From Dongshaea marina (lineage in GTDB: Bacteria > Pseudomonadota > Gammaproteobacteria > Enterobacterales > Aeromonadaceae), in assembly GCF_003072645.1 (NCBI RefSeq), contig NZ_CP028897.1:1501658-1565657 (forward strand): a DNA stretch of 64,000 nucleotides, given 5' to 3'. The notes beneath the pieces are model-generated. The model was not told where the DNA came from. It worked only from the letters and a program-made list of their open reading frames with translations, and searched no databases. Below, in pieces: positions 1-64,000 of the stretch. The position numbers and the translations under genes were made by a program. The first letter of the stretch is position 1, and every line of letters begins with the position of its first letter.

Positions 1-352
1 CATCTAGCAGCTTGGTGATTTTTAAACCAAACCTGCCATCAACGGCGACGGCCTCAGCATAAGCGATCAACTGACCGTTTACCTTGACCTGTAACGGGGT
101 GCCGAGCTCCTCATCCAGAGCAATCAGTGAGCCTGTGGTTACCTGCATCAGTTCACCCAGGCTTATCTGGGATGAGGCTACCTCCAGGGTGAGGGTGACA
201 GGAATATCCCTGAGCCGGTTCATGGCTGAGTTCGCAGAGGGTTGCAGATTAAGCTCTTGATCAAGATCTGCAAAAGGGTTGTTACCTTCTTCAGCCAGCA
301 GCTGCTCCAGATCATCCACGGGGGAGGTATGTTCCATAAGATTATCCATCAT
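1..352 (-). CDS. fliN: Flagellar motor switch protein FliN (C-terminus cut by window edge)
   Basis: C-ring subunit that with FliM and FliG forms the switch/export-docking ring at the cytoplasmic face of the flagellum. The minus-strand frame has an N-terminal acidic linker, then a SpoA-type domain (RDIPVTLTLEVASSQISLGE, later VNGQLIAYAEAV and RFGLKITKLL), which is the FliN signature; only a few C-terminal residues are missing at base 1. Two adjacent ATG codons (350-352 and 347-349) overlap the end of fliM by 11 or 8 bases, so translation is probably coupled; another in-frame ATG lies at 335-337. The order fliM-fliN, divergent from motY-lafK-fliE to fliJ, matches lateral flagellar clusters of Vibrio, so this is probably the lateral paralogue. 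The family call is firm; the lateral assignment is from context. Confidence 0.93.
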   Translation of the reverse strand, partial: MMDNLMEHTSPVDDLEQLLAEEGNNPFADLDQELNLQPSANSAMNRLRDIPVTLTLEVASSQISLGELMQVTTGSLIALDEELGTPLQVKVNGQLIAYAEAVAVDGRFGLKITKLLD

Positions 353-1190
353 TGAGTGTTTCGGTAACCTGCAGCGCCTGACGACCTGCATCTGTGACGA
401 CCCTGGCTTTAAACAGGGGGGTTTGGTGGCAGTAAACATCGACCTGTCCGGGAGCATCGGTGACAATCAGATCGCCCTCTTTCAGATTGGAAAGCTCCGA
501 CAGATTCAGTTTTTTTTGCAGTAGCACAGAGGTTAAGCGAAATGGGATCTGCTGTAGCTGCTCAGAGTGCTGTTGCTGAATTGAATGATCGCTTTGAGGG
601 AGTGGGGACGGCTCTAGCAGGCTTGCAGGCCAATACAGGATTATTGAGCTGCTGCATCCTTCCATCTCTATCTGTAGCCGACTCTGATAGTAGTAGCCCG
701 GATGGAGGCTATTCTCATCGGTCAGGAGCAACTTCCGGTCAGACCATGGGGGGCTAAGTGACTCGATGGCATTGAGTAGTTGGCTGAAGATTCGCTGCGC
801 CAGACGAATTTCGGTTTGGCTCATCTCCCGCTTGGTTTGCTGAGTTAGCCCTGCGCCTCCAAAAAATATTTCAGCCAACTCCTGCAGCGATTGATTGGAG
901 ATCGCGATACCACCGAATGATTTATGAACGGGATCACAAAATATTCGAAAAAAGTAATCTTTTTCCGATATAAATAAAGAATCACAGGGCAGAGCTTCAT
1001 GAAAGATCTTGATCTCTTTCTTAAAAAGGTTATAAAAGATCGTTTGAGCTTTAAGTGATAGTTTTACGCTAAGTTTTTCAATATCTGCGAAACCCTGAGG
1101 GTACTTCTCCCCGGGGTTACATAGATCCAGAGTCCGAAACTGCTTATCTGCCTGACGGAGGAGCTTTGCGTAAGCTATTCTCGAGGTCAC
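342..1190 (-). CDS. fliM: Flagellar motor switch protein FliM, lateral type, without the CheY-binding N-terminus
   Basis: Middle C-ring subunit of the switch (282 aa). The C-terminal SpoA domain is visible (LKEGDLIVTDAPGQVDVYC near residues 238-256), and the central FliM domain carries FGGAGL. Start is GTG at 1190, preceded by an AGGAAA ribosome site; the in-frame codons upstream run to a TAA with no other start. The protein therefore begins MTSRIAYAKLL and lacks the EIDALL-type CheY-binding peptide normal at the start of polar FliM. It is also shorter than the usual 320-350 aa. Its stop overlaps the fliN start. The divergent 700-bp spacer to motY and the gene order support a lateral flagellar system, which in Vibrio does not reverse rotation; that last point is knowledge of the family, not seen here. 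Confidence 0.92.
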   Translation of the reverse strand: MTSRIAYAKLLRQADKQFRTLDLCNPGEKYPQGFADIEKLSVKLSLKAQTIFYNLFKKEIKIFHEALPCDSLFISEKDYFFRIFCDPVHKSFGGIAISNQSLQELAEIFFGGAGLTQQTKREMSQTEIRLAQRIFSQLLNAIESLSPPWSDRKLLLTDENSLHPGYYYQSRLQIEMEGCSSSIILYWPASLLEPSPLPQSDHSIQQQHSEQLQQIPFRLTSVLLQKKLNLSELSNLKEGDLIVTDAPGQVDVYCHQTPLFKARVVTDAGRQALQVTETLNDG

Positions 1191-1892
1191 ACTTATTATT
1201 TCCTGTATAGTCGATTAAACAGCCATAAAGTAATGGTTATTTTCATAGCCGAAATAGGCTTTAAGGGCCTATTAAGCGCATGATAGATAAACATTTAGCC
1301 ACATTTTTTGATGCGGCTCGAAGTTTCATCGGCAGCAAACATTTCTCTATTCAGCCATTCATGAGAGCTCTTGCGTGGAGCTGATATTTTAATGGCAAGA
1401 GAGTTTGAACTAAGCGGGTGCCTGTTAAGGCGCATCATAATAAACGAAGAGTTGTCGCAGGTAAAGGGGGGAGTAGATGGAGTCATCATGGATATTCACG
1501 TTTCAACGGGGAGATGATTTTTGTGAGCTGTTGTATAAAATTAACAATAAAATACTCCTGTTGTACTCTCTTTTCTGTGTTCGGCTTGCTCTATGGCACG
1601 AATATCAAGGGAGTATAAGGCCTTTGAAGTTGATTTATCCCTGATGCTATTGATATTTTTTGTCGTGACTGATACCTTTCCCTTTCACCTGAAGGATTCG
1701 AACGAATATTGTACAAGGATGGCTGGTTCTGCGCTGCTAAATAGGGCGTTGGCCCCTGTTGTGTGATATCTGGTTTGTGGCTAAATACCTATCATTAATA
1801 TTGATTATCATTAGCGATCATGATGAGAAGTTTAGTCATGCCTGACTTTGATTTTTGAAAGGTTCATAACCTGGTAGCAGAGGATACTGATT
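1191..1892. other. Divergent intergenic region fliM / motY
   Basis: About 700 bases between two divergent flagellar operons. It is AT-rich, with only short implausible open frames on both strands, none with a convincing ribosome site. It should hold the promoters of both operons. A TGGCACG box at 1594-1600 resembles the -24 half of a sigma-54 promoter, but the -12 half does not fit. Confidence 0.5.
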
Positions 1893-2762
1893 GTGAACTC
1901 ATTGAATAGCTATGAGCCAATGATAAAAAAACTCTCTGTCTTGCTACTTTTATTTGCCTCTCAGCTTTGCTATGGCGGCCAGTTCAATATTTCAATGGAT
2001 GAGGTGCAGTGGGATTATCAGGGTTCGGTATTTTCCTGCTTCTTGTCGATGAACTATCCAAACTTGGGTGAGATCTCATTTCAGCGAAAAGCTGGTGATC
2101 CGCTATCGTTGGATATTAGCTCGGGTTATCTAAACAAGCCGAGTCAAATATTTGTGTCTAAAATATCCGCACCATGGAACCCTAAACGATTATTTCCGGA
2201 GATTGGCTACTCGACGATTAAAACCGCACCGGGGAAGCTAATTCGAATTGAGCAGGGAGCCGAATCACTTTTAAAAGGGATGGCTCTTGGAAGCTGGTAC
2301 AAAATTCGACTTCCTCAGGAAGATGAGTCTCTGAGTCTTATTCTGAGCCCGATCCATTTCCTTCCTTCAGCACAGAAGTTCTCTCGCTGCCTGACCCGAT
2401 TGTTGCCTGAGGGATATTCTCAGTTACAGAGCTCAACACTTTATTTTCGATCGGCGATGAGTGGTCTTTCGCCTGAGCAGAAAAAAAAGCTTGGAGTGAT
2501 AGGGCGCTATGTGACCGCTGATCCCGGGATCGTAGCGGTTTTGGTGGACGGTTATGCGGATGCTACGGGGCAGAGGCTGGCGAATCTGCAACTGTCCCGG
2601 GTCCGGGCCGAACATGTGGAGGAGGAGCTGTTGCTGGCCGGTGTTAAGCCAGGGTTGTTGCAGGTCAGAGCCCATGGTGAGCGCGATAGCATCGACTCTG
2701 TGAGGGGCTCAGAGAGTAACCGTCGGGTGGTGGTGCGACTTGTCAAGAAACCGGTGGGGTAA
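1893..2762 (+). CDS. motY: Sodium-type flagellar motor protein MotY (lateral)
   Basis: Periplasmic T-ring component that anchors the stator around the flagellar basal body. 289 aa from a GTG start with a good AGAGGA site at 1879-1884; an internal ATG at 1920 gives the classic signal sequence MIKKLSVLLLLFASQLCYG but has no ribosome site. The N-terminal half is the MotY-specific beta domain (WDYQGSVFSCFL, later WYKIRLPQE). The C-terminal ~110 residues are an OmpA-like peptidoglycan-binding domain (VLVDGYADATG, LSRVRAEHVEEELL, RAHGERDSI, ESNRRVVVRL). The next gene, lafK, starts two bases after the stop. The pair motY-lafK before fliE is the arrangement of the Vibrio lateral cluster. Confidence 0.92.
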   Translation: MNSLNSYEPMIKKLSVLLLLFASQLCYGGQFNISMDEVQWDYQGSVFSCFLSMNYPNLGEISFQRKAGDPLSLDISSGYLNKPSQIFVSKISAPWNPKRLFPEIGYSTIKTAPGKLIRIEQGAESLLKGMALGSWYKIRLPQEDESLSLILSPIHFLPSAQKFSRCLTRLLPEGYSQLQSSTLYFRSAMSGLSPEQKKKLGVIGRYVTADPGIVAVLVDGYADATGQRLANLQLSRVRAEHVEEELLLAGVKPGLLQVRAHGERDSIDSVRGSESNRRVVVRLVKKPVG

Positions 2763-2764
2763 AG

Positions 2765-4180
2765 ATGGCCTTTGCACAGGGTAAACAGCTTTTACTGATT
2801 GAGCCCCATCAGGGGCAGGGGCGCTCATATAGAGAGGCCCTGAAACAGGCGGGATATGATTGCCTGTGGGAGCGCAGCTTCTCCTGCATCGAGGCGGATG
2901 ACGCGTTTTCTCCGGCCCTGGTCCTGTGCTCTTTATCGGGAATGGACTCCGATTGTGCCCGGCAGTTTGCCACTCTGCGTCAGCGCTTTCCGGGGGCGCG
3001 TTTTCTGGTGTTGATCCATTTCTCAGATGTCGGATTGGCAGCTCAGGCGATGCATCTTGGAGCTGAAGATTTTCTGCTTTGTCCGATGAGTAAAGATCTA
3101 TTTATTGAGCAAGTGAATCGCCAGTTTACCCGGGAGCCGTGTGCTGACAGTGTGATTGCTCATGCCTGGCAGAGCAGACGGGTACTTCAGTTGGCCCAAC
3201 GGGTAGCCAGAACTCAGGCGACCGTGCTGATTTGTGCCGAGAGTGGCTCGGGAAAAGAGGTTTTGGCACGGTATATCCACCAAAGCTCTGGGCGAAGCAC
3301 TGCCCCTTTTGTCGCGATCAATTGCGCGGCAATTCCTGAAAGCATGCTTGAGTCTTTGTTGTTTGGCCATGAAAAAGGCGCTTACACCGGGGCATTGAGT
3401 GCCCGGGCCGGTAAGTTCGAGCAGGCTCAGGGGGGAACACTTTTTCTGGATGAGATTGCGGAGCTCCCCCTGGGATTACAGGCTAAGCTGTTGCGGGTCC
3501 TTCAGGAGCGAGAGGTCGAGCGTTTGGGCGGGCGCCGCGCCATGGCGCTGGATATTCGATTGATCGCCGCGACCAATCAGGATCTGAAGAGAAAAGTTGC
3601 TTTGGGCGAGTTTCGTGAAGATCTCTACTACCGGCTCGATGTATTCCCTCTGACCTGGGAGCCGCTGCGAGAGCGGCGTGCCGATATTGGCCCCCTGGCT
3701 GAGTTTTTTATTGAACGATACGCCCGCCAGATGGGGATCACGGCGAGCGTTCGTCTGACCAGCAGTGCTCGTCGGTTGCTGACAGCTCATGGTTGGCCCG
3801 GCAATGTGCGGGAGCTGGAGAATGTGATCCAACGAAGCTTAATTCTCTGTGATGGCGAGGTGATTGAGGCTGAGGATCTGATGCTTCCCATTGATCCTTC
3901 CTCAGGAGATATCCCGGAGAGCTTTGATGCGCAGATTGGGCTTACCCGGTTACCCCAGAGACCAGAGATCTCTGAATCTGCAAGCCCGCCACTTTCCTCT
4001 GCACGGGTATCCCTTGAGTTTCAACATGTCATTGATGTCCTGAGACGTTTTGATGGACACAGAACCAAGGCCGCAGCAGAGCTCGGGGTTACCACCCGGG
4101 CGCTGCGCTATAAGTTGGCCAAGATGAAACAGCAGGGGATCGACATCAATGATCTCATCGCTGTACCAGCTCTTTCCTGA
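2765..4180 (+). CDS. lafK: Sigma-54-dependent lateral flagellar regulator LafK
   Basis: Bacterial enhancer-binding protein expected to switch on the early/middle lateral flagellar genes with RpoN. 471 aa. Residues 1-120 form a receiver-like domain in which the phospho-acceptor aspartate is absent (LVLCSLSGM where LVLxDxxM is expected), so activation by phosphorylation is unlikely. The AAA+ domain has Walker A ESGSGKE (159-165), the sigma-54 contact loop as GAYTGA (205-210, a tolerated F-to-Y variant), Walker B LFLDE (226-230) and an R-finger region. The C-terminus has a Fis-type helix-turn-helix (RFDGHRTKAAAELGVTTRAL). Translation is probably coupled to motY. FlrA/FlrC-type polar regulators are the alternative, but the neighbours favour LafK. 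Confidence 0.93.
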   Translation: MAFAQGKQLLLIEPHQGQGRSYREALKQAGYDCLWERSFSCIEADDAFSPALVLCSLSGMDSDCARQFATLRQRFPGARFLVLIHFSDVGLAAQAMHLGAEDFLLCPMSKDLFIEQVNRQFTREPCADSVIAHAWQSRRVLQLAQRVARTQATVLICAESGSGKEVLARYIHQSSGRSTAPFVAINCAAIPESMLESLLFGHEKGAYTGALSARAGKFEQAQGGTLFLDEIAELPLGLQAKLLRVLQEREVERLGGRRAMALDIRLIAATNQDLKRKVALGEFREDLYYRLDVFPLTWEPLRERRADIGPLAEFFIERYARQMGITASVRLTSSARRLLTAHGWPGNVRELENVIQRSLILCDGEVIEAEDLMLPIDPSSGDIPESFDAQIGLTRLPQRPEISESASPPLSSARVSLEFQHVIDVLRRFDGHRTKAAAELGVTTRALRYKLAKMKQQGIDINDLIAVPALS

Positions 4181-4228
4181 GGGAGAGATGTTCATGAACT
4201 ATTGTTTCACTGATTCAAGGAGCTCTCT

Positions 4229-4552
4229 ATGAGTGATTCCAATCTGTCATTTGATCCTTTGCGCTCCCAGCTTCAAAGCCTGCAGCTTGAGCTTAATTCT
4301 CCCCTGGATTCGTCCCGGCCCGTGGCCGGAACTCCCTCATTTAGTGGTGTGATGCAGCAGGCGATCCAGCAGATCGACTCTCAGCAACAGTCTGCAGAGC
4401 AGAAGATGAATGCTGTTGATTTGGGGCAGAGTCATGACTTGATGGGAGCCATGCTGGCTTCGCAGAAGGCAAGCCTATCCTTCATGGCGCTGATCCAGGT
4501 GCGCAACAAAGCGGTAAGCGCCTATAACGAAGTGATGCAGATGCCTGTTTAG
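4229..4552 (+). CDS. fliE: Flagellar hook-basal body protein FliE
   Basis: Small junction protein linking the MS ring to the rod, and an early export substrate. 107 aa, usual size. The conserved C-terminal half is clear: SFSGVMQQAIQQID, then DLMGAMLASQKASLSFMALI and VRNKAVSAYNEVMQMPV, the FliE ending. It starts the fliEFGHIJ run, 48 bases after lafK, with an AAGGAG site at 4217-4222, and fliF follows after 8 bases. Confidence 0.95.
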   Translation: MSDSNLSFDPLRSQLQSLQLELNSPLDSSRPVAGTPSFSGVMQQAIQQIDSQQQSAEQKMNAVDLGQSHDLMGAMLASQKASLSFMALIQVRNKAVSAYNEVMQMPV

Positions 4553-4560
4553 AGGATCCT

Positions 4561-6225
4561 ATGGCAAAGAGATTGGTACAGCAGCTTCTATCGGGAGAGG
4601 GAAAGCTCAGGGGAGTGCCATTGGATTGGCTCAGGCAGGCAAGGGTGCAGTTGGGGATCATGATCCTGACATCGGCCCTGGTTGCTCTGTTACTGGTGAT
4701 CTGGTTATGGAGCCAGAGTGTTAGTTATGTTCCCCTGTATGGAGCACACCAGCCGGTGAGTGAAAGCCAGATCCTCAGTGTTCTGGATAAAACCGGGATT
4801 GGCTATCGGATCGATCCGCAAACCGGTCGGGTATTGGTGGACAGCTCGATGCTTGCCCGTGCCCGGATCAAACTGGCAGCAGCGGGTGTAAAAGCAAAAA
4901 TGCCCCAGGGACTGGAGATCCTCAATAAGTCCCAGGAGATAGGGGCGACTCAGTTTGTGGAGGGGATCCGCTATCGGCACGCCCTTGAGGGGGAGCTGGC
5001 ACGCTCCATCATGTCATTGCAGCCGGTCTCCTACGCCATTGTCCACCTTGGGATCCCAAGAGAGAATCAGTTTGTTGGTCGTGCGGATGGTCATCCCAAG
5101 GCTGCAGTACTGGTGGAGTTAAAGGGCGGCGAGAGCCTAAATCCGGAGCAGGTCGAGGCGATCATTAATCTGGTTTCCGGCGCCGTGCCGGATCTCAAGG
5201 CGCAAAATGTATCTGTTGAGGATCAGTTTGGCCATGTGCTCAGTGCCGGTCTCAATCATTCCGGACAGGTGATGGGTCAGGCAAACAGTAAACTTGGTTA
5301 TGTCGCCTCTTTGCAGCAGCGCTACATCGAACAAATTAGCCAGATCTTACGTCCGGTGTTAGGCGCAAATAATTTTCAGGTTCAGGTTGATGCCAGTGTT
5401 AACTTTGATGCTCTGGAGCAGATGTCTGAACAGTATGAACCCAATAAAAAAGAGATCAGCAGTGAATATATCGAGCTGGATCAGAGCGTTGATGGAGCGC
5501 GGGCGATCGGGGTGCCGGGCTCTTTGAGCAATCGCCCGGCACGAACCAGCAAGCAGTCGGATAACACGGGAGGGAATCGGCACACCCAGACCAAGCGTCA
5601 ATATGCTCTGGGGAGGACGGTGAGTAAGCTGAGCCGTGAACCCGGTGAGGTGAGCCGTTTGTCGGTGGCGGTCCTGGTTAACTCTCAGGCTTTGGGGAGC
5701 CCGGCGAACCCTAAGGAGAAGCGTGCGGTTGATGCAAAGGATCTGAAAAAGCTCAGGCAGCTGGTATCAAGCTCGGTGGGACTGGATCCCAAGCGGGGAG
5801 ATGCCCTGACTATTGAGGCTTTGCCATTTCAGCACCAGGCACCCCTGGCGTTTCAGGATCATAGTCGTTGGTGGCAGGATCCCATGCTGATCTACTACCT
5901 CAAGTATGGGATCGCAGGCTTACTGGCCCTGGTGTTGCTGGTGATCCTGGGAGGGCCACTGGCACGGGCCATGTTGGGACAGCGCCGCGTCATGGAGCAA
6001 GCGTTACCGGCAGGCGTCGATCCGGCCCGTCCGGGAGATTCAACGATGGACAGTTATGGAGCCTCGGCTCAGACTGTGGCGAGCCAGGGGCCGAGGTTTA
6101 GTGAACTTGCTCCTTTGGATAACAGCTTGGATGGCAGGTTAAGACAACTTAAGGGGCTGGCGGAAGATGATCCAGCGCGGGCGGCTCAGGTGATCCGGCA
6201 GTGGATGAAAGAAAATGGCCAATGA
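4561..6225 (+). CDS. fliF: Flagellar MS-ring protein FliF
   Basis: Forms the inner-membrane MS ring on which the C ring and export gate assemble. 554 aa, typical length. The first membrane span is at about residues 34-52 (ILTSALVALLLVIWLW). The periplasmic ring-building motifs follow (YVPLYG, YRIDPQTGRVLVDSS, ARIKLAAAG, EGIRYRHALEGELARSI, VHLGIP). The second span is at about 440-470 (YGIAGLLALVLLVILGG). The C-terminal tail (DDPARAAQVIRQWMKENG) is the FliG-binding peptide. The stop overlaps the fliG start by 11 bases, the coupling usual in this operon. Confidence 0.96.
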   Translation: MAKRLVQQLLSGEGKLRGVPLDWLRQARVQLGIMILTSALVALLLVIWLWSQSVSYVPLYGAHQPVSESQILSVLDKTGIGYRIDPQTGRVLVDSSMLARARIKLAAAGVKAKMPQGLEILNKSQEIGATQFVEGIRYRHALEGELARSIMSLQPVSYAIVHLGIPRENQFVGRADGHPKAAVLVELKGGESLNPEQVEAIINLVSGAVPDLKAQNVSVEDQFGHVLSAGLNHSGQVMGQANSKLGYVASLQQRYIEQISQILRPVLGANNFQVQVDASVNFDALEQMSEQYEPNKKEISSEYIELDQSVDGARAIGVPGSLSNRPARTSKQSDNTGGNRHTQTKRQYALGRTVSKLSREPGEVSRLSVAVLVNSQALGSPANPKEKRAVDAKDLKKLRQLVSSSVGLDPKRGDALTIEALPFQHQAPLAFQDHSRWWQDPMLIYYLKYGIAGLLALVLLVILGGPLARAMLGQRRVMEQALPAGVDPARPGDSTMDSYGASAQTVASQGPRFSELAPLDNSLDGRLRQLKGLAEDDPARAAQVIRQWMKENGQ

Positions 6226-7256
6226 AGTAAATCAGATACAGGATCTGCGGATCACCCAAGCCCCCAGCTTACACCGGGTGTTGACGGTGCGGCTGTGTTG
6301 CTGCTCAGCCTCGGGGAGGAGTGTACGGCCGAGGTGTTCAAACACCTGGAGCAGGAGGAGCTTCACCAGCTCAGTGCCGCCATGGCGCGGGCTGATGGGA
6401 TCTCCCAGGAGCGAGTCAATGAGGCGGTCGAGCAGTTTTACCTGGACTATCAGGAGCAGAGCGGGGTTAGCCTGCAGACGCGCAGTTATCTGCAAAAATC
6501 TCTTGGGCTGGCACTGGGAGAGCCACTGGCAGAGCATGTGATGAGCAGTCTGTACCAGGGGGATATCGCCCAGAGTTTGATGCGATTGAACTGGATTGAG
6601 TCTGGCACTCTGGTGCGTTTATTAGAACCTGAGCACCCCAGTTGCAGGCTGTGGTGCTGGCAAGCCTCACCGAAGAGAAGGGGCAGCAGGTTCTGTCACT
6701 GCTTCCGGAACATTCTCACGAAGATCTCTTGTATCGTCTGGCGAATCTTAAGGAGCTCCAGCCTCAAACCCTCCAGGAGCTGGAGCGGGTGCTGGAGCTG
6801 TTTGTCGATGGGCTGGATAGCTCTCAGGCCTACCCTCTCAATGGCCTGGATAAGGCGGCAGCCCTATTGGGCAGGATGGACTCAGAGCGCAGTCACTCGG
6901 TTCTGGAGCAATTGCGTGTTGCCAATGGTGAACTGGCAGAGCAGCTGGCAGATGCCATGCTGACCTTTGAGCTGCTCCTCAATCAAAGTGATGTAACCCT
7001 GAGGCGACTGCTGGATGAGGTGCCACAGGACCTGATGGTTAAGGCCCTCAAGGGAGCCGATGATGAGCAGCTGAAAAGACTCTATCGCAGCCTGCCGAAT
7101 CGGGCTGCGCAATATCTCGCTGAGGCCCTGGAGATCCAGGGGGCGACCCGACGCAGTGTGGTCGAGAGTGCTCAGCGTGAGGTTTTGAGCACTTTACGCC
7201 AGCTGGCTGATAGCGGTGAGATCGAGCTCGATCTCTATCAGGAAGTGATGCTCTAG
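6215..7256 (+). CDS. fliG: Flagellar motor switch protein FliG, frame broken twice
   Basis: C-ring subunit that contacts FliF and the stator. The family sequence is complete but spread over three frames. The start is MANEVNQIQDLRITQAP. After a C5 run (6261-6265) the sense continues one frame away (GVDGAAVLLLSLGEECTAEVFKHLE). At a C4 run (6636-6639) it shifts again to LQAVVLASLTEEKGQQVLSLLPE, after which the C-terminal torque domain reads through to 7256. Inserting one C at each run restores a single ~347-codon frame with the expected EHPQLQ motif. Both breaks are one-base deficits in C runs and match similar G-run deficits in istA, ycjX, recR and cheA, so sequencing under-call is likelier than a pseudogene. 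As written, no functional FliG would be made. Confidence 0.85.
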
Positions 7257-7267
7257 CCGGGGGAAAG

Positions 7268-7981
7268 ATGAAAAAAGACACGGTCATTATCTCGGGCTGT
7301 CAGCATTCCTGTCGCCCCTTTGCCTTTCCGGAAACGGTTGAGTCTCCTTTGTCTGAGGCTCCTGATGAGCTTCGGGAGTCGCCAGCCAGCGAAGTCTCAG
7401 GCTTTGAGGAGGGCTATCAGCAGGGGCTCATGCAGGGGGCTGAGGAAGCGCGTCAGCGCGGCTATCAGGAGGGGTTTGAAAAGGGTGAATCCCGGGGATT
7501 TGAACAGGGTCATGAGCAGGGGGCACGCCAGGGAGTTGAATGCGGGCGTCAGCAGCTGAGCAGCCTCCTTGAGAGCGTACAGCTCCTGCAGGATCAACTC
7601 AGACATCTTCAGCAAGCCCGCCAGCATCAGCATGAAGCTCAGTTGTGCGAGTTGATAGAGAGGGTGGTGAGGCAGATCCTGGGAAGGGAGTTGACCGAGC
7701 AGCCCGAGCAGATCCTGTCTCTCATCCACCAGACCCTGGAGCAGCTCCCACAGCCACATCAGGGGGTAAGGATACAGATGAACCCTCAGGATCTGTTGCT
7801 GCTGCAACAGAGTTATCCCCGGGAGGTGGAGGGGTGGCAGCTCTGTGAAGATACTTCGATTGAACCCGGGGGCTGCATCGTCCAAACCCGTCATGCCGAG
7901 GGAGATGCCCGGTTGGAGCGACGTATCGAAGAGTGTATGAGCCGGGTTCGGGAGGTGGTGATGAGGGCTGCCAATGAGTGA
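7268..7981 (+). CDS. fliH: Flagellar export apparatus regulator FliH
   Basis: Cytoplasmic stator protein that binds and restrains the FliI ATPase. 237 aa. Residues ~45-95 carry the FliH-specific series of GxxxG repeats ([35 protein letters not shown]). A coiled coil follows, then the C-terminal domain that contacts FliI ([41 protein letters not shown]). It sits between fliG and fliI, and its end overlaps the fliI start by 8 bases. Confidence 0.93.
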
Positions 7982-9323
7982 GCATGAGCTATCGGCTCGC
8001 TTGCAACTTGCCTCCCGGGAGCTTTGCGATATTCCACAGGCCCGTCTCTACGGGCGTCTGACCCGGGCTGTAGGACTTGCCCTGGAGGCGGTTGGCTGCG
8101 ATCTTGCTGTCGGTCATAGTTGCTGGATAGAGCGTCAGGATGGGAGCCGCATCGAGGCTGAGGTGGTGGGCTTTAGCGGCCAAACCTTTTACCTGATGCC
8201 ACTGGTTCGGGCCCAGGGAGTTCGTCCCGGAGACCGGGTCCTTCCCAGACCGGGAGATGGCAGGGTAACCCTGTGTCCGCAGATGCTCGGAAGGGTGATC
8301 AATGGACTGGGGGAGCCCATCGATGGTAAGGGAGCTCTGGGGACGGGGGAGCAGGTTAGCCTGCATACGGACCCAATTAACCCTATGCTGCGTCGTCCCA
8401 TAGAGCAGCCGCTGGAGGTTGGGGTGCGGGTCATCGATGGCATGCTCAGTGTCGGCAAGGGGCAGCGGATCGGCATGTTTGCAGGCTCGGGTGTGGGTAA
8501 GAGTGTGCTACTAGGGATGCTCACCCGTAATACCAGGGCCGATATCACAGTGGTGGGATTGATCGGTGAACGGGGACGGGAGGTCCGGGAGTTTATCGAG
8601 CGCTCACTGGGAGAGGAGGGATTGGCAAACTCTGTCGTGATCGCCGCCCCGGCAGATGATTCCCCCGTGATGCGGCTGCGTGCCGCCGATCTCACTCACA
8701 GGGTGGCGGAGTATTATCGGGACAGGGGGCAGGATGTGCTCTTACTGATGGACTCCCTGACCCGTTATTCGATGGCTCAGCGCGAGATAGCGCTGGCGAT
8801 TGGTGAGCCTCCTGCAACCAAAGGATACCCGCCATCGGTGTTTAGCATGTTACCCCGTTTGGTTGAGCGTGCCGGAAATGGTATCGATGAAAGCGGTTCG
8901 ATCACCGCTTTCTATACGGTTTTAGCCGAGGGTGACGATCAGCAGGATCCCATCGCCGATTCGGCCCGGGCGATCCTTGATGGCCATGTGGTGCTCAGCC
9001 GGGCACTGGCAGAGTCCGGTCACTATCCCGCCATCGATCTCGAGCAGTCGATCAGCCGGGTCATGCCTAATCTGGTGAGTGCACAGCAGCTTGAGCAGGT
9101 TCATACCTACAAGCGGCTCTATTCGCGCTATCGCCAGGCCGCCGATCTGATTGGCATGGGAGGATACCAGCCGGGAGCGGATCCCGAGCTGGATCGTGCT
9201 GTGAAGATGCAGCAGCCGATTGCCAGCTTTCTGCGCCAGGGCGTGAGTGAAAGCTCCAGCATGGACCAGACCCGTGAGCAGATGGATCGGCTGCAACAGT
9301 TGTGTGATGGGGCCGGGGCTTGA
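7974..9323 (+). CDS. fliI: Flagellum-specific ATPase FliI
   Basis: Energises flagellar type III export. 449 aa, full length. Walker [10 protein letters not shown] lies at about residue 170, Walker [12 protein letters not shown] at about 250, followed by the F1-beta/FliI signature [21 protein letters not shown]. The N-terminal beta-barrel with [14 protein letters not shown] is as expected. The start overlaps fliH and the TGA stop overlaps the TTG start of fliJ, so the three are translationally coupled. Confidence 0.97.
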
Positions 9324-9754
9324 AACGCAAGCTTCAAACTCTTCGGCAATGGGCCCAGCTGCAACAACTGAAATTCGACCAGGCGCGCCAGAGCGAAGTG
9401 GCGGCGCGGGCGCAGCTGGAGCAGGCCAGGGGGACCCTGGTACAGCTTCAGGAGTATCATCAGGAATATGCCCTCAGACCCGGGCGCTGTAACACCCTGA
9501 CCCTGAATAATAACCAGCTGTTTCGTGAGCGGCTGCAGCAGGCGATTGACCATCAGCATGGGGTGGTCGGGGAGAAAGAGATCGCCCATCACAGTGCCCA
9601 GGCGGAGTTACATGCTAACTACCGCAAGCATAAGTCGGCTGCGGAGTTTTATGCCCGGCAACAGCGGATCTGGCGACAGTTCTGTGACAGGCAGGAGCTC
9701 AAGCAGCTTGATGAGATGGCGCAGCAAAGTTATGCCAGGTACCAAGAGAAATAA
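9320..9754 (+). CDS. fliJ: Flagellar export chaperone FliJ
   Basis: Stalk-like coiled-coil subunit of the FliHIJ export complex. 144 aa, almost entirely alpha-helical with heptads ([57 protein letters not shown]). The start is TTG sharing four bases with the fliI stop. The ending RYQEK and the length fit FliJ, which is poorly conserved in sequence, so the call rests on size, helix content and position as last gene of fliEFGHIJ. Confidence 0.88.
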
Positions 9755-9933
9755 GTTCTGAGATCTTAGAAATGGGGTTTCATTGCCCCATCTTCTATCT
9801 GTGCCGAAATTTGGCATGAAAGATTAGGGGCTATCTTCAGTGATACAGTTGGCTTCTCGCTGGTTTTTTATTCGTTTAGCGTAATAGGAGAAGCAACTTA
9901 TCTTTAGGGCTTGGTTAGTTTTAACTTTTAGAT

Positions 9934-10434
9934 CTATTTCCAGTAGGAATCTACTTTTGCACAGCCAGTATTACCATCGATATGCCAGCAACTTCTTTTC
10001 TTGGGTTCACTCCAGTTAGAGATATAGGCATGGCTTCCATATACATATTCAGGGTTTCCCGGTACATATACCTTACTAGTTTTCATGACTTTTCCATCAT
10101 TTTGCCATAATTCAAAATGAATATTATTTATGCCAGCCTTACCACAACCACCGTCTCCGCTAGGGTCATTCGGGCCCCCCACAGAAACTTGAGTTGAGCC
10201 AACAGCAGGGTCAACCCACCACTGATGAGCTTTTGGACTAGTGGTTACATCACCATTGCAGATCATTTTGACATATAGGGTAATAAGGTTGATTGAGTTA
10301 TCAGGATTCCCATCATTAAATTGACACTGGCCATGGTGACTATCTGAAAATGACTTGCAATAGATTGTATATTTATCTGCATGAGCCGTTGAAAATATAA
10401 AAATAGCTATTAAGAAAAGTATGATTCTCTTCAT
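9934..10434 (-). CDS. Unknown secreted cysteine-containing protein
   Basis: No family recognised. 166 aa from the ATG at 10434, chosen because AGGGAG stands five bases upstream; a longer in-frame start at 10455 has nothing comparable. It begins with a clear signal peptide (MKRIILFLIAIFIFSTAHA) and the mature part has about seven cysteines (YCKSF, GQCQF, ICNGD, GGCGKAG, SCWHIDGNTGCAK), suggesting disulphides, with many aromatic and polar residues. The coding DNA is much more AT-rich than the flagellar genes next to it, which suggests recent acquisition. It stands alone, convergent with fliJ. Confidence 0.7.
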   Translation of the reverse strand: MKRIILFLIAIFIFSTAHADKYTIYCKSFSDSHHGQCQFNDGNPDNSINLITLYVKMICNGDVTTSPKAHQWWVDPAVGSTQVSVGGPNDPSGDGGCGKAGINNIHFELWQNDGKVMKTSKVYVPGNPEYVYGSHAYISNWSEPKKRSCWHIDGNTGCAKVDSYWK

Positions 10435-10871
10435 GTTTACTCCCTGAATGCTCACATTGTATATTAAATGGTATTTATTTTTATTGTGAGAAGGGATGTT
10501 AGATTATTTCTTATAAAAAGTCCCGCTATATTTTCAAAAATAGCCTTGTAGTATTTAATTAATTGCATGAGTGAGTTTTCTTTTGTTCAATCAATAAGAT
10601 GGAGTTTTTTTGATATTATATTCTAATGTTTTCTTCTCTGTCTTTTATCATTACCTTAGAAGGGGCATCCAGGTGCTTGGCTCTTGCTATCAGAAATAGA
10701 TGCTCTGTATTATCGAGGCATGGGATACGCTGTGGAAGTTGCCAATTGGTTCCATGACTTGGATTTGCTGCTAAGATTAAAAGTGTGAGTTTTTATGATG
10801 TAAGCTCACGTCGGGGCTCAGGTTTCAATCCTCCCTGAGCCCCACCTTCTCGTACCCCTAAGATCCTGTCG
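10435..10871. other. AT-rich intergenic region with a 10-bp-stem hairpin
   Basis: No credible gene is seen. A perfect hairpin (GGGGCTCAGG at 10813-10822 pairing with 10834-10843) lies just beyond the DUF411 gene stop. It could end that transcript, although no U-run follows on either strand. Confidence 0.45.
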
Positions 10872-11297
10872 CTACTCTTTGAAAGCCTTGATCTCCCCCT
10901 GTTTGGTGAAACTCCAGACCGCAGGTGTTGCAGGAGCTCCTCCCATTCCAGGGCTCCCCGCTGGCATTCCGGGCACCGCGATGCCAGCGATATCTGGCTT
11001 GTCCCTGAGTAATTTCTTGATAAATTGCACCGGGACATGCCCCTCTACGATATAACCATCAACGATGGCAGTGTGGCAGGAACTAAGCTTCCGGGGGACT
11101 TTCATCTGGCTCAGCATCTGGTTGAGCGCTTTGTATGAGAGATCGTGCTCAGTCACTTTAAATCCGTTCTCTTTCATGTAGGTAGACCACCCACGACAAC
11201 AGCCTCAGGTCGGGTCTTTATACACATCGACCGTTTGAGATGCCAAGGTTGCAAATGACCAGACGAACAACAGCGTACCGATAAATATTTGCTTCAT
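10872..11297 (-). CDS. DUF411 metal-binding-type protein with in-frame TGA at the first motif Cys: candidate selenoprotein
   Basis: DUF411 proteins are small periplasmic proteins with an N-terminal CGCC-type motif, often near copper or redox genes. From the ATG at 11295-11297, which has an AAGGAG site six bases upstream, the frame runs 142 codons to TAG at 10872. It gives a signal peptide (MKQIFIGTLLFVWSFATLA), then VDVYKDPT, TGA at codon 31, and GCCRGWSTYMKENGFKV onward through SCHTAIVDGYIVEGHVP and GIAVPGMPAGSPGM, all standard for the family. The TGA stands exactly where the family has the first Cys of PTCGCC. Ten bases after it is a six-pair stem with a GGUCU loop, the loop of the E. coli fdhF SECIS element. 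Reading as selenocysteine is therefore likely; a nonsense mutation is the alternative. Ignoring the TGA leaves only a signal-less fragment starting at 11177. Confidence 0.85.
11178..11194 (-). promoter_or_regulatory. SECIS-like stem-loop downstream of the UGA codon
   Basis: In the minus-strand RNA, GUGGGU pairs with ACCUAC (six pairs, one G-U) around the five-base loop GGUCU. The stem begins 10 nt after the UGA at 11205-11207; in E. coli fdhF the spacing is 11 nt and the loop contains the same GGUCU. The bulged U of the E. coli stem is not evident. Position, loop and phase all fit a bacterial SECIS inside the coding frame. Confidence 0.75.
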
Positions 11298-11420
11298 ACC
11301 AAGCTCCTTGTTAATCCATGTTCAGACCAGGTACTCCAGCTAATTTTGTGCATGGAGTCATTTCAGCTTAATCCTTCCACCGGCTGGAAGGTCAAGGAGT
11401 GATGGCGAGCTGCTCGCTTG

Positions 11421-12245
11421 TGCCTTTGGCACAGATGCCGCTGCCGATCGGCTGCGGGTTAAGGAGAGCGCGCCTCCCTCCTTAACAATCCTCCTGCGCC
11501 CCGGATCTCGCTGAATTCTCTTCATTTTTATTCTGCGGATAGACTATTACTGCTACGCAGTATTTGCCGGGGTGCCGGCAGCACATTACTTTTGTTCCGC
11601 CAAAAGTAATCAAAAGCTCACTCCGAACGATGGGTCCAACCATCGACCTGCGTGGCTTGGCATCCTGCCTCGAGAAGAAACAAAAATAACTTCCGCGTTT
11701 TCACCCAATGCTCGATCACGGGGAACAATAAACCCGTTCTACGATTTGGCTTTTTTATGGTTGGTTATTTCTGGTAGTAGAGCTGGAGAGTCTGCCCTGG
11801 GACTGCTTGTTTGTGCCTTTGGCACAGGCGTCCGGCCGCGGATTGCGGGTTAAGGAGAGAACGCCTCCCTCCTTAACAATCCTCCAGTGCCCCGGATCTC
11901 GCTGAATTCTCTTCATTTTTATCCTGCGGATAGACTATTACTGCTACGCAGTATTTGCCGGTGTGCCGGCAGCACATTACTTTTGTGCCGCCAAAAGTAA
12001 TCAAAAGCTCACTCCGCACGATGGGTTCAACCATCGACCTGCGTGGCTCGGCATCCTGCCTCGAGAAGAAACAAAAATAACTTCCGCGTTTTCACCCAAT
12101 GCTCGCTCACGGGGAACAATAAAACCCGTTCTACGATTTGGATTTTTTATGGTTGGTTACTGCTGATAGTAGAGCTGGAGTGTCTGCCCTGGGACTGCTT
12201 GTTTGTGCCTTTGGCACAGATGTCGCTGCCGAGTGGCGGCGGGCA
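11421..12245. repeat. Tandem ~392-bp repeat, two full copies plus a partial third
   Basis: The segment starting TGCCTTTGGCACAG recurs at 11421, 11814 and 12206, so the unit is 392-393 bases. Copies A (11421-11813) and B (11814-12205) are nearly identical, including the GCGGATAGACTATTACTGC stretch, CGCCAAAAGTAATCAAAAGC and TCCTGCCTCGAGAAG. The third copy stops after about 40 bases. Short open frames inside (such as 11572-11853 and 11963-12166) are simply the repeat translated and are not called as genes. Looser relatives of parts of the unit occur near 20160-20300 and 33330-33800. Confidence 0.85.
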
Positions 12246-12399
12246 AAAGACAGTTCTCGGGCATCGAGCCCTTATTCAGTACAGCCCTGCTATGTTTAAG
12301 TAGAGATATATAACTCAATCTGAAGAACAGGGAAGTTCGTATGTGGTACGCACTCCACCATAAGAGTGGTAGCAAGGTGATGTCTGCGGAGGATAAACG

Positions 12400-12859
12400 A
12401 TGATCCTCAGGCTATTCAGACATAAAGATCCCCTGTCACAAAAGCTGCTGGTATGGATTCTGGCTCTGAGCTTTTTTTTCGCTTTTTTGGCTACTGTGGC
12501 ACAGCTTTATACCGATTACCGTGAGTCACGAAGTGTACTGGATCACTCACTCAATGAGGTCTCAGTCGTTACACTCCCCTCTATTAATGTAGCGATGTGG
12601 AATATGGATGGTAAGGTCCTCAAAAGTATACTCGGGGGAGTGATCACTCAACCCAATATCGAATATATTGAGATCCGCGACAGCTATAATCACCTTTTCC
12701 TGGAGCTGGGAACATCTGCAGTTATCAATGCCATCCATCGGCACTACCCTATTATCCATACCAAAAAAGATGGCCAACAGGTCAAGATTGGGCAGCTCAA
12801 CATCACCGCCAGCCTGACAGGGATCTATAAGCAGCTACTATCCAAGCTGGTCATAATTA
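12400..12859 (+). pseudogene. Sensor histidine kinase, N-terminal part, interrupted by IS982 element
   Basis: First 153 codons of a membrane sensor kinase: a TM segment (LLVWILALSFFFAFLATVAQL), then a periplasmic sensing segment beginning YTDYRESRSVLDHSLNEVSVVTLPSINVAMWNMDG. The frame runs into the insertion sequence and stops within its end at 12876. Deleting the element with one copy of the 6-bp duplication restores LVIIIITQTVKTFFMSLCILLLIDW, the second membrane span, in frame with the kinase part downstream, for a 539-aa intact product. The insertion therefore looks recent, and the gene is inactive unless the downstream part is expressed alone. Confidence 0.9.
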
Positions 12860-13835
12860 ACCTGAGCTGCGCATAAGAGGGGAACTAAAAGCCCAAGCTG
12901 CGATCTGATCGTTTGTCCAGAACCATCAATCGCCAAGGAGCTTGGGCATGATCAATTTAGAAGCTATTTTCGTTGATGTCGATGATTTCTGTCAGGTCTT
13001 TCTACCCGCTTGGCAAAAACAGCAGATCTCCTTAGGTGTGAAGCAGCGGAACAGACCCTCTCGCCTGGCTGTCAGTGAAGTGATGACCATCGTCATCGCA
13101 TTCCATCGCTTGGGATTCCGAGACTTTAAATCCTATTATCTTCAGTTCGTATGTAAGTACTGGAAAAGCGAGTTCCCCGGCCTGGTGAGTTACACCCGGA
13201 TGTTGAAATTGATGCAAACGACCCTTGTCCCTTTGTGCTCCTATTTCACCCACAGACAAGCAAAACCTACTGGGATTGCATTCGTCGACTCAACAAAACT
13301 TCAGGTTTGCCATAACCTTCGCATCCCTCGACATCAAGTATTTCAAGGTGCTGCCAAGCGTGGCAAAGGAACCATGGGGTGGTTTTATGGATTTAAATTG
13401 CACCTTATCATCAATGATCAAGGTGGTGTTATCTCGGTCAAATTAACCCCAGCCAATGTTGATGACAGAACTCCTCTTCCTGAAATGTGCGAGCAGCTCT
13501 GGGGTTCACTCTATGGAGATAAAGGCTATATTTCAGGACCACTTGCAGAAGAGCTGGCAGACCAAGGGGTCACATTAATTACCAGCATCAGGAAGAATAT
13601 GAAACCAAAGTTGATGCGGCTATGGGATAAGCTGATGCTTCGCAAACGCTTCATCATTGAAACCGTCTTTGATCAGCTGAAGAACATCTCTCAGATAGAA
13701 CACTCACGGCATCGTAGCTGCGTCAGCTTTATGGTGAATCTCCTTGCTGGCCTCATTGCATATACCTTCCAGGAAAAGAAGCCGAGCATCCGAATGTCTC
13801 GGCTTGAAAAGGAAGCGCTTATGCAGATCTGAGGT
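12860..13835 (+). mobile_element. IS982-family insertion sequence (976 bp)
   Basis: Ends are imperfect inverted repeats matching at 14 of 18 positions (ACCTGAGCTGCGCATAAG on the left; ACCTCAGATCTGCATAAG read inward from the right). The flanks carry the 6-bp direct repeat TAATTA at 12854-12859 and 13836-13841. It contains one intact transposase gene. Precise removal restores the host kinase frame, which fixes the borders. Confidence 0.93.
12948..13832 (+). CDS. IS982-family transposase
   Basis: DDE transposase that cuts and joins the element. 294 aa from the ATG at 12948, with AAGGAG at 12934-12939. Conserved parts visible are the N-terminal VDVDDFCQVFLP, the first catalytic Asp in GIAFVDSTKLQVCHN, the second region VKLTPANVDDRTPLPEM and GDKGYISG, and the Glu region FIIETVFDQLKNI. 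The frame is complete, so the copy may be active. The gene fills the element almost to its right inverted repeat. Confidence 0.93.
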   Translation: MINLEAIFVDVDDFCQVFLPAWQKQQISLGVKQRNRPSRLAVSEVMTIVIAFHRLGFRDFKSYYLQFVCKYWKSEFPGLVSYTRMLKLMQTTLVPLCSYFTHRQAKPTGIAFVDSTKLQVCHNLRIPRHQVFQGAAKRGKGTMGWFYGFKLHLIINDQGGVISVKLTPANVDDRTPLPEMCEQLWGSLYGDKGYISGPLAEELADQGVTLITSIRKNMKPKLMRLWDKLMLRKRFIIETVFDQLKNISQIEHSRHRSCVSFMVNLLAGLIAYTFQEKKPSIRMSRLEKEALMQI

Positions 13836-13841
13836 TAATTA

Positions 13842-15001
13842 TCATTACTCAAACCGTCAAAACGTTTTTTATGTCTCTATGCATCCTGCTTCTAATCGAT
13901 TGGATGGTGATCCGTTATCTTAAAAAATTATCAGACTGGGCGTTCAGAGTCCGGCTCGATGATTTCTGTCTGCCACTGGACATCAACCGCTCCCATAAAG
14001 GAAGAAGAGATGCCTTAGATATCCTGGTGATGGGAATTCAGAAGATGCAGAGCAGGCTGTCACAAACTATGGAGGAGAAAAACAGAGCCGAGATGGAAGT
14101 ACGCGAGTGGAACAAGAAACTGGAGAAGCTTGTCGAGGAAAGAACCAAAGAGCTGAATGACTCACTAAAAAGTCTGAAAAAAACTCAGAAGCAGCTGGTT
14201 GAAAACGAAAAAATGGCAGCACTGGGTCAGTTAACTGCTGGCGTTGCTCACGAGATCAATACCCCCTTGGGGATCAGTGTTTCTGCCAATACCCTATTGT
14301 CCGAAAGCATCGAGGAGCTTGAGGAGCACATTCATTCCAATAACATCAAGCGATCTCAGCTGGATAAAATTATCAACACCAGCCAGGAAGCTTCTAAGAT
14401 GCTAACGCTTAATCTCTCACGGGCAGCACAGCTGATCCAAAGCTTCAAGCGTATCTCAGTTGATGAGTCATCCGAGATTGAATGTATTTTCAATGTCCAC
14501 AATTATCTGCAAGATATCATGGTGAGTGTCTCTCCTCTCATAAAGCAGTATCCGGAGCCGATAGCCCTCCATTTTGAGTGTGAGCAGAGAATTAACATCC
14601 ACTCATGTCCAGGCTCTCTGGCACAGATAATCACTAACTTGGTTTCCAACAGTATTCAGCATGGTTTTAACGATGTAGATTGGGGGGGCCGCTCACCGGA
14701 AATAACAATTAAGGCAACCCTATCTGAGCATAATGAGCTCGTTCTGGATTATCATGACAATGGGCGTGGGTTGAATCCATCTGATGCAGAGCGGGTGTTC
14801 GAGCCCTTCTATACCACAGCTCGGGGTCAGGGAAGTTCCGGCTTAGGCATGAGTATCCTGTATAACCAGGTCACTCATAAATTAAAAGGACGGGTCGAGT
14901 TAGACTTACAGTGTGCAGATGGCTTCCATCTGATTCTTTTCATCCCCTCTCTGAAACCCTGCGCGGATCCCGAACCCCATCCACCGGAGCAGAGGATATA
15001 G
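13842..15001 (+). pseudogene. Sensor histidine kinase, C-terminal part (after IS982)
   Basis: Second piece of the split kinase: membrane span (MSLCILLLIDWMVIRYL), HAMP-like linker, long coiled coil, HisKA motif with the phospho-acceptor His (AALGQLTAGVAHEINTPLG), and HATPase boxes (N box NLVSNSIQHGF, G1 DNGRGL, G2 GQGSSGLGMS). An internal ATG at 13871 could start a 376-aa protein with one membrane span and no sensor, but no good ribosome site precedes it. The binding-protein gene starts two bases after the stop, so kinase and binding proteins form one operon, probably a signalling pair. Confidence 0.88.
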
Positions 15002-15003
15002 AT

Positions 15004-16098
15004 ATGCTTATCGGCCCGATAACGAAGCCTAAACATTTCCATTATCTTCTACTGCTCTTTATGAGCTTTATTTGCTCTCCGACTCTTACAGCCAGTGAAA
15101 AACCGGCCATTTTGGTGATTCACAGCTGGCACGATATTCTCTGGGATCGTCTGTGGGAGAAAGGACTTGAGGACCAACTGGGAGACAGGTACAAGCTGAT
15201 CCGTTTTGACCTTGATGCGATGCGAAGCTCCCCTGAGCAGCTTAAGCAACACGCCGAACAAGCCTGGGAGCTATATAAGAGCAGTAAGCCCAAACTGGTT
15301 ATTCTGGGGGATGATGCTGCGCTCAAGGAGATGGGAGTGCGCTTTGCGTATCAGGTTCCGGTTGTCTATCTTGGGATCAACCACAACCCACGGACCCTGG
15401 TCAATGATAACCTGCCCAGCAATATCACCGGAGTGATGGAAAGACCCATCTATCTGCGTGCCCTGCACCTTCTTGTGAGAGTCTTACCTCCAGGGACCCA
15501 AAAGGTACTGTTTCTCCACGAGTCAGCATTTAGCTCAGATAATATAGTCACCGATCTAACCAAGGTCTTTAAGGATACAAACAGTGTCAAAATTGGAGAT
15601 ATCCGAATCGATCTGAAAATCGCACCAACCTGGGAAACTTGGCAACAGGCGGTTTTAGATTCCAAGTCAAATGGCTATCAGGCGATCTTTTTTGATTCAC
15701 GTTATCTGCTTCGTGACAAAACAGGCCGTTATGTGGAGCCCGAGCCCGGGGTGATCCGCTGGATGGCAAAACACTCACCGGTTCCAATCTTCAACTTCTA
15801 TGAGGACTCAATTGGTCCAGGGTTATCAACCGGGGGCTGGGTACTTTCGGGGATCAACCTTGGAGTCGCCGCTGCTAAGATGGTTAAAAAAATCCTGGAT
15901 GAGCACATCCCACCTGAAAAAATAAAACCCATCTATTACAACGAAGGTGAGTATATATTTAGTCGAACCCAGCTCAAGCGATGGGGACTGACACTGCCAC
16001 CGGATATCGCTAAGGAAGCAACTTATACAGAGGATCTACATCAGCTGTACCGGTTTAACTGTGACAATTATAAGGAGTCGCTCTGTTTCGATGAATAA
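15004..16098 (+). CDS. Periplasmic binding protein (ABC-type substrate-binding fold), paralogue 1
   Basis: Periplasmic ligand-binding protein of the type found beside sensor kinases (364 aa). The start at 15004 is preferred because it directly follows the kinase stop and yields a signal peptide (MLIGPITKPKHFHYLLLL.., cleavage near LTASEKP); the open frame extends further upstream inside the kinase. The mature sequence has an alternating beta-alpha pattern (ILVIHSWHDILWDRL, PKLVILGDDAALKEM, VPVVYLGINHN, GYQAIFFDSRYLL) as in two-lobed binding proteins. No permease or ATPase gene is nearby, so a sensing role with the kinase is more likely than transport. It is a close duplicate of the next gene. 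Confidence 0.8.
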   Translation: MLIGPITKPKHFHYLLLLFMSFICSPTLTASEKPAILVIHSWHDILWDRLWEKGLEDQLGDRYKLIRFDLDAMRSSPEQLKQHAEQAWELYKSSKPKLVILGDDAALKEMGVRFAYQVPVVYLGINHNPRTLVNDNLPSNITGVMERPIYLRALHLLVRVLPPGTQKVLFLHESAFSSDNIVTDLTKVFKDTNSVKIGDIRIDLKIAPTWETWQQAVLDSKSNGYQAIFFDSRYLLRDKTGRYVEPEPGVIRWMAKHSPVPIFNFYEDSIGPGLSTGGWVLSGINLGVAAAKMVKKILDEHIPPEKIKPIYYNEGEYIFSRTQLKRWGLTLPPDIAKEATYTEDLHQLYRFNCDNYKESLCFDE

Positions 16099-16163
16099 CC
16101 AAGATCACGAGATGGATACTTGTGAATGACAAATTCACATCATGATTTATTGGAGAATAAAAT

Positions 16164-17258
16164 ATGATGATTTATAGATTGCTGCATAGAAAACTATTTC
16201 TCAGTTTTCTGCTCCTAGCCCTGAGCACACTGTTTACTCCGGCTCTTCAGGCTGCAGAAAAGCCAAACATCCTGGTGATCCACAGCTGGCACGATATTCT
16301 CTGGGATCGCTTATGGGAGAAGGGACTTGAGGATCAATTAGGGGATAAATACAACCTGATCCGTATCGACCTTGATGCGATGCGCAGCAGCCCTGAGCAA
16401 CTCAAACAGCATGCCGATGAAGCCTGGAAGCTTTATGAGAGTAAAAATCCAAAGCTGGTTATTTTGGGAGATGATGTTGCACTTAAAGTGATGGCGATGC
16501 GTTTTGCAAATACTGTTCCTGTGGTGTATCTGGGGATCAATAATAACCCACGTAAACTTATCGGCCAGAATTTGCCAACCAATTTCACCGGTGTTCTGGA
16601 AAGACCTATCTATATTCGGGCCATGAAAAATATCGCAAAAATCTTACCTGCTGGTACCCAAAAAATATTGGTACTCAATGACTCTCCAGTTAAGGGAACC
16701 GCTGTAGTTACCAACCTGGGTAAAGCCTTTGCGGGTAAAGAGTCGATCAAGATGGGCAAGGCTACGGCTGTACTCAAGGTTGCCACAACCTGGGAAGCAT
16801 GGCAGAAAGCTGTTTTATCTGCCAAAAAAGATGGATATGACGCAATTCTATTTGACTCTCGCTACATCTTGCATGACAAAGATGGCAAATATGTAGAGCC
16901 AGAGCCTGGAGTGATTCGCTGGATGGCTAAACACTCCCCCGTTCCATTCTTCAACTTTTATGAAGACTCAATTGGCCCTGGGCTGTCAACCGGCGGGTGG
17001 GTCATCTCAGGAATTAATCACGGTAAGGCTGCTGCTGTGATAGTCAAAAAGATCCTTGATGACCATATTCCTCCCGAGAAAATCAAGAATGTATATTACA
17101 ACGAAGGAGAGTATATCTTCAGTCGCACTCAGCTTAAAAAATGGGGACTGACGCTACCTCCGGCGATAGCCAAAGAAGCAACTTACACAGAGGATCTTCA
17201 CGACCTGTATAAATTCGACTGTAAAAATTTTAAAGACTCTGTCTGCTTTGAAGAGTAA
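16164..17258 (+). CDS. Periplasmic binding protein, paralogue 2 (tandem duplicate)
   Basis: 364 aa with a clear signal peptide (FLSFLLLALSTLFTPALQA). It aligns with the upstream gene along its whole length without gaps of note; blocks such as SWHDILWDRLWEKGLEDQLGD, VEPEPGVIRWMAKHSPVP, NFYEDSIGPGLSTGGWV and YYNEGEYIFSRTQLK are identical or nearly so. Variation is concentrated around residues 170-220 (after ERPIYIRAMKN), the middle of the protein, which may hold ligand-specific residues. A ribosome site GGAG lies at 16150-16153. A strong terminator follows the gene. Confidence 0.82.
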   Translation: MMIYRLLHRKLFLSFLLLALSTLFTPALQAAEKPNILVIHSWHDILWDRLWEKGLEDQLGDKYNLIRIDLDAMRSSPEQLKQHADEAWKLYESKNPKLVILGDDVALKVMAMRFANTVPVVYLGINNNPRKLIGQNLPTNFTGVLERPIYIRAMKNIAKILPAGTQKILVLNDSPVKGTAVVTNLGKAFAGKESIKMGKATAVLKVATTWEAWQKAVLSAKKDGYDAILFDSRYILHDKDGKYVEPEPGVIRWMAKHSPVPFFNFYEDSIGPGLSTGGWVISGINHGKAAAVIVKKILDDHIPPEKIKNVYYNEGEYIFSRTQLKKWGLTLPPAIAKEATYTEDLHDLYKFDCKNFKDSVCFEE

Positions 17259-17287
17259 AGATACACACCAAGCAGAATAAAAAGTTT

Positions 17288-17316
17288 AGCAGGAGGGCTA
17301 TAGCCCTCCTGCTTTT
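17288..17316 (+). terminator. Rho-independent terminator after the binding-protein pair
   Basis: AGCAGGAGGGC, loop TATA, GCCCTCCTGCT, then T4. A perfect 11-bp stem. Confidence 0.9.
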
Positions 17317-17436
17317 CAGTTACTCCTTGTCTGTATTGAAATCTTTTCTAAATTCAAACCTTTTATTAGCTAAGGCGACAAATCGATGACTGCTATAGCT
17401 TGAGTCTAATGTAATTATTAAGAGCTTATCTCTTCG

Positions 17437-17509
17437 AGGAAAGATGCCGAGAGGCGTAGCTCTGCGGAAGGGTGAAGTTGCTCCCAGAACAACGTAACGC
17501 GAGATAGGG
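17437..17509. repeat. Fragment of a dispersed intergenic repeat, left of the IS21 element
   Basis: Matches the reverse complement of about 33727-33800 over some 70 bases (shared AGCTCTGCG, TGAAGTTGCTCC, AACGTAACGCGAGATA). The IS21 element follows immediately, and further repeat-like sequence lies on its other side, so the element probably landed in this repeat. Confidence 0.65.
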
Positions 17510-17535
17510 TGTAATTGTGCGTTTTTTGGTCCATC

Positions 17536-17612
17536 GCGATCACCCAATAAGATCGATAGCGATCACTGAATAATATCGATCGCGATCGCTCAATAATATC
17601 GATGGCGATCAC
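17536..17612. repeat. Four 23-bp iterons at the IS21 left end
   Basis: The core GCGATC(A/G)C is followed by an AATAAT-type spacer and ATCGAT. Starts are at 17536, 17559, 17582 and 17605. An inverted copy (ATTGGGTGATCGG) stands at about 17629-17641. Probable IstA binding sites, possibly overlapping the istA promoter. Confidence 0.8.
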
Positions 17613-17751
17613 TTTTGAGTTTTATATTATTGGGTGATCGGCATGAATATTATGCAGTCCCGACCGAAATGTTATTCATTTCAACTCCCGTTTCGCAGGT
17701 GTTTTTTTAACCGGCTATGCTCTCTGTTTGACCTCGAGCGGAGAGCCAGCC

Positions 17752-19298
17752 ATGCCAACGGTGCATATCACCATGCGAAAACTCAAAGAGATCCTCAGAC
17801 TCAAGTACCAAGGCGGCCTGAGTCACCGCCAGATCGCAAGCAGCCTGTCTGTGTCTCCGTCGACTGTGTCCAATTACTGCAAAAGGGCCCAACAGATGGG
17901 GCTATGCCAATGGCCTCTGCCTGCTGAGTGGGATGAAGAGCGGCTGCGCCGTGAGTTCCTTGAGACCCGGATCACGGTTCGTCAGACACCTCCTCTGCCG
18001 GATTGGGCCGTGGCCCATCAGGAGCTCAGACGCAAAGGGATGACGCTACAACTCCTGTGGGAGGAGTATGCTGAGCGACATCCCAAGAACCACTACAGCT
18101 ATAACCATTACTGCATGCGTTATCGTGAGTGGCGTAAATGCCAGTCTCCCTCAATGCGTCAGAGCCATAAAGCCGGTGAAAAACTGTTTGTTGATTACTG
18201 CGGTCCAACCGTGCCCATCGTGGATCCGAGGACTGGGGAGGAGCGTCGGGCTCAGATCTTTGTCGCTGTGATGGGTGCATCCAGCTACACCTACGCCGAT
18301 GCAACCTTGAGTCAGGGGCTGGAAGACTGGGTGATGAGCCATAAACGGGCCTTCGAATTTCTGGGGGAGTACCAGAGATGATCGTTCCGGATAATCTCAA
18401 AAGCGGAGTCAGTAGAGCGTGTCGCTACGAGCCAGATCTCAATCCTACCTATCAGCAGCTGGCTGCACACTATGGTGTTGCAGTGCTTCCTGCCCGTCCT
18501 TACAAGCCCAAAGATAAAGCCAAGGCTGAGGTGGGCGTGCAGATCGTTGAGCGCTGGATCCTGGCAAAACTGCGCCATGAGACCTTCTTCAGTCTGGCTC
18601 AGCTAAACCAGCGGATCGGGGCTCTGCTCACCGAGTTGAACAATCGCCCGTTCAAGAAGCTGCCGGGAAGCCGTAAATCACAGTTTGAATTGCTAGACAA
18701 ACCGGTGCTCAAATCGCTGCCTCAAAACCCCTATCAGTTCACCCGGGTGAAGGCGGTTCGGGTTCATATCGACTATCACATCGAGCTCGACAAGCACTAC
18801 TACTCGGTTCCCTATACCCTGCTCAAACGCAAGCTTGAAGCGCATATCTGCGACAACCTGGTACGGATCTATCATGGTGGTCGCTGTGTCGCGACACATC
18901 CACGCAGCTATCAGCAGGGAGGGCAAACCACCCACCCCGATCATATGCCGGTCGCACACCAAAAGCAGATGCAATGGACCCCGGGACGCTTTCTGAACTG
19001 GGCTCAGGAGATAGGCCCCTCCACGCTTGCGGTGATCAAACAGCTGCTCTACCGAAAGTCCCACCCGGAGCTTGGATATCGGGCCAGCCTTGGGATCCTC
19101 AACCTGGAAAAGCGATATGGACGCCCCCGCTTAGAAGCGGCCTGCCAGCGAGCAGACCGAACGGGCGTTTACTATCAGAAAGGGATCCGCTCCATCCTGG
19201 AAAAGGGGCTGGATGGCCAGCCACTGCCCGAAACTCAGCCGGATCGTCTGGCGGAGCTCACTCACCTCAATATCCGTGGCTCAGGCTACTATCACTAA
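17752..19298 (+). CDS. istA: IS21 transposase IstA, one frameshift
   Basis: DDE transposase. Start ATG at 17752 with GGAGAG at 17740-17745. N-terminal helix-turn-helix ([22 protein letters not shown]), catalytic core starting [15 protein letters not shown], then the second Asp in [10 protein letters not shown] and the Glu in [14 protein letters not shown]. The frame breaks at a G5 run (18363-18367): the first part ends FLGEYQR, and the second resumes at MIVPDNL one frame over. One extra G gives [14 protein letters not shown], the normal family sequence. As written the element could not make a full IstA; the break is of the same one-base homopolymer type seen in cellular genes here, so it may be a sequencing error. 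Confidence 0.88.
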
Positions 19299-19307
19299 GG
19301 ATCAAAG

Positions 19308-20063
19308 ATGACAGAACAACTCAAACAGCAACTTCGGGAGCTGAAACTAAGTGGTATCCGGGATGCCCTGGAAAGGCAACATCAGCAACCCGGGCACTAC
19401 CAGGAACTCGGGTTCGAAGAGCGACTCAGCCTGCTGCTGGAGCAGGAGCTGACGGATCGGTCTCAGCGGCGGATCGAGCGCCTTATCAAGCAGGCCCGAT
19501 TCCGGCTGCAGGCAAATCTGGAGCAACTGGATTATCGAAGTGATCGCGGCTTGCATAGAGCCCAGATCCGCTCACTGGCAGAGGGATACTGGCTTAGCCT
19601 GGGGCAGACTCTGATCCTGACCGGGGCGACCGGGTGCGGGAAAACCTATCTGGCCTGCGCCCTGGGCCATCACTTCTGTCTGCAGGGACTCGGGGTTCGC
19701 TACTTCCGGTTTAAAGAGCTGCTGGAGCAACTGCAGCTGGCTCAGGCTGATGGCAGCTATCGAAAGCTGATGGTTCAGTTGAGAAACACGCCGCTTCTGA
19801 TCCTCGATGACTGGGGACTGGAGTCGCTGAATGCGCTTCAGCGTAGCGATCTACTGGAGTTAATCGATGCTCGCCATGGTCACGGAGCCACACTGATCGG
19901 CAGCCAGCTTCCGCTGGAGCACTGGCACACAATGATCGGTGAATCAACCCATGCGGATGCGATCCTGGATCGTCTGGTTCATGGAGCGATCCGTGTAGAA
20001 TTATGCGGAGAATCGATGAGAAAAATCACCGCAGAGTTGACGGATGCCGATCACTCAGGGTAA
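19308..20063 (+). CDS. istB: IS21 helper ATPase IstB
   Basis: DnaC-like AAA+ protein that assists IstA. 251 aa, complete. Walker A TGATGCGKTYLA, Walker B LLILDDWGLE, sensor region ATLIGSQLPLEHWH and the ending DRLVHGAIRVEL are all as expected. It starts 9 bases after istA. Confidence 0.95.
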   Translation: MTEQLKQQLRELKLSGIRDALERQHQQPGHYQELGFEERLSLLLEQELTDRSQRRIERLIKQARFRLQANLEQLDYRSDRGLHRAQIRSLAEGYWLSLGQTLILTGATGCGKTYLACALGHHFCLQGLGVRYFRFKELLEQLQLAQADGSYRKLMVQLRNTPLLILDDWGLESLNALQRSDLLELIDARHGHGATLIGSQLPLEHWHTMIGESTHADAILDRLVHGAIRVELCGESMRKITAELTDADHSG

Positions 20064-20152
20064 AAAATAACCCAGTCTGTGAGACGGGATGTTGAGGTGA
20101 TCGACATCATATTATTCGGTGATCGCCATCGCGATAATACGCAGTAATTGCT

Positions 20153-20579
20153 TTTTAGCAATGAAACGGGAGGCAGGATGCCGAGCTGGGAGGATGGCCA
20201 CGGATGGTTATCGTCGAGCTGGGGAAATTTATCAGGGATGATAAATACATCACGCGTAGAGAGCTTTTGGTTACTTTTCTCGGCAGAAAAGTCACTCACC
20301 CGCCCGGTGACTCGGGTTATGCGGTGAAGCTGCAAATCATTCGTCCGTAGGACTATAAAACATGGGGAGGGTGACATTTCGAATACATCTCCTCCCACCT
20401 TTTAAAGATCTAAATAAAAATAATTCGCATTTTAATTTAAGAATAATGGATACGCTTAATAATCCTCTGTGTTAAGTGATCTTAATCCCGTGATAAGAGA
20501 TTTGTATGAGCGCTTTTAAAGGCCCTGTGGTAATTTATTCGGCCTTATGAATCATGCTGTCATTTGAAAGGAAGTTTTA
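20153..20579. other. Intergenic region: repeat remnant and upstream region of the dcuC-like gene
   Basis: 20155-20310 resembles parts of the dispersed repeat at 33.6-33.8 kb (GGCAGGATGCC, AGCTGGGG..TTTATCAGG.ATGATAAA) and of the 11.4-12.2 kb repeat (CTTTTGGTTACTTTT). The rest is AT-rich, with no gene, and leads to the AAAGGAAG ribosome site of the next gene. Confidence 0.5.
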
Positions 20580-21932
20580 ATGTTAGTTTTATTGATCGGC
20601 GTCGTGGTGATCGCCGTGGTCGGGAGGGCGATATTTAAAGGATATTCCGCCACCGGCATGCTGTTAAGCGGTGGTGTTGTCCTGCTGGCGATTACCGCGC
20701 TGATGGGCAAGGATGTGTTACCCGCGAGCGTTACCTCAACCGGCAGCCGAATAACGGATATCTTTGAGTACATCAAGTTCCTGTTATCCAGCCGCGGCGG
20801 CGGCCTGGGTATGATGATCATGGTGCTGTGCGGGTTTGCGGCCTATATGACCAAGATCGGTGCCAATGATATGGTGGTTAAGATGGCCTCCAAGCCTCTG
20901 AAATATATCAAATCACCCTATATCCTGATGGTTGCGGTTTATTTTATTGCCTGCCTGATGTCTCTGGCGGTGTCATCGGCCACCGGCCTCGGAGTGTTGT
21001 TGATGGCAACCCTGTTCCCGCTGATGGTTAATATGGGGATCAGCCGGGAAGCGGCGGCAGCGATCTGTGCCTCGCCGGCAGCGATTATTCTTTCCCCGAC
21101 CTCAGGTGATGTGGTGGTGGCAGCGGCATCCTCCGGGATGGAGCTCATCGATTTTGCCTTTAAGCTGACCCTGCCTATCTCCATCATGGCGATCGTCTGC
21201 ATGGCGATTGCTCACTTCTTCTGGCAGCGCTATCTGGATAAGAAAGAGGGGATTATCCATGAGCGACTCGACGTGAGTGAGCTGGAGGTCAATGCGCCGA
21301 AGTTTTACTGTGTTTTGCCCTTTTTCCCGATTGTCGGGGTGCTGCTGTTTAACGGCTCCATTTTTCCAAAGCTGCAGATCATTACCATTTTGGTGATCTG
21401 TCTCTTTATCACGGCGATTATTGAGTTGATTCGCCACCGCGACTCCACCTCGGTATTTGATGGTCTGGATGTGGTATACCGGGGGATGGCTGATGCCTTT
21501 GCCACTGTAGTGATGCTACTGGTTGCAGCCGGGGTATTCGCCCAGGGCCTTAAGTCGGTGGGCTTTATCAATAATCTGCTGGATCTGGCGAGCTCGGCGG
21601 GCTCTGCCGGGATCATCATGATGCTGCTACTGGTGGTGATCACCACCTTGGCGGCGATCACGACCGGCTCCGGCAACGCGCCTTTCTATGCCTTTGTCGA
21701 GTTGATCCCAAGCCTTGCGGCCAAGATGGGGATTAACCCAGCTTACTTGGTGATCCCCATGCTACAGGCCTCGAATCTGGGACGAACCATCTCGCCGGTT
21801 TCCGGTGTGGTGGTCGCCTGTTCCGGGATGGCCAAGATCTCTCCCTTTGAAGTGGTGAAACGAACCCTGGTCCCCGTACTGGTAGGTTTGTTGGTGGTGA
21901 TTATCGCAACCCAGGTGATGATCCCAACCTAA
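20580..21932 (+). CDS. DcuC-family dicarboxylate carrier
   Basis: Inner-membrane carrier of the C4-dicarboxylate uptake C family (450 aa, ~12 predicted spans). It starts straight into a hydrophobic segment (MLVLLIGVVVIAVVGRAIFKGYSATGMLL). The family repeats around helical hairpins are seen: AAAAICASPAAIILSPTSGDVV and the mirrored QASNLGRTISPVSGVVVACSGMAK in the second half, plus AITTGSGNAPFYAFVEL. A good AAAGGAAG site precedes the ATG. With the peptidase and symporter that follow, the substrate may be an acidic amino acid derivative rather than succinate or fumarate. Confidence 0.85.
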   Translation: MLVLLIGVVVIAVVGRAIFKGYSATGMLLSGGVVLLAITALMGKDVLPASVTSTGSRITDIFEYIKFLLSSRGGGLGMMIMVLCGFAAYMTKIGANDMVVKMASKPLKYIKSPYILMVAVYFIACLMSLAVSSATGLGVLLMATLFPLMVNMGISREAAAAICASPAAIILSPTSGDVVVAAASSGMELIDFAFKLTLPISIMAIVCMAIAHFFWQRYLDKKEGIIHERLDVSELEVNAPKFYCVLPFFPIVGVLLFNGSIFPKLQIITILVICLFITAIIELIRHRDSTSVFDGLDVVYRGMADAFATVVMLLVAAGVFAQGLKSVGFINNLLDLASSAGSAGIIMMLLLVVITTLAAITTGSGNAPFYAFVELIPSLAAKMGINPAYLVIPMLQASNLGRTISPVSGVVVACSGMAKISPFEVVKRTLVPVLVGLLVVIIATQVMIPT

Positions 21933-21948
21933 GTTATCACCAAGATCC

Positions 21949-21974
21949 GGCCCGCCTTGCTTGCGGGCCTTTTC
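21949..21974 (+). terminator. Terminator after the dcuC-like gene
   Basis: GGCCCGC, loop CTTGCTT, GCGGGCC, then TTTTCATTTT. Confidence 0.88.
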
Positions 21975-22062
21975 ATTTTAGGCCCGGGGTGGCCTACTGA
22001 TCCTGATCATCCTCAGCGCACAGCCCGGGAACTTACATCTAAATAAGGTAAAGGAGCACCCG

Positions 22063-23196
22063 ATGGAGCAAGGTCTTGAGCTCAATCGCTATCTTAAGCA
22101 GTTAGAACAACTGGTGAATATCGACTGTGGCAGCCACAGTCCTGAAGGGATCGCCCAGGTGGCGAACCTGTTAACCCCGCTTTTTGAGGAGCTGGGCTTT
22201 GCGGTCACCCGCCACCAGTTTGATGACAAGGCGGGCCCCTGTCTTGAGATCACCAACAAGCCCGGGGCCACCGAGTATGATGTGATGCTGTGTGGCCACA
22301 TGGACACTGTGTTTCCCGAGGGAACCGTTGCCAGCCGGCCGATGACGACCGATGCAAAGAAGGCCTATGGTCCCGGGGTCAGCGATATGAAGTCCGGGAT
22401 CCTGAGTGCCTGGTATGCTCTTAGCTCCCTGAGCGAGACCGAGCGCGAGCGTTTGTCGATCGTCATCACCCTTAACTGTGACGAGGAGATAGGCTCAGTC
22501 TATTCCAGAAATTGGCTGGAGGGGATCGCTCGTAAGAGCCGTCAGGTGTTGGTGTGTGAGGCCGCCCGTGCTTGCGGAAACCTCATTCGTTCGCGCAAGG
22601 GTAACGCGAAATACGAGCTGGAGTTTCACGGGGTTGCCTCCCATGCGGGCAGTGCACTGGCCGAAGGGGTTTCTGCCATCTATGAACTGGCGCAGTGGTC
22701 ACTGGCGATCAAAGAGATGGTTAACCTTGAAACCGGCACCACCCTTAATGTGGGGGTGATTGAGGGGGGCGTTGCGGTTAATGTGGTGCCCGAGTATGCA
22801 AAGGCGATCGTCGATCTGCGTTTTTGGGATACCGATGAGGCCGATGTGATTCACCAGCGGCTGCAAAAGATGGCCGAGACTCCGTTCGAGAAAGGAGCCC
22901 GGGTGAGGGTCAATCGCCTGGCATTCAAGCCCTCGATGCGTCCGACCTCAGATACCCAGAGCTTGATTGCACTGGTGAGTGACGAGGCCGACAAGCTTGG
23001 GCTCAGCTATGGCTGGGAGGATGCCGGTGGTGGCTCGGATGGTAACTTCACCGCGGCGATCGGTACCCCGACCCTGGATGGTTTCGGCCCGTTGGGCGCA
23101 GGGTTTCACAGTGATAAGGAGTACCTGATTCTTGACTCGATTGAGCCACGGATCATTTTGCTGGCCAATGTGCTGCGACGCTTATCGGCGAGCTAG
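22063..23196 (+). CDS. M20-family metallopeptidase (carboxypeptidase G2 / acetylornithine deacetylase type)
   Basis: Zinc-dependent amidohydrolase of 377 aa. Metal ligands and catalytic groups are visible: GHMDTVFPEG, PGVSDMKSG, CDEEIGSVYSR (general base and ligand Glu), VCEAAR, and the late ligand His in GAGFHSDKEYL. The dimerisation insert ELEFHGVASHAGSALAEGVSAIYELA is typical of CPG2-like members. No signal peptide, so it is cytoplasmic. CPG2-type enzymes release C-terminal glutamate; together with the DcuC-like carrier upstream and the glutamate/dicarboxylate symporter downstream, use of an N-acyl acidic amino acid is plausible but not shown. Confidence 0.88.
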   Translation: MEQGLELNRYLKQLEQLVNIDCGSHSPEGIAQVANLLTPLFEELGFAVTRHQFDDKAGPCLEITNKPGATEYDVMLCGHMDTVFPEGTVASRPMTTDAKKAYGPGVSDMKSGILSAWYALSSLSETERERLSIVITLNCDEEIGSVYSRNWLEGIARKSRQVLVCEAARACGNLIRSRKGNAKYELEFHGVASHAGSALAEGVSAIYELAQWSLAIKEMVNLETGTTLNVGVIEGGVAVNVVPEYAKAIVDLRFWDTDEADVIHQRLQKMAETPFEKGARVRVNRLAFKPSMRPTSDTQSLIALVSDEADKLGLSYGWEDAGGGSDGNFTAAIGTPTLDGFGPLGAGFHSDKEYLILDSIEPRIILLANVLRRLSAS

Positions 23197-23212
23197 AGCA
23201 TTTTCCCAACCG

Positions 23213-23242
23213 AAAGGGGAGGCTCGATTGCTCCCCTTTTAC
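23213..23242 (+). terminator. Terminator after the M20 peptidase
   Basis: AAAGGGGAG, nine-base loop, CTCCCCTTTT. It reads reasonably as a terminator on either strand. Confidence 0.8.
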
Positions 23243-23571
23243 TTCGGCTCGTTCCTAAATGTCCATAAAAACCCCTAGGATCTGGTCTACCCCTGAAATT
23301 TTTTTAAGCGCTGAAATCAGCCTCTGAAATGCTCGCTCATTGTGAATAGGCATCCCTGTTCAACCCCCGCCATTCCTGAATATCTAAGCTTTCATTACCC
23401 GGGATAAGTGAATAAATAATCAATAGTTTCCGAAGAAAAAAGGACTCAGTTGTGTTGCATTTATGTGACAAATTATTTGTCGAGGCTATCGGTTTCGTGA
23501 TAAACCTTTTTGTTTTCGGCGAGAAGTGATCGGCTGCTCGGTCGCTTCCGTGGTCAACAAGGAGCAATATA
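23243..23571. other. Intergenic region upstream of the symporter gene
   Basis: No gene or clear repeat is seen in about 330 bases. It presumably holds the promoter of the symporter gene. Confidence 0.4.
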
Positions 23572-24888
23572 ATGGAGCTAAAACAGGGGCAGGGCGACCT
23601 GACCAAGCGGATCCTATTTGGCATGATTGCCGGTATTGTTGTTGGAATCGGCTTGCGCTATCTGTGGCCGGACAACCTCTATGTTGAGAACTATCTGACC
23701 GAGGGCGTGTTCAACATAGGTGGTAAAATATTCATCGCCAGTTTGAAGATGCTGGTGGTTCCCCTGGTGTTTGTCTCTTTGGTATGTGGTACCAGTAGCC
23801 TCAAAGATACTCGCAGTTTGGGACGGATGGGGGGCAAGACTCTGGCCTTTTACCTGACTACCACGGCGATCGCGGTAGCCCTGGCGATTATGGTGGCGCT
23901 GCTGATCCAGCCCGGAAGTGGCATTCACCTGACCTCCAATGCGGTGTTTAATGTAAAGCAGGCACCGACCCTCTCCGATGTATTGATTGATATTGTTCCC
24001 ACCAACCCCTTTAAGGCGTTCACCGAAGCCAAGATGTTGCAGATCATACTGTTTGCCATCCTGTTTGGTATCGCCATCTCGCTGTGTGGTAAGTCTGGCG
24101 AGCGGATCTCCAGCCTGTTTAATGATCTCAACAAAGTCATAATGAAGCTTTTGATGATGCTGATGTATATCGCTCCTTACGGTGTGTTCTGCCTGCTGGC
24201 CAAGCTCTTTTATGGCATCGGCTTTGAGGCGATCTCCAGCCTGGCACTCTATTTTGCGACCGTGATCCTGGTGTTGCTGCTGCAAGGACTTGGAACCTAC
24301 CCGATTTTGCTCAAGCTGCTATCCGGGTTGAGCCCAAGGATCTTCCTTAAAAAGATGCGCGACGTGGTGATGTTTGCCTTCTCGACCGCCTCTTCCGGGG
24401 CCACCATTCCCGTCTCGTTAAATACTGTGATGAATAAGATGGGGGTCAAAAACCAGGTAGCTTCCTTTACCGTGCCGCTGGGGGCGACGGTGAATATGGA
24501 TGGAACCGCCATCATGCAGGGGGTGGCGACCGTATTTATCGCCACCGTGTATGGGGTCGATCTGCATCTCGGGGATTATCTGATGGTGATCCTGACGGCG
24601 ACACTGGCCTCTGTTGGAACCGCAGGGGTTCCCGGAGCGGGTCTCATCATGCTGGCGATGGTATTGCAGCAGGTCGGTCTGCCGGTAGAGGGGATCGCAC
24701 TGATCATTGGGGTGGATCGTCTGCTGGATATGACCCGTACCGCGGTCAATGTGACCGGGGACTGTATGGTCACCTGTGTGGTCGCCAAGTCTGAAAAGCA
24801 GATGGATCTGGCGGTATTTCAGGATGAGTCCCATATCGATACCCAGGTGGATGAGGTGACCCGAATTGAGACTTCACCTGTGAAATAA
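23572..24888 (+). CDS. Dicarboxylate/amino acid:cation symporter (GltP/DAACS family)
   Basis: Secondary transporter taking up glutamate, aspartate or C4-dicarboxylates with H+ or Na+. 438 aa with about 8 membrane spans and two re-entrant loops. The first loop carries FSTASSGATIPVSLN (family SSSxTLP-like) and the second helix VNMDGTAIMQGVA matches the NMDGT substrate/cation site. The late RLLDMTRTAVNVTGD matches the RxxDMxRTxxNVxGD substrate-binding helix. AAGGAG ribosome site. It probably belongs functionally with the two upstream genes, although each has its own terminator. Confidence 0.92.
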   Translation: MELKQGQGDLTKRILFGMIAGIVVGIGLRYLWPDNLYVENYLTEGVFNIGGKIFIASLKMLVVPLVFVSLVCGTSSLKDTRSLGRMGGKTLAFYLTTTAIAVALAIMVALLIQPGSGIHLTSNAVFNVKQAPTLSDVLIDIVPTNPFKAFTEAKMLQIILFAILFGIAISLCGKSGERISSLFNDLNKVIMKLLMMLMYIAPYGVFCLLAKLFYGIGFEAISSLALYFATVILVLLLQGLGTYPILLKLLSGLSPRIFLKKMRDVVMFAFSTASSGATIPVSLNTVMNKMGVKNQVASFTVPLGATVNMDGTAIMQGVATVFIATVYGVDLHLGDYLMVILTATLASVGTAGVPGAGLIMLAMVLQQVGLPVEGIALIIGVDRLLDMTRTAVNVTGDCMVTCVVAKSEKQMDLAVFQDESHIDTQVDEVTRIETSPVK

Positions 24889-24916
24889 CTCTTCTATTCA
24901 CCTTCGCTTTTAATAC

Positions 24917-24946
24917 AAAAGCTCCGCACTCGGCGGAGCTTTTTTG
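24917..24946 (+). terminator. Terminator after the symporter gene
   Basis: AAAAGCTCCGC, loop ACTCG, GCGGAGCTTTTTT. It is A/T-flanked on both sides, so it can also serve the convergent gene. Confidence 0.9.
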
Positions 24947-24988
24947 ATCCAGGTCTGTGAAGAGTTAAGGGCGGGGGACTGAATGAGA

Positions 24989-25825
24989 CTAAAGGCCTGA
25001 GCCGCCAGGCAGGTACTTTTTGAAGATCTTTTCTGCGGTGCCATTTTCCTTAAGTTTGACCAGGGCGTGATTGATCCGGGTGGATAGCTCATAGGCGCGT
25101 GGGGACGTTTTAGAGATCATAAGGTAAAAGGTGAAGGACTTGATCCCGGGTACCAGGGCACTCTTGATTGAGTCCGGGATCGGATGCTCCATGATGGCGT
25201 GGCTGCCGTAGACAGGCTCTACCGAGCTCAGGAAAAAGTCATATCTGTTTTGCTCGAGCAGCTTAAAGGCCTGGCTATTATTCTTGACCGGGGTGTGAAT
25301 TTTTCTGGTAACACCGGCTTCAATAAAGGGGCTGTAGTTATAGCCTGAGATCCCAAACAAGCGATACTGGTTGAGATCCCTGACATTATGGATAGGTACC
25401 CGCCCGGAGAATTTCTTGGCGGAGTAAAAAATCCCAGAATGGGTTTTATAGAGAGGGTGGGAGAAATAATAGAATTGATGGCGCTGTTGATTGAAACTGC
25501 CGTTGATCACTACCTCATATTTTTTGGAGACATCAAAGCTCTCTACCTCTTTGAGGCAGCGCTTCCAGGGGATGAGATCAATTTTGAACTCAAGATTGAT
25601 CTCCTTGAACACCTCTTCCATCAGCTCGACCGTTGCCCCGCTGAGCTTCTCTTTGTCTATCTTGCCAGCATCTCTTTGGTAATAGGTGTAGGGGGGCCAC
25701 TCGGCATTATCATCACAGATTCGCACCAGGCTTGCCTGGCTTAGTTGTGGGAGCAAGATGAACAGGAGTGCGATTGTCAGGAGCGGGGGAAAGCTCTGTG
25801 ATGCTGTTATCGATGCTCTCTTCAT
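24989..25825 (-). CDS. Periplasmic solute-binding protein, family 3-like
   Basis: Extracellular solute-binding protein (SBP_bac_3 fold, 278 aa). The start at 25825 gives a plausible export signal (LLTIALLFILLPQLSQA); a start ten codons upstream is open. After the signal, LVRICDDNAEWPPYTYY and GATVELMEEVFKEINLEFKI..PWKRCLKEVE are typical of polar-amino-acid-type binding proteins, as is RYDFFLSSVEPV. No transporter genes accompany it, so it may be an orphan sensor or binding component. It is related in type to the 41407-42198 protein (shared WPPY and PWxR motifs). Confidence 0.8.
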   Translation of the reverse strand: MKRASITASQSFPPLLTIALLFILLPQLSQASLVRICDDNAEWPPYTYYQRDAGKIDKEKLSGATVELMEEVFKEINLEFKIDLIPWKRCLKEVESFDVSKKYEVVINGSFNQQRHQFYYFSHPLYKTHSGIFYSAKKFSGRVPIHNVRDLNQYRLFGISGYNYSPFIEAGVTRKIHTPVKNNSQAFKLLEQNRYDFFLSSVEPVYGSHAIMEHPIPDSIKSALVPGIKSFTFYLMISKTSPRAYELSTRINHALVKLKENGTAEKIFKKYLPGGSGL

Positions 25826-26010
25826 CGATAGCCCCGGACGCTGGTGATTACCCATGAAGCATGGCCTATGCTGGGTTGCTTTTTAGTCAGTATAGCTCAG
25901 AGGTAAGGCTTCCTTTGGGGACTTCCTGGTGGGTCGGGGGATGTTTCTTCATCAGCTTTGAGATAAGCTCTGATGTCATAGCCATACTCCCGGGAGGTTA
26001 GAGGAGCGTT

Positions 26011-27422
26011 ATGGGAAAAGTTTCAAATACTCTGAGCCGTTGGCAACAAAATGGCCAGAATTGGATGCAGCGGGGGCTGGATCGCTCGTTGCGATTGGCG
26101 GTGACCGGGCTAAGCCGTAGCGGTAAAACCGCCTTTATTACCGCACTCATCCACCAACTTGAAAACGCAGGCACCGAGTCTGTGATGCCACTGTGGCAGA
26201 TCGCCCGCCAGGGGCGGATCCTCGGATGCCAGAGAGTACCGCAGCTCAATCACCATATTCCCACTTTTGACTATGCCGGGGGATGAGCGCCCTCACCGCA
26301 GAGCCTCCTCTCTGGCCGAGTCCGACCCAGGGGGTGAGTGAGATACGTCTGGAACTGCGTTACCGACCCAGGGGACGGGTGGCCCGAACCCTGAGCGATA
26401 CGGCGACCCTCTACCTGGAGCTGGTGGATTACCCCGGAGAGTGGCTGCTGGATCTACCCCTGCTTGATCTGGATTATACCGGCTGGAGCGAGGAGGTTCG
26501 CCAGCAGCTTGAGGGGGATCCTGAGCTTAAGTCCGCCGCTAGCGAGTGGCTGAGCTTGGGAGAGCAGCTCAGGGGGGCTGAGAGCCTGGATGAAAACCAG
26601 CTCACTGCTGTGGTACAGGCCTATACCGACTACCTGCATCACTGCCGTAGTGTGTTGGGGCATCAACTGGTTCAGCCCGGTCGCTTTATTTTGCCGGGGG
26701 AGTATGCCGGGGCCCCGGTGCTGCAGTTTATTCCCTGGCTGTGGGAGATCCCAAGCGATCCGCGGCGGGAAGGCAGCTTGTATCGCTTGCTCGAAGAGCG
26801 TTTTGAGCATTATAAGCAACACATAGTGAAAGGCTTTTATCGTCAGCATTTCTCGCAAATTGACCGGCAGATCATCCTGGTTGACTGTTTGGCACCGTTA
26901 AACCATGGGATGACTCATTGCCTGGAGCTGCAGCGAGCTTTGGCGCAGATCATGAAAAGTTTTGCCTACGGCAAGAGTAACTGGTGGCGCCGACTGTTTG
27001 CTCCCAGGATAGACAGGGTGCTGTTTGCCGCCACCAAGGCCGATCATATCACTCCGGATCAACATGCAAACCTGGTTTCCTTGCTTCAGCACCTGGTGCG
27101 TCAGGGGTATCAGCAGGCGCAGTTTGAGGGGATCAAGATGGAGTGTATGGCACTGGCATCGATTCAGGCCACAGAGCCCGGGATGCAGCGAGAACAGGGA
27201 GAGGCCATTCCGGCCCTCAAGGGCAGGCGGCTGGAGGATGGCAAGCAGGTCATTCTCTACCCGGGAGAGGTTCCTGCTGAGTTTCCACCGGCATCCTTCT
27301 GGGAGCAGCAGGGGTTTTCCTTTAACGAGTTTGCTCCGCCGGAGCGGGTGATCAATCAGTGTATGCAGCATATTCGCTTGGACGCCGCCTTGCAGTTTTT
27401 AGTAGGAGATAAGCTAAGATGA
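26011..27422 (+). CDS. ycjX: YcjX-family P-loop protein, one frameshift
   Basis: Stress-linked GTPase-like protein normally paired with YcjF in the Psp regulon neighbourhood of enterics. The first part (26011-26286) holds the P-loop GLSRSGKTAFITAL and ends FDYAGG. The second resumes one frame over at MSALTAEPPLWPSPTQGVSEIRLELRY and runs to 27422 with LELVDYPGEWLLDLPLL. An extra G in the G5 run at 26278-26282 joins them as FDYAGGMSAL, giving about 470 residues, the family's length. GAGGAG lies before the ATG at 26011. The last codon overlaps the ycjF start. The break is of the homopolymer type found elsewhere in the window. Confidence 0.88.
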
Positions 27423-28453
27423 GTCAGCAGTATCGTCCGTATCGCGAGTTTAAACACGAAGAGGTTGTTGAGGAGGCAAGCTTCTCTCCGGCTCAGGAGT
27501 TTGAGCAGCAAGAGAGCTGGGCGCCCCTGAATCAGCAGGAGATTGCGGCCGCTGAGCTTGAGGAGGCGGTGTGTGATGCGATCGCACCACGCAAACGAAA
27601 GCCTCGCTACTGGCTACGCTGTATCGGGGTGGCGGTCGCAGCCCTGTGTGGCTATGAAGTGGTTGATTTTATCTGGCAGCAGTGGCTGAGCTCCCCCTGG
27701 CTGGGAGGTTTCTACGGCGTCGTCACCGGGACGGTGATCTGCGCCGCAGGCTCGGCCTTTGTCCGGGAGCTGTGGAAGCTGCGGGCGCTGAAGCGTGGTC
27801 AGGATCTGCGCTCCAGGGTTGAGACTCTGCTGGTTTCAGATACCGTCGGGCAGGCTCTGCCCTTGTGTGAACAGCTGGCAGTCGAAGGCGGGTTTGATAA
27901 GAGCCCGGGCTATCAGCGTTGGTTGGAGCAGCTAACCTCGGTACATAACGACCGGGAGGTACTGGTGCTGTTTAGCCATCTGGTGCTTGCTGAGCGGGAT
28001 AAACTGGCCAGAGCCCGGGTGACCAAGTGGTCGGGGGAGGCAGCGGTGATGATCACCGTCAGCCCGATGGCCACTTTAGATATGCTACTGTTGTTGTGGC
28101 GAAATCTTAAGATGATTGAGGAGCTGAGCGCCCTGTATGGGATTGAGCTTGGCTACTGGAGCCGGATCCGCCTGCTGAAGATGGTATTTCACAACATGAT
28201 CTTTGCCGGAGTGACCGAGATGCTGACCGATGTCAGCCTGGATCTCTTTAGTGCGGATCTGATGGCCAAGGTCTCCGGGCGCCTGGCCCAGGGGCTGGGG
28301 GCGGGCTTGATGACGGCACGCCTTGGGTTTCGCACCATGGCGATGTGTCGCCCGGTGCCCTGGCAGGAGGAGGAGCGCCCCAAGCTCTCGGCGGTGCGTA
28401 AGCAGTTGCTCTCTTTGCTTAAGCACAGATTTAAGGAGAAGGATCAGGCGTAA
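27419..28453 (+). CDS. ycjF: YcjF-family inner-membrane protein (TIGR01620-type)
   Basis: 344 aa. A charged N-terminus (YRPYREFKHEEVVEE, APRKRKPRYWLR) is followed by two hydrophobic segments (IGVAVAALCGYEVVDFIW and GGFYGVVTGTVICAAGSAFV), then a soluble helical domain ending in the family's conserved block SAVRKQLLSLLKHRF. ATGA overlap with ycjX, as in E. coli, and a terminator downstream. Function unknown beyond association with YcjX. Confidence 0.9.
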   Translation: MSQQYRPYREFKHEEVVEEASFSPAQEFEQQESWAPLNQQEIAAAELEEAVCDAIAPRKRKPRYWLRCIGVAVAALCGYEVVDFIWQQWLSSPWLGGFYGVVTGTVICAAGSAFVRELWKLRALKRGQDLRSRVETLLVSDTVGQALPLCEQLAVEGGFDKSPGYQRWLEQLTSVHNDREVLVLFSHLVLAERDKLARARVTKWSGEAAVMITVSPMATLDMLLLLWRNLKMIEELSALYGIELGYWSRIRLLKMVFHNMIFAGVTEMLTDVSLDLFSADLMAKVSGRLAQGLGAGLMTARLGFRTMAMCRPVPWQEEERPKLSAVRKQLLSLLKHRFKEKDQA

Positions 28454-28507
28454 GGCTTTGGGGCTGATAGAGGTTTCTTTGATCTGTTAGGGCGTTGCCT
28501 GCCGGAT

Positions 28508-28531
28508 GCGGACGTATAATGTCCGCTTTTT
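28508..28531 (+). terminator. Terminator after ycjXF
   Basis: GCGGAC, loop GTATAAT, GTCCGC, then T5. The loop also contains TATAAT, which could act as a -10 box for the next gene. Confidence 0.7.
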
Positions 28532-28591
28532 ATTATTTACCGATGTTTTTTTAGACGGGTATTTTCAGGGTTTGTTTTCAGATGGTAAGGG

Positions 28592-29527
28592 ATGATGAGA
28601 GAGTTTATTAAACCGATCACGATTTTATTTGGCAGTGCGGTCCTGGTGTGGCTGCTGATCTATGCCGCGATCCCCAGTGGTTCAAAACTGCTGGTATTTT
28701 GTCTGCTGGCGTTTGCTTTGGGGCTACGTCACGGACTGGATGCCGATCATATCGCTGCAATCGATAATATTACCCGCAAGATGGTGGCAGATGGTCAGAG
28801 TAAATACACGGTCGGCATCTATTTTGCGCTGGGCCACTCCAGTGTGGTGTTCCTGATGACCCTGATGATAGTGATCGGGGTGCTCACCTTTAAAGGCAAT
28901 CAGACCCTGGCAGATATTGGCGCCATGGTCGGGACCACGGTATCAATTCTGTTTTTGCTGATCACGGCTCTGATTAATGCCTGGGTGTTTCGCAATGTGT
29001 ATCGCAACAACGGAGGAGATCAGGCTCCGAGCGGGATCTTTGTCAAACTGTTCCACCGGATCTTCAACTATGTGACCCGGCCAAGCTACATGTATTTTGT
29101 CGGATTCCTGTTTGGCCTTGGCTTTGATACTGCAACCGAGATCGCTATTCTCGGGATGGCCGCCAGCCAGGCGATGGACGGTGTCGCCATCTACTATATT
29201 CTGCTGCTGCCGGTTGCCTTTGCGGTGGGGATGTGTATCACGGATGCACTGGATAGCTGGATGCAACTGGGCCTTTGTAAGTGGTCCAACTACAGCTCCT
29301 ATAGCCGGCGGCGTTATAACCTGGCGATTACCGCTTTTTCTGTGGTTGTGGCGGTGGGAATTGCCGGGGTCGAGATCCTGGGCATGCTGAACTCCCAGGC
29401 CTGGCTGAGCGGCTTCTTCTCCGACAACTCTGAGCTGATTGGACTGGCGATCGTGGTTATTTTTGGCGGCAGCTGGCTGCTGGTGCGGCTTTTCAGTAAA
29501 AGCCGCCTGGCAATTGCCAAATCCTGA
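28592..29527 (+). CDS. Nickel/cobalt permease (NiCoT, HoxN/NixA family)
   Basis: Single-component transition-metal uptake permease, 311 aa, 7-8 membrane spans. The family signature HGLDADHIAAIDNITRK is in span II, and the second NiCoT motif GLGFDTATEIAILG is also intact; a third, LGHSSVVF, is visible. Two consecutive ATG codons (28592, 28595) can start it, and TAAGGG lies just before. It has a monocistronic look, with terminators on both sides. Which of Ni or Co is carried cannot be told from sequence. Confidence 0.93.
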   Translation: MMREFIKPITILFGSAVLVWLLIYAAIPSGSKLLVFCLLAFALGLRHGLDADHIAAIDNITRKMVADGQSKYTVGIYFALGHSSVVFLMTLMIVIGVLTFKGNQTLADIGAMVGTTVSILFLLITALINAWVFRNVYRNNGGDQAPSGIFVKLFHRIFNYVTRPSYMYFVGFLFGLGFDTATEIAILGMAASQAMDGVAIYYILLLPVAFAVGMCITDALDSWMQLGLCKWSNYSSYSRRRYNLAITAFSVVVAVGIAGVEILGMLNSQAWLSGFFSDNSELIGLAIVVIFGGSWLLVRLFSKSRLAIAKS

Positions 29528-29652
29528 TTGAACCGGTTTTCTCTGAGCCCCAGCCCGGACTTCGGGTTGGGCCCTGGAGATGGGTGATGATCCAGTGTAT
29601 TTTCCAGGGACTCTCGGTGTTTTTTGAATTAATTGACTGAAAATGGAGTGTT

Positions 29653-30141
29653 ATGAACCAGCCCATTGATCGAGCGCTGTTTAACAGCCTCGAAGAGCAA
29701 GCTCAGGCCTCTGAGCGAAAGCGGATGAACCATAACTTTCACCAGAGCCCGGATGATCCGGTGCAGCGGATGTTGCTGAGCTTTGCACCCGGTACTTATA
29801 TCCCGCCTCATCATCACCCTGAGCCCAATAAATGGGAGATGCTGGTGGTGCTTTCGGGGGCCTTGGAGGTTCTGTTGTTTGATGAGAGTGGGGCGTTGAG
29901 CGAACGCATCACCCTCAAAGCCGGGGGGGAGTGCAGCGGGATCGAGATGAAGCCCGGACAGTGGCACAGCATGTACCCTGTGGGGGAGTGCGCGACTGTT
30001 CTTGAGCTTAAGCCCGGCCCCTTCGTGCCGGCGACACCGGCTCACTTTTCAAACTGGGCTCCCGAGCCGGGAAGTGAGCAGGTTGAGGAGTTCATGAGCT
30101 GGATGAGCACAGCGCAGCCCGGGGAGCGCTGGAGCAGGTAA
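29653..30141 (+). CDS. WbuC-family cupin-fold protein
   Basis: 162 aa cytoplasmic single-domain cupin. The metal-binding motifs are visible: PPHHHPEPNKWEMLVVLSG (motif 1) and MKPGQWHSMYPVG (motif 2). The N-terminal ASERKRMNHNFHQSPDDPVQRMLLSF matches the WbuC group found in polysaccharide loci and elsewhere. No sugar genes surround it here, so the substrate is unknown. GGAG stands before the ATG. Confidence 0.82.
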   Translation: MNQPIDRALFNSLEEQAQASERKRMNHNFHQSPDDPVQRMLLSFAPGTYIPPHHHPEPNKWEMLVVLSGALEVLLFDESGALSERITLKAGGECSGIEMKPGQWHSMYPVGECATVLELKPGPFVPATPAHFSNWAPEPGSEQVEEFMSWMSTAQPGERWSR

Positions 30142-30166
30142 CGGCTGAACTGTCAGGTTCCCATTG

Positions 30167-30197
30167 AAAAGCCGCTTTATTTGAAAGCGGCTTTTTT
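30167..30197 (+). terminator. Terminator after the cupin gene
   Basis: AAAAGCCGCTTT, loop ATTTG, AAAGCGGCTTTTTT. Confidence 0.92.
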
Positions 30198-30736
30198 GTA
30201 GCAGAAAAAATAGCACATAAACCGGGTAAAACAATTTCTGGCTTTTACTTTCCATTGATAATTTCCTCGTGGATTGGCAAGTTTTATATCGATCACCTTT
30301 CTACAAGAAAAACCTTTCAGAAATCCAAATTGCTATCGGAACATGGATTTTGAACTTGTAATATCTTTTCGCCCTCACTATGGTGCTGGATTATTCATGC
30401 TGAGTGTGTGTGAGAAACTCTCAGATCGTCCCCCTGAACAGGGATTTATAAATCAATTAGTCATATATTTACCTTTTTTTGATAGGGTCTTGTTTCCCTA
30501 ATTCAATTATTTCGGACAGGCAAGTTCGAAACTAATTTTAAATATATGTAAATAGATTCGAGTTTATTTCACAACACACCCAAATATATCCCAATACATT
30601 TTTCATTGTTGACCGGATAAACAGAACAATCGCCCCAACCAGCGATGTCCTGTTTCCTGTACACAGGTTAAAGATTAAAAATGGGAACGATTTCTTAAAG
30701 ATTAGACTTAGTCCGACATAGAGAAAGAAGGGTTGA
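30198..30736. other. AT-rich intergenic region
   Basis: About 540 bases. A 75-codon frame at 30274-30501 has no ribosome site or recognisable sequence and is not called. The region looks horizontally acquired or degenerate, and presumably carries the promoter for the small gene at 30737. Confidence 0.4.
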
Positions 30737-30952
30737 ATGCTGTATTTTAATGTTTTCGGTCAGATGATGGGGGTGCTGCGTCGTGATGAGGAGTGGTGTT
30801 TATACCATTGCTCGGAGCGGGGACTTCGTTTGCCGATTTTTGATGTGATTATTCCCTCCGAGCTTGGGGAGGATGAGCTGGGCGACTTTTTGGGTAAGGC
30901 CTATGCCCACCTTGCAAAGTGTGGGCAGCGGCGGGTGGTAGCCGTTAGCTAA
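30737..30952 (+). CDS. Small conserved-looking protein, 71 aa
   Basis: Good AAGAAGGG site before the ATG and a compact acidic/aromatic sequence (NVFGQMMGVLRRDEEWCLYHC, FDVIIPSELGEDELGDFLGKAYAHLA). The pattern recalls small gammaproteobacterial proteins of the DUF7661 type, but I am not certain of the name. No signal or membrane segment. The gene is convergent with dusC, and its end overlaps the dusC end by 8 bases. Confidence 0.65.
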   Translation: MLYFNVFGQMMGVLRRDEEWCLYHCSERGLRLPIFDVIIPSELGEDELGDFLGKAYAHLAKCGQRRVVAVS

Positions 30953-31883
30953 CGCCGTGGCACAGAGCGCTGAGCTCTTTAAGAAACTCCTGATTGTCAT
31001 GCTGGCGGCGCATGGCGAGGAAGAGATCTTTTGCTTCACTGTACTGTTGGCGCAGGTAGGTTAACCATTGTTTGCAGCGGTGTGCGAGATACTCGGGGTT
31101 ATCCCGGCTCATCAGCTCGGCATATTCAACCAGCAACTGAGCGGTTTGTTGCCAGCTATAGCTAGATTCTCCACGGATACTCCGGGCCAGGTTTGGCAGG
31201 TTGAGGGCTCCGCGGCCGATCATCAGGCTGCTGCAGCCGGTTTGCCGGAGGCACTCCTGAGCATCCCACTGATCCCAGATCTCGCCATTGGCGATCACAG
31301 GTATCTCAATGGCCCGGTTGATCTCACCTATCTTCTGCCAGTCGATTTTATCGGCGCGGTAGCCATCGACCTTGGTTCGGCCATGGACACAGAGCTCGCT
31401 GGCCCCGGCGGCTTCGATAAGCTGGGCGATTTTCAGGCAATCTTCGCTGTGATCCCATCCCAGGCGTATCTTGGCACTTACCGGCAGATGGGATGGCACC
31501 GCGTCGCGCACCGCTTTGACCACCGAATAGATAGATTCAGGCTCCTGTAACATGAAGGCTCCGCCCTGGGAGCGGTTCACATTCTTGGCCGGGCAGCCAA
31601 AGTTTAGATCGACACCCGGAGAGCCCATCTCACAGGCTTGCAACGCATTATCTGCCATCGCCCGGGGGTTTTGTCCCAATAGCTGGACTCTTACCGGCAC
31701 TCCGGCGATCTGTGATCCCTGGTTTAACTCAGGGTAGTGACGCAGAAAAACCTTTTTGGGAAGTGTCTGGTCGATGATCCGGATAAAGGCACCGATACAC
31801 AGATCAAAACCCCCCTGAGCACACAATAGTTCGCGCAGGCTGTGATCCAGAACACCTTCCATCGGCGCGAGAATAATGCGCAT
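30945..31883 (-). CDS. dusC: tRNA-dihydrouridine synthase C
   Basis: FMN enzyme that reduces U16 of tRNA. 312 aa from the ATG at 31883 (GAGG upstream); an earlier in-frame start at 31931 would add 16 residues foreign to the family. Motifs: the FMN-binding N-terminus IILAPMEGVLD, the catalytic Cys in DLNFGCPAKNVNRSQGGA, KIRLGWD, CVHGRTKVDGYRA, IPVIANGEIWD and LMIGRGALNLPNL. DusC rather than DusA/DusB because of the APMEGV start and the short C-terminal helical domain with QWLTYLRQQYSEA. Confidence 0.92.
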   Translation of the reverse strand: MRIILAPMEGVLDHSLRELLCAQGGFDLCIGAFIRIIDQTLPKKVFLRHYPELNQGSQIAGVPVRVQLLGQNPRAMADNALQACEMGSPGVDLNFGCPAKNVNRSQGGAFMLQEPESIYSVVKAVRDAVPSHLPVSAKIRLGWDHSEDCLKIAQLIEAAGASELCVHGRTKVDGYRADKIDWQKIGEINRAIEIPVIANGEIWDQWDAQECLRQTGCSSLMIGRGALNLPNLARSIRGESSYSWQQTAQLLVEYAELMSRDNPEYLAHRCKQWLTYLRQQYSEAKDLFLAMRRQHDNQEFLKELSALCHGVS

Positions 31884-31984
31884 GAGAGCCTCGTTGCTGA
31901 AAAAGAGCGCATTTAAGCAAAATAACGGCACAGGCTCAAGGGAAAAGGCTCGGAAACTACCCGGCCCGCAGGCCGGGAGCGGAG

Positions 31985-33019
31985 TTAGCTATGGGAGCGG
32001 ATGGTAAATCCCTGTGGCAGGTTATAGCCCCGGGCTGCCAGCACGCCGCGCAGCTCGTCGGGACGATCGCTGATGATGCCATCAATGCCCCAGTTAATCA
32101 GCTTGACCACCTGAGGGTAGTTGAACTCTGTGCCCTCCTGCTCCGGCCATCCCCAGACGACGACCTTGAGCCCAAGCTTATGGGCCTCATCGATCTGAGC
32201 CTTGGTGATATCCATTTCGTAGGGCTCCCAGGCGGCGCCTCCCAGTTTTTTCACAAGCCTTGGCCAGGAGTTACCATAATCCTGGACCTTGTAACCCGCG
32301 GTCCAGGCGGTGGAATCACTGCTGTCACCATTGGCGGTGAGATAGGCGGTTTTAATCTTAGGATCCAGTTTATTGAGGGCGATGAGACAGGCAAAATCAA
32401 AGGCCTGAACCTCGGTTCTGTCGATCACATCCTCCTGCTTGAGCAGGGTATAGAGGGCCTTGGCGTACTGCTCCGGGGTAGCGCTCTGTTCGGGGTGGGT
32501 GGGATCGTTTTTGATCTCAATCTGGAAACCGACCTTATCGCCGGCAACACGCTTGGTGTATTCAATCACCTGCTTGAGAGTCGGGATTTTTGCATCTTTT
32601 TCGGCCAGCTGGTAGGGGAAAAACTTAGCATAGGCGGTACCGGGCTTAAGCTCGCCGACATTATAGCTTTGCAGCTGCTGATAGGTCAGATCATGGATAA
32701 GCAGGCTCTTTTTGATGAAGTTCCCCTGGCTATCACGGGTGATATTTGGGTTAAGCCCCAGATCGTGGGTCACCACCAGGACCCCGTCTTTGGTCATATT
32801 GATATCCATATCAATATAATCGACTCCCATCCTCAGGGAGGAGCGGTAGTTGGCCATGGTATTTTCCGGCCCCAGTCCCCGGCCGCCCCGGTGGGAGTAG
32901 ATCTGAACATTCTGACCATCGAGTGGCTTACCGTTAAACTGTTCAACCTGTGATGCAGCGCTGCAGCCGGCTGCAAAAAGCAGTGTGGCAGTTCCCATAG
33001 CGATGAGTGTTTTTTTCAT
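31985..33019 (-). CDS. Glycerophosphodiester phosphodiesterase (GlpQ-type), probable lipoprotein
   Basis: Hydrolyses glycerophosphodiesters to glycerol 3-phosphate and an alcohol. 344 aa from the ATG at 33019, where AGGAGG precedes by four bases; the 28-codon upstream extension is not needed. The signal ends LLFAAGC, a plausible lipobox, so the enzyme is probably membrane-anchored in the periplasm. Catalytic and metal motifs: IYSHRGGRGLGPENTMANY, VDYIDMDINMTKDGVLVVTHD, GFQIEIKND, and the C-terminal WGIDGIISDRPDEL. It follows dusC in the same direction with about 100 bases and a GC hairpin upstream. Confidence 0.9.
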   Translation of the reverse strand: MKKTLIAMGTATLLFAAGCSAASQVEQFNGKPLDGQNVQIYSHRGGRGLGPENTMANYRSSLRMGVDYIDMDINMTKDGVLVVTHDLGLNPNITRDSQGNFIKKSLLIHDLTYQQLQSYNVGELKPGTAYAKFFPYQLAEKDAKIPTLKQVIEYTKRVAGDKVGFQIEIKNDPTHPEQSATPEQYAKALYTLLKQEDVIDRTEVQAFDFACLIALNKLDPKIKTAYLTANGDSSDSTAWTAGYKVQDYGNSWPRLVKKLGGAAWEPYEMDITKAQIDEAHKLGLKVVVWGWPEQEGTEFNYPQVVKLINWGIDGIISDRPDELRGVLAARGYNLPQGFTIRSHS

Positions 33020-33299
33020 CAATCCTCCTGAAAGCATAGTTCCTGTGTGTGGCAGCAATGAAGCCGGCGATGAGTCGCCGGGGAAGTGCACTCCTGACCC
33101 CATAAAGGGGTTGGGATAAGTTTCGAAATTGTAATGAGACTGTTGGGCTTAAGGAATGGCTGCAGAGGGTAATATATTGAAACTGTGACTGATTTCACTG
33201 ATGCACCTCTGCGACATTTTATGCTGTACCGATCTATTGGCTGCCTCTCTTACTGAGCCTGCATCTTAATTTTGGATTGTTACAGGTGTATGACTCTTA

Positions 33300-34262
33300 C
33301 CAAGCTTGTTTCAGGTTGCTTGACCTGCAGTCAGCCTAGTTGTGCCTGCGGCACATTGCCGCTGCCGAGCGGCGGCGGGTCAGGGGGACTGCTCACCCAG
33401 TCCCCCTAACAACCCCGAGGGTGCCCCTCGATTCGCTTTTCTCCTCAAAATCATAGTGTTTTGAAGCACAACGCAGACAGTATGTCCCTATACTGGCTGC
33501 GCACTTGCAGCATCCATGCTGCTCAACTTCAAATCACTTTATGATTCTTCGGTGCGAATCAAAGGGGGAAGTTAACTCACTCCCGCGAGTGAGCGCTGAG
33601 GTGAACTATAAGCCCACTATTTTTGTTCTCGAGGCAGGATGCCTAGCACCGCAGCTTGATGGAGGAATCCATCTCGCTGCGTGCTGCGAGTTTATCATTC
33701 CTGATAAACCTCCCCAGCTTGATGTCATATCTCGCGTTACGTTACTCTGAGGAGCAACTTCACCCCTTCGCAGAGCTTTGCGGTTCGGCGTCCTGCCTCT
33801 AACAGATAAAAAACCAAGATTACTTCTATAGCTGAATCGAAGAGAGGAAGTTAAATCCCCCGTGAGTGAGCGCCGAGGTGAGCCGATGAGGATTGGAGTT
33901 GAGCAACAGGACGTTGTGAAAGCGTAGTCAGGCCATGGAAGGTCTGTCTACGCGGCACTTCAATCATCAGGTGAGCTGAGGATAAAGCGAGGTCCGGGAC
34001 GCGAGGGGATTGCACGCCGCTAATGCCATCCTTGGCTAACGCGGCATTCACACTTCCTTGTGTATCAGGGGAAAGGTGTATCCCTGCCATACAGGATGTA
34101 GCAATGCCGTGGAAGGCAGGACGCCTAAGAACGGTCTTTGCTCGCTGTCGGGCGACCCCGACATCAGTGCAGCACAGCTGCAAAAAGGCCATCTGCAGGA
34201 TAATAACAATCAGCCTATGCTGATGGAGGCCAACATCCTGCCCGCGCGTGCAAAAACGGGCA
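33300..34262. repeat. Repeat-rich non-coding region
   Basis: No credible gene lies between the phosphodiesterase and the diguanylate cyclase (about 1.5 kb). The part 33340-33800 is a member of the same dispersed family as 11.4-12.2 kb (TGTGCC..GGCAC followed by GCCGCTGCCGAG) and, in reverse complement, of the sequences flanking the IS21 element (17437-17509 and 20155-20240). 33850-34240 contains further GC-rich repeat-like sequence and short shadow frames only. Confidence 0.6.
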
Positions 34263-34295
34263 AAAAAAAAGCCGCATCGATGGGATGCGGCGGCT
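34262..34295 (-). terminator. Strong terminator, minus strand
   Basis: Read on the minus strand: GCCGCATCC..GATGCGGC followed by nine T. It lies about 250 bases beyond the diguanylate cyclase gene and is the first good terminator for it. Confidence 0.8.
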
Positions 34296-34540
34296 CAGAA
34301 TCTGGTGTGACAAGTTTTGCAATGTGATGGATTGTCAGATCCGCTGACCACTCATCTTTGGTTTTAAAGATGAAAGGTCAGCAGGCCTGCGACCTGTACC
34401 ATGACTGAGCCAAGGCTCTTTTGTTTCTGTGACTCTTTCTTCAGGAACGCCGGGAATTCTAACATCCCGGCGGGATGGCGGGCAGTCTCCTTTTTACCGA
34501 CAAAAGCCGGAGGTTTGTTGCCCGCTTGTTGCCTGTTTGC

Positions 34541-36043
34541 TTAGCGGATCAAGTCCCGTCGAAAGTGGCACACCTGGTTCTTGCCGCTTTTTTTCGCCTG
34601 ATACAGGGCCTTGTCGGCCTCATGCAGCAGTTGGCTTTGTAGGGGCTCGATCGGGGCATCACGCTTGGGGGCCATGGTTGAGACCCCAAGGCTTGCGGTG
34701 ATCCCTATGGGGAGAGTGTCTATGGCTGCGATCGCCTGACGAAAGCGCTCTGCAGACTCGATGGCTCCCTGTTCGTCGGTATCCGGGAGGATGACGGTGA
34801 ACTCCTCCCCACCATAGCGGGTGATCAGATCGCCGCGGCGCGCGGTACTCTTGAGGCTTTGGGCCAGTGCAACCAGGGCCTGATCCCCCAGGGGATGGCC
34901 GTAGGTATCGTTAAAGCTTTTGAAGTTATCCAGATCCAGCATGATGGCCGAAAGGGTGCGTTTACCCCGCTGTGACAGCAGCAGGTAGGTTTCAAGCTCA
35001 AGAGAGAGCAGACGGCGGTTGCCCACCTGAGTGAGTTCATCCGTGGTGTTTTGCTCAAACAGCTTTTGGTTGGCCTGCTCCAGCTCCCTGGATTTCTCCA
35101 GAATTTGCGCCTCGTATTGCTTGCGCTCGCTGAGATCGTTCAGGGCGCAGAGAATCAGCATCCCCTGAGGTGTCTCGATGAGGTTGAGGCCGACTTCGAC
35201 CGGGAACTCATCCCCGCTTCGTTTACAGGCGAGCAGGTGACGCCCCAGCCCCATGGGCCGGGTGGAAGGGGATTTGAAAAACTTATTTCTTAGCTTGGGG
35301 TGGCGGCCCCGGATCGAGGGAGGGATCAGGATCTCGACGACCTGTCCCTGGAGCTCCCCGGCAGAATATTCAAACAGACGCTCCGCCTGCTGGTTGGCAA
35401 AGGTGATGACTCCCTTATCATTGATCATCAGCATAGCGCTGGGAGAAGCCTCTATGCCCTGGCGAAACATCTGCTCTGCGAGCCTGATCTGCTGGAGTGA
35501 GGACTCAAGCTCCAGCTGGCGTTGGTGGCGTTCCAGTTCATTACCGATCCAGATCCCCATCAGCTTAAGAGCGTCAATATCGATCTCGGAGAATTTACGC
35601 TCTCTTGGGACCGGGCTTGAAAAATTCAAAGTGCCATAGGTTTCACCTTTGAGAAAAACCGGGATCCCAATATAGGATTCGAGTTGGAACTTTTTATAGG
35701 CAGGGTGGGTATTGTAATCTGACTCTCCCATATGCTCGAAGCCGGTTGGTGCGTTGGCGTTTAAGGTGATGGAGCAGTAGGTTTCCTCAAAATCGAACTG
35801 GTCACCCGGGTTGAGGGGAACCTGCTCCGGGCAGTGGCAGTGCAGCACTGTATAGACGTTATCTTCGCAGTGGGAGAGGATCCCTATTTCCAGATCAAAG
35901 CGTTCACAGCCGAGCTTGAGAAGCTCTTGAACCTGGTGGGCGAGACCATGCTCGTAATCTGAGGTGATCTTGTACAGTGTGCGGATCACTTTCTCACTGT
36001 CACTAAACCGGGATGGGTCGCCCAGGTGTGTTGCTTCTTCCAT
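34541..36043 (-). CDS. Diguanylate cyclase with GAF and PAS domains
   Basis: Makes cyclic di-GMP. 500 aa from the ATG at 36043 (GAGG about 10 bases upstream); the frame is open a further 45 codons. N-terminal GAF domain (residues ~20-170: DFEETYCSITLNANAP, SYIGIPVFLKGETYGTLNFSS), a PAS domain (~195-310: PSAMLMINDKGVITFANQQAERLFEY), then GGDEF (~335-495) with an active-site GGEEF in YGGEEFTVILPD and DNFKSFNDTYGHPLGDQAL. No RxxD inhibitory site is evident just before it. The GAF motif is the type found in cytoplasmic redox or light sensors. No membrane segments, so the enzyme is soluble. Confidence 0.92.
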   Translation of the reverse strand: MEEATHLGDPSRFSDSEKVIRTLYKITSDYEHGLAHQVQELLKLGCERFDLEIGILSHCEDNVYTVLHCHCPEQVPLNPGDQFDFEETYCSITLNANAPTGFEHMGESDYNTHPAYKKFQLESYIGIPVFLKGETYGTLNFSSPVPRERKFSEIDIDALKLMGIWIGNELERHQRQLELESSLQQIRLAEQMFRQGIEASPSAMLMINDKGVITFANQQAERLFEYSAGELQGQVVEILIPPSIRGRHPKLRNKFFKSPSTRPMGLGRHLLACKRSGDEFPVEVGLNLIETPQGMLILCALNDLSERKQYEAQILEKSRELEQANQKLFEQNTTDELTQVGNRRLLSLELETYLLLSQRGKRTLSAIMLDLDNFKSFNDTYGHPLGDQALVALAQSLKSTARRGDLITRYGGEEFTVILPDTDEQGAIESAERFRQAIAAIDTLPIGITASLGVSTMAPKRDAPIEPLQSQLLHEADKALYQAKKSGKNQVCHFRRDLIR

Positions 36044-36310
36044 GAGACAGATACCTCGATGAGGGAATGCACAGATGAGTCCAGTATATCCGAGCTTTTT
36101 CACCTCGGGTATGCCCGTGATGGTGTGAACTTTCCAAACGGTGACCCGTGAGAGAATCCAGGGCCTAAAAATCGCCATTTATGTTGCAATTTGTTGACAG
36201 TTATTCAACCTGACTGGCGGTGCGGCAGACTTTGGGTGACTTGCAATACGGGGGGGATAAGCCTAATCTATTGTCGCAAAGAGATACGCGATTTAGCCCG
36301 GCGTTTGCCA

Positions 36311-36575
36311 GGCTCTGTTGACATTTCCAATTTTGAACCTGTTGCCCCTGAAAATGCTCTGTTCGCGACGCGAATCACGCGGTTTCGTTGCTCTAAATAA
36401 GTGATGAGCAACAATGAACAGGGCTTTTTCAGGCGTAACCCGATGGGCAGTGGCTCTTTTTCCTCCCGGCGGCGTTATCAGATGTTCATGTAGAACAACT
36501 ACACCACGCATCTTCTGCCTTGCCGGATGAAAAAATTGCCAATTGCAGAACCAAATCTGAAACGTCAACAGAGCC
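36311..36575. mobile_element. MITE-like element, copy 1 (265 bp)
   Basis: Bounded by GGCTCTGTTGACATTTC and the inverted complement ending GAAACGTCAACAGAGCC. It has no transposase. It is nearly the same, in opposite orientation, as 61455-61718. The right flank is TA and the left CA, suggesting insertion at a TA dinucleotide with later change. Confidence 0.82.
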
Positions 36576-36627
36576 TATTAAAAACGGTGGGCTTTTTTAT
36601 TGGTTAAATGACAAAATCTGAAGACCC

Positions 36628-37173
36628 ATGAAACAACAAACACGTGAACTGATCCAGTCAAGCATCCGTGCGATTGCTGACTACCCTAAGCCCGGAATCA
36701 TCTTCCGCGATATCACCAGCCTGGTTGAGGATGCAGCTGCATTTAAGGCGACCATCGATGAGCTGGTGGCTCACTATAAAGATGCGGGAATCGACAAGGT
36801 TGTTGGAACCGAGGCCCGTGGCTTCATCTTTGGAGCGCCGGTGGCAGCCGAGCTTGGAGTGGGCTTTGTGCCGGTGCGTAAGCCTGGAAAGCTCCCCCGG
36901 GAAGTGATCGAAGAGAGCTATGAGCTCGAGTATGGGCAGGATACTCTGCAGATGCATAAAGATGCGATCAGTGAGGGGGATAAGGTGCTGATCGTCGATG
37001 ATCTGCTGGCGACCGGTGGCACTGCAGAGGCTGCCGTTCACCTGGTACGTCGTCGTGGTGGCCTGGTCCATGATGCGGCGTTTGTGATCTCCCTTTGCGA
37101 TCTGCCGGGTGAGAAGAAGCTGCAGGCATTGGATATCAATGTGTGTAAGCTGGTGGAATTTGAAGGCGAGTAA
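36628..37173 (+). CDS. apt: Adenine phosphoribosyltransferase
   Basis: Purine salvage: adenine + PRPP to AMP. 181 aa, standard. PRPP-binding loop [16 protein letters not shown], the PPi loop [12 protein letters not shown], hood region [14 protein letters not shown], and N-terminal [14 protein letters not shown]. It lies directly upstream of dnaX as in many gammaproteobacteria. Confidence 0.97.
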
Positions 37174-37218
37174 AGTTCGTTTTTTGAGTCACTATGGCAT
37201 GGATGAGATGCGATTAAG

Positions 37219-39624
37219 ATGAGTTATCAAGTATTGGCCCGCAAATGGCGGCCACGCAACTTCCAGGAAGTTGTGGGTCAGCAGCATGTGCTGATGGCAT
37301 TGGGCAATGCGATAGAACAGGGGCGGCTGCACCATGCCTGGTTACTCAGTGGTACGCGGGGGGTGGGAAAGACCACCATTGCGCGGATCCTGGCGCGCTG
37401 TCTCAACTGTGAGCAGGGCGTCACCGCAACGCCCTGCGGAACCTGTGACTCCTGCCTGGCGATCGAAGCCGGACGTTTTGTCGATCTGATGGAGATCGAT
37501 GCCGCCTCCCGAACCAAGGTGGAAGACACCCGGGAGCTGTTGGATAACGTCCAATACAAGCCTGCCCGTGGCCGCTTCAAGGTGTACCTCATCGATGAGG
37601 TGCACATGCTGTCTCGCCACAGCTTTAATGCGCTGCTCAAGACCCTTGAGGAGCCGCCTCCCCATGTGAAGTTTTTGCTGGCCACGACCGATCCGCAAAA
37701 ATTGCCGATCACCATCCTGTCCCGCTGCCAGCAGCTCCATCTCAAGAACCTGTCTCGTGAGCAGATCCTGGGGCAGTTGGAGTATATCCTGGGGCAGGAG
37801 GGGGCAAGCTGGGATGATGGTTCTCTGCAGGCCCTGGCAAAGGCGGCCAACGGCAGTATGCGTGATGGGCTGAGTCTGACCGATCAGGCGCTGGCCTGTT
37901 GCAGTGGAGCCCTCGAAATGGGCGCCGTTCAGGCGATGCTGGGCACTTTAGATGTGGATTATCTGCACCAGCTGTTTACCCCGCTGCTTGAGGGGGATGG
38001 CGATGGTCTGATGGCCAGGGCCCGCGAGATTGCGCAGTTGGGGGTTGACTTTGACCGGGTTCATCAGGAGCTTGAATCCCTGTTGCACCGAGCGGCCATG
38101 ATTCAGCTGGCTCCGGCCGCGGTCGACCGGGAGCAGGCCGATCATCAGCTACTGCGCCGCTTAGCCGAGGCGTTGCCGGCGGAGCAGCTGCAGCTTTACT
38201 ACCAGATAGCTCTCAAGGGGCGGGAGGAGTTGCCGATGGCTCCGGATCCCCGCAGTGGTTTTGAGATGACTTTGCTGCGGATGCTGGCATTTCAGCCCTT
38301 GGCGAAAAATACCGGGGCGGCACAACCGCAAAATTTTAGCCAGGCTCGGAGCCAGAGTGCCTCAGAGGGCATGGCTTCGGGCGCGCAGTCGCTATTTGCC
38401 GAGCAGCAGGCCCTGCTCAGGCAAGCAGCTGAGCTGACCTCGCCCTCTGAGCCCGCCCCGGCGGTAGCTCCCCCGCCTCAAGCCTCCGCAGTGGAGCAGA
38501 GTATTACCCGTGAGGCGCTGGAGAGCGAACAGCGTCAACTGATGACCGAGCTGGAGCCTGTGGCGACTGTGGTTGTCGAGCCTGAGGCTAAGTCCGGACC
38601 TCAGGCATTGGCCGGGTCGGCACCCGTGGCTGAATCGGCTGCAATGGCAGAGCCTGAACTGGCACCAGTAAACGAGGTGGTTCAACCAGAGCCGGCGGCG
38701 GAGCAAACGAGCACTTTTGATGCGAACACGGAGCAGGTCGCTTCCTCTGAGGCTGGGGGCTTGCAGCAACTACTGGCTCGGCGTCGCCAGCTACGAAGCT
38801 TTCGTAACACGAGTGATAATTCTGACAAGGGTGAGGCGCAAGCAGCTCCTGCTCAGTGCTCACCATCTAAGGAAGTAGCGCCTCGTCCGGCACCATTTCA
38901 GGCGGAAATGGCTCAGCAGAGCTCTGGATCACAAGAGCTCACCTCGGTGAACCCATCTGATATGGGGGCGCAGCCACCTGTGGAGGAGGTGCTTCAGCAG
39001 CCAGGGGCTGCTGATCATGGCGTAGAGCCGCAGGTGGAGCGTACTGTCAGCGGGGCGGTAACTTCGGTTGAAGATCGCCCGCCCTGGGAGGAGCCTCTTG
39101 ATGAATCCGGGGTTCGACCCCAGGCTGCTTTACAGCAGCCACAGCAGCCACAGCAGCCACAGCAGCCACAGCAGCCACAGCAGCCACAACAGGAATCAAC
39201 TGCTGTGCGGGGGCGGGGTGAGATTGCGGCCTCACTGCTGGCAGGTAGCGGTGACCCATGGGCCACCCTGATTGGCCGCAGTGAGTTGCAGGGGAGGCTG
39301 CGTCAGTTGGCGCTGCACTCGGTGGGTATTTTGGAGGAGAGTTGCTGGGAAATTAAGCTTCGTCCCTCCCATCGCCACCTGCTCAATGAGCGCTCCGAAC
39401 AGGAGTTTGTGATGATCCTCTCCCGGGTATTGGATGAGGGCCATCAGCTGAAGGTGAACCTTGGCGCCGAGGGGGAAGGAGAGACCCCAACGGAGCTTGC
39501 TCAACGCCTCTATGGCGAACTCTGCCAACAGGCGGTACAATCCGTCGAACAAGACCCCGGGGTGAGACAGCTGGTCGAACACTTTTCGGCGGTGCTGGAT
39601 TTGGATAGTATTGAGCCCCGGTAA
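37219..39624 (+). CDS. dnaX: DNA polymerase III subunit tau/gamma
   Basis: Clamp-loader ATPase of the replisome. 801 aa. Residues 1-370 are the AAA+ clamp-loader core: Walker A SGTRGVGKTTIAR, zinc-binding cysteines (CLNCEQGVTATPCGTCDSC), Walker B IDEVHMLS, sensor SRCQQLHL. The long linker (~380-670) is Q/E/P/A-rich and contains a 9-bp tandem repeat coding QQP. The C-terminus (~690-801) is the tau domain for alpha/DnaB binding. I see no A-AAA-AAG slippery heptamer of the E. coli kind, so a gamma form by that mechanism is not supported here. Confidence 0.96.
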   Translation: MSYQVLARKWRPRNFQEVVGQQHVLMALGNAIEQGRLHHAWLLSGTRGVGKTTIARILARCLNCEQGVTATPCGTCDSCLAIEAGRFVDLMEIDAASRTKVEDTRELLDNVQYKPARGRFKVYLIDEVHMLSRHSFNALLKTLEEPPPHVKFLLATTDPQKLPITILSRCQQLHLKNLSREQILGQLEYILGQEGASWDDGSLQALAKAANGSMRDGLSLTDQALACCSGALEMGAVQAMLGTLDVDYLHQLFTPLLEGDGDGLMARAREIAQLGVDFDRVHQELESLLHRAAMIQLAPAAVDREQADHQLLRRLAEALPAEQLQLYYQIALKGREELPMAPDPRSGFEMTLLRMLAFQPLAKNTGAAQPQNFSQARSQSASEGMASGAQSLFAEQQALLRQAAELTSPSEPAPAVAPPPQASAVEQSITREALESEQRQLMTELEPVATVVVEPEAKSGPQALAGSAPVAESAAMAEPELAPVNEVVQPEPAAEQTSTFDANTEQVASSEAGGLQQLLARRRQLRSFRNTSDNSDKGEAQAAPAQCSPSKEVAPRPAPFQAEMAQQSSGSQELTSVNPSDMGAQPPVEEVLQQPGAADHGVEPQVERTVSGAVTSVEDRPPWEEPLDESGVRPQAALQQPQQPQQPQQPQQPQQPQQESTAVRGRGEIAASLLAGSGDPWATLIGRSELQGRLRQLALHSVGILEESCWEIKLRPSHRHLLNERSEQEFVMILSRVLDEGHQLKVNLGAEGEGETPTELAQRLYGELCQQAVQSVEQDPGVRQLVEHFSAVLDLDSIEPR
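39133..39186 (+). repeat. 9-bp coding minisatellite in dnaX
   Basis: Six exact copies of CAGCAGCCA (starts at 39133, 39142, 39151, 39160, 39169, 39178), coding QQP six times in the flexible linker. Copy number change would keep the frame. Confidence 0.95.
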
Positions 39625-39684
39625 CTTGAAATCACAAAGAATTACCCAATATCTGGGTCATTACAGCAAAAAAGAGTAGAGACA

Positions 39685-40014
39685 ATGTTTGGTAAAGGTG
39701 GATTAGGTAACATCATGAAGCAGGCGCAGCAGATGCAGGAAAAGATGCAGAAGCTGCAGGAAGAGCTGGCCCAGATGGAAGTTGTCGGTGAGTCCGGAGC
39801 GGGCATGGTCAAGGTCACCATGAACGGCAGTCACTCGGTACGCCGTATCGAGATCGATCCCGATTTGCTGCAGGATGACAAAGAGATGGTTGAAGATCTG
39901 GTTGCTGCAGCCGTTAACGATGCGGTGCGTCGCGTCGAGGAGCAGAATAAGAGCAAGATGGCAGAAGTCACAGGTGGGATGCAGTTGCCACCAGGCTTTC
40001 AGATGCCATTTTGA
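39685..40014 (+). CDS. ybaB: Nucleoid-associated protein YbaB/EbfC
   Basis: Small dimeric DNA-binding protein, 109 aa. Sequence is canonical: [46 protein letters not shown], and the ending [12 protein letters not shown]. Between dnaX and recR as usual, with a terminator right after. Confidence 0.97.
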
Positions 40015-40022
40015 TCAAGGAG

Positions 40023-40044
40023 CGGGCGCCATGGCGCCCGTTTT
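40023..40044 (+). terminator. Terminator/attenuator between ybaB and recR
   Basis: CGGGCGCC-AT-GGCGCCCG, then TTTT. It ends nine bases before the recR start codon, so it may attenuate recR expression. Confidence 0.75.
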
Positions 40045-40052
40045 AATTGATG

Positions 40053-40657
40053 ATGAAATTTAGCCCATTAGTCGATGCCCTGATCAGCGAGCTGCAGTGC
40101 CAGCCGGGAGTCGGGCCCAAGTCGGCGCAACGCATCGCGTTTCATTTGCTGCAGAGTGGACGTGAATCCGCAGCCCAGCTTGCGGCCGCCATGAGCGATG
40201 CCGTGAATCTTGTCGGGCACTGCGAGCGTTGTCGCACCTTTACTGAAAATCGTTTGTGTAGCCTGTGTGAAAACCCCAAGCGGGCCGAGTCGGGTCAGCT
40301 ATGTGTGGTTGAGAGTCCCGCCGATGTGTTGGCGATAGAGCAGCTCGGTCACTACAGCGGTCGCTACTTTGTGTTGATGGGGCACCTCTCTCCCCTGGAT
40401 GGAGTGGGGCCGGAGCAGCTGGGATTGGAACAGCTGGAGGCTATTTTTGCCGAGCAAGGCCTGGGTGAGGTGATCCTGGCGACCAACCCGACGGTTGAGG
40501 GAGAGGCAACGGCCTATTATATTGCCGAGCTTGCCAAGGATCATGGAATTGAGGTGAGCCGGATTGCCCATGGTGTGCCCGTGGGGGGGAGCTGGATCTG
40601 GTGGATGGCACCACCCTGGCTCACGCCCTGAGTGGCCGTCAGCCCTTTCAGGCATAG
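40053..40657 (+). CDS. recR: Recombination protein RecR, one frameshift near the C-terminus
   Basis: Works with RecF/RecO to load RecA. Start ATG at 40053 (MKFSPLV; upstream TTG and ATG are also in frame). Helix-hairpin-helix ([16 protein letters not shown]), zinc finger ([16 protein letters not shown]) and Toprim ([43 protein letters not shown]) are intact. At the G7 run (40583-40589) the written frame turns to [13 protein letters not shown] and stops at 40631. With one more G it reads [26 protein letters not shown] and ends at 40657, the normal family ending at ~201 aa. Probably a base-calling deficit. Confidence 0.9.
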
Positions 40658-40667
40658 GTTTTTACTA

Positions 40668-40687
40668 GGGGGCCAAGCCCCCTTTTT
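40668..40687 (+). terminator. Terminator after recR
   Basis: GGGGGC, loop CAA, GCCCCC, then T5. Confidence 0.9.
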
Positions 40688-40713
40688 GATGCAAAAAATA
40701 AGAAGAATAAGCC

Positions 40714-41385
40714 ATGGATCTCAACTTTATTTTTATGCTGACCCGTCAGGATCAGACGGTGACGGGTGCCGGTGAGTACCTGGAGAAAGCACTCGGGACA
40801 GGGATTCGCCATATAGGTTTTAAAGATGTGGGCCTGCCGTTTGAGGAGCTTAAAACCCTGGCGCAGCGAATTCACCAGGCGGGGGCGACCTGTTATCTTG
40901 AGGTGGTCTCTTTGGATCTCGAAAGTGAGCTTCGATCGGCCCGGGCGGCTGTCGAGCTGGGAGTGGATTACCTGTTGGGAGGCACCCATCCCGAGGCGGT
41001 ATTGCCGGTGATTGCTGGCAGCGGCATTAACTATTATCCCTTTGCCGGTCGAGTGGTCGGGCACCCGAGTGTGCTTGAGGGCTCTGTCGATGAGATTGTG
41101 GCCAGTGCCCGGGAGATTGCTGCTCTGGAGGGGGTGGATGGTCTGGATCTGCTGGCCTACCGGATGCGTGGAGATGTTGATCTTCTGATGGATTCGGTGT
41201 GTCGTGCCGTGAGTAAACCGGTGATCATGGCGGGCTCTATCGACAGCGAGCCGCGTATCGCGGCGGTGGCAGCATCGGGGGCGGCGGGCTTTACGGTCGG
41301 TACTGCGGCTCTGGATGGAGTGTTTCCCACAGAATCAGTCCTGGATGCACAGCTTGAGTGGATTCTGGAGAGGAGCCGGCAATAA
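40714..41385 (+). CDS. TIM-barrel protein of unknown substrate
   Basis: 223 aa, (beta-alpha)8 pattern with a phosphate-binding-type end: VIMAGSIDSEPRIAAVAASGAAGFTVGTAALDG, like HisA, TrpF and NanE barrels. N-terminal strand DLNFIFMLTRQDQTV; middle strands VDYLLGGTHPEAVLPVI and GLDLLAYRMRGDV. No signal peptide, so cytoplasmic. I do not recognise the exact family. It stands alone between recR and a convergent binding-protein gene, so context gives no pathway. Confidence 0.72.
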   Translation: MDLNFIFMLTRQDQTVTGAGEYLEKALGTGIRHIGFKDVGLPFEELKTLAQRIHQAGATCYLEVVSLDLESELRSARAAVELGVDYLLGGTHPEAVLPVIAGSGINYYPFAGRVVGHPSVLEGSVDEIVASAREIAALEGVDGLDLLAYRMRGDVDLLMDSVCRAVSKPVIMAGSIDSEPRIAAVAASGAAGFTVGTAALDGVFPTESVLDAQLEWILERSRQ

Positions 41386-41406
41386 TCTGCTGGCATTGGC
41401 CCGGTG

Positions 41407-42198
41407 TTACTCAGGAAGAGCTGCTACCTCGGGTACCATATAGCGGGAAAGGATCCTCTCCTCAATACCCTTCTCTTTAAGCTGTTGCATGCCAGAGGCG
41501 AAGGCTGACAGGAGCTGTGGCGCATCCGGATGTTGGCGGCTGACCAACAGATAAGTATTTTTGCGAAGAATGTTGGCGGGAAGATTAGTGATCTGCATTC
41601 GTTCGGCAGGCTTGAAGCTCGACAGCAGGTAGTAGCCCACCTGAAAGTCTGCCGGGAAGAGATCGATGCGTCCTCGCAGCAGTTTTTTAAAATTAGCCAC
41701 ATCGGACTTGGCGCGGTTTAAACCTATATTCTGATCGTATCTATCCAGCAGGGGGCCGTAGCTATAACCAAAGGTTCCCCCGATGCTGTATCTTCTGAGT
41801 TTATCCTCGGTCAGCTCCTTCCCCAACTCAGCGAAGCTTCGATTCTTCAGATGAAAAAATACGTACTGGATGGGTGCGATCGGGATGCTGTAGGTAAAGT
41901 TTTTCTGGCGCTGTTTCGTCTTGAGCCAGGGAAAGGTCACGTCATGAACCCTGGCCTGGGTGAGCTTCATTGCCCGGGCCCAGGGGTAACAGCTGAAGCT
42001 GATTGCTATCTTCTGCTCTTTGAAGGCGGCTTCAACGATCTCAATCAGCAAGCCGTGAGGTTTCTCTCCCTGGCAGTGGATGTAGGGGGGCCAGTCGCCA
42101 ACCGCGGCTGAGATTTCACTGATCCGGGGTAACCCTGATGCTGAGCTTGAGCTGCCAAGCAGGGCAAAAATGCTCACGACAGGGAACAGGAGCCTCAT
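41407..42198 (-). CDS. Periplasmic solute-binding protein, family 3-like (second orphan)
   Basis: 263 aa with signal peptide (LLFPVVSIFALLGSSSSASG). The mature protein has GDWPPYIHCQGEKPHGLLIEIVEAAFKE, CYPWARAMKLTQARVHDVTFPW and GRIDLFPADFQVGYYL, the layout of SBP_bac_3 proteins. No transporter neighbours. Like the 24989-25825 protein it may serve sensing; the kinase at 43272 lies nearby but is divergent. Confidence 0.8.
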   Translation of the reverse strand: MRLLFPVVSIFALLGSSSSASGLPRISEISAAVGDWPPYIHCQGEKPHGLLIEIVEAAFKEQKIAISFSCYPWARAMKLTQARVHDVTFPWLKTKQRQKNFTYSIPIAPIQYVFFHLKNRSFAELGKELTEDKLRRYSIGGTFGYSYGPLLDRYDQNIGLNRAKSDVANFKKLLRGRIDLFPADFQVGYYLLSSFKPAERMQITNLPANILRKNTYLLVSRQHPDAPQLLSAFASGMQQLKEKGIEERILSRYMVPEVAALPE

Positions 42199-42255
42199 TG
42201 CTTTATCCGTTTGCGGGACCTTGACTTCAAGTATAGTGAGCAGCTTGCAACATCA

Positions 42256-42281
42256 CCGGCCTTTAGTGAAGAGGCCGGTGA
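42256..42281 (-). terminator. Hairpin downstream of the DUF547 gene
   Basis: ACCGGCCT / AGGCCGGT, eight pairs with a nine-base loop and no U-run. It may be an RNA stabiliser or weak terminator. Confidence 0.4.
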
Positions 42282-42286
42282 GCAGT

Positions 42287-43096
42287 TTACGAATCTAGCT
42301 GATTGAGCTGCCAGTTGTACTTCTGGTAATCCAGTTTAACCTTCGGATTTTTGAGTGCTTTTTTCAGTGCTGGGTTTTCCAGGTAGTCGCTGATGTAACC
42401 GAGCATCTGAGCCGGGCTTCCAAAGTCCTTACCATACCACTTAAAGATGCTGGAGAGTTCAACCTTGCTTCCTGAGAGGGCGACGCCCTTGGGGCTATTT
42501 ACAAAGTGGCGAAAGGCCTGGTTGAGTTCGCTGTCGATATGGCTCCCGGTAAAGGGGGCTCGACGAAGATCCGGACAACCGATCGAAGCGCAGTTGACTG
42601 CGGCATGGATCCTGGGATCGTTCCAGATGGGGCGCAGTATCCTGTGTTCAATATCATTGAGAGTCAGGGATTGGCCCTCGACTTTGATCAGCTTCTCATC
42701 CCAGGGACCTGAGCTGAAAACCCCCGGTGAGATATCCAGAATGCTTTTTACCGGGTAGTGCTGCAGAATCACCTTGACCGTCAGCATATTGTAGAGATTG
42801 ATCCAGTAAGCCAGCTGCTGATCCCGGTTGTAGCTGGAGATCTGAAGCTCGCTCAGCCGGTTTATCGCCTGGTTGAGTGCCTGTTTATCCTTAGCTGTGA
42901 CCCCGGCGTAGTCCAAAAGACTTTGGCCCTGTTGCTCATGCCAGTAGCTCTTGAGAAAACTTTTCCAGACCGGGTATTGGATCGTCTGCTGTGACAGCGG
43001 GTTATCGGCAACCCACAGGTTCCAATACTCCTTGGCGGGTGCCGCAAGGGTGGCAAAACTGAACAGGGAGAGGGCAAGCAGCAGGGCTCGGAGCAT
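42287..43096 (-). CDS. DUF547 secreted protein
   Basis: 269 aa with signal peptide (MLRALLLALSLFSFATLAAP). The DUF547 core is clear: RDQQLAYWINLYNMLTVKVILQHYPVKSI, SSGPWDEKLIKVEGQSLTLNDIEHRILRP, and HAAVNCASIGCPDLRRAPF with its conserved Cys pair. The domain has a papain-like look, but no activity is established to my knowledge. Probably periplasmic. Followed on the same strand by the binding-protein gene after 88 bases. Confidence 0.88.
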   Translation of the reverse strand: MLRALLLALSLFSFATLAAPAKEYWNLWVADNPLSQQTIQYPVWKSFLKSYWHEQQGQSLLDYAGVTAKDKQALNQAINRLSELQISSYNRDQQLAYWINLYNMLTVKVILQHYPVKSILDISPGVFSSGPWDEKLIKVEGQSLTLNDIEHRILRPIWNDPRIHAAVNCASIGCPDLRRAPFTGSHIDSELNQAFRHFVNSPKGVALSGSKVELSSIFKWYGKDFGSPAQMLGYISDYLENPALKKALKNPKVKLDYQKYNWQLNQLDS

Positions 43097-43271
43097 GAGA
43101 ATATACCGGATGTTTCGAAAATGTTATCAGGATATTGGGCGGCCTGGCTCAGGTCAAGCTATCCTCCTAAATAGGGGTACCATTAGAGACCCTCTGCTAT
43201 CTCCGGCAAGGCAGGGCTGCAGTTACCGGGATATTCACAGTGGGGCACAACTGAAGAAAAGGAGTCTAGCC

Positions 43272-44921
43272 ATGTTGGTTCAGCTGCTGAGACGATGTCG
43301 GAGTCGTTGGTGTCACTGGCCCTTATGGCGACAGCTCATGAGTCTCTTGCTTATCGCCTTGTTGGTGTTTAACCTGCTTGCGATCCCGGTAGCTTACCTG
43401 TTTCTCAATGAAGACTTCCAGCGCCATGAAGATGAGGAGCGTAACAGCCTCTATGCGATTCTCTCTTTGAGTATCCTGCAACCGATTCAAAACAATGACC
43501 TCCCACTGCTGCAGAAAATAGTCGACCAGTCGATGGCAGGTATGGCGGATCTGCACCGGGTGAAGATTGAAGATACCAATCGTCAGATCCTGCTGGATCA
43601 AATCCATGAGGAAGAGACGGCGCATGACGGGATGAGCCTGTATCGTCAGCCGATCATGAGCCAGGGGAAACTCTATGGCTACCTGACTCTTGAGTGGGAA
43701 CACGAGGTGTTTAGCCACGGGATGGCGGATATGCTGAAAATCGTCCACTGGTATATATCCGGAGCCTTGGTGATATTTGCCGGGCTCATTTTTATTTTGC
43801 TGCACTTTTTGATGCTGCGTCCCCTGAATAAGATCAATCAGGGACTCAAAATGCTCACAAGGGGGCGAAAGCTTTCGCGGAGTAATCCTGTTTATGCCAA
43901 CCGGGAGCTGCAGACTTTGATGGAGACGACCGACCAACTGTCGGGAATGTTGGCGTCAGAGAAAAAACGCGAAGCTCAGCTCAGGGAGTCTCGCCATCAG
44001 TTTGAAGATGAGATGATCATCAGCATCGATAAGTTTGAGAGGGCACTCAATGATCCCAAGCTGACTCGCCCGGATAAAGATCAGCTGATTGAGGAGCTCA
44101 GGCAGGAGCAGCAGCGAAGTCAGGAAAAATTACTGCAAACCGAGAAGATGGCAAGTCTTGGGGTGTTGTCGGCAGGGATCGCCCACGAGATCAATAATCC
44201 CCTGAGCTTTGTGAAAAGCAATCTTCAGCGGGTGAAAGGTTATCACCAGTTGTTACTGCAGCTGGCTAATTTCTGTTACCGTCACAGATACGATCCCAAG
44301 CTTGAGTTGCTGCATCAGAAGCTTCAGGAGCTTGAGGAGGGGGATCTTCAATTTATCATGCAGGATATCAGCCCTCTGATGGAGGAATCTCTGGAGGGGG
44401 TGGAGCGGATGCAGGAGATCGTCGAGGGCTTGTATAACTTTGCCCGCGCCGATAAGGGCGAGGTTGAGTTGTTGGACATCAACCAATTGCTGGAGTCTAC
44501 CTTGAAAATCGTCTGGAGTGAGCTTAAGGATCACTGTGAGATCACTCGGGAGTTTACTGAGCTGCCAAAAGTTCAGGGTAATACAGGCAAGCTCAAACAG
44601 GTATTTTTGAATTTTCTGATGAACGCCTCCCAGGCGATTGAGTCTGAGGGGGTGATCGCGATTCGTACCTATTGCGATGGTGATGATGCGGTCATTGAAG
44701 TTGAAGATAATGGTCATGGCATGTCTGTCGAGCAGCAGCACCAGCTATTTACTCCCTTCTATACGACCAAGCCCGTTGGGAAAGGGATGGGACTTGGCTT
44801 GTCGGTGAGCCTTGGGATCATCGAAGAGCATGACGGGAGTATAGAGGTGAAGAGCGAGCCCGAGCAGGGGAGCCTGTTTAAGGTGCGTTTACCTCTCACT
44901 CCTGAGTGTGCTGCAGATTAA
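43272..44921 (+). CDS. Membrane sensor histidine kinase
   Basis: 549 aa from the ATG at 43272, where AAGGAG lies at 43258-43263; the longer open frame upstream is not needed. Membrane spans at ~22-46 (LMSLLLIALLVFNLLAIPVAYLFL) and ~160-182 flank a periplasmic sensor of about 110 residues, then a HAMP-like linker and coiled coil. HisKA with phospho-acceptor His305 (ASLGVLSAGIAHEINNPLSF) and HATPase boxes (NFLMNASQAIE, DNGHGM, GKGMGLGLSVS). No response regulator gene is adjacent. The catalytic part resembles that of the kinase at 47126-48502, suggesting a paralogous pair. Confidence 0.92.
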   Translation: MLVQLLRRCRSRWCHWPLWRQLMSLLLIALLVFNLLAIPVAYLFLNEDFQRHEDEERNSLYAILSLSILQPIQNNDLPLLQKIVDQSMAGMADLHRVKIEDTNRQILLDQIHEEETAHDGMSLYRQPIMSQGKLYGYLTLEWEHEVFSHGMADMLKIVHWYISGALVIFAGLIFILLHFLMLRPLNKINQGLKMLTRGRKLSRSNPVYANRELQTLMETTDQLSGMLASEKKREAQLRESRHQFEDEMIISIDKFERALNDPKLTRPDKDQLIEELRQEQQRSQEKLLQTEKMASLGVLSAGIAHEINNPLSFVKSNLQRVKGYHQLLLQLANFCYRHRYDPKLELLHQKLQELEEGDLQFIMQDISPLMEESLEGVERMQEIVEGLYNFARADKGEVELLDINQLLESTLKIVWSELKDHCEITREFTELPKVQGNTGKLKQVFLNFLMNASQAIESEGVIAIRTYCDGDDAVIEVEDNGHGMSVEQQHQLFTPFYTTKPVGKGMGLGLSVSLGIIEEHDGSIEVKSEPEQGSLFKVRLPLTPECAAD

Positions 44922-45119
44922 TAACAGCTGCGGTAAAAAACTGTCTTCGGGGCACATCTGTGTTGAGTGCTGGTCACCATGATGATCTAGCCTGCTCAGA
45001 ATGGGCGCCCTTTGCCCATTATTTTTCACAAATTTCTCGCTGCCCCTTGAATTCTTAAGGGGCGATCCTCATCTATCAGTTAACGTTTATCACAGTAACA
45101 TTTGTCAAGGTAATAAAGT

Positions 45120-47033
45120 ATGACAGAAACGGTTCAGACACAGACCCACGGTTTTCAGACTGAAGTCAAAGAGCTGCTTAACCTGGTCGCTCACAGCCTG
45201 TACTCAAACAAAGAGATCTTCCTGCGAGAGCTGGTATCCAATGCAGCCGATGCTGCCGACAAGCTCCGTTTCAAGGCGCTTTCTAATGATGCTCTCTACG
45301 AAGATAACGGTGAGCTGCGTGTGCGCCTGCTGATCGACAAGGACAATCGTACCCTGACTATCTCGGATAACGGCATAGGTATGACTCAGGCCGAAGCGAT
45401 CGAGCATCTGGGGACTATCGCTAAATCTGGCACCAAGGAGTTCTTTAGCCAGCTCTCCGGTGATGAGTCTAAAGACTCTCAGCTGATTGGTCAGTTCGGT
45501 GTGGGCTTCTATTCTGCTTTCATCGTGGCGGACAAGGTGACAGTACGTTCCCGTAAGGCGGGCGAAGCGGCAACTCAGGGCGTTGAGTGGGTCTCCGATG
45601 GCCTTGGAAGCTTCACCGTTGCCGATATCGAGAAAGCCGATCGGGGTACCGATGTGATCCTGCACCTCAAAGAGGGTGAGGATGAGTTCTTAGATGACTG
45701 GCGTCTGCGCTCGATCATTGGTAAATACTCAGATCACATCAATGTTTCGGTAGAGATGTACAAAGAGGCGACCGAAGAGCAGGAAGGCCCGGATGGTAAC
45801 AAGATCCCGGCTGAGCCTGCGGCCTGGGAGCAGGTCAACAAGGCGACCGCCCTGTGGACTCGCTCACAAAACGAGCTCGGCGATGAAGATTACAAAGAGT
45901 TTTATAAGCATGTGGCCCATGACTTCAGCGATCCGCTGATCTGGGGTCATAATAAGGTTGAGGGGAACCAGGAATACACCAGCCTGCTGTATATCCCATC
46001 TCAGGCACCCTTTGATATGTGGACCCGTGAGCAGAAGCATGGCCTTAAGCTCTATGTTCAGCGGGTGTTCGTGATGGATGATGCTGACCAATTTATGCCA
46101 TCATACCTTCGTTTCGTGAAGGGGGTTCTGGATTCCAACGATCTGCCGCTGAACGTATCCCGTGAGATCCTGCAGGACAACAAGATCACCGCATCTTTGC
46201 GTAAGGCTTGTACCAAGCGGGTTCTGACCATGCTGTCGAAGCTGGCTAAGGATGACGCCGAAAAGTATCAGAGCTTCTGGGGTCAGTTTGGTCGCGTGCT
46301 CAAAGAGGGACCGGCGGAAGATTTCGCCAATCGCGAGAAGATCGCCTCTTTGCTGCGCTTTGCCAGCACCCACAATGACTCGGATCTGCAGAATGTCTCC
46401 CTGGATGAGTACATCGAGCGGATGCCTGAGGGTCAGGAGAAGATCTACTTCATCACCGCCGATAGCTATGCTGCTGCATCTCACAGCCCACACCTTGAGA
46501 TCTTCCGCAAGAAGGGCATCGAGGTTCTGCTGCTGTCCGATCGCGTCGATGAGTGGCTGATGAGTCATCTGACCGACTATAAAGAGAAGCAGTTTGTTTC
46601 TGTGACCCGTGGTGAGCTGGATCTGGGTAACCTGGATGATAAAGAGGACCAGGAGCAGCAAAAAGAGCTGGAAGACTCCTTCTCAAGCTTCATCGAGCGC
46701 ACCAAGGAGACCCTGGGTGACAAGGTGAAGGATGTGCGGATCACCCACCGTCTGACCGACAGCCCCTGCTGTGTGGTGACCGGTGATCACGATATGTCGA
46801 CTCAGATGATGAAGCTGATGCAGGCGGCCGGGCAGACCCTGCCACAGCAGAAGTATATTCTGGAGGTGAACCCTGAGCACCCGCTGATCAAGCGCGTGGC
46901 AGACACCCAGGATGACGCCGAGTTCGCCGAGTGGCTGGATGTGTTGCTGGGTCAGGCTCAGCTCTCTGAGCAGGGCGGTCTGGAAGATCCATCCGTGTTT
47001 GTGGCTCAACTCAATAAGCTGCTGCTGAAGTAA
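45120..47033 (+). CDS. htpG: Hsp90 chaperone HtpG
   Basis: 637 aa, full length. N-terminal GHKL ATPase ([44 protein letters not shown]), middle domain ([18 protein letters not shown]) and C-terminal dimerisation domain. Position downstream of recR within 5 kb fits the usual gammaproteobacterial neighbourhood. No sigma-32 promoter could be assigned with confidence. Confidence 0.98.
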
Positions 47034-47053
47034 TTCATACCTCAGAAATCGTG

Positions 47054-47085
47054 AAAAGCCAGCAGGTCATCAGCTGGCTTTTTTG
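47054..47085 (+). terminator. Terminator after htpG
   Basis: AAAAGCCAGC, nine-base loop, GCTGGCTTTTTT; also usable by the convergent kinase gene. Confidence 0.92.
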
Positions 47086-47125
47086 TTGTCACTCCTAAAC
47101 TTTCGTCGCTGACCGTTATACCACT

Positions 47126-48502
47126 TTAAGTGGATGATGATATACAGCCAGGTGTTTGCTGAATGGGGAATTTAAGGGTGAAGCAGCAGCCCTGGCCTGG
47201 CTTACTTTTGACACTGATGTTGCCCCCATGATCGCGAATGATGCCATGGCTTATCGATAATCCAAGCCCGGTGCCTTCACCAACGCCCCTGGTGGTGAAA
47301 AATGGGGTAAAGATCTCTTCTATATGCTGCTCGCTGATCCCTGTGCCATTATCCTCAATCTCAATGATATTCTCTGAATTCCCGTAGTAGCTGTGAATCC
47401 TGATCTTGCCATGGGTATCGATGGCTTCTGCTGCATTTTCCAGCAGGTTATACAGGGCTTGTTTGAGCTGAGGCTCGTTCCCCTGGATTGGGGGTAAGGG
47501 GCTAAGCTCAGTGAGGATGGTTGCACAAGAGCCAAGCCGGCTTCGCAGAGTATCAATACTGATATGGATAATAGAGTTGAGATCAACCGGGCACATATCA
47601 ACCGGGCCATGGCTGGCAAAACTTTTTAGACCATCGACAATATTTTTTACCCGATTTACTCCCTCGAGGGCCTCGAGCATCAGGGGCTCAAAATCTTCCA
47701 TGATGTAGTCGATCTCACTGAGGTTGAATTCATCTATTCTGCGTGAAGGCTGGTCCGTCTCGGGTGAGGTTTCCTGCTGTTTTAAGCATGTCCGGGTAAA
47801 GAGTTTTAGCTGCTTTTGATAGCTCAGTGCGGTGGAGATATTACTCTTGATAAAGCTCAGGGGGTTATTGATCTCATGGGCAATCCCGGCCGAGAGTACT
47901 CCAAGGCTGGCCATTTTTTCAGTCTCTATCAATTTTTTCTGGGTGCTGGTCAGGGATTGTAGAGTCTGATCCAGCTCGTTGCTTGTGTCCACAATGCGTT
48001 GGTCAAGCTCCTGGTTTAACTCGGCGAGCTTGCTATTACTGGCCTTGAGCGAGGTGAGATCCCGATAGCCCCGAAGCGCCGTGAGAATCGAGACCTGGAG
48101 CTTACGTAGGGTGAGCTCACTCTTCATTTTGTAATCATTGATATCGTATTGGATGAGGGTTTGAAGTTCGGGGGCGGATCTCTCCTGGCCTGTTCTCAGA
48201 ACAATTCGTGTCATTGCATTACACAGCTCATCGCGAATGAAGCGCACCAGAGCCAGGCCTTCTTCGTTTGATTCCATGACAATATCCAGCAGGACCAGGG
48301 CGATATCCGGGTGTTGCAGAAACAAGGCTCGGGCCTCTTTGCCGGAATAGGCATGCAGAAGCTTTAGAGGCCGACCAAACAGCTGGCTACTTTGAACCAC
48401 CATCTGGGTCAGAGTGTGCATGTCATCCTCAGCATCGACGATCAGGATCAACCATGGGGATTGGGATTGTTTTAACTCGGAAGAGTCTTGATTGTTATGC
48501 AT
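47126..48502 (-). CDS. Receiver-histidine kinase hybrid, cytoplasmic
   Basis: 458 aa from the ATG at 48502 (AGGGAG upstream). Residues ~15-135: receiver domain (LILIVDAEDDMHTL, VLLDIVMES with the phospho-Asp, LRTGQ). Then a coiled coil (SNSKLAELNQELDQRIVDTSNELDQTL) and HisKA (ASLGVLSAGIAHEINNPLSFIKSN), then HATPase (NLLENAAEAID, DNGTGI, GEGTGLGLSIS). No membrane segment. The receiver-first order means phosphorylation by another kinase may control this one. Divergent from the chemosensory operon (~215 bases), so the two may share regulation or signal. Confidence 0.92.
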   Translation of the reverse strand: MHNNQDSSELKQSQSPWLILIVDAEDDMHTLTQMVVQSSQLFGRPLKLLHAYSGKEARALFLQHPDIALVLLDIVMESNEEGLALVRFIRDELCNAMTRIVLRTGQERSAPELQTLIQYDINDYKMKSELTLRKLQVSILTALRGYRDLTSLKASNSKLAELNQELDQRIVDTSNELDQTLQSLTSTQKKLIETEKMASLGVLSAGIAHEINNPLSFIKSNISTALSYQKQLKLFTRTCLKQQETSPETDQPSRRIDEFNLSEIDYIMEDFEPLMLEALEGVNRVKNIVDGLKSFASHGPVDMCPVDLNSIIHISIDTLRSRLGSCATILTELSPLPPIQGNEPQLKQALYNLLENAAEAIDTHGKIRIHSYYGNSENIIEIEDNGTGISEQHIEEIFTPFFTTRGVGEGTGLGLSISHGIIRDHGGNISVKSKPGQGCCFTLKFPIQQTPGCISSST

Positions 48503-48718
48503 CCTGCTCCCTGACGATGAAAGGTGAACTCGCTTCACTCTATAGATATAGCAATGGGGGGAGGACACGACAAATGTGACACTTGTGAATTTATATACTA
48601 GTTCTTAAGAGAAGTATTCAAATGAGTTGGTTTACAGGTTCTGTGAACCAGTTCATCTCATGTGCGGGGCTGTTTTATGCTTGATTTCTGCTCAGGGGGT
48701 CAGGCTGGAGGCGAACAG

Positions 48719-49090
48719 ATGGCAAAAACCATCCTGATTGTGGATGACTCGGCATCGGTCCGTAAGGTGGTCGGTATGGCCTTACGTGATGCGGGCTATG
48801 AGGTAATTGAAGCCGTCGACGGGGTGGATGCTCTCAGCAAGATGGAGGATCTAAAAAAAGTACATCTCATTATCAGTGATGTTCATATGCCGAACATGGA
48901 TGGGATCAGCTTTTTAAAGGAGGTAAAGCGCAACCCTCGCAGCAAGTTTACCCCTGTCATTATGCTTACCACGGAGTCGGCAGAGGAAAAAATCCGAGAA
49001 GGCAAGGCTGCCGGAGCCAAAGCCTGGGTGACAAAGCCTTTTCGGTCACCCAAGATGCTGGACGCGGTCGCCAAACTGGTAACGCCCTGA
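48719..49090 (+). CDS. cheY: CheY-type response regulator
   Basis: Single receiver domain, 123 aa from the ATG at 48719 with GGAGG upstream. Conserved residues: acidic pair IVDDSASVRK, phospho-Asp in HLIISDVHMPNMDG, Thr in VIMLTTES and Lys in AWVTKPF. The IVDDSASVRKVVGMAL start is like CheY of the VC1395 sort rather than the flagellar CheY3. First gene of a chemosensory operon. Confidence 0.93.
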   Translation: MAKTILIVDDSASVRKVVGMALRDAGYEVIEAVDGVDALSKMEDLKKVHLIISDVHMPNMDGISFLKEVKRNPRSKFTPVIMLTTESAEEKIREGKAAGAKAWVTKPFRSPKMLDAVAKLVTP

Positions 49091-49108
49091 GTTCGATGGG
49101 AGAGAGGG

Positions 49109-49465
49109 ATGGCAGTTACAAGTATCACATGCCACAAGGCCAATGAGGTCTGTCGCCTGACGGTTCATGAGGAGATGACCATCTATACCGCGGCTGAGCA
49201 AAAAAAAATTCTGCTGCATTGGTTGCAGGAGGGATCTGAGATCCAGCTTAACCTTGCAGGAGTGAGTGAGGTGGATAGTGCCGGGCTGCAGTTACTCCTC
49301 CTATTACAAAACGAGGCTGAGCTTGCCCGGAAAAAGGTGCATTTTGTTGAGATGAGTGACGCACTACAGGAGGTGTTGAGGTTATTGCACCTGCAGGGGC
49401 GTTTTTCTGAGAATACCAGGACAGGTTTGGAAGTGGAAGCTGCCGATGAGCCCGAGAAAGAGTGA
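49109..49465 (+). CDS. STAS-domain protein of the chemosensory operon
   Basis: 118 aa. STAS/anti-sigma-antagonist-like: CRLTVHEEMTIYTAAEQKKILLHWL, and EIQLNLAGVSEVDSAGLQLLLLL, where the Ser of DSAG is the phosphorylatable position in SpoIIAA-type proteins. A STAS gene between cheY and cheA occurs in some non-flagellar or accessory chemotaxis clusters of Vibrio and relatives. Its end overlaps the cheA start by 20 bases. Confidence 0.87.
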   Translation: MAVTSITCHKANEVCRLTVHEEMTIYTAAEQKKILLHWLQEGSEIQLNLAGVSEVDSAGLQLLLLLQNEAELARKKVHFVEMSDALQEVLRLLHLQGRFSENTRTGLEVEAADEPEKE

Positions 49466-51647
49466 ACCTGAAGAGGTCGTAGAAGTATTCGCCGAAGAGA
49501 CAGAGCAGATGCTCTGTGAGATGGAGGCGGCGTTACTGGCTTTAGAGGACTCTCCCCAGGATTCGGAGCAACTGAACCGGGCGTTTCGTACCATGCATAC
49601 CATCAAGGGGGCTGCCGGCCTGTTTGGTTTTGACCCTATTGTCAACTTTGCCCATCAGTTGGAGGGGGAGCTCTCCAGCCTCAGAGATGGTGAGCATCTT
49701 GCTGATCCCAAGCTTATCGCGTTATTACTGCGTTGTAAGGATCATGCCAGTCAGCTGGCAGCAGAGATCTTAAATCATGGTGAAGTGTCAGAGCCCTTGT
49801 TGCAAGAGGGGCAGCAACTCCTCGTACAGTTGTTCGGCGATGAGGTATCTCACTCTATCTTGAAACAGCCTGTTGAAGCAGAACGCCCGGAAGCTTCGGG
49901 GAGCGGATCTCAATATTGGCTGATTCTCCTCCAGTTCAAGCGCGATTCGCTGCGTAACGGTCTGGATCCCCTGTCTTTTATCCGCTATCTCTCGACCTTA
50001 GGTTCACTTGTCGATGTGATCACTCTATTCCCGGACTCCTTGCTGGGCTCTCAAATGGATGCAGAAGGTTGTTACCTGGGTTTTTGTATCACCTTTAAGA
50101 GTGAGGTGACCAAGGCGCGTATCCAGGAGGTGTTTGAGTTTGTTGAAGATGACTGTGACATCCAGATCTTGCCGCCATCTCAGCAGCAGCTATTCCAGGC
50201 TTTATTGGAAGAGCTGCCCTATGTTCATCAGCTGCACCTAAGAGAGGTGTTGAACCGGCTCTTTCCCCAGCCTTTAACACAGCCTGAGGGGTCAGCAACC
50301 CCACTTCAACAGGCAGTCCCATTAAACCCGATCCAAACCCCTTGCGTGAGACGAGTCATCTCTCAAACATCCCAAGACGATCCCCCTGTGCGCTATGCCT
50401 TATCTCCCGAGCCTTCGGAAAAGAAGCGAGCCATCAATACCCAGGATCTTAGTTATATTCGAATCGATGCCCATAAGCTCAGTGAGCTGATTGACCAGGT
50501 GGGCGAGCTCGTCATCTCAGGGGCGGCGATTAAATTATTACTGACCCATTATCAGATCCCGGATGTGGATGATGTGCTGGGGCGAATAGAGAGTCAGCTT
50601 GAGGAGATCCGTGACAGTGCACTGAGACTCCGAATGGTCCAGATAGAGGATACTTTTATCCGTTTTCGACGGGTGGTGCGAGATTTGAGCCGTGAGTTGG
50701 GTAAGGAGGTGGTACTGACTATCCAGGGGGGGAGAGTGAGCTGGATAAGAGCATGGTTGAAAAAGTCTATGATCCCCTGATTCACCTGGTGCGTAATGCA
50801 TTAGATCATGGCATTGAGTCACCTGAAAAACGCAAACAATCGGGTAAGCCTTCACAGGGGCAGCTGACCCTCAAGGCAAGTCATGATTCCGGGCAGATCG
50901 TGATTGAGGTGATGGACGATGGCCAGGGAATCGATCCCCAGATGCTGCGAGAAGCAGCCGAGCAATCCGGCCGATTAGACTCAGGAGAGATTCTTTCTGA
51001 GGAGCAGCTCTTCCAACTGGTGTTTGAGCCCGGGTTTAGTACTCACCGCGAGGCAGACCACCTCTCGGGGAGAGGGGTAGGAATGGATGTCGTCAAGGGT
51101 GCGGTAGAAGGGCTGCGGGGAAGTGTGGCGCTCTATAGTGAACAGGGCGTCGGGACAAGGGTCACCCTGCGTTTGCCGCTGACGGTTGCGATTATCGATG
51201 GCTTTCTGGTTGACGTTTGTGGCTCGAGCTATGTCATTCCCTTGAGCATGGTTGATGAATGCATTGAGCTCGAAGAGCAAGACAGACAATCTCAGCTTGA
51301 GAACCAGTATTTCAACCTTAGGGGGAGCTGGTGCCCTACCTGGATCTGGGGGAGTTTTTCAAGGTGCCTGGCTATCAGAGAGCGGAGGGGATCAGCAACC
51401 TGGTAGTGGTTCGCTATCTGCAGCAAAGGATGGGCCTTCTGGTCGATCGCCTGCAGGGGAGTATCAAACGGTCATTAAACCGATGGGGCAGATATTTCAG
51501 GGGCTTGAAGGGATCTGTGGCGCAACGGTTCTAGGCTGTGGAGATATTGCTCTGATCCTGGATATTCACGGTTTATTCCGCTTGCTTACTTATCAGTCTC
51601 AATCAAGGTTAGGGGTCAGTTATCAGGGAGAATCACAGGATGGATGA
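49446..51647 (+). CDS. cheA: Chemotaxis histidine kinase CheA, three frameshifts
   Basis: Complete CheA spread over several frames. Hpt domain with phospho-His51 (FRTMHTIKGAAGLFG), a long linker, dimerisation helices (RIDAHKLSELIDQVGELVISGAAI), catalytic ATPase (HLVRNALDHGIE, DDGQGID, GRGVGMDVVK) and CheW-like C-terminus (VVVRYLQQRMGLLVDRLQG, ICGATVLGCGDIALILDI). Breaks occur at G7 (50726-50732), G5 (51321-51325) and G4 (51456-51459). One added G at each gives QGGESELDKSMVEK, FNLRGELVPYLDLG and RLQGEYQTVIKPM, all standard family sequence, for a product of ~734 aa. Three one-base deficits in one gene, all in G runs, point to base-calling rather than decay. Confidence 0.87.
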
Positions 51648-52248
51648 GAGCACAGACAAGGTGTTGGCTGGGGAGGAGATGGCATACCAGTACCTTACTT
51701 TTGAAGTGGGACAGGAGCGGCTTGCGGTCAGCATCTCGGATGTCAAAGAGCTGATCGAGGTCGATACCATCACGCCTGTGCCCATGATGCCGGAATTTAT
51801 CCTGGGAGTGAGCAATCTCAGGGGAACAGTGATCCCCATCCTTGATCTGGCGGCTCGATTGGGACGCGCTCCCTGCCAGCTCACCAAAAATAGCAGCATA
51901 GTCCTGGTTGAGCACCCGATGGCGGAAGGTATTCAGCTTATTGGCATGCTGGTGGATGAGGTCAATGAGATTTTAGAGATAGGGGCAGACCATATTCAAC
52001 CTACCCCAAGCTTCGGCGTGGATATACGTCATGACTTCATCCAGGCGATGGGGCGGGTCGGCGAGGAGTTTATTATTTTACTGGATATTCATCACGTCCT
52101 TTGCTCTGAAGAGATCTCTGCACTGGAGCAGTTTGGGCAGCAAGTCGGGAATTATCCTGAACAAGAGTCATTAAAGGGGAAGAGGGATGAAATATCTACT
52201 CATATTACTCGTGTGCTTTGCAGGCAAGACCTTGGCTCTGGAATTTGA
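51640..52248 (+). CDS. cheW: CheW coupling protein, C-terminal end uncertain
   Basis: Links CheA to receptors. The CheW fold is clear (QYLTFEVGQERLAVSISDVKELI, PEFILGVSNLRGTVIPILDLAARLG, IGMLVDEVNEILEI, HDFIQAMGRVGEEFIILLDIHHVL). As written the frame runs to 52248, 62 bases into the next gene, ending in an atypical basic tail. One more G in the G4 run at 52176-52179 would give ESLKGEEG and a TGA at 52188-52190 overlapping the next ATG, a much more usual arrangement. The true end is probably 52190. The start overlaps cheA. Confidence 0.88.
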   Translation: MDESTDKVLAGEEMAYQYLTFEVGQERLAVSISDVKELIEVDTITPVPMMPEFILGVSNLRGTVIPILDLAARLGRAPCQLTKNSSIVLVEHPMAEGIQLIGMLVDEVNEILEIGADHIQPTPSFGVDIRHDFIQAMGRVGEEFIILLDIHHVLCSEEISALEQFGQQVGNYPEQESLKGKRDEISTHITRVLCRQDLGSGI

Positions 52249-53098
52249 GCACGTGATGACTTTTGGGTCTAAGGGCAGTGGCCCGGGTCAGTTCCGTTAT
52301 GTCGAAGATTTTGCCCTGGCGCACAATGGCACACATCTGTTGGTGACGGATGCTTCCCACTCCTGGGTTCAGGTCTTTGATAAAAAAACCGGAAAGTATA
52401 TTACCCGTTTCGGCGGAAAGGGAGATGAACCACAGAACCTGGATAAACCGGAAGGTGTCTCGGTTGCGCCCGATGGGCGGATCTTTGTTGCGGATTACGC
52501 ATCGGGATACGTCAAGATCTATGACAAGAACTATCGTTGGCTCAAGACCTTTAGCGGTTATGGGACGGCTCCGGGAGAAACCCGCAAGTCCGAGTTCAGT
52601 GACATTTATGATGGGCGTTATTATCTCCCAGAAGCTGGAAATCATAGGGTGAGCGTGTGGGATCTCCAGGGCAACTTCCAGTTTCTCTTTGGAGGCAAAG
52701 GTGACGGCCAGGGGCAGATGAATAACCCGGAAGCAACTAAATTCAGCAGCGATGGAAAACTCTATCTTTCTGATCTAAAGAACAACCGTGTTCAGGTGTT
52801 TGATGCCAAAGGGAAGTTTCTTTTTGCCTGGGGTCAGAAGGGCATCGGAGATGGTCAATTTGTTGCGAATTCAGGTTTAGCATTGGATCGTGACGACAAT
52901 GTATATGTTGCCGAGATTGGCAATAACCGCATTCAGGTATTTAACCACCAAGGCAAGTTTCTCACGAAATGGGGTAGTAAAGGCTCAGGGGAAGGTCAAT
53001 TTGGAAATCTGCATGGGGTATTTGTCGATAAATCCAGTGGCTGGGTTTATGTGGCGGATACAGCGAATAATCGCGTACAGGTTTTTCGCCAAAAGTAG
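52187..53098 (+). CDS. Secreted NHL-repeat beta-propeller protein in the chemosensory operon
   Basis: 303 aa with a signal peptide (MKYLLILLVCFAGKTLA). The mature part consists of about six NHL repeats; recurring blocks are GQFRYVEDFALA, DKPEGVSVAPDGRIFVADY, NNRVQVFDAKGKFLFAWGQKG, SGLALDRDDNVYVAEIGNNRIQVFN, and LHGVFVDKSSGWVYVADTANNRVQVF. This predicts a closed six-bladed propeller in the periplasm. It sits between cheW and a chemoreceptor with a large periplasmic domain and is apparently co-transcribed (ATG overlapping the probable cheW stop; AAAGGGGA upstream). A ligand-binding partner of that receptor is a reasonable inference. Confidence 0.85.
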   Translation: MKYLLILLVCFAGKTLALEFEHVMTFGSKGSGPGQFRYVEDFALAHNGTHLLVTDASHSWVQVFDKKTGKYITRFGGKGDEPQNLDKPEGVSVAPDGRIFVADYASGYVKIYDKNYRWLKTFSGYGTAPGETRKSEFSDIYDGRYYLPEAGNHRVSVWDLQGNFQFLFGGKGDGQGQMNNPEATKFSSDGKLYLSDLKNNRVQVFDAKGKFLFAWGQKGIGDGQFVANSGLALDRDDNVYVAEIGNNRIQVFNHQGKFLTKWGSKGSGEGQFGNLHGVFVDKSSGWVYVADTANNRVQVFRQK

Positions 53099-53140
53099 AT
53101 TGAGCGGCATGTCATGGATGAGCGATAAAGGGATGTGATT

Positions 53141-55156
53141 ATGCGAGCGATAGGCATTAAGTACAGTGTATCTAACTGGATGGGGCTGTTTGGAAAGACG
53201 CTGCTCGCTTTTATGGTGATGGTGCTCTGTTTGTTGGTTGTTGGTGGCGTGGGCTTACTCTTTATCTGGAAGGTTCAGGATGAGGTCAAGCTGCTGACCG
53301 GAGAAGTCACTCCAGTGAATCGCCTGGTCATTTCATTGACTCATACGATGCAAGATACTCATCTGGAGTTAGCCAAGAGTCGCTTGGAAAAAAACCGGCA
53401 ACAGATGATTGAACAAAAGGAGGTGCTGGAGAAGCATCATGAGAGTTTTAGCAACGACTTAAGTGAGCTGGAGACCTTATTTAAAGGTTCAAAGTTTCTC
53501 GTTGAGCTGGGCCCTCTTCAGTCAGCGCAACATGACTTTTTTACTATGGGTTTCCAAATGCTTGAGCTACTTCAGGTAAAAGGTGAGTTGGAGAGTCTTT
53601 TATCCGCAGAGCAGCGTACCGTCCAGAAAAAATTTCAGGCAGCTTTGCAAGTGATTAATGATCTCAAGCACAGGGTGCAAGCCGATCTTCACGAAAGCGA
53701 AGATTCGACCAAGACACTTCTTCAATCAGGGGTTGCGACTCAAGATGAGATTGAAGAGAGGCTCGCCCATCTTTTTGAGGTGAGTATCCCTTTGTTAGAG
53801 GGAGCAGAGGTGCTTGCGGGTTATCTTTTTCAGAAAGAGGAGATTATTGCGAGCTATCTCATCACCACAGATAATAATCAGCTCAAATCATTGGAGCAGA
53901 AGTTCAGCGCCTTGAGTCAGAAGGTCTCCCTCAGGCTTAAAAGAGTGATACAAAGGGCTGAATACGCAGGTTTGGTGATAGATCCCACTGTTTTGCAGCA
54001 AACCATACAGCAGTTTGATCAAGTTGCAACGGATCCTCAGGGGATTTTTGCCCTGAGATTACGCTCTCTTGAAACTCTTGCGATGCTGACCAGCCTGGAG
54101 TCTACACTCGAGCAGCGAACACACTTGATTGACTCAGAGCTCAGCCAGCTCTCTGATACCTCGCTCGAGCGAAATAACTATTCGTTACAGAGCACCCAAG
54201 ATATTGTTTCTGATGCCGTATTTGTGGTGATCCTGATGATTATTCTGGGAGCCGTAATCGGGATCTTATTTTCGATTTTTTACACCCGCTCCATTATTTT
54301 ACCCCTGATCTCGGCGGAAGGTTTTGCCAGAAAAATTACCAAAGGCGAGCTGGTTCAGCGCCTGGATATCCGGCGTGGCGATGAGATCGGAAGCCTGGTT
54401 GATTCGCTCAATGCCATGGCTGAAAGCTTAAAAGGGGTGGTGCTTAGTGTGGGCCAGACAACCCGTCATGTGACCTCCGGCTGCGCCGAACTCGATCAGT
54501 CGATCCAGGGAATTTCTACCAGAGCGATGAGCCAGGCAGCTTCAATCGAGGAGATATCTTCTTCTTTGGTTGAAATTAATACCAATATCCAGCAGAACTC
54601 TGAAAATGCATCCCGGACCAATGAGATTTCGGCCAAAGCTTCCCTGGATGCCGCCAAGGTCGGCGAGGCAATGGAACAGACCATGAAGGCGATGCAGTCC
54701 ATCGATAGTAAGATGGTGGTGATCGATGAGATAGGACGAAAGACCAATTTACTTGCCCTCAATGCCGCAATAGAAGCGGCTCGAGCCGGGGAGCAGGGGC
54801 GAGGGTTTGCCGTGGTCGCAGCCGAGGTAAGGAAATTGGCAGAGTCCAGTCAACAGGCTGCCTCTGAGATCATCGAGCTTACCAACTCAAGTGTGGATAT
54901 ATCTCAGCAAGCCGGAGAGATGCTCTCAAGGCTGGTCCCGGATATCGAGCATGTCGCTGAGCTTATTCATGAAATCAGTGGCGCCAGCAGTGAACAAAGC
55001 TCAGGTGTAGAGCTGATCAGTACCGCAATTCATGAGCTTGATGCCGCGATTCAGCAAAATGTCAGCGTTACGGAAAATATGGCTGAAACCTCTAATGATC
55101 TCTCTGGAAAGGCTGAAAAACTTCAGTTGGAGATGAGCTTCTTTAAAACGAGTTGA
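53141..55156 (+). CDS. Methyl-accepting chemotaxis protein with large periplasmic domain
   Basis: 671 aa from the ATG at 53141 (AAAGGG at a good distance; the upstream GTG at 53135 is too close). First membrane span at ~15-45 ([23 protein letters not shown]), a helical periplasmic sensor of about 310 residues, second span near 365-390 ([20 protein letters not shown]), HAMP ([27 protein letters not shown]), then the signalling helix with the conserved hairpin [40 protein letters not shown]. No NWETF-type CheR docking peptide at the C-terminus. It stands after the NHL gene, a possible soluble ligand sensor. Confidence 0.93.
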
Positions 55157-55188
55157 GCTGTTGGGGGACATAAGCTTCGGAGGAATAT

Positions 55189-56451
55189 ATGCAGCAAGGA
55201 ATGCACAGGGCGCGGCCCTATCGTCGGTTATTACCCCTCATCATTCTCGGTCTTTTTCCCCTGTGGATCCTGAGTCTATGGGTGTTTTGGGCGGCAACAG
55301 CGCTGGTTGGATCTGCCATCACTCCTGTGGAGTTTTATCGGCAGCTCTCCCTGCTTCTGATTGCTGTGAGCCTGCTGGTTGTCTTGTCTGCTCTGCTCCT
55401 GTCTAAATATGTGCTTGGCCATAAGGCTCAGGAAGAGCTCATGGCAGATCACCTGGCTCAGGGAGATTTGACCAAACGGCTTGAGGCTGTCTCAAACCAT
55501 GAGGGCAAAGATCTCATCGCGAAGCTTGCGAAGGCCAGGGAGCGCTTATGGCAAGGGTGGGATTCACTCTCGTGCTTAGCTTCAGGACTCGAGAGACTCT
55601 CCGGGCCTGCCAGGGCGGCCGCTCAAGCCGCTGAGGCTACTTTGGAGAAACCACAACAAGATATCCATTATCATAATCCACTCGGAGCCATGACTTCGCA
55701 AATGCAACAGAGTCTCGAGAAATCCCATAAGAGCATCGAGCTCATCAATGAGATTAACTATCAGATGAAGCGCGGCGAGGGAGCAGTTGAACAAAACCTC
55801 GAAGCGATACGACGGATCAATAGCCGAATCAGCCTCATCGAGGATATTTCTTACAAAACCAACCTATTGTCATTGAATGCTGCGATCGAGGCTGCACGGG
55901 CGGGAGAGCAGGGCAAGGGCTTTGGCGTGGTTGCTTCAGAAGTCCGAAAGCTTGCTGAAAACAGCAGGGGACTTGCTCAGGAGATCAGCGAGCTTGCTTC
56001 ATCGAGTGTAGAGACGGCCGAGCATGCCTGGGAGGTACTGCAAGGCTTACCTCTTAAAATGCTACAGGCAGCATCGCTAGGGGAGGAAAGCGTTAAGCTA
56101 TCTCACACCCAACTGGAGAAAATAGAGGTCCTGGGGGAGTTACTGGGTCAGCAAGAGCAGGTGTTCCAGGTGAAGCAAACCCATCTTAGGAGCCTCACGG
56201 ATTCGGTGGATGCGTTATTGAAACATTCAGAGCAGCTGAAACAGGGGCTGGTTTTTTTTGAGTCTGCTAAAACACAAGAGGGTATTCCGACAATCAAGCC
56301 CCTTGAAGTGGCCAGCGATCCAGAGGCGGTCGAGTTTTCGCAGGTGGTCGAGCTTGAGGAAATGAGGCCATTCAATGAACAGGACCGTCATTCAGAACCA
56401 GTGTTGGTGATAGAGGATGGGTTTAATGAGAAGCATTATAAGAAGTTCTGA
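55189..56451 (+). CDS. Second chemoreceptor, short and without a large periplasmic domain
   Basis: 420 aa. Two membrane spans near the N-terminus (~13-40 and ~52-72) separated by only about a dozen residues, a HAMP-like segment ([19 protein letters not shown]), and an MCP signalling domain with the hairpin [46 protein letters not shown]. The signalling helices are shorter than those of the neighbouring receptor. The C-terminal tail (~350-420) is acidic and unlike typical MCPs. It may sense through the membrane or signal from the NHL/MCP pair. GGAGGA ribosome site. Confidence 0.88.
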
Positions 56452-56626
56452 TTTTTCACTAGAGCGTTTTCCAGATAAACCGGTTCATCTCATGAAAGCA
56501 GCTTTGACTTTGATCGCTGACTCGCAAGTCACATCCATGTTGCTCTACTGCAGCATCCTTGCTGCAGAAGGTCAGCTTAACAAAGCAAAGCTCAAAGCAG
56601 CACTTGAACTTGAGGGGCGGGAATAA
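56426..56626 (+). CDS. Small protein of the chemosensory operon, 66 aa
   Basis: Start at 56426 (AGAGG nine bases upstream) inside the end of the receptor gene; an ATG at 56417 is also in frame. Helical, with [50 protein letters not shown]. No family recognised. It lies between the receptor and cheR in the same direction, with the spacing of an operon gene, so it may be real, but evidence is limited to context and ribosome site. Confidence 0.55.
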
Positions 56627-56686
56627 CTACCCGGATTAAACCAAAAATGCTCTAGTGTCATCAGAGCTTAGCCAGAGGATAGCGGA

Positions 56687-57487
56687 TTGATTCATCAGAT
56701 AAGCGATAAAGAGTTCCACACCATATCCGACTTTATTCATGATGAGGCCGGAATAATTCTCGGGGAGAATAAAAAACAACTCGTGATCAATCGTCTGCAA
56801 AAAAGATTGCGCTTCTATGAACTGGATAATTTTTCCGATTACTTCAAACTGGTTTTTAACAAAAAAAACAAGCAGGAAAAGCAGATCCTGGTTGATCACC
56901 TGACCACCAATGAAACAAGTTTTTTTCGCGAGCCGGCCCATTTTGATTTTCTGCAACATGTTTTATTAAATGAGCTTAATCATTCGCATCCCAGGGTCTG
57001 GAGTGGGGCCTGCTCCTCTGGAGAGGAGGTCTATAGTATTGCCATGCTGCTTGCGGAGAAGTATCCCTATAGCTTTTGGGAGGTGATTGGTTCTGATATC
57101 TGCCAGAGGGTACTTGAGCAAGCGAAGCGTGGCTGTTACCTGCTTTCAAAGATGACCCCGGTAGAGACGGAGCTTTTGCATAAATACTTCCTTAAGGGGT
57201 TTTCTTCTCAGGAGGGACGAGTGTTAGTCGGAAATGATTTAAAAAAACATGTTAGTTTTTCGATGATTAATTTGACGAAACCCCTCCCCAAGCTTGGGGT
57301 ATTTGATTTTATTTTCCTTAGAAATGTATTAATTTACTTTTCAAGCCAACACAAGAGGCTGGTGATTGAGAGAGTTGTGGGGGCCTTAAAAAAAGGTGGC
57401 TATCTTTTTGTGGGACACTCAGAAAGCCTCTATGGGATCAGTGACAAACTAAAAATGGTAAAGCCATCTATTTTTGTAAGGTTATAG
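56687..57487 (+). CDS. cheR: Chemotaxis methyltransferase CheR
   Basis: SAM-dependent methylation of receptor glutamates. 266 aa. Start TTG at 56687 (AGAGGA at 56675-56680); the in-frame stop TAG at 56669 rules out longer options. Motifs: LVDHLTTNETSFFREPAHFDFL, the SAM-binding VWSGACSSGEEVYSIAMLL, GSDICQRVLEQAKRGCY, FDFIFLRNVLIYFSSQHKRLVIE, and the ending LFVGHSESL. Last gene of the chemosensory run; there is no cheB or cheD partner in the window. Confidence 0.94.
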   Translation: MIHQISDKEFHTISDFIHDEAGIILGENKKQLVINRLQKRLRFYELDNFSDYFKLVFNKKNKQEKQILVDHLTTNETSFFREPAHFDFLQHVLLNELNHSHPRVWSGACSSGEEVYSIAMLLAEKYPYSFWEVIGSDICQRVLEQAKRGCYLLSKMTPVETELLHKYFLKGFSSQEGRVLVGNDLKKHVSFSMINLTKPLPKLGVFDFIFLRNVLIYFSSQHKRLVIERVVGALKKGGYLFVGHSESLYGISDKLKMVKPSIFVRL

Positions 57488-57575
57488 AGCCCCGAGAAAA
57501 ATAGCGGCTGGCTTTAAGATTTTCTCTCTCCTAGAATAAGCTCAATGCAGGGAACGATGCTCAGGGATATATGTT

Positions 57576-58124
57576 ATGCCGCGAAGGGTCATCCAATATA
57601 ACTCTATTGGGAAATTGAATCATTGGCTTTCGGCCGTGGTGGTCATTGGCTTGTTTATCCTGGGGCTGTGGATGGTGGAGTTGGATTACTATTCCAGTTG
57701 GTATCAGGTTGCACCCCACTGGCATAAGTCTATCGGTTTATGTCTGGTTTTTTTTACCTTGTTCCGCCTGGGTTGGAAACTGCTGACTCCCCATCCGGCT
57801 ATTCAGGGAAAGCGCTGGGAGATCATTACCGCCCAAACAGTGCACCAGCTGCTGTACCTGTTGCTATTTATCCTCTTTGTTTCTGGCTATCTCATATCCA
57901 CCGCCGATGGGCGCTCCATTGCCGTGTTTAACTGGTTTTCTATCCCGGGAGCGGGTGAACTCTTTGCAGATCAGGCTGATATCGCAGGCATGGTTCATTA
58001 CTACACGGCCCTGGCGTTGATAAGCCTTGCCGGGCTTCACGCCCTGGCGGCTTTAAAGCACCACTTTATAGACAGAGATAACACCTTGAAAAAGATGATT
58101 GGAGGAGTCAAAGATGAAAACTAG
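57576..58124 (+). CDS. Cytochrome b561-family protein
   Basis: Diheme inner-membrane protein, 182 aa, four membrane spans (SAVVVIGLFILGLWMVEL; KSIGLCLVFFTLFRLGWKLL; VHQLLYLLLFILFVSGYLI; HYYTALALISLAGLHALAALKHHF). The paired histidines expected to bind hemes are visible (NHWLSA, HWHKSIG, VHQLLY, LHALAALKHH). Overlaps the YceI gene downstream, a common pairing. Confidence 0.93.
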   Translation: MPRRVIQYNSIGKLNHWLSAVVVIGLFILGLWMVELDYYSSWYQVAPHWHKSIGLCLVFFTLFRLGWKLLTPHPAIQGKRWEIITAQTVHQLLYLLLFILFVSGYLISTADGRSIAVFNWFSIPGAGELFADQADIAGMVHYYTALALISLAGLHALAALKHHFIDRDNTLKKMIGGVKDEN

Positions 58125-58683
58125 CTGGATCGTTTCGATGATGTTTTGTTTGTTCGCAGTTTCCGGCCTGGCCAGGGCCGAACACTACATCATAGATAGT
58201 AAGGGAGCCCACGCTTCCGTCAATTTGAAGATAAAACACCTGGGATATAGCTGGATCAAAGGGCGGTTTAACACCTTCTCCGGGACATTTGATTACGATC
58301 CCAAGGATGTTGCAGCCTCCAAGGTGAAGGTAGTGATAGAGACCGCAAGCTTCGACTCTAATCATGCCGAGCGGGATAAGCATGTGCGCAGCAAGGATTT
58401 CTTGGATGTGAAGCAATACCCTCAGGCAACCTTTGTCAGCTCTCGGGTGACGGATCTGGGAGGGGGGAAACTTTCGATTGAGGGCAAATTGACACTACAT
58501 GGCCAGACTCACCCGATGACGATTGCCGCCCACCTGGTTGGCCAGGGCAAGGATCCCTGGGGTGGCTATCGTACCGGCTTTGAAGGCTCGGCAGAGCTGC
58601 CATTGGCGGATTATGGGATCAAGGTGATCGGTGCCTCGAAAATCGCCTATCTGGAGCTGCATATCGAAGGGATCCGCCAGTAG
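58114..58683 (+). CDS. YceI-family periplasmic lipid-binding protein
   Basis: 189 aa from the ATG at 58114 (GGAGG upstream). Signal peptide ending LARAEHYIID. YceI lipocalin-like motifs: YIIDSKGAHASVNLKIKHLGYSWIKGRFNTFSGTF, VRSKDFLDVKQYPQATFVSSRV, and GKLTLHGQTHPMTI. Binds isoprenoid-type chains in characterised members. Co-transcribed with cytochrome b561, with a terminator after. Confidence 0.94.
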   Translation: MKTSWIVSMMFCLFAVSGLARAEHYIIDSKGAHASVNLKIKHLGYSWIKGRFNTFSGTFDYDPKDVAASKVKVVIETASFDSNHAERDKHVRSKDFLDVKQYPQATFVSSRVTDLGGGKLSIEGKLTLHGQTHPMTIAAHLVGQGKDPWGGYRTGFEGSAELPLADYGIKVIGASKIAYLELHIEGIRQ

Positions 58684-58698
58684 TTTCCTGGCGCACAG

Positions 58699-58725
58699 CC
58701 CCGCTTCCGGCCGAGGCGGGGTTTT
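58699..58725 (+). terminator. Terminator after the b561-yceI pair
   Basis: CCCCGC, loop with TTCCGGCCGAG, GCGGGG, then TTTT. Confidence 0.8.
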
Positions 58726-58746
58726 GGATAAGGGATCAGGAGCTGC

Positions 58747-58986
58747 TTAACGACAAGTTGTCTGCTCCAGGGTGTGACAGAGCTCCTGAAGTGTGGCGTG
58801 CAGGCTCAGGCTCTGTTCGCTAATTTTAAAGCGCCTGGCCAGCTCGCTCTTGAGTTCCTGGAGATCCAGGGGGCAGGCATAGAGATCATCAATCAGGTGG
58901 TGATCTTCATTGAGGAGCTCAGGCCTGGTGTGTAGGCATCTGGCAACAATTTCCTTGACTGTATTCATCCCATAGTTGGAGTACAT
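58747..58986 (-). CDS. Acyl-carrier-protein-like small protein without the attachment serine
   Basis: 79 aa (or 73 from the ATG at 58968). ACP-like helices: VKEIVARCLHTRPELLNEDHHLIDDLYACPLDLQELKSELARRFKISEQ. In true ACP the segment is DDLGADSLDTVEL, with Ser carrying 4-phosphopantetheine; here the equivalent is DDLYACPLDLQEL, with Pro in the Ser position. It therefore probably cannot be activated as a carrier and may be a structural or regulatory relative. It stands alone between convergent and same-strand genes of unrelated function. Family call moderate. Confidence 0.65.
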   Translation of the reverse strand: MYSNYGMNTVKEIVARCLHTRPELLNEDHHLIDDLYACPLDLQELKSELARRFKISEQSLSLHATLQELCHTLEQTTCR

Positions 58987-59059
58987 AATCGATCCATCTT
59001 TAATATTCCTGTGGGGGAGGGAGAGTGCCGGTGAGTGACCCTTGAACCGGCGATATCTG

Positions 59060-59242
59060 TTACTTTATCTCAGATAGCTCTGCTTGTTGCTGGCAAAGGA
59101 CTGAGATCCGCTGATACACAGAGTCGATCTCCTGCTGTTTTTCAAAGCGCTGTGAAGAGATGCGGCCGTGGTGGGATTTTTGGTGCTCGAGCTGCTTTAG
59201 GTTGTCGAGCTGGTGATAGAGTTCATTGAGTTGCTTGTTCAT
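59060..59242 (-). CDS. Small coiled-coil protein, 60 aa
   Basis: AGGGAGG lies four bases before the ATG at 59242, so it is likely real. Sequence is highly charged and helical (LNELYHQLDNLKQLEHQKSHHG, RFEKQQEIDSVYQRISVLCQQQAELSEIK), predicting a coiled coil. No family recognised, no signal peptide. Confidence 0.6.
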   Translation of the reverse strand: MNKQLNELYHQLDNLKQLEHQKSHHGRISSQRFEKQQEIDSVYQRISVLCQQQAELSEIK

Positions 59243-59411
59243 CTAACCTCCCTGTCTGAATTAGGAGCAATTTGCGCATCATGCGAAGCTCCTGAAAAGT
59301 GACTGTATGCATTTTAAGCGCTTTTTCATTGCTGTGACAATTGCATTTTTATGCATGACTGTCATTTTTTATCATCAGGAGCAGGCAGGGGATGTGAGGA
59401 GGGAACGGCCG

Positions 59412-59434
59412 GAGGCCAGGTCGCCTCCGGTTTA
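59412..59434 (-). terminator. Hairpin downstream of the HAD gene
   Basis: CCGGAGGC and GCCTCCGG pair around a short loop. No U-run on the minus strand, so a weak terminator at best. Confidence 0.4.
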
Positions 59435-59451
59435 ACTATGGGTGAGGCGGC

Positions 59452-60141
59452 TTAGAGGCCAAGATTGGGTAAGGGGAACTCCTCGAAGCCGTTTATCACC
59501 TCATCGGCTCCGGCAGCAAGTAGCTTGCCCCGGTTGGTTTGAGGGGCGTCCCCGATAAACCCCACCACTCTGCCGATCCCGGCAGCTTTGGCGGACTGAA
59601 CTCCCGCAACTGAGTCCTCAATCACCATGCATTGTTCAGGAGAAAGTCCGAGAGCCTCGGCAGCCTTGAGGTAGAAGGCTGGGTGGGGCTTACAGGGGAT
59701 GGAACCATCGGCATAGATGATATTGGCCAGATCAAACCAGTGGCTAAGGTGAAGATGTTTTTGGAAAAACTCAAGATTATGCTGGCAGGATGCGGTGGCT
59801 ATGGTGAAGGGGATCTCTGCGGCTTTAAGCCTTGCCAGTAGCTCAGGGGCCCCAGGGGTGAGTTTAAATGCATCACCCAGCTCAAGACAGAGCTGTCGAT
59901 AACGTCCCTCTTTACGTTCTGAATACTGGTGTGCCTCCGGTTCGCTCAGTTTTTTATCTAATACAGTTTCAAAGAGATCCCGGTTGGCTTTGCCATGAAT
60001 GAACACCGCAAAATCACCTGTCAGGCAGGGATGAGCCGGAGCCAGTTCACGGATCGTTTCAAACCAGGCTTTTTCGTGGAGGGCCGAGTCCTGAAGCAGA
60101 ACTCCGTTGAAATCAAAAATAACAGCTTGTAACTCTTTCAT
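59452..60141 (-). CDS. HAD-family hydrolase (phosphoglycolate phosphatase / beta-phosphoglucomutase type)
   Basis: 229 aa from the ATG at 60141; an upstream in-frame start overlaps anmK by four bases. Subclass I HAD motifs: motif I VIFDFNGVLLQDS (the usual second Asp is Asn), motif II TIATASC, motif III KPHPAFY and motif IV VIEDSVAGVQSAKAAG. The cap domain lies in residues ~20-90. With Asn in motif I the acid/base Asp is missing, so catalysis may be altered. Downstream of anmK on the same strand, perhaps dephosphorylating a sugar phosphate in the same salvage route. Confidence 0.85.
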   Translation of the reverse strand: MKELQAVIFDFNGVLLQDSALHEKAWFETIRELAPAHPCLTGDFAVFIHGKANRDLFETVLDKKLSEPEAHQYSERKEGRYRQLCLELGDAFKLTPGAPELLARLKAAEIPFTIATASCQHNLEFFQKHLHLSHWFDLANIIYADGSIPCKPHPAFYLKAAEALGLSPEQCMVIEDSVAGVQSAKAAGIGRVVGFIGDAPQTNRGKLLAAGADEVINGFEEFPLPNLGL

Positions 60142-60164
60142 GGTTTGCTTCTCTTTAAACCGGA

Positions 60165-61268
60165 TCAATTCTGATAGAGGGCTCCCAGCACCACGGGTCG
60201 GCTTGCACCTGTCACCGATGGCAGGTTCGCAGGCTGAAGCTCAATGCGTTGCCTGGCAAACCAGGCGAAAGCGATCGCCTCGACCCACTGGGCTGAGATC
60301 CCTATCTCATCGGTGAGCGCAAGACGCAGCCTTGCAAGCTCTGTGTTGAGTCGCTCGATGAGGTAGCGGTTGTAGGCGCCGCCACCACACAGGTAGAGGG
60401 CTTTACACTCAGGAGCGAAGCGCTTGAGGTCCGAAACGATGCTCAAGGCGGTTAGCTCCAGCAGGGTTGCTTGCACATCCTCCGCTGCCAAAGGTTCGAA
60501 TCGTTTGAGATGCTGCTGTAGCCAATCTAGGTTAAACAGCTCCTTGCCGGTACTCTTGGGAGGAGAGAGCTGGAAATAGGGTTCAGCAAGCAGGGCTCTG
60601 AGGAGCCCGGGGTGCACCTGACCGGATTGAGCCCACTGACCATCCCGATCAAAAGGAGCCTTCAGATGATGCTGACACCAGAGATCCATCAGGCAGTTGG
60701 CGGGTCCGCAATCAAAGCCAATAACCCTGGCGGGATCCCGGTTGAGCAGGGTGATATTGGCGATCCCTCCAAGGTTCAAAATGGCGCGCTGCTCTGTGTC
60801 ACTGGAGAAAAAGTGTTGATGAAACGCGGGGGTCAGGGGCGCTCCGTCTCCTCCAACCGCCATATCCAGACGGCGAAAGTCACAAACCACGGGCACGCCG
60901 GTTTGGGCAGCGATTCGGTTGCCATCTCCAATTTGCATGGTGAAAGGCAAAGCACCTCTCGGGGAGTGAAATATGGTCTGGCCATGGCAGCCGATGGCGG
61001 CGATCTCTGTTCGGGCTATCCCGGCATTTTCGATGAGCTGGTTCGCAACCGAAGCATAGGCTCGCCCTAGCCTAGCATCCAGCTCCCCGAGTTGTTGCAA
61101 TCCAATCTCGAATGTTTCCAGGAGCTTGGTCAGCCCAGTTTGTAGTTCAGGTGTAAAGGGCTGGCTCAGACTATCGATGATCTCAACCCCTCCGGCGGGT
61201 GGAAACCTCACCAGGATAGCATCGATGCCATCAAGGCTGGTGCCGGACATGATCCCGATATAGTACAT
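60165..61268 (-). CDS. anmK: Anhydro-N-acetylmuramic acid kinase
   Basis: Phosphorylates and opens 1,6-anhydroMurNAc in peptidoglycan recycling. 367 aa from the ATG at 61268 (AAAGGAG upstream; the 43-codon upstream extension is not family-like). Motifs: YIGIMSGTSLDGIDAILV at the start, GCHGQTIFHSPRG, QIGDGNRIAAQTGVPVVCDFRRLDMAVGGDGAPLTP, LNLGGIANIT, FDCGPANCLMDLW, LYLCGGGAYN. Overlap or near-contact with the downstream HAD gene suggests an operon. Confidence 0.95.
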   Translation of the reverse strand: MYYIGIMSGTSLDGIDAILVRFPPAGGVEIIDSLSQPFTPELQTGLTKLLETFEIGLQQLGELDARLGRAYASVANQLIENAGIARTEIAAIGCHGQTIFHSPRGALPFTMQIGDGNRIAAQTGVPVVCDFRRLDMAVGGDGAPLTPAFHQHFFSSDTEQRAILNLGGIANITLLNRDPARVIGFDCGPANCLMDLWCQHHLKAPFDRDGQWAQSGQVHPGLLRALLAEPYFQLSPPKSTGKELFNLDWLQQHLKRFEPLAAEDVQATLLELTALSIVSDLKRFAPECKALYLCGGGAYNRYLIERLNTELARLRLALTDEIGISAQWVEAIAFAWFARQRIELQPANLPSVTGASRPVVLGALYQN

Positions 61269-61454
61269 GGCGCTCTCCTTTGTCCCATCTGTACCTTTAT
61301 TCCCATCCCCGCGACGGGACAATAAAGGTACACCGAACTCAGGGGGCAAGCCAGTGGCTTTTCCTCTGCAGTGAGAGACTTTTGGGGCCTGGATCACGGA
61401 TCCGGTTTGCGCTGTTGCGATTTGGTTAATGAGTTGCTAAAAAATGGTTTCCTA

Positions 61455-61718
61455 GGCTCTGTTGACGTTTCAGATTTGGTTCTGCAGTTGGCAATTTATT
61501 CATCCAGCAAGGCAGAAGATGTGTGGTGTAGTGACTCTACATGAGCATCTGATAACGCAGCTGGGTGGGAAAATGGCCACTGCCCTGCGGGTTGCGCCTG
61601 AAAAAAGCCCTGTTCATTGTTGCTCATTACTTATTTAGAGCACTAAACTGCGTGATTCGCGTCGCGAACAGGCCATTCTCAGGGGCAACAGGTTCAAAAT
61701 TGAAATGTCAACAGAGCC
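61455..61718. mobile_element. MITE-like element, copy 2 (264 bp), inverted relative to copy 1
   Basis: GGCTCTGTTGACGTTTC to GAAATGTCAACAGAGCC, flanked by TA on both sides. Interior nearly matches the reverse complement of 36311-36575 (shared TGTTCGCGACGCGAATCACG, TGAGCAACAATGAACAGGGC, CTTCTGCCTTGC). No coding capacity; the 61565-61774 frame is spurious. Confidence 0.82.
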
Positions 61719-61805
61719 TAAGATGTGCAGCAATCATCCGGATCGGGTCTACAATTTTCAAAGAGCTGTTTTAACAACAGACCGTTGAGTGGACTCTGAA
61801 GGGGG

Positions 61806-62411
61806 ATGGCGATGACGACATACCATCAATTGCTGGGAACCGATCCATCCCTTGCTTCATCAGAGATTAAGAAACGTTTTAAGCGGCTGTCTTTGAGGAT
61901 TCATCCGGATCAGGGAGGAAGCTCAGCATTGATGTCGATGCTCCAGTTTACCTGTGAGAAGGTCCTCTGCGGGGAAGGAAATGAGACGGTTTGCTGGGAG
62001 CTGCCAAAATCAACTCAGGATTGCCGAACAGCCGGAGCCTCTGTCCAGACGGAAGCCCTGCTCTCAGAAAATGCACTGCTCAAGGTTCGCCTGGCAAAGC
62101 TTGGGAATGAGCTGACTCAGCATGATCTACATCGGGCAGCGCTTCAGGAGCAGCTTCATCAGATGCAGTTAGAGGCAGCATCTTATAAGAAAGCGTTTTT
62201 TGAGCTGAGACGTAAGATTCAAAAACGCCAGTCCGGGCAGGGGAGCGGTTCCCAATCCAACACCCGGGAAAAGGTCTCAGCCAGGCGGATCCAGAAATTG
62301 GAGCAGGATCATCACCGTGAGCTGTGTTGTGAGATCTGTCATAAGCGGATCAGTCAAAATTACAGTCTGGATGTAACAAGGATCCGCTGCGCGCTTCATG
62401 CAGAGCTTTAA
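61806..62411 (+). CDS. J-domain protein with coiled coil and C-terminal cysteines
   Basis: 201 aa. N-terminal J domain, residues ~4-65 (TYHQLLGTDPSLASSEIKKRFKRLSLRIHPDQGGSS), with the HPD motif that stimulates DnaK ATPase. A helical coiled-coil region (ALLSENALLKVRLAKLGNELTQ, LHQMQLEAASYKKAFFELRRKI) follows, then a Cys/His C-terminus (LCCEICHKRI, RCALH) that might bind metal. It lacks DnaJ's G/F and zinc-finger regions, so it is a class III co-chaperone of unknown client. GGGGG before the ATG at 61806; a second ATG at 61812 is possible. Confidence 0.8.
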   Translation: MAMTTYHQLLGTDPSLASSEIKKRFKRLSLRIHPDQGGSSALMSMLQFTCEKVLCGEGNETVCWELPKSTQDCRTAGASVQTEALLSENALLKVRLAKLGNELTQHDLHRAALQEQLHQMQLEAASYKKAFFELRRKIQKRQSGQGSGSQSNTREKVSARRIQKLEQDHHRELCCEICHKRISQNYSLDVTRIRCALHAEL

Positions 62412-62649
62412 TCATGGTTTAATAGGGCCGGTCGGGATAACTCTTCACCGATCTGTGAACCGGATACACCATGGTTGACCCAAATCTTTGCTTCCTGGCA
62501 GGTAAGAGACTGAGTCGAGGTTCAGGAAGTAACAGCGCCAGCGGACAGGCACCATCACTAGAAACTATAAATGAGACGACCAGTGACCTCATGTTGTGGC
62601 CATCGCGCTGCGACTTAGGCGAGTTTGGGTGACCTTTACGGGAGATTAG

Positions 62650-64000
62650 ATGATTACCTTTTTTATCGTGTTGGCGATCTATTTTGCCATTGTGTTTGCT
62701 ATCGGGATCTGTGCTGCCCGTGCCACCAAAAATAATTCAGATTATGTGTTGGGTGGCCGGAGCTTGAGCCCCGCCATCACCGCTTTGGGGGCGGGAGCAT
62801 CGGATATGAGTGGCTGGCTGCTGCTGGGGTTGCCCGGAGCGGTTTTTGTATCCGGATTGGATCAGCTGTGGTTGCCGGTTGGTTTGTCGATAGGCGCTTA
62901 CCTCAACTGGCGATTTGTGGCCAAGAAGCTTCGGATCTATACCGAAAATGTGGGAGATGCACTGACCATTCCCTCCTATTTTGATGCGCGTTTTGGTCAT
63001 GGTAACCGGGTACTACGACTGATGACCGCTGTGGTGATCCTGATCTTCTTTACCCTCTATGCCGCCGCCGGTTTTGTCAGTGGTGCCTACCTGTTTCAGG
63101 TGTTGTTCCACCTTCCTTACCATACGGCGGTCTGGATGGGAGCAATCTTCCTGGTGGCCTACACCTCTATCGGCGGTTTCCTGGCGGTGAACTGGGTTGA
63201 CTTTTTCCAGGGCTCCCTGATGTTTTTTGCCCTGCTGATCACTCCGCTGGCAACCTGGTTTCATCTGGAGCATTCTGCCGACTTTACGCTACAGCTGCCG
63301 GCACACTATTTCTCTGTCGTGAGCAACCAAACCAGCCTGATCGCGATAGTGTCTCTGCTGGCCTGGGGACTTGGCTATTTTGGGCAGCCGCATATCCTGG
63401 TGCGCTTTATGGCGATCCGTGATGTTCGCGGCATGAAGGTGGCGCGGCGGATCTGCATGAGCTGGATGGTTATCTCCCTGCTTGGAGCATTTGCGGTGGG
63501 GATCACCGGGGCTATCTATTATGCAACTCGCGGCCATCAGTTTGATAATGAGATGGTCTTTTTAGAGCTGGCCAAGGGGCTGTTCCCGGCCTGGATTGCC
63601 GCTATTTTGTTTGCGGCGGTTCTGTCGGCGGTGATGAGTACCATAGCAGCCCAGCTACTTGCCTCATCCAGTGCACTGACCGAAGATATCGCTCACTTTT
63701 TTGAGATCCAGTTGAGTGAGAAAGCCAAGGTATGGTTTGGTCGGGGAGCTGTGATTGCCGTATCCCTGGTGGCGATGATCTTTGCCAGCGACCCTCAGAG
63801 CACCATCTTATCGATCGTGGGGCATGCCTGGGCTGGTATGGGGGCCGCCTTTGGGCCGGTGATCCTGTTTTCGCTGTTTTGGCGACGCTGTACTGCCAGG
63901 GGGGCAGTTGCAGGGATGACGGTCGGAGCGATTATGGTGCTTGTCTGGATATTTGGCCACTCCCAGTGGCCACAATCAGTGATCTTCAGCCTGTATGAGA
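62650..64000 (+). CDS. putP: Sodium/proline symporter PutP (3-prime end outside window)
   Basis: Na+-coupled proline uptake. The frame is open from the ATG at 62650 (GGGAG upstream) to the window end, about 450 codons, so the gene is only slightly truncated. Sequence is SSF family and close to PutP: YVLGGRSLSPAITALGAGASDMSGWLLLGLPGA, WLPVGLSIGAYLNWRFVAKKLR, VAYTSIGGFLAVNWVDFFQG, LAWGLGYFGQPHILVRFMAIRD, and the sodium-site helix AAVLSAVMSTIAAQLLASSSALTEDI. About a dozen membrane spans. No putA is visible; it may lie beyond the window or elsewhere. Confidence 0.95.
   Translation, partial: MITFFIVLAIYFAIVFAIGICAARATKNNSDYVLGGRSLSPAITALGAGASDMSGWLLLGLPGAVFVSGLDQLWLPVGLSIGAYLNWRFVAKKLRIYTENVGDALTIPSYFDARFGHGNRVLRLMTAVVILIFFTLYAAAGFVSGAYLFQVLFHLPYHTAVWMGAIFLVAYTSIGGFLAVNWVDFFQGSLMFFALLITPLATWFHLEHSADFTLQLPAHYFSVVSNQTSLIAIVSLLAWGLGYFGQPHILVRFMAIRDVRGMKVARRICMSWMVISLLGAFAVGITGAIYYATRGHQFDNEMVFLELAKGLFPAWIAAILFAAVLSAVMSTIAAQLLASSSALTEDIAHFFEIQLSEKAKVWFGRGAVIAVSLVAMIFASDPQSTILSIVGHAWAGMGAAFGPVILFSLFWRRCTARGAVAGMTVGAIMVLVWIFGHSQWPQSVIFSLYE

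Follow-up and report, generated by a model that had tools for sequence, protein, structure and literature searches.

The closest described relatives of the protein discussed here are the CopG-type copper proteins. Passages of PMC7558416 state that a CxCC motif and two methionines hold a tetranuclear Cu cluster in CopG-like proteins, and passages of PMC8456105 describe CopG as a Cu-thiol oxidoreductase, give the ligand motifs of CutG as C40-x-C42-C43 and M120-x6-M127, and mention that copper-resistance genes often adjoin CopG-type genes. For the insertion of selenocysteine (Sec), the comparable system is the SECIS element of Escherichia coli fdhF, a hairpin located just past the TGA with GGUCU in its apical loop, at 19-23 nt past the TGA.

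The window analysed here, a stretch of 64,000 nucleotides of the Dongshaea marina genome, carries on its minus strand (11297-10872) a frame with an ATG start, a TAG end and, as its sole internal stop, a TGA at codon 31. This DUF411/CopG-like gene encodes 141 residues if codon 31 is a residue. We consider it very probable that it is an exported selenoprotein form of CopG, in which the UGA of codon 31 would be read as Sec by means of SelB and the hairpin that follows. The features of the locus, in window coordinates, are:

10872..11297, minus strand: DUF411/CopG-like gene (frame, translation, Pfam)
11304..11309, minus strand: ribosome-binding site AAGGAG, 6 nt 5' of the ATG (sequence)
11238..11297, minus strand: probable signal peptide, MKQIFIGTLLFVWSFATLAS (judged by eye)
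11205..11207, minus strand: in-frame TGA, codon 31, position 1 of the conserved CxCC, here U-G-C-C (translation, alignment)
11196..11201, minus strand: C33-C34, the remaining Cys pair of CxCC, invariant across 37 rows of the alignment, chosen from 161 (alignment)
11178..11194, minus strand: SECIS-like hairpin GUGGGU[GGUCU]ACCUAC, with GGUCU 17-21 nt past the TGA (sequence, folding)
11073..11078, minus strand: C74-H75, invariant in the 37 aligned rows chosen from 161 (alignment)
10944..10967, minus strand: M111-x6-M118, equivalent to the copper-binding M-x6-M methionines of CopG/CutG, invariant in the 37 rows (alignment)

These coordinates and the Pfam match (PF04214, DUF411; 94 bits, cut-off 27) agree with the sequence-only reading that preceded this analysis, which had described a DUF411 frame with a ribosome site interrupted solely by the TGA of codon 31 in the context PT-[TGA]-GCC; PT-U-GCC is indeed read in the translation. 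The gene is the only DUF411 match in a whole-genome search of D. marina. A promoter and terminator scan of the locus gave nothing above chance, and a near match to its DNA is absent from E. coli genomes.

Among solved structures, the sole low-E sequence match of the window protein is CopG of Pseudomonas aeruginosa (6WIS/6WJE). Its AlphaFold model has a mean pLDDT of 92.6, and the top five PDB matches of this model, the five with E < 0.001, are CopG chains (rmsd 1.8-2.0; TM 0.75-0.77 by query length and 0.84-0.86 by target length). The protein therefore shares family and predicted fold with P. aeruginosa CopG and Rhodobacter capsulatus CutG, as well as the CxCC position and M-x6-M: U31-x-C33-C34 and M111-x6-M118 match the CutG motifs and are invariant in the 37 rows, the TGA of 15 of these rows being taken as C. 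In contrast to CopG and CutG, the window gene codes the first Cys of CxCC as TGA. Since U31 lies on a ligand position of CxCC, a Sec at this site would be a copper ligand, and the aligned motifs suggest that Sec probably replaces a copper-ligand Cys in this protein. The earlier description as possibly metal- or thiol-active can thus be sharpened to a CopG homologue with TGA on a copper-ligand Cys.

No copper family was recovered by Pfam among the seven proteins around the window gene or the three that surround the TGA gene in G059, a genome of the same order; the neighbourhoods of most other TGA loci were viewed by eye as ORF lists only. The seven window neighbours are FliJ, a transposase, pieces of a sensor kinase, two ABC substrate-binding proteins and one unmatched protein. 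The DDE transposase (12942-13832) has a CHASE5 sensor domain on one side and part of a histidine kinase on the other (region 12400-15001), so that a sensor kinase seems interrupted by an insertion.

The TGA is conserved at one position of the family. In a joint re-reading, 163 of the 167 loci given matched (the remaining four came from the selD search), and removal of the duplicates L161 and L132 left 161 rows; these comprise extracted loci only and so do not include every match from the order-wide search. The Cys rows include near-copies, seven of them identical. At this codon, 23 rows have TGA, 81 TGC and 57 TGT, TAA and TAG being absent, and the motif is kept as C/U-x-C-C in 161/161 rows. 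The column therefore contains the U/C pairs (TGA in 23 rows, TGC/TGT in 138) that the sequence-only reading had proposed as a check, and the random stops elsewhere in relatives that would speak against it do not occur in the aligned part: all 23 stop-bearing rows have TGA at codon 31, the comparison being with homologues from outside the genus. These rows are the window gene, G059, 16 Acidobacteriota and five Chloroflexota (L034, L046, L021, G401 and G436).

A first contig scan gave 68 DUF411 loci, four with a stop at the codon 31 position, and a whole-genome search covered D. marina together with 60 relatives (61 genomes). Across 394 genomes of the window's order, 162 have a DUF411 match, and among the matches listed the stop-bearing rows are the window gene and G059 only. 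The Chloroflexota sample (400 genomes, from the phylum to which a locus titled Chloroflexi belongs) yielded seven DUF411 matches, three with TGA. In the sample assumed to be Acidobacteriota (396 genomes, from the phylum to which a locus titled Vicinamibacteria belongs), 43 matches were spread over 42 genomes, and 16 of the matches have TGA. DUF411 relatives are also plentiful on plasmids (3440 records).

The genome of D. marina has the machinery for Sec: selA, selD, two selB genes that score above the curated cut-off, and two genes for tRNA-Sec whose anticodon is TCA. Hence selA, selB, selC and selD, whose absence would count against a Sec reading, are all found. The genome also encodes the alpha subunit of a formate dehydrogenase (TIGR01591; 933 bits against 666 for the cut-off). 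Its gene has a TGA within HCARV-U-HAPSVSG, and past this TGA a hairpin whose loop contains GGUCU was recognized by eye. There are two Sec-insertion sets, at C1:464313-466336 (L129) and C1:665505-668924 (L130). One consists of tRNA-Sec, selA and selB, with hydrogenase-4 genes and the formate dehydrogenase gene downstream of them; in the other, the second selB and tRNA-Sec adjoin an operon for glycine/sarcosine/betaine reductase. Identity between the two SelB is 39.5%, and the two tRNA-Sec differ by 13 mismatches. The component-B reductase selenoprotein gene (TIGR01918; L129:7203) also contains a TGA, past which a hairpin CGUUGC-GGU-GCAACG can be seen by eye, and the component-B alpha gene (L129:4856-6147) appears split between frames.

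The Sec trait was also compared between TGA and Cys genomes. A SelA match is present in 22/22 other TGA genomes (23/23 with the window) vs 20/30 Cys genomes drawn from the Acidobacteriota and Chloroflexota samples (Fisher p = 0.003, uncorrected for kinship); the SelA matches of the TGA genome G063, located where a contig ends, and of the Cys genome G961 are pieces that score below the cut-off. tRNA-Sec was detected at E 1e-8 or lower in 20/23 TGA genomes and 22/30 Cys genomes, although hits of about 50 bits can be tRNA-Ser and the sole hit of the Cys genome G1103 is of such size. In the five TGA genomes checked first, tRNA-Sec was over the cut-off in all, with anticodon TCA (ARAGORN). The same E 1e-8 search did not find it in the TGA genomes G900, G926 and G1044, all three of which have selA.

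Ten bases past the TGA, the window mRNA can form GUGGGU-[GGUCU]-ACCUAC, and the claimed six-pair stem capped by GGUCU is therefore present, although the best-scoring form has an extra G-U pair and a 3-nt loop. Its bare energy is modest (-5.9 kcal/mol; p ~0.007 against synonymous reshuffles in that place). A 35-nt fold that includes it has an energy of -7.7 at a spacing of 17 nt, which lies narrowly within the published bSECIS model. As previously pointed out in the sequence-only reading, the loop is of the fdhF type: the same GGUCU occurs in E. coli fdhF and in the D. marina formate dehydrogenase gene. In contrast to this likeness in loop and position, the E. coli fdhF protein is unrelated to the window DUF411 protein and its stem sequence is different.

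Scoring with the bacterial SECIS model was less informative. The window hairpin fits, but the loose published model, which fits 17/23 TGA genes, also fits 66/138 Cys genes (p 0.02) and was rejected as too permissive to discriminate between TGA and Cys genes. An earlier fold-energy test against a random 61 of the 138 Cys genes (mean z -1.27 for TGA genes vs -0.30, p 0.0004) was replaced by a position-specific test on all 138, in which the score is the best uninterrupted stem with the apical loop starting 15-21 nt past the codon, compared with 300 synonymous reshuffles. Such a hairpin occurs in 20/23 TGA genes (mean -7.6 kcal/mol vs -2.7 in shuffles; p<=0.05 in 9/23) and in 43/138 Cys genes (mean -1.3 kcal/mol vs -1.1; p<=0.05 in 2/138). 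The difference between the two groups is marked (Mann-Whitney p = 4e-11), with the p value a guide only since the genes are related, and the test somewhat favours TGA genes because the range of 15-21 nt was picked after viewing their hairpins. Among Acidobacteriota and Chloroflexota loci alone, a hairpin of -4 or lower is found in 14/21 TGA vs 3/31 Cys genes.

A hairpin at this place occurs in most TGA genes but not in three from Chloroflexota (L021, L034 and L046), in which no uninterrupted hairpin with its loop at 15-21 nt was found and which may use another geometry. By eye, GG stands at the start of the loop in the TGA hairpins of L093, L017, L214 and L173, to which the conserved Trp codon TGG contributes by necessity. 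A common stem, longer than and different from the others, is found in eight Acidobacteriota TGA genes. Within these eight rows, where variation is little, 91.7% of cells are paired (60/500 shuffles as high) and one pair is changed on both sides (217/500 shuffles as high), which is too few compensatory changes to demonstrate the hairpin; the count excludes the window hairpin type and 12 other TGA genes, whose alignment was not counted because their stems are in different registers.

Codon differences between TGA pairs, counted position by position without gaps, suggest that the part past the TGA is maintained as protein. Without constraint, nonsynonymous and synonymous changes are expected at about 3:1. 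Past the TGA, the synonymous:nonsynonymous counts are 16:6 (L034/L046), 8:6 (L162/L163), 15:13 (L174/L177) and 16:17 (L174/L182), and therefore below that expectation, most clearly in L034/L046; for the 20 codons before the TGA, they are 3:0, 0:1, 4:12 and 6:4, respectively. A tree of the 161 rows (131 columns, Cys/Sec column masked) has ten state changes, at least three of them forced by starred branches, but it is weakly resolved, 131 columns being too few for firm placement. In this tree the window gene branches apart from the Cys forms found in its own family, and horizontal gain is therefore possible.

From these elements, a mechanism can be proposed. SelB would bind the hairpin starting 11 nt past the UGA and deliver Sec-tRNA-Sec to the ribosome at codon 31, and Sec insertion would give the full 141-residue protein with a UGCC motif. 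By homology to P. aeruginosa CopG, U/C-x-C-C and the two methionines would then hold a multinuclear cluster of copper on the thioredoxin-like fold, where the selenolate, in place of the first thiolate of CxCC, may benefit the protein by tuning copper affinity or redox chemistry, whether of Cu(I)/Cu(II) or of thiol/disulfide.

Other explanations of the TGA should be considered. A mutation or miscall from TGC or TGT, leaving a dead or mis-sequenced gene, would be in line with an assembly that seems otherwise defective: a flagellar gene of the window (6215-7256, named by eye) seems split between frames, as does the reductase component-B alpha gene elsewhere, which suggests indel errors or frameshifts, and a second genome of the genus appears neither among the 61 genomes nor among the matches listed for the order. 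Nevertheless, 22 other genomes have TGA at exactly codon 31 and nowhere else in the aligned part, which makes a base error unlikely; in addition, the remaining frame is intact and a stronger-than-chance hairpin follows the TGA. We regard an error or pseudogene as quite improbable. Near-cognate readthrough or Cys/Trp recoding would place another amino acid at the UGA and also yield a full-length protein, and the three TGA genomes in which tRNA-Sec was not found could be read in this way. However, the excess of selA in TGA over Cys genomes, the restriction of TGA to a Cys codon and the SECIS-like hairpin in 20/23 genes leave this reading very little probability. No more can be given to a true stop, which would produce a 30-residue peptide plus a shorter DUF411 protein from the ATG at 11177: an ATG-started frame of 101 residues does remain past the TGA, but it would lack both the N-terminal export signal, recognized by eye, and the CxCC kept in all rows.

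A different question is what the selenoprotein would do. It is possible, although less likely than not, that it acts as a periplasmic thiol/selenol redox protein, or with another metal, and has no CopG-type copper cluster, a view that overlaps with our preferred explanation. The thioredoxin-like fold, thioredoxin and glutaredoxin structure matches, a glutaredoxin-like model matched far under its cut-off and the lack of a copper family among the ten neighbours scanned point in this direction; in contrast, all five structural matches with E < 0.001 are CopG chains, the best sequence match is CopG, and M-x6-M is invariant in the 37 rows. On balance, we lean slightly towards a multinuclear Cu-Se-S cluster in which Sec is one of the ligands, carried by an exported protein of the CopG type, with several Cys/Sec exchanges across at least three bacterial groups.

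The sequence-only reading did not regard DUF411 as a described selenoprotein family, in agreement with the searchable literature. No report of DUF411 as a selenoprotein was found in full-text searches, although most subscription papers and all of bioRxiv lie outside them and an earlier mention is possible. In the same literature, selenocysteine was not paired with PF04214 or 'copper-thiol oxidoreductase', nor joined with phrases for a copper or periplasmic selenoprotein; CopG and selenocysteine together gave only single mentions of either word, and COG3019 was absent among the best-ranked selenoprotein literature, a weak indication. Table 1 of a 2026 review (PMC13188914) comprises 119 selenoprotein families and subfamilies without DUF411 or PF04214, and DUF411 is not named in the parts covered of the deep-Sep paper (PMC12013277). 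The four NCBIfam matches of the window protein at E up to 1 include no selenoprotein model. The metal-related selenoproteins in the review's table (the SO_0444 Cu/Zn efflux transporter, CopZ-like 2Fe-2S proteins, MbdU and a putative mercuric transport protein) share with the window protein a Sec in proteins named for metal handling, but the families differ by name and domain identifier. Bacterial selenoproteins and Cys/Sec pairing are known; DUF411/CopG with Sec is judged to be a real family of selenoproteins that has apparently gone undescribed, and it is this variant that is new.

Standard reading would cut such genes short at the TGA, which concerns 16/43 of the sampled Acidobacteriota and 3/7 of the sampled Chloroflexota DUF411 matches. 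A Sec-containing CopG would connect selenium with bacterial copper handling, and the natural Cys/Sec pairs in DUF411 provide test material for the role of selenium at a copper-cluster ligand.
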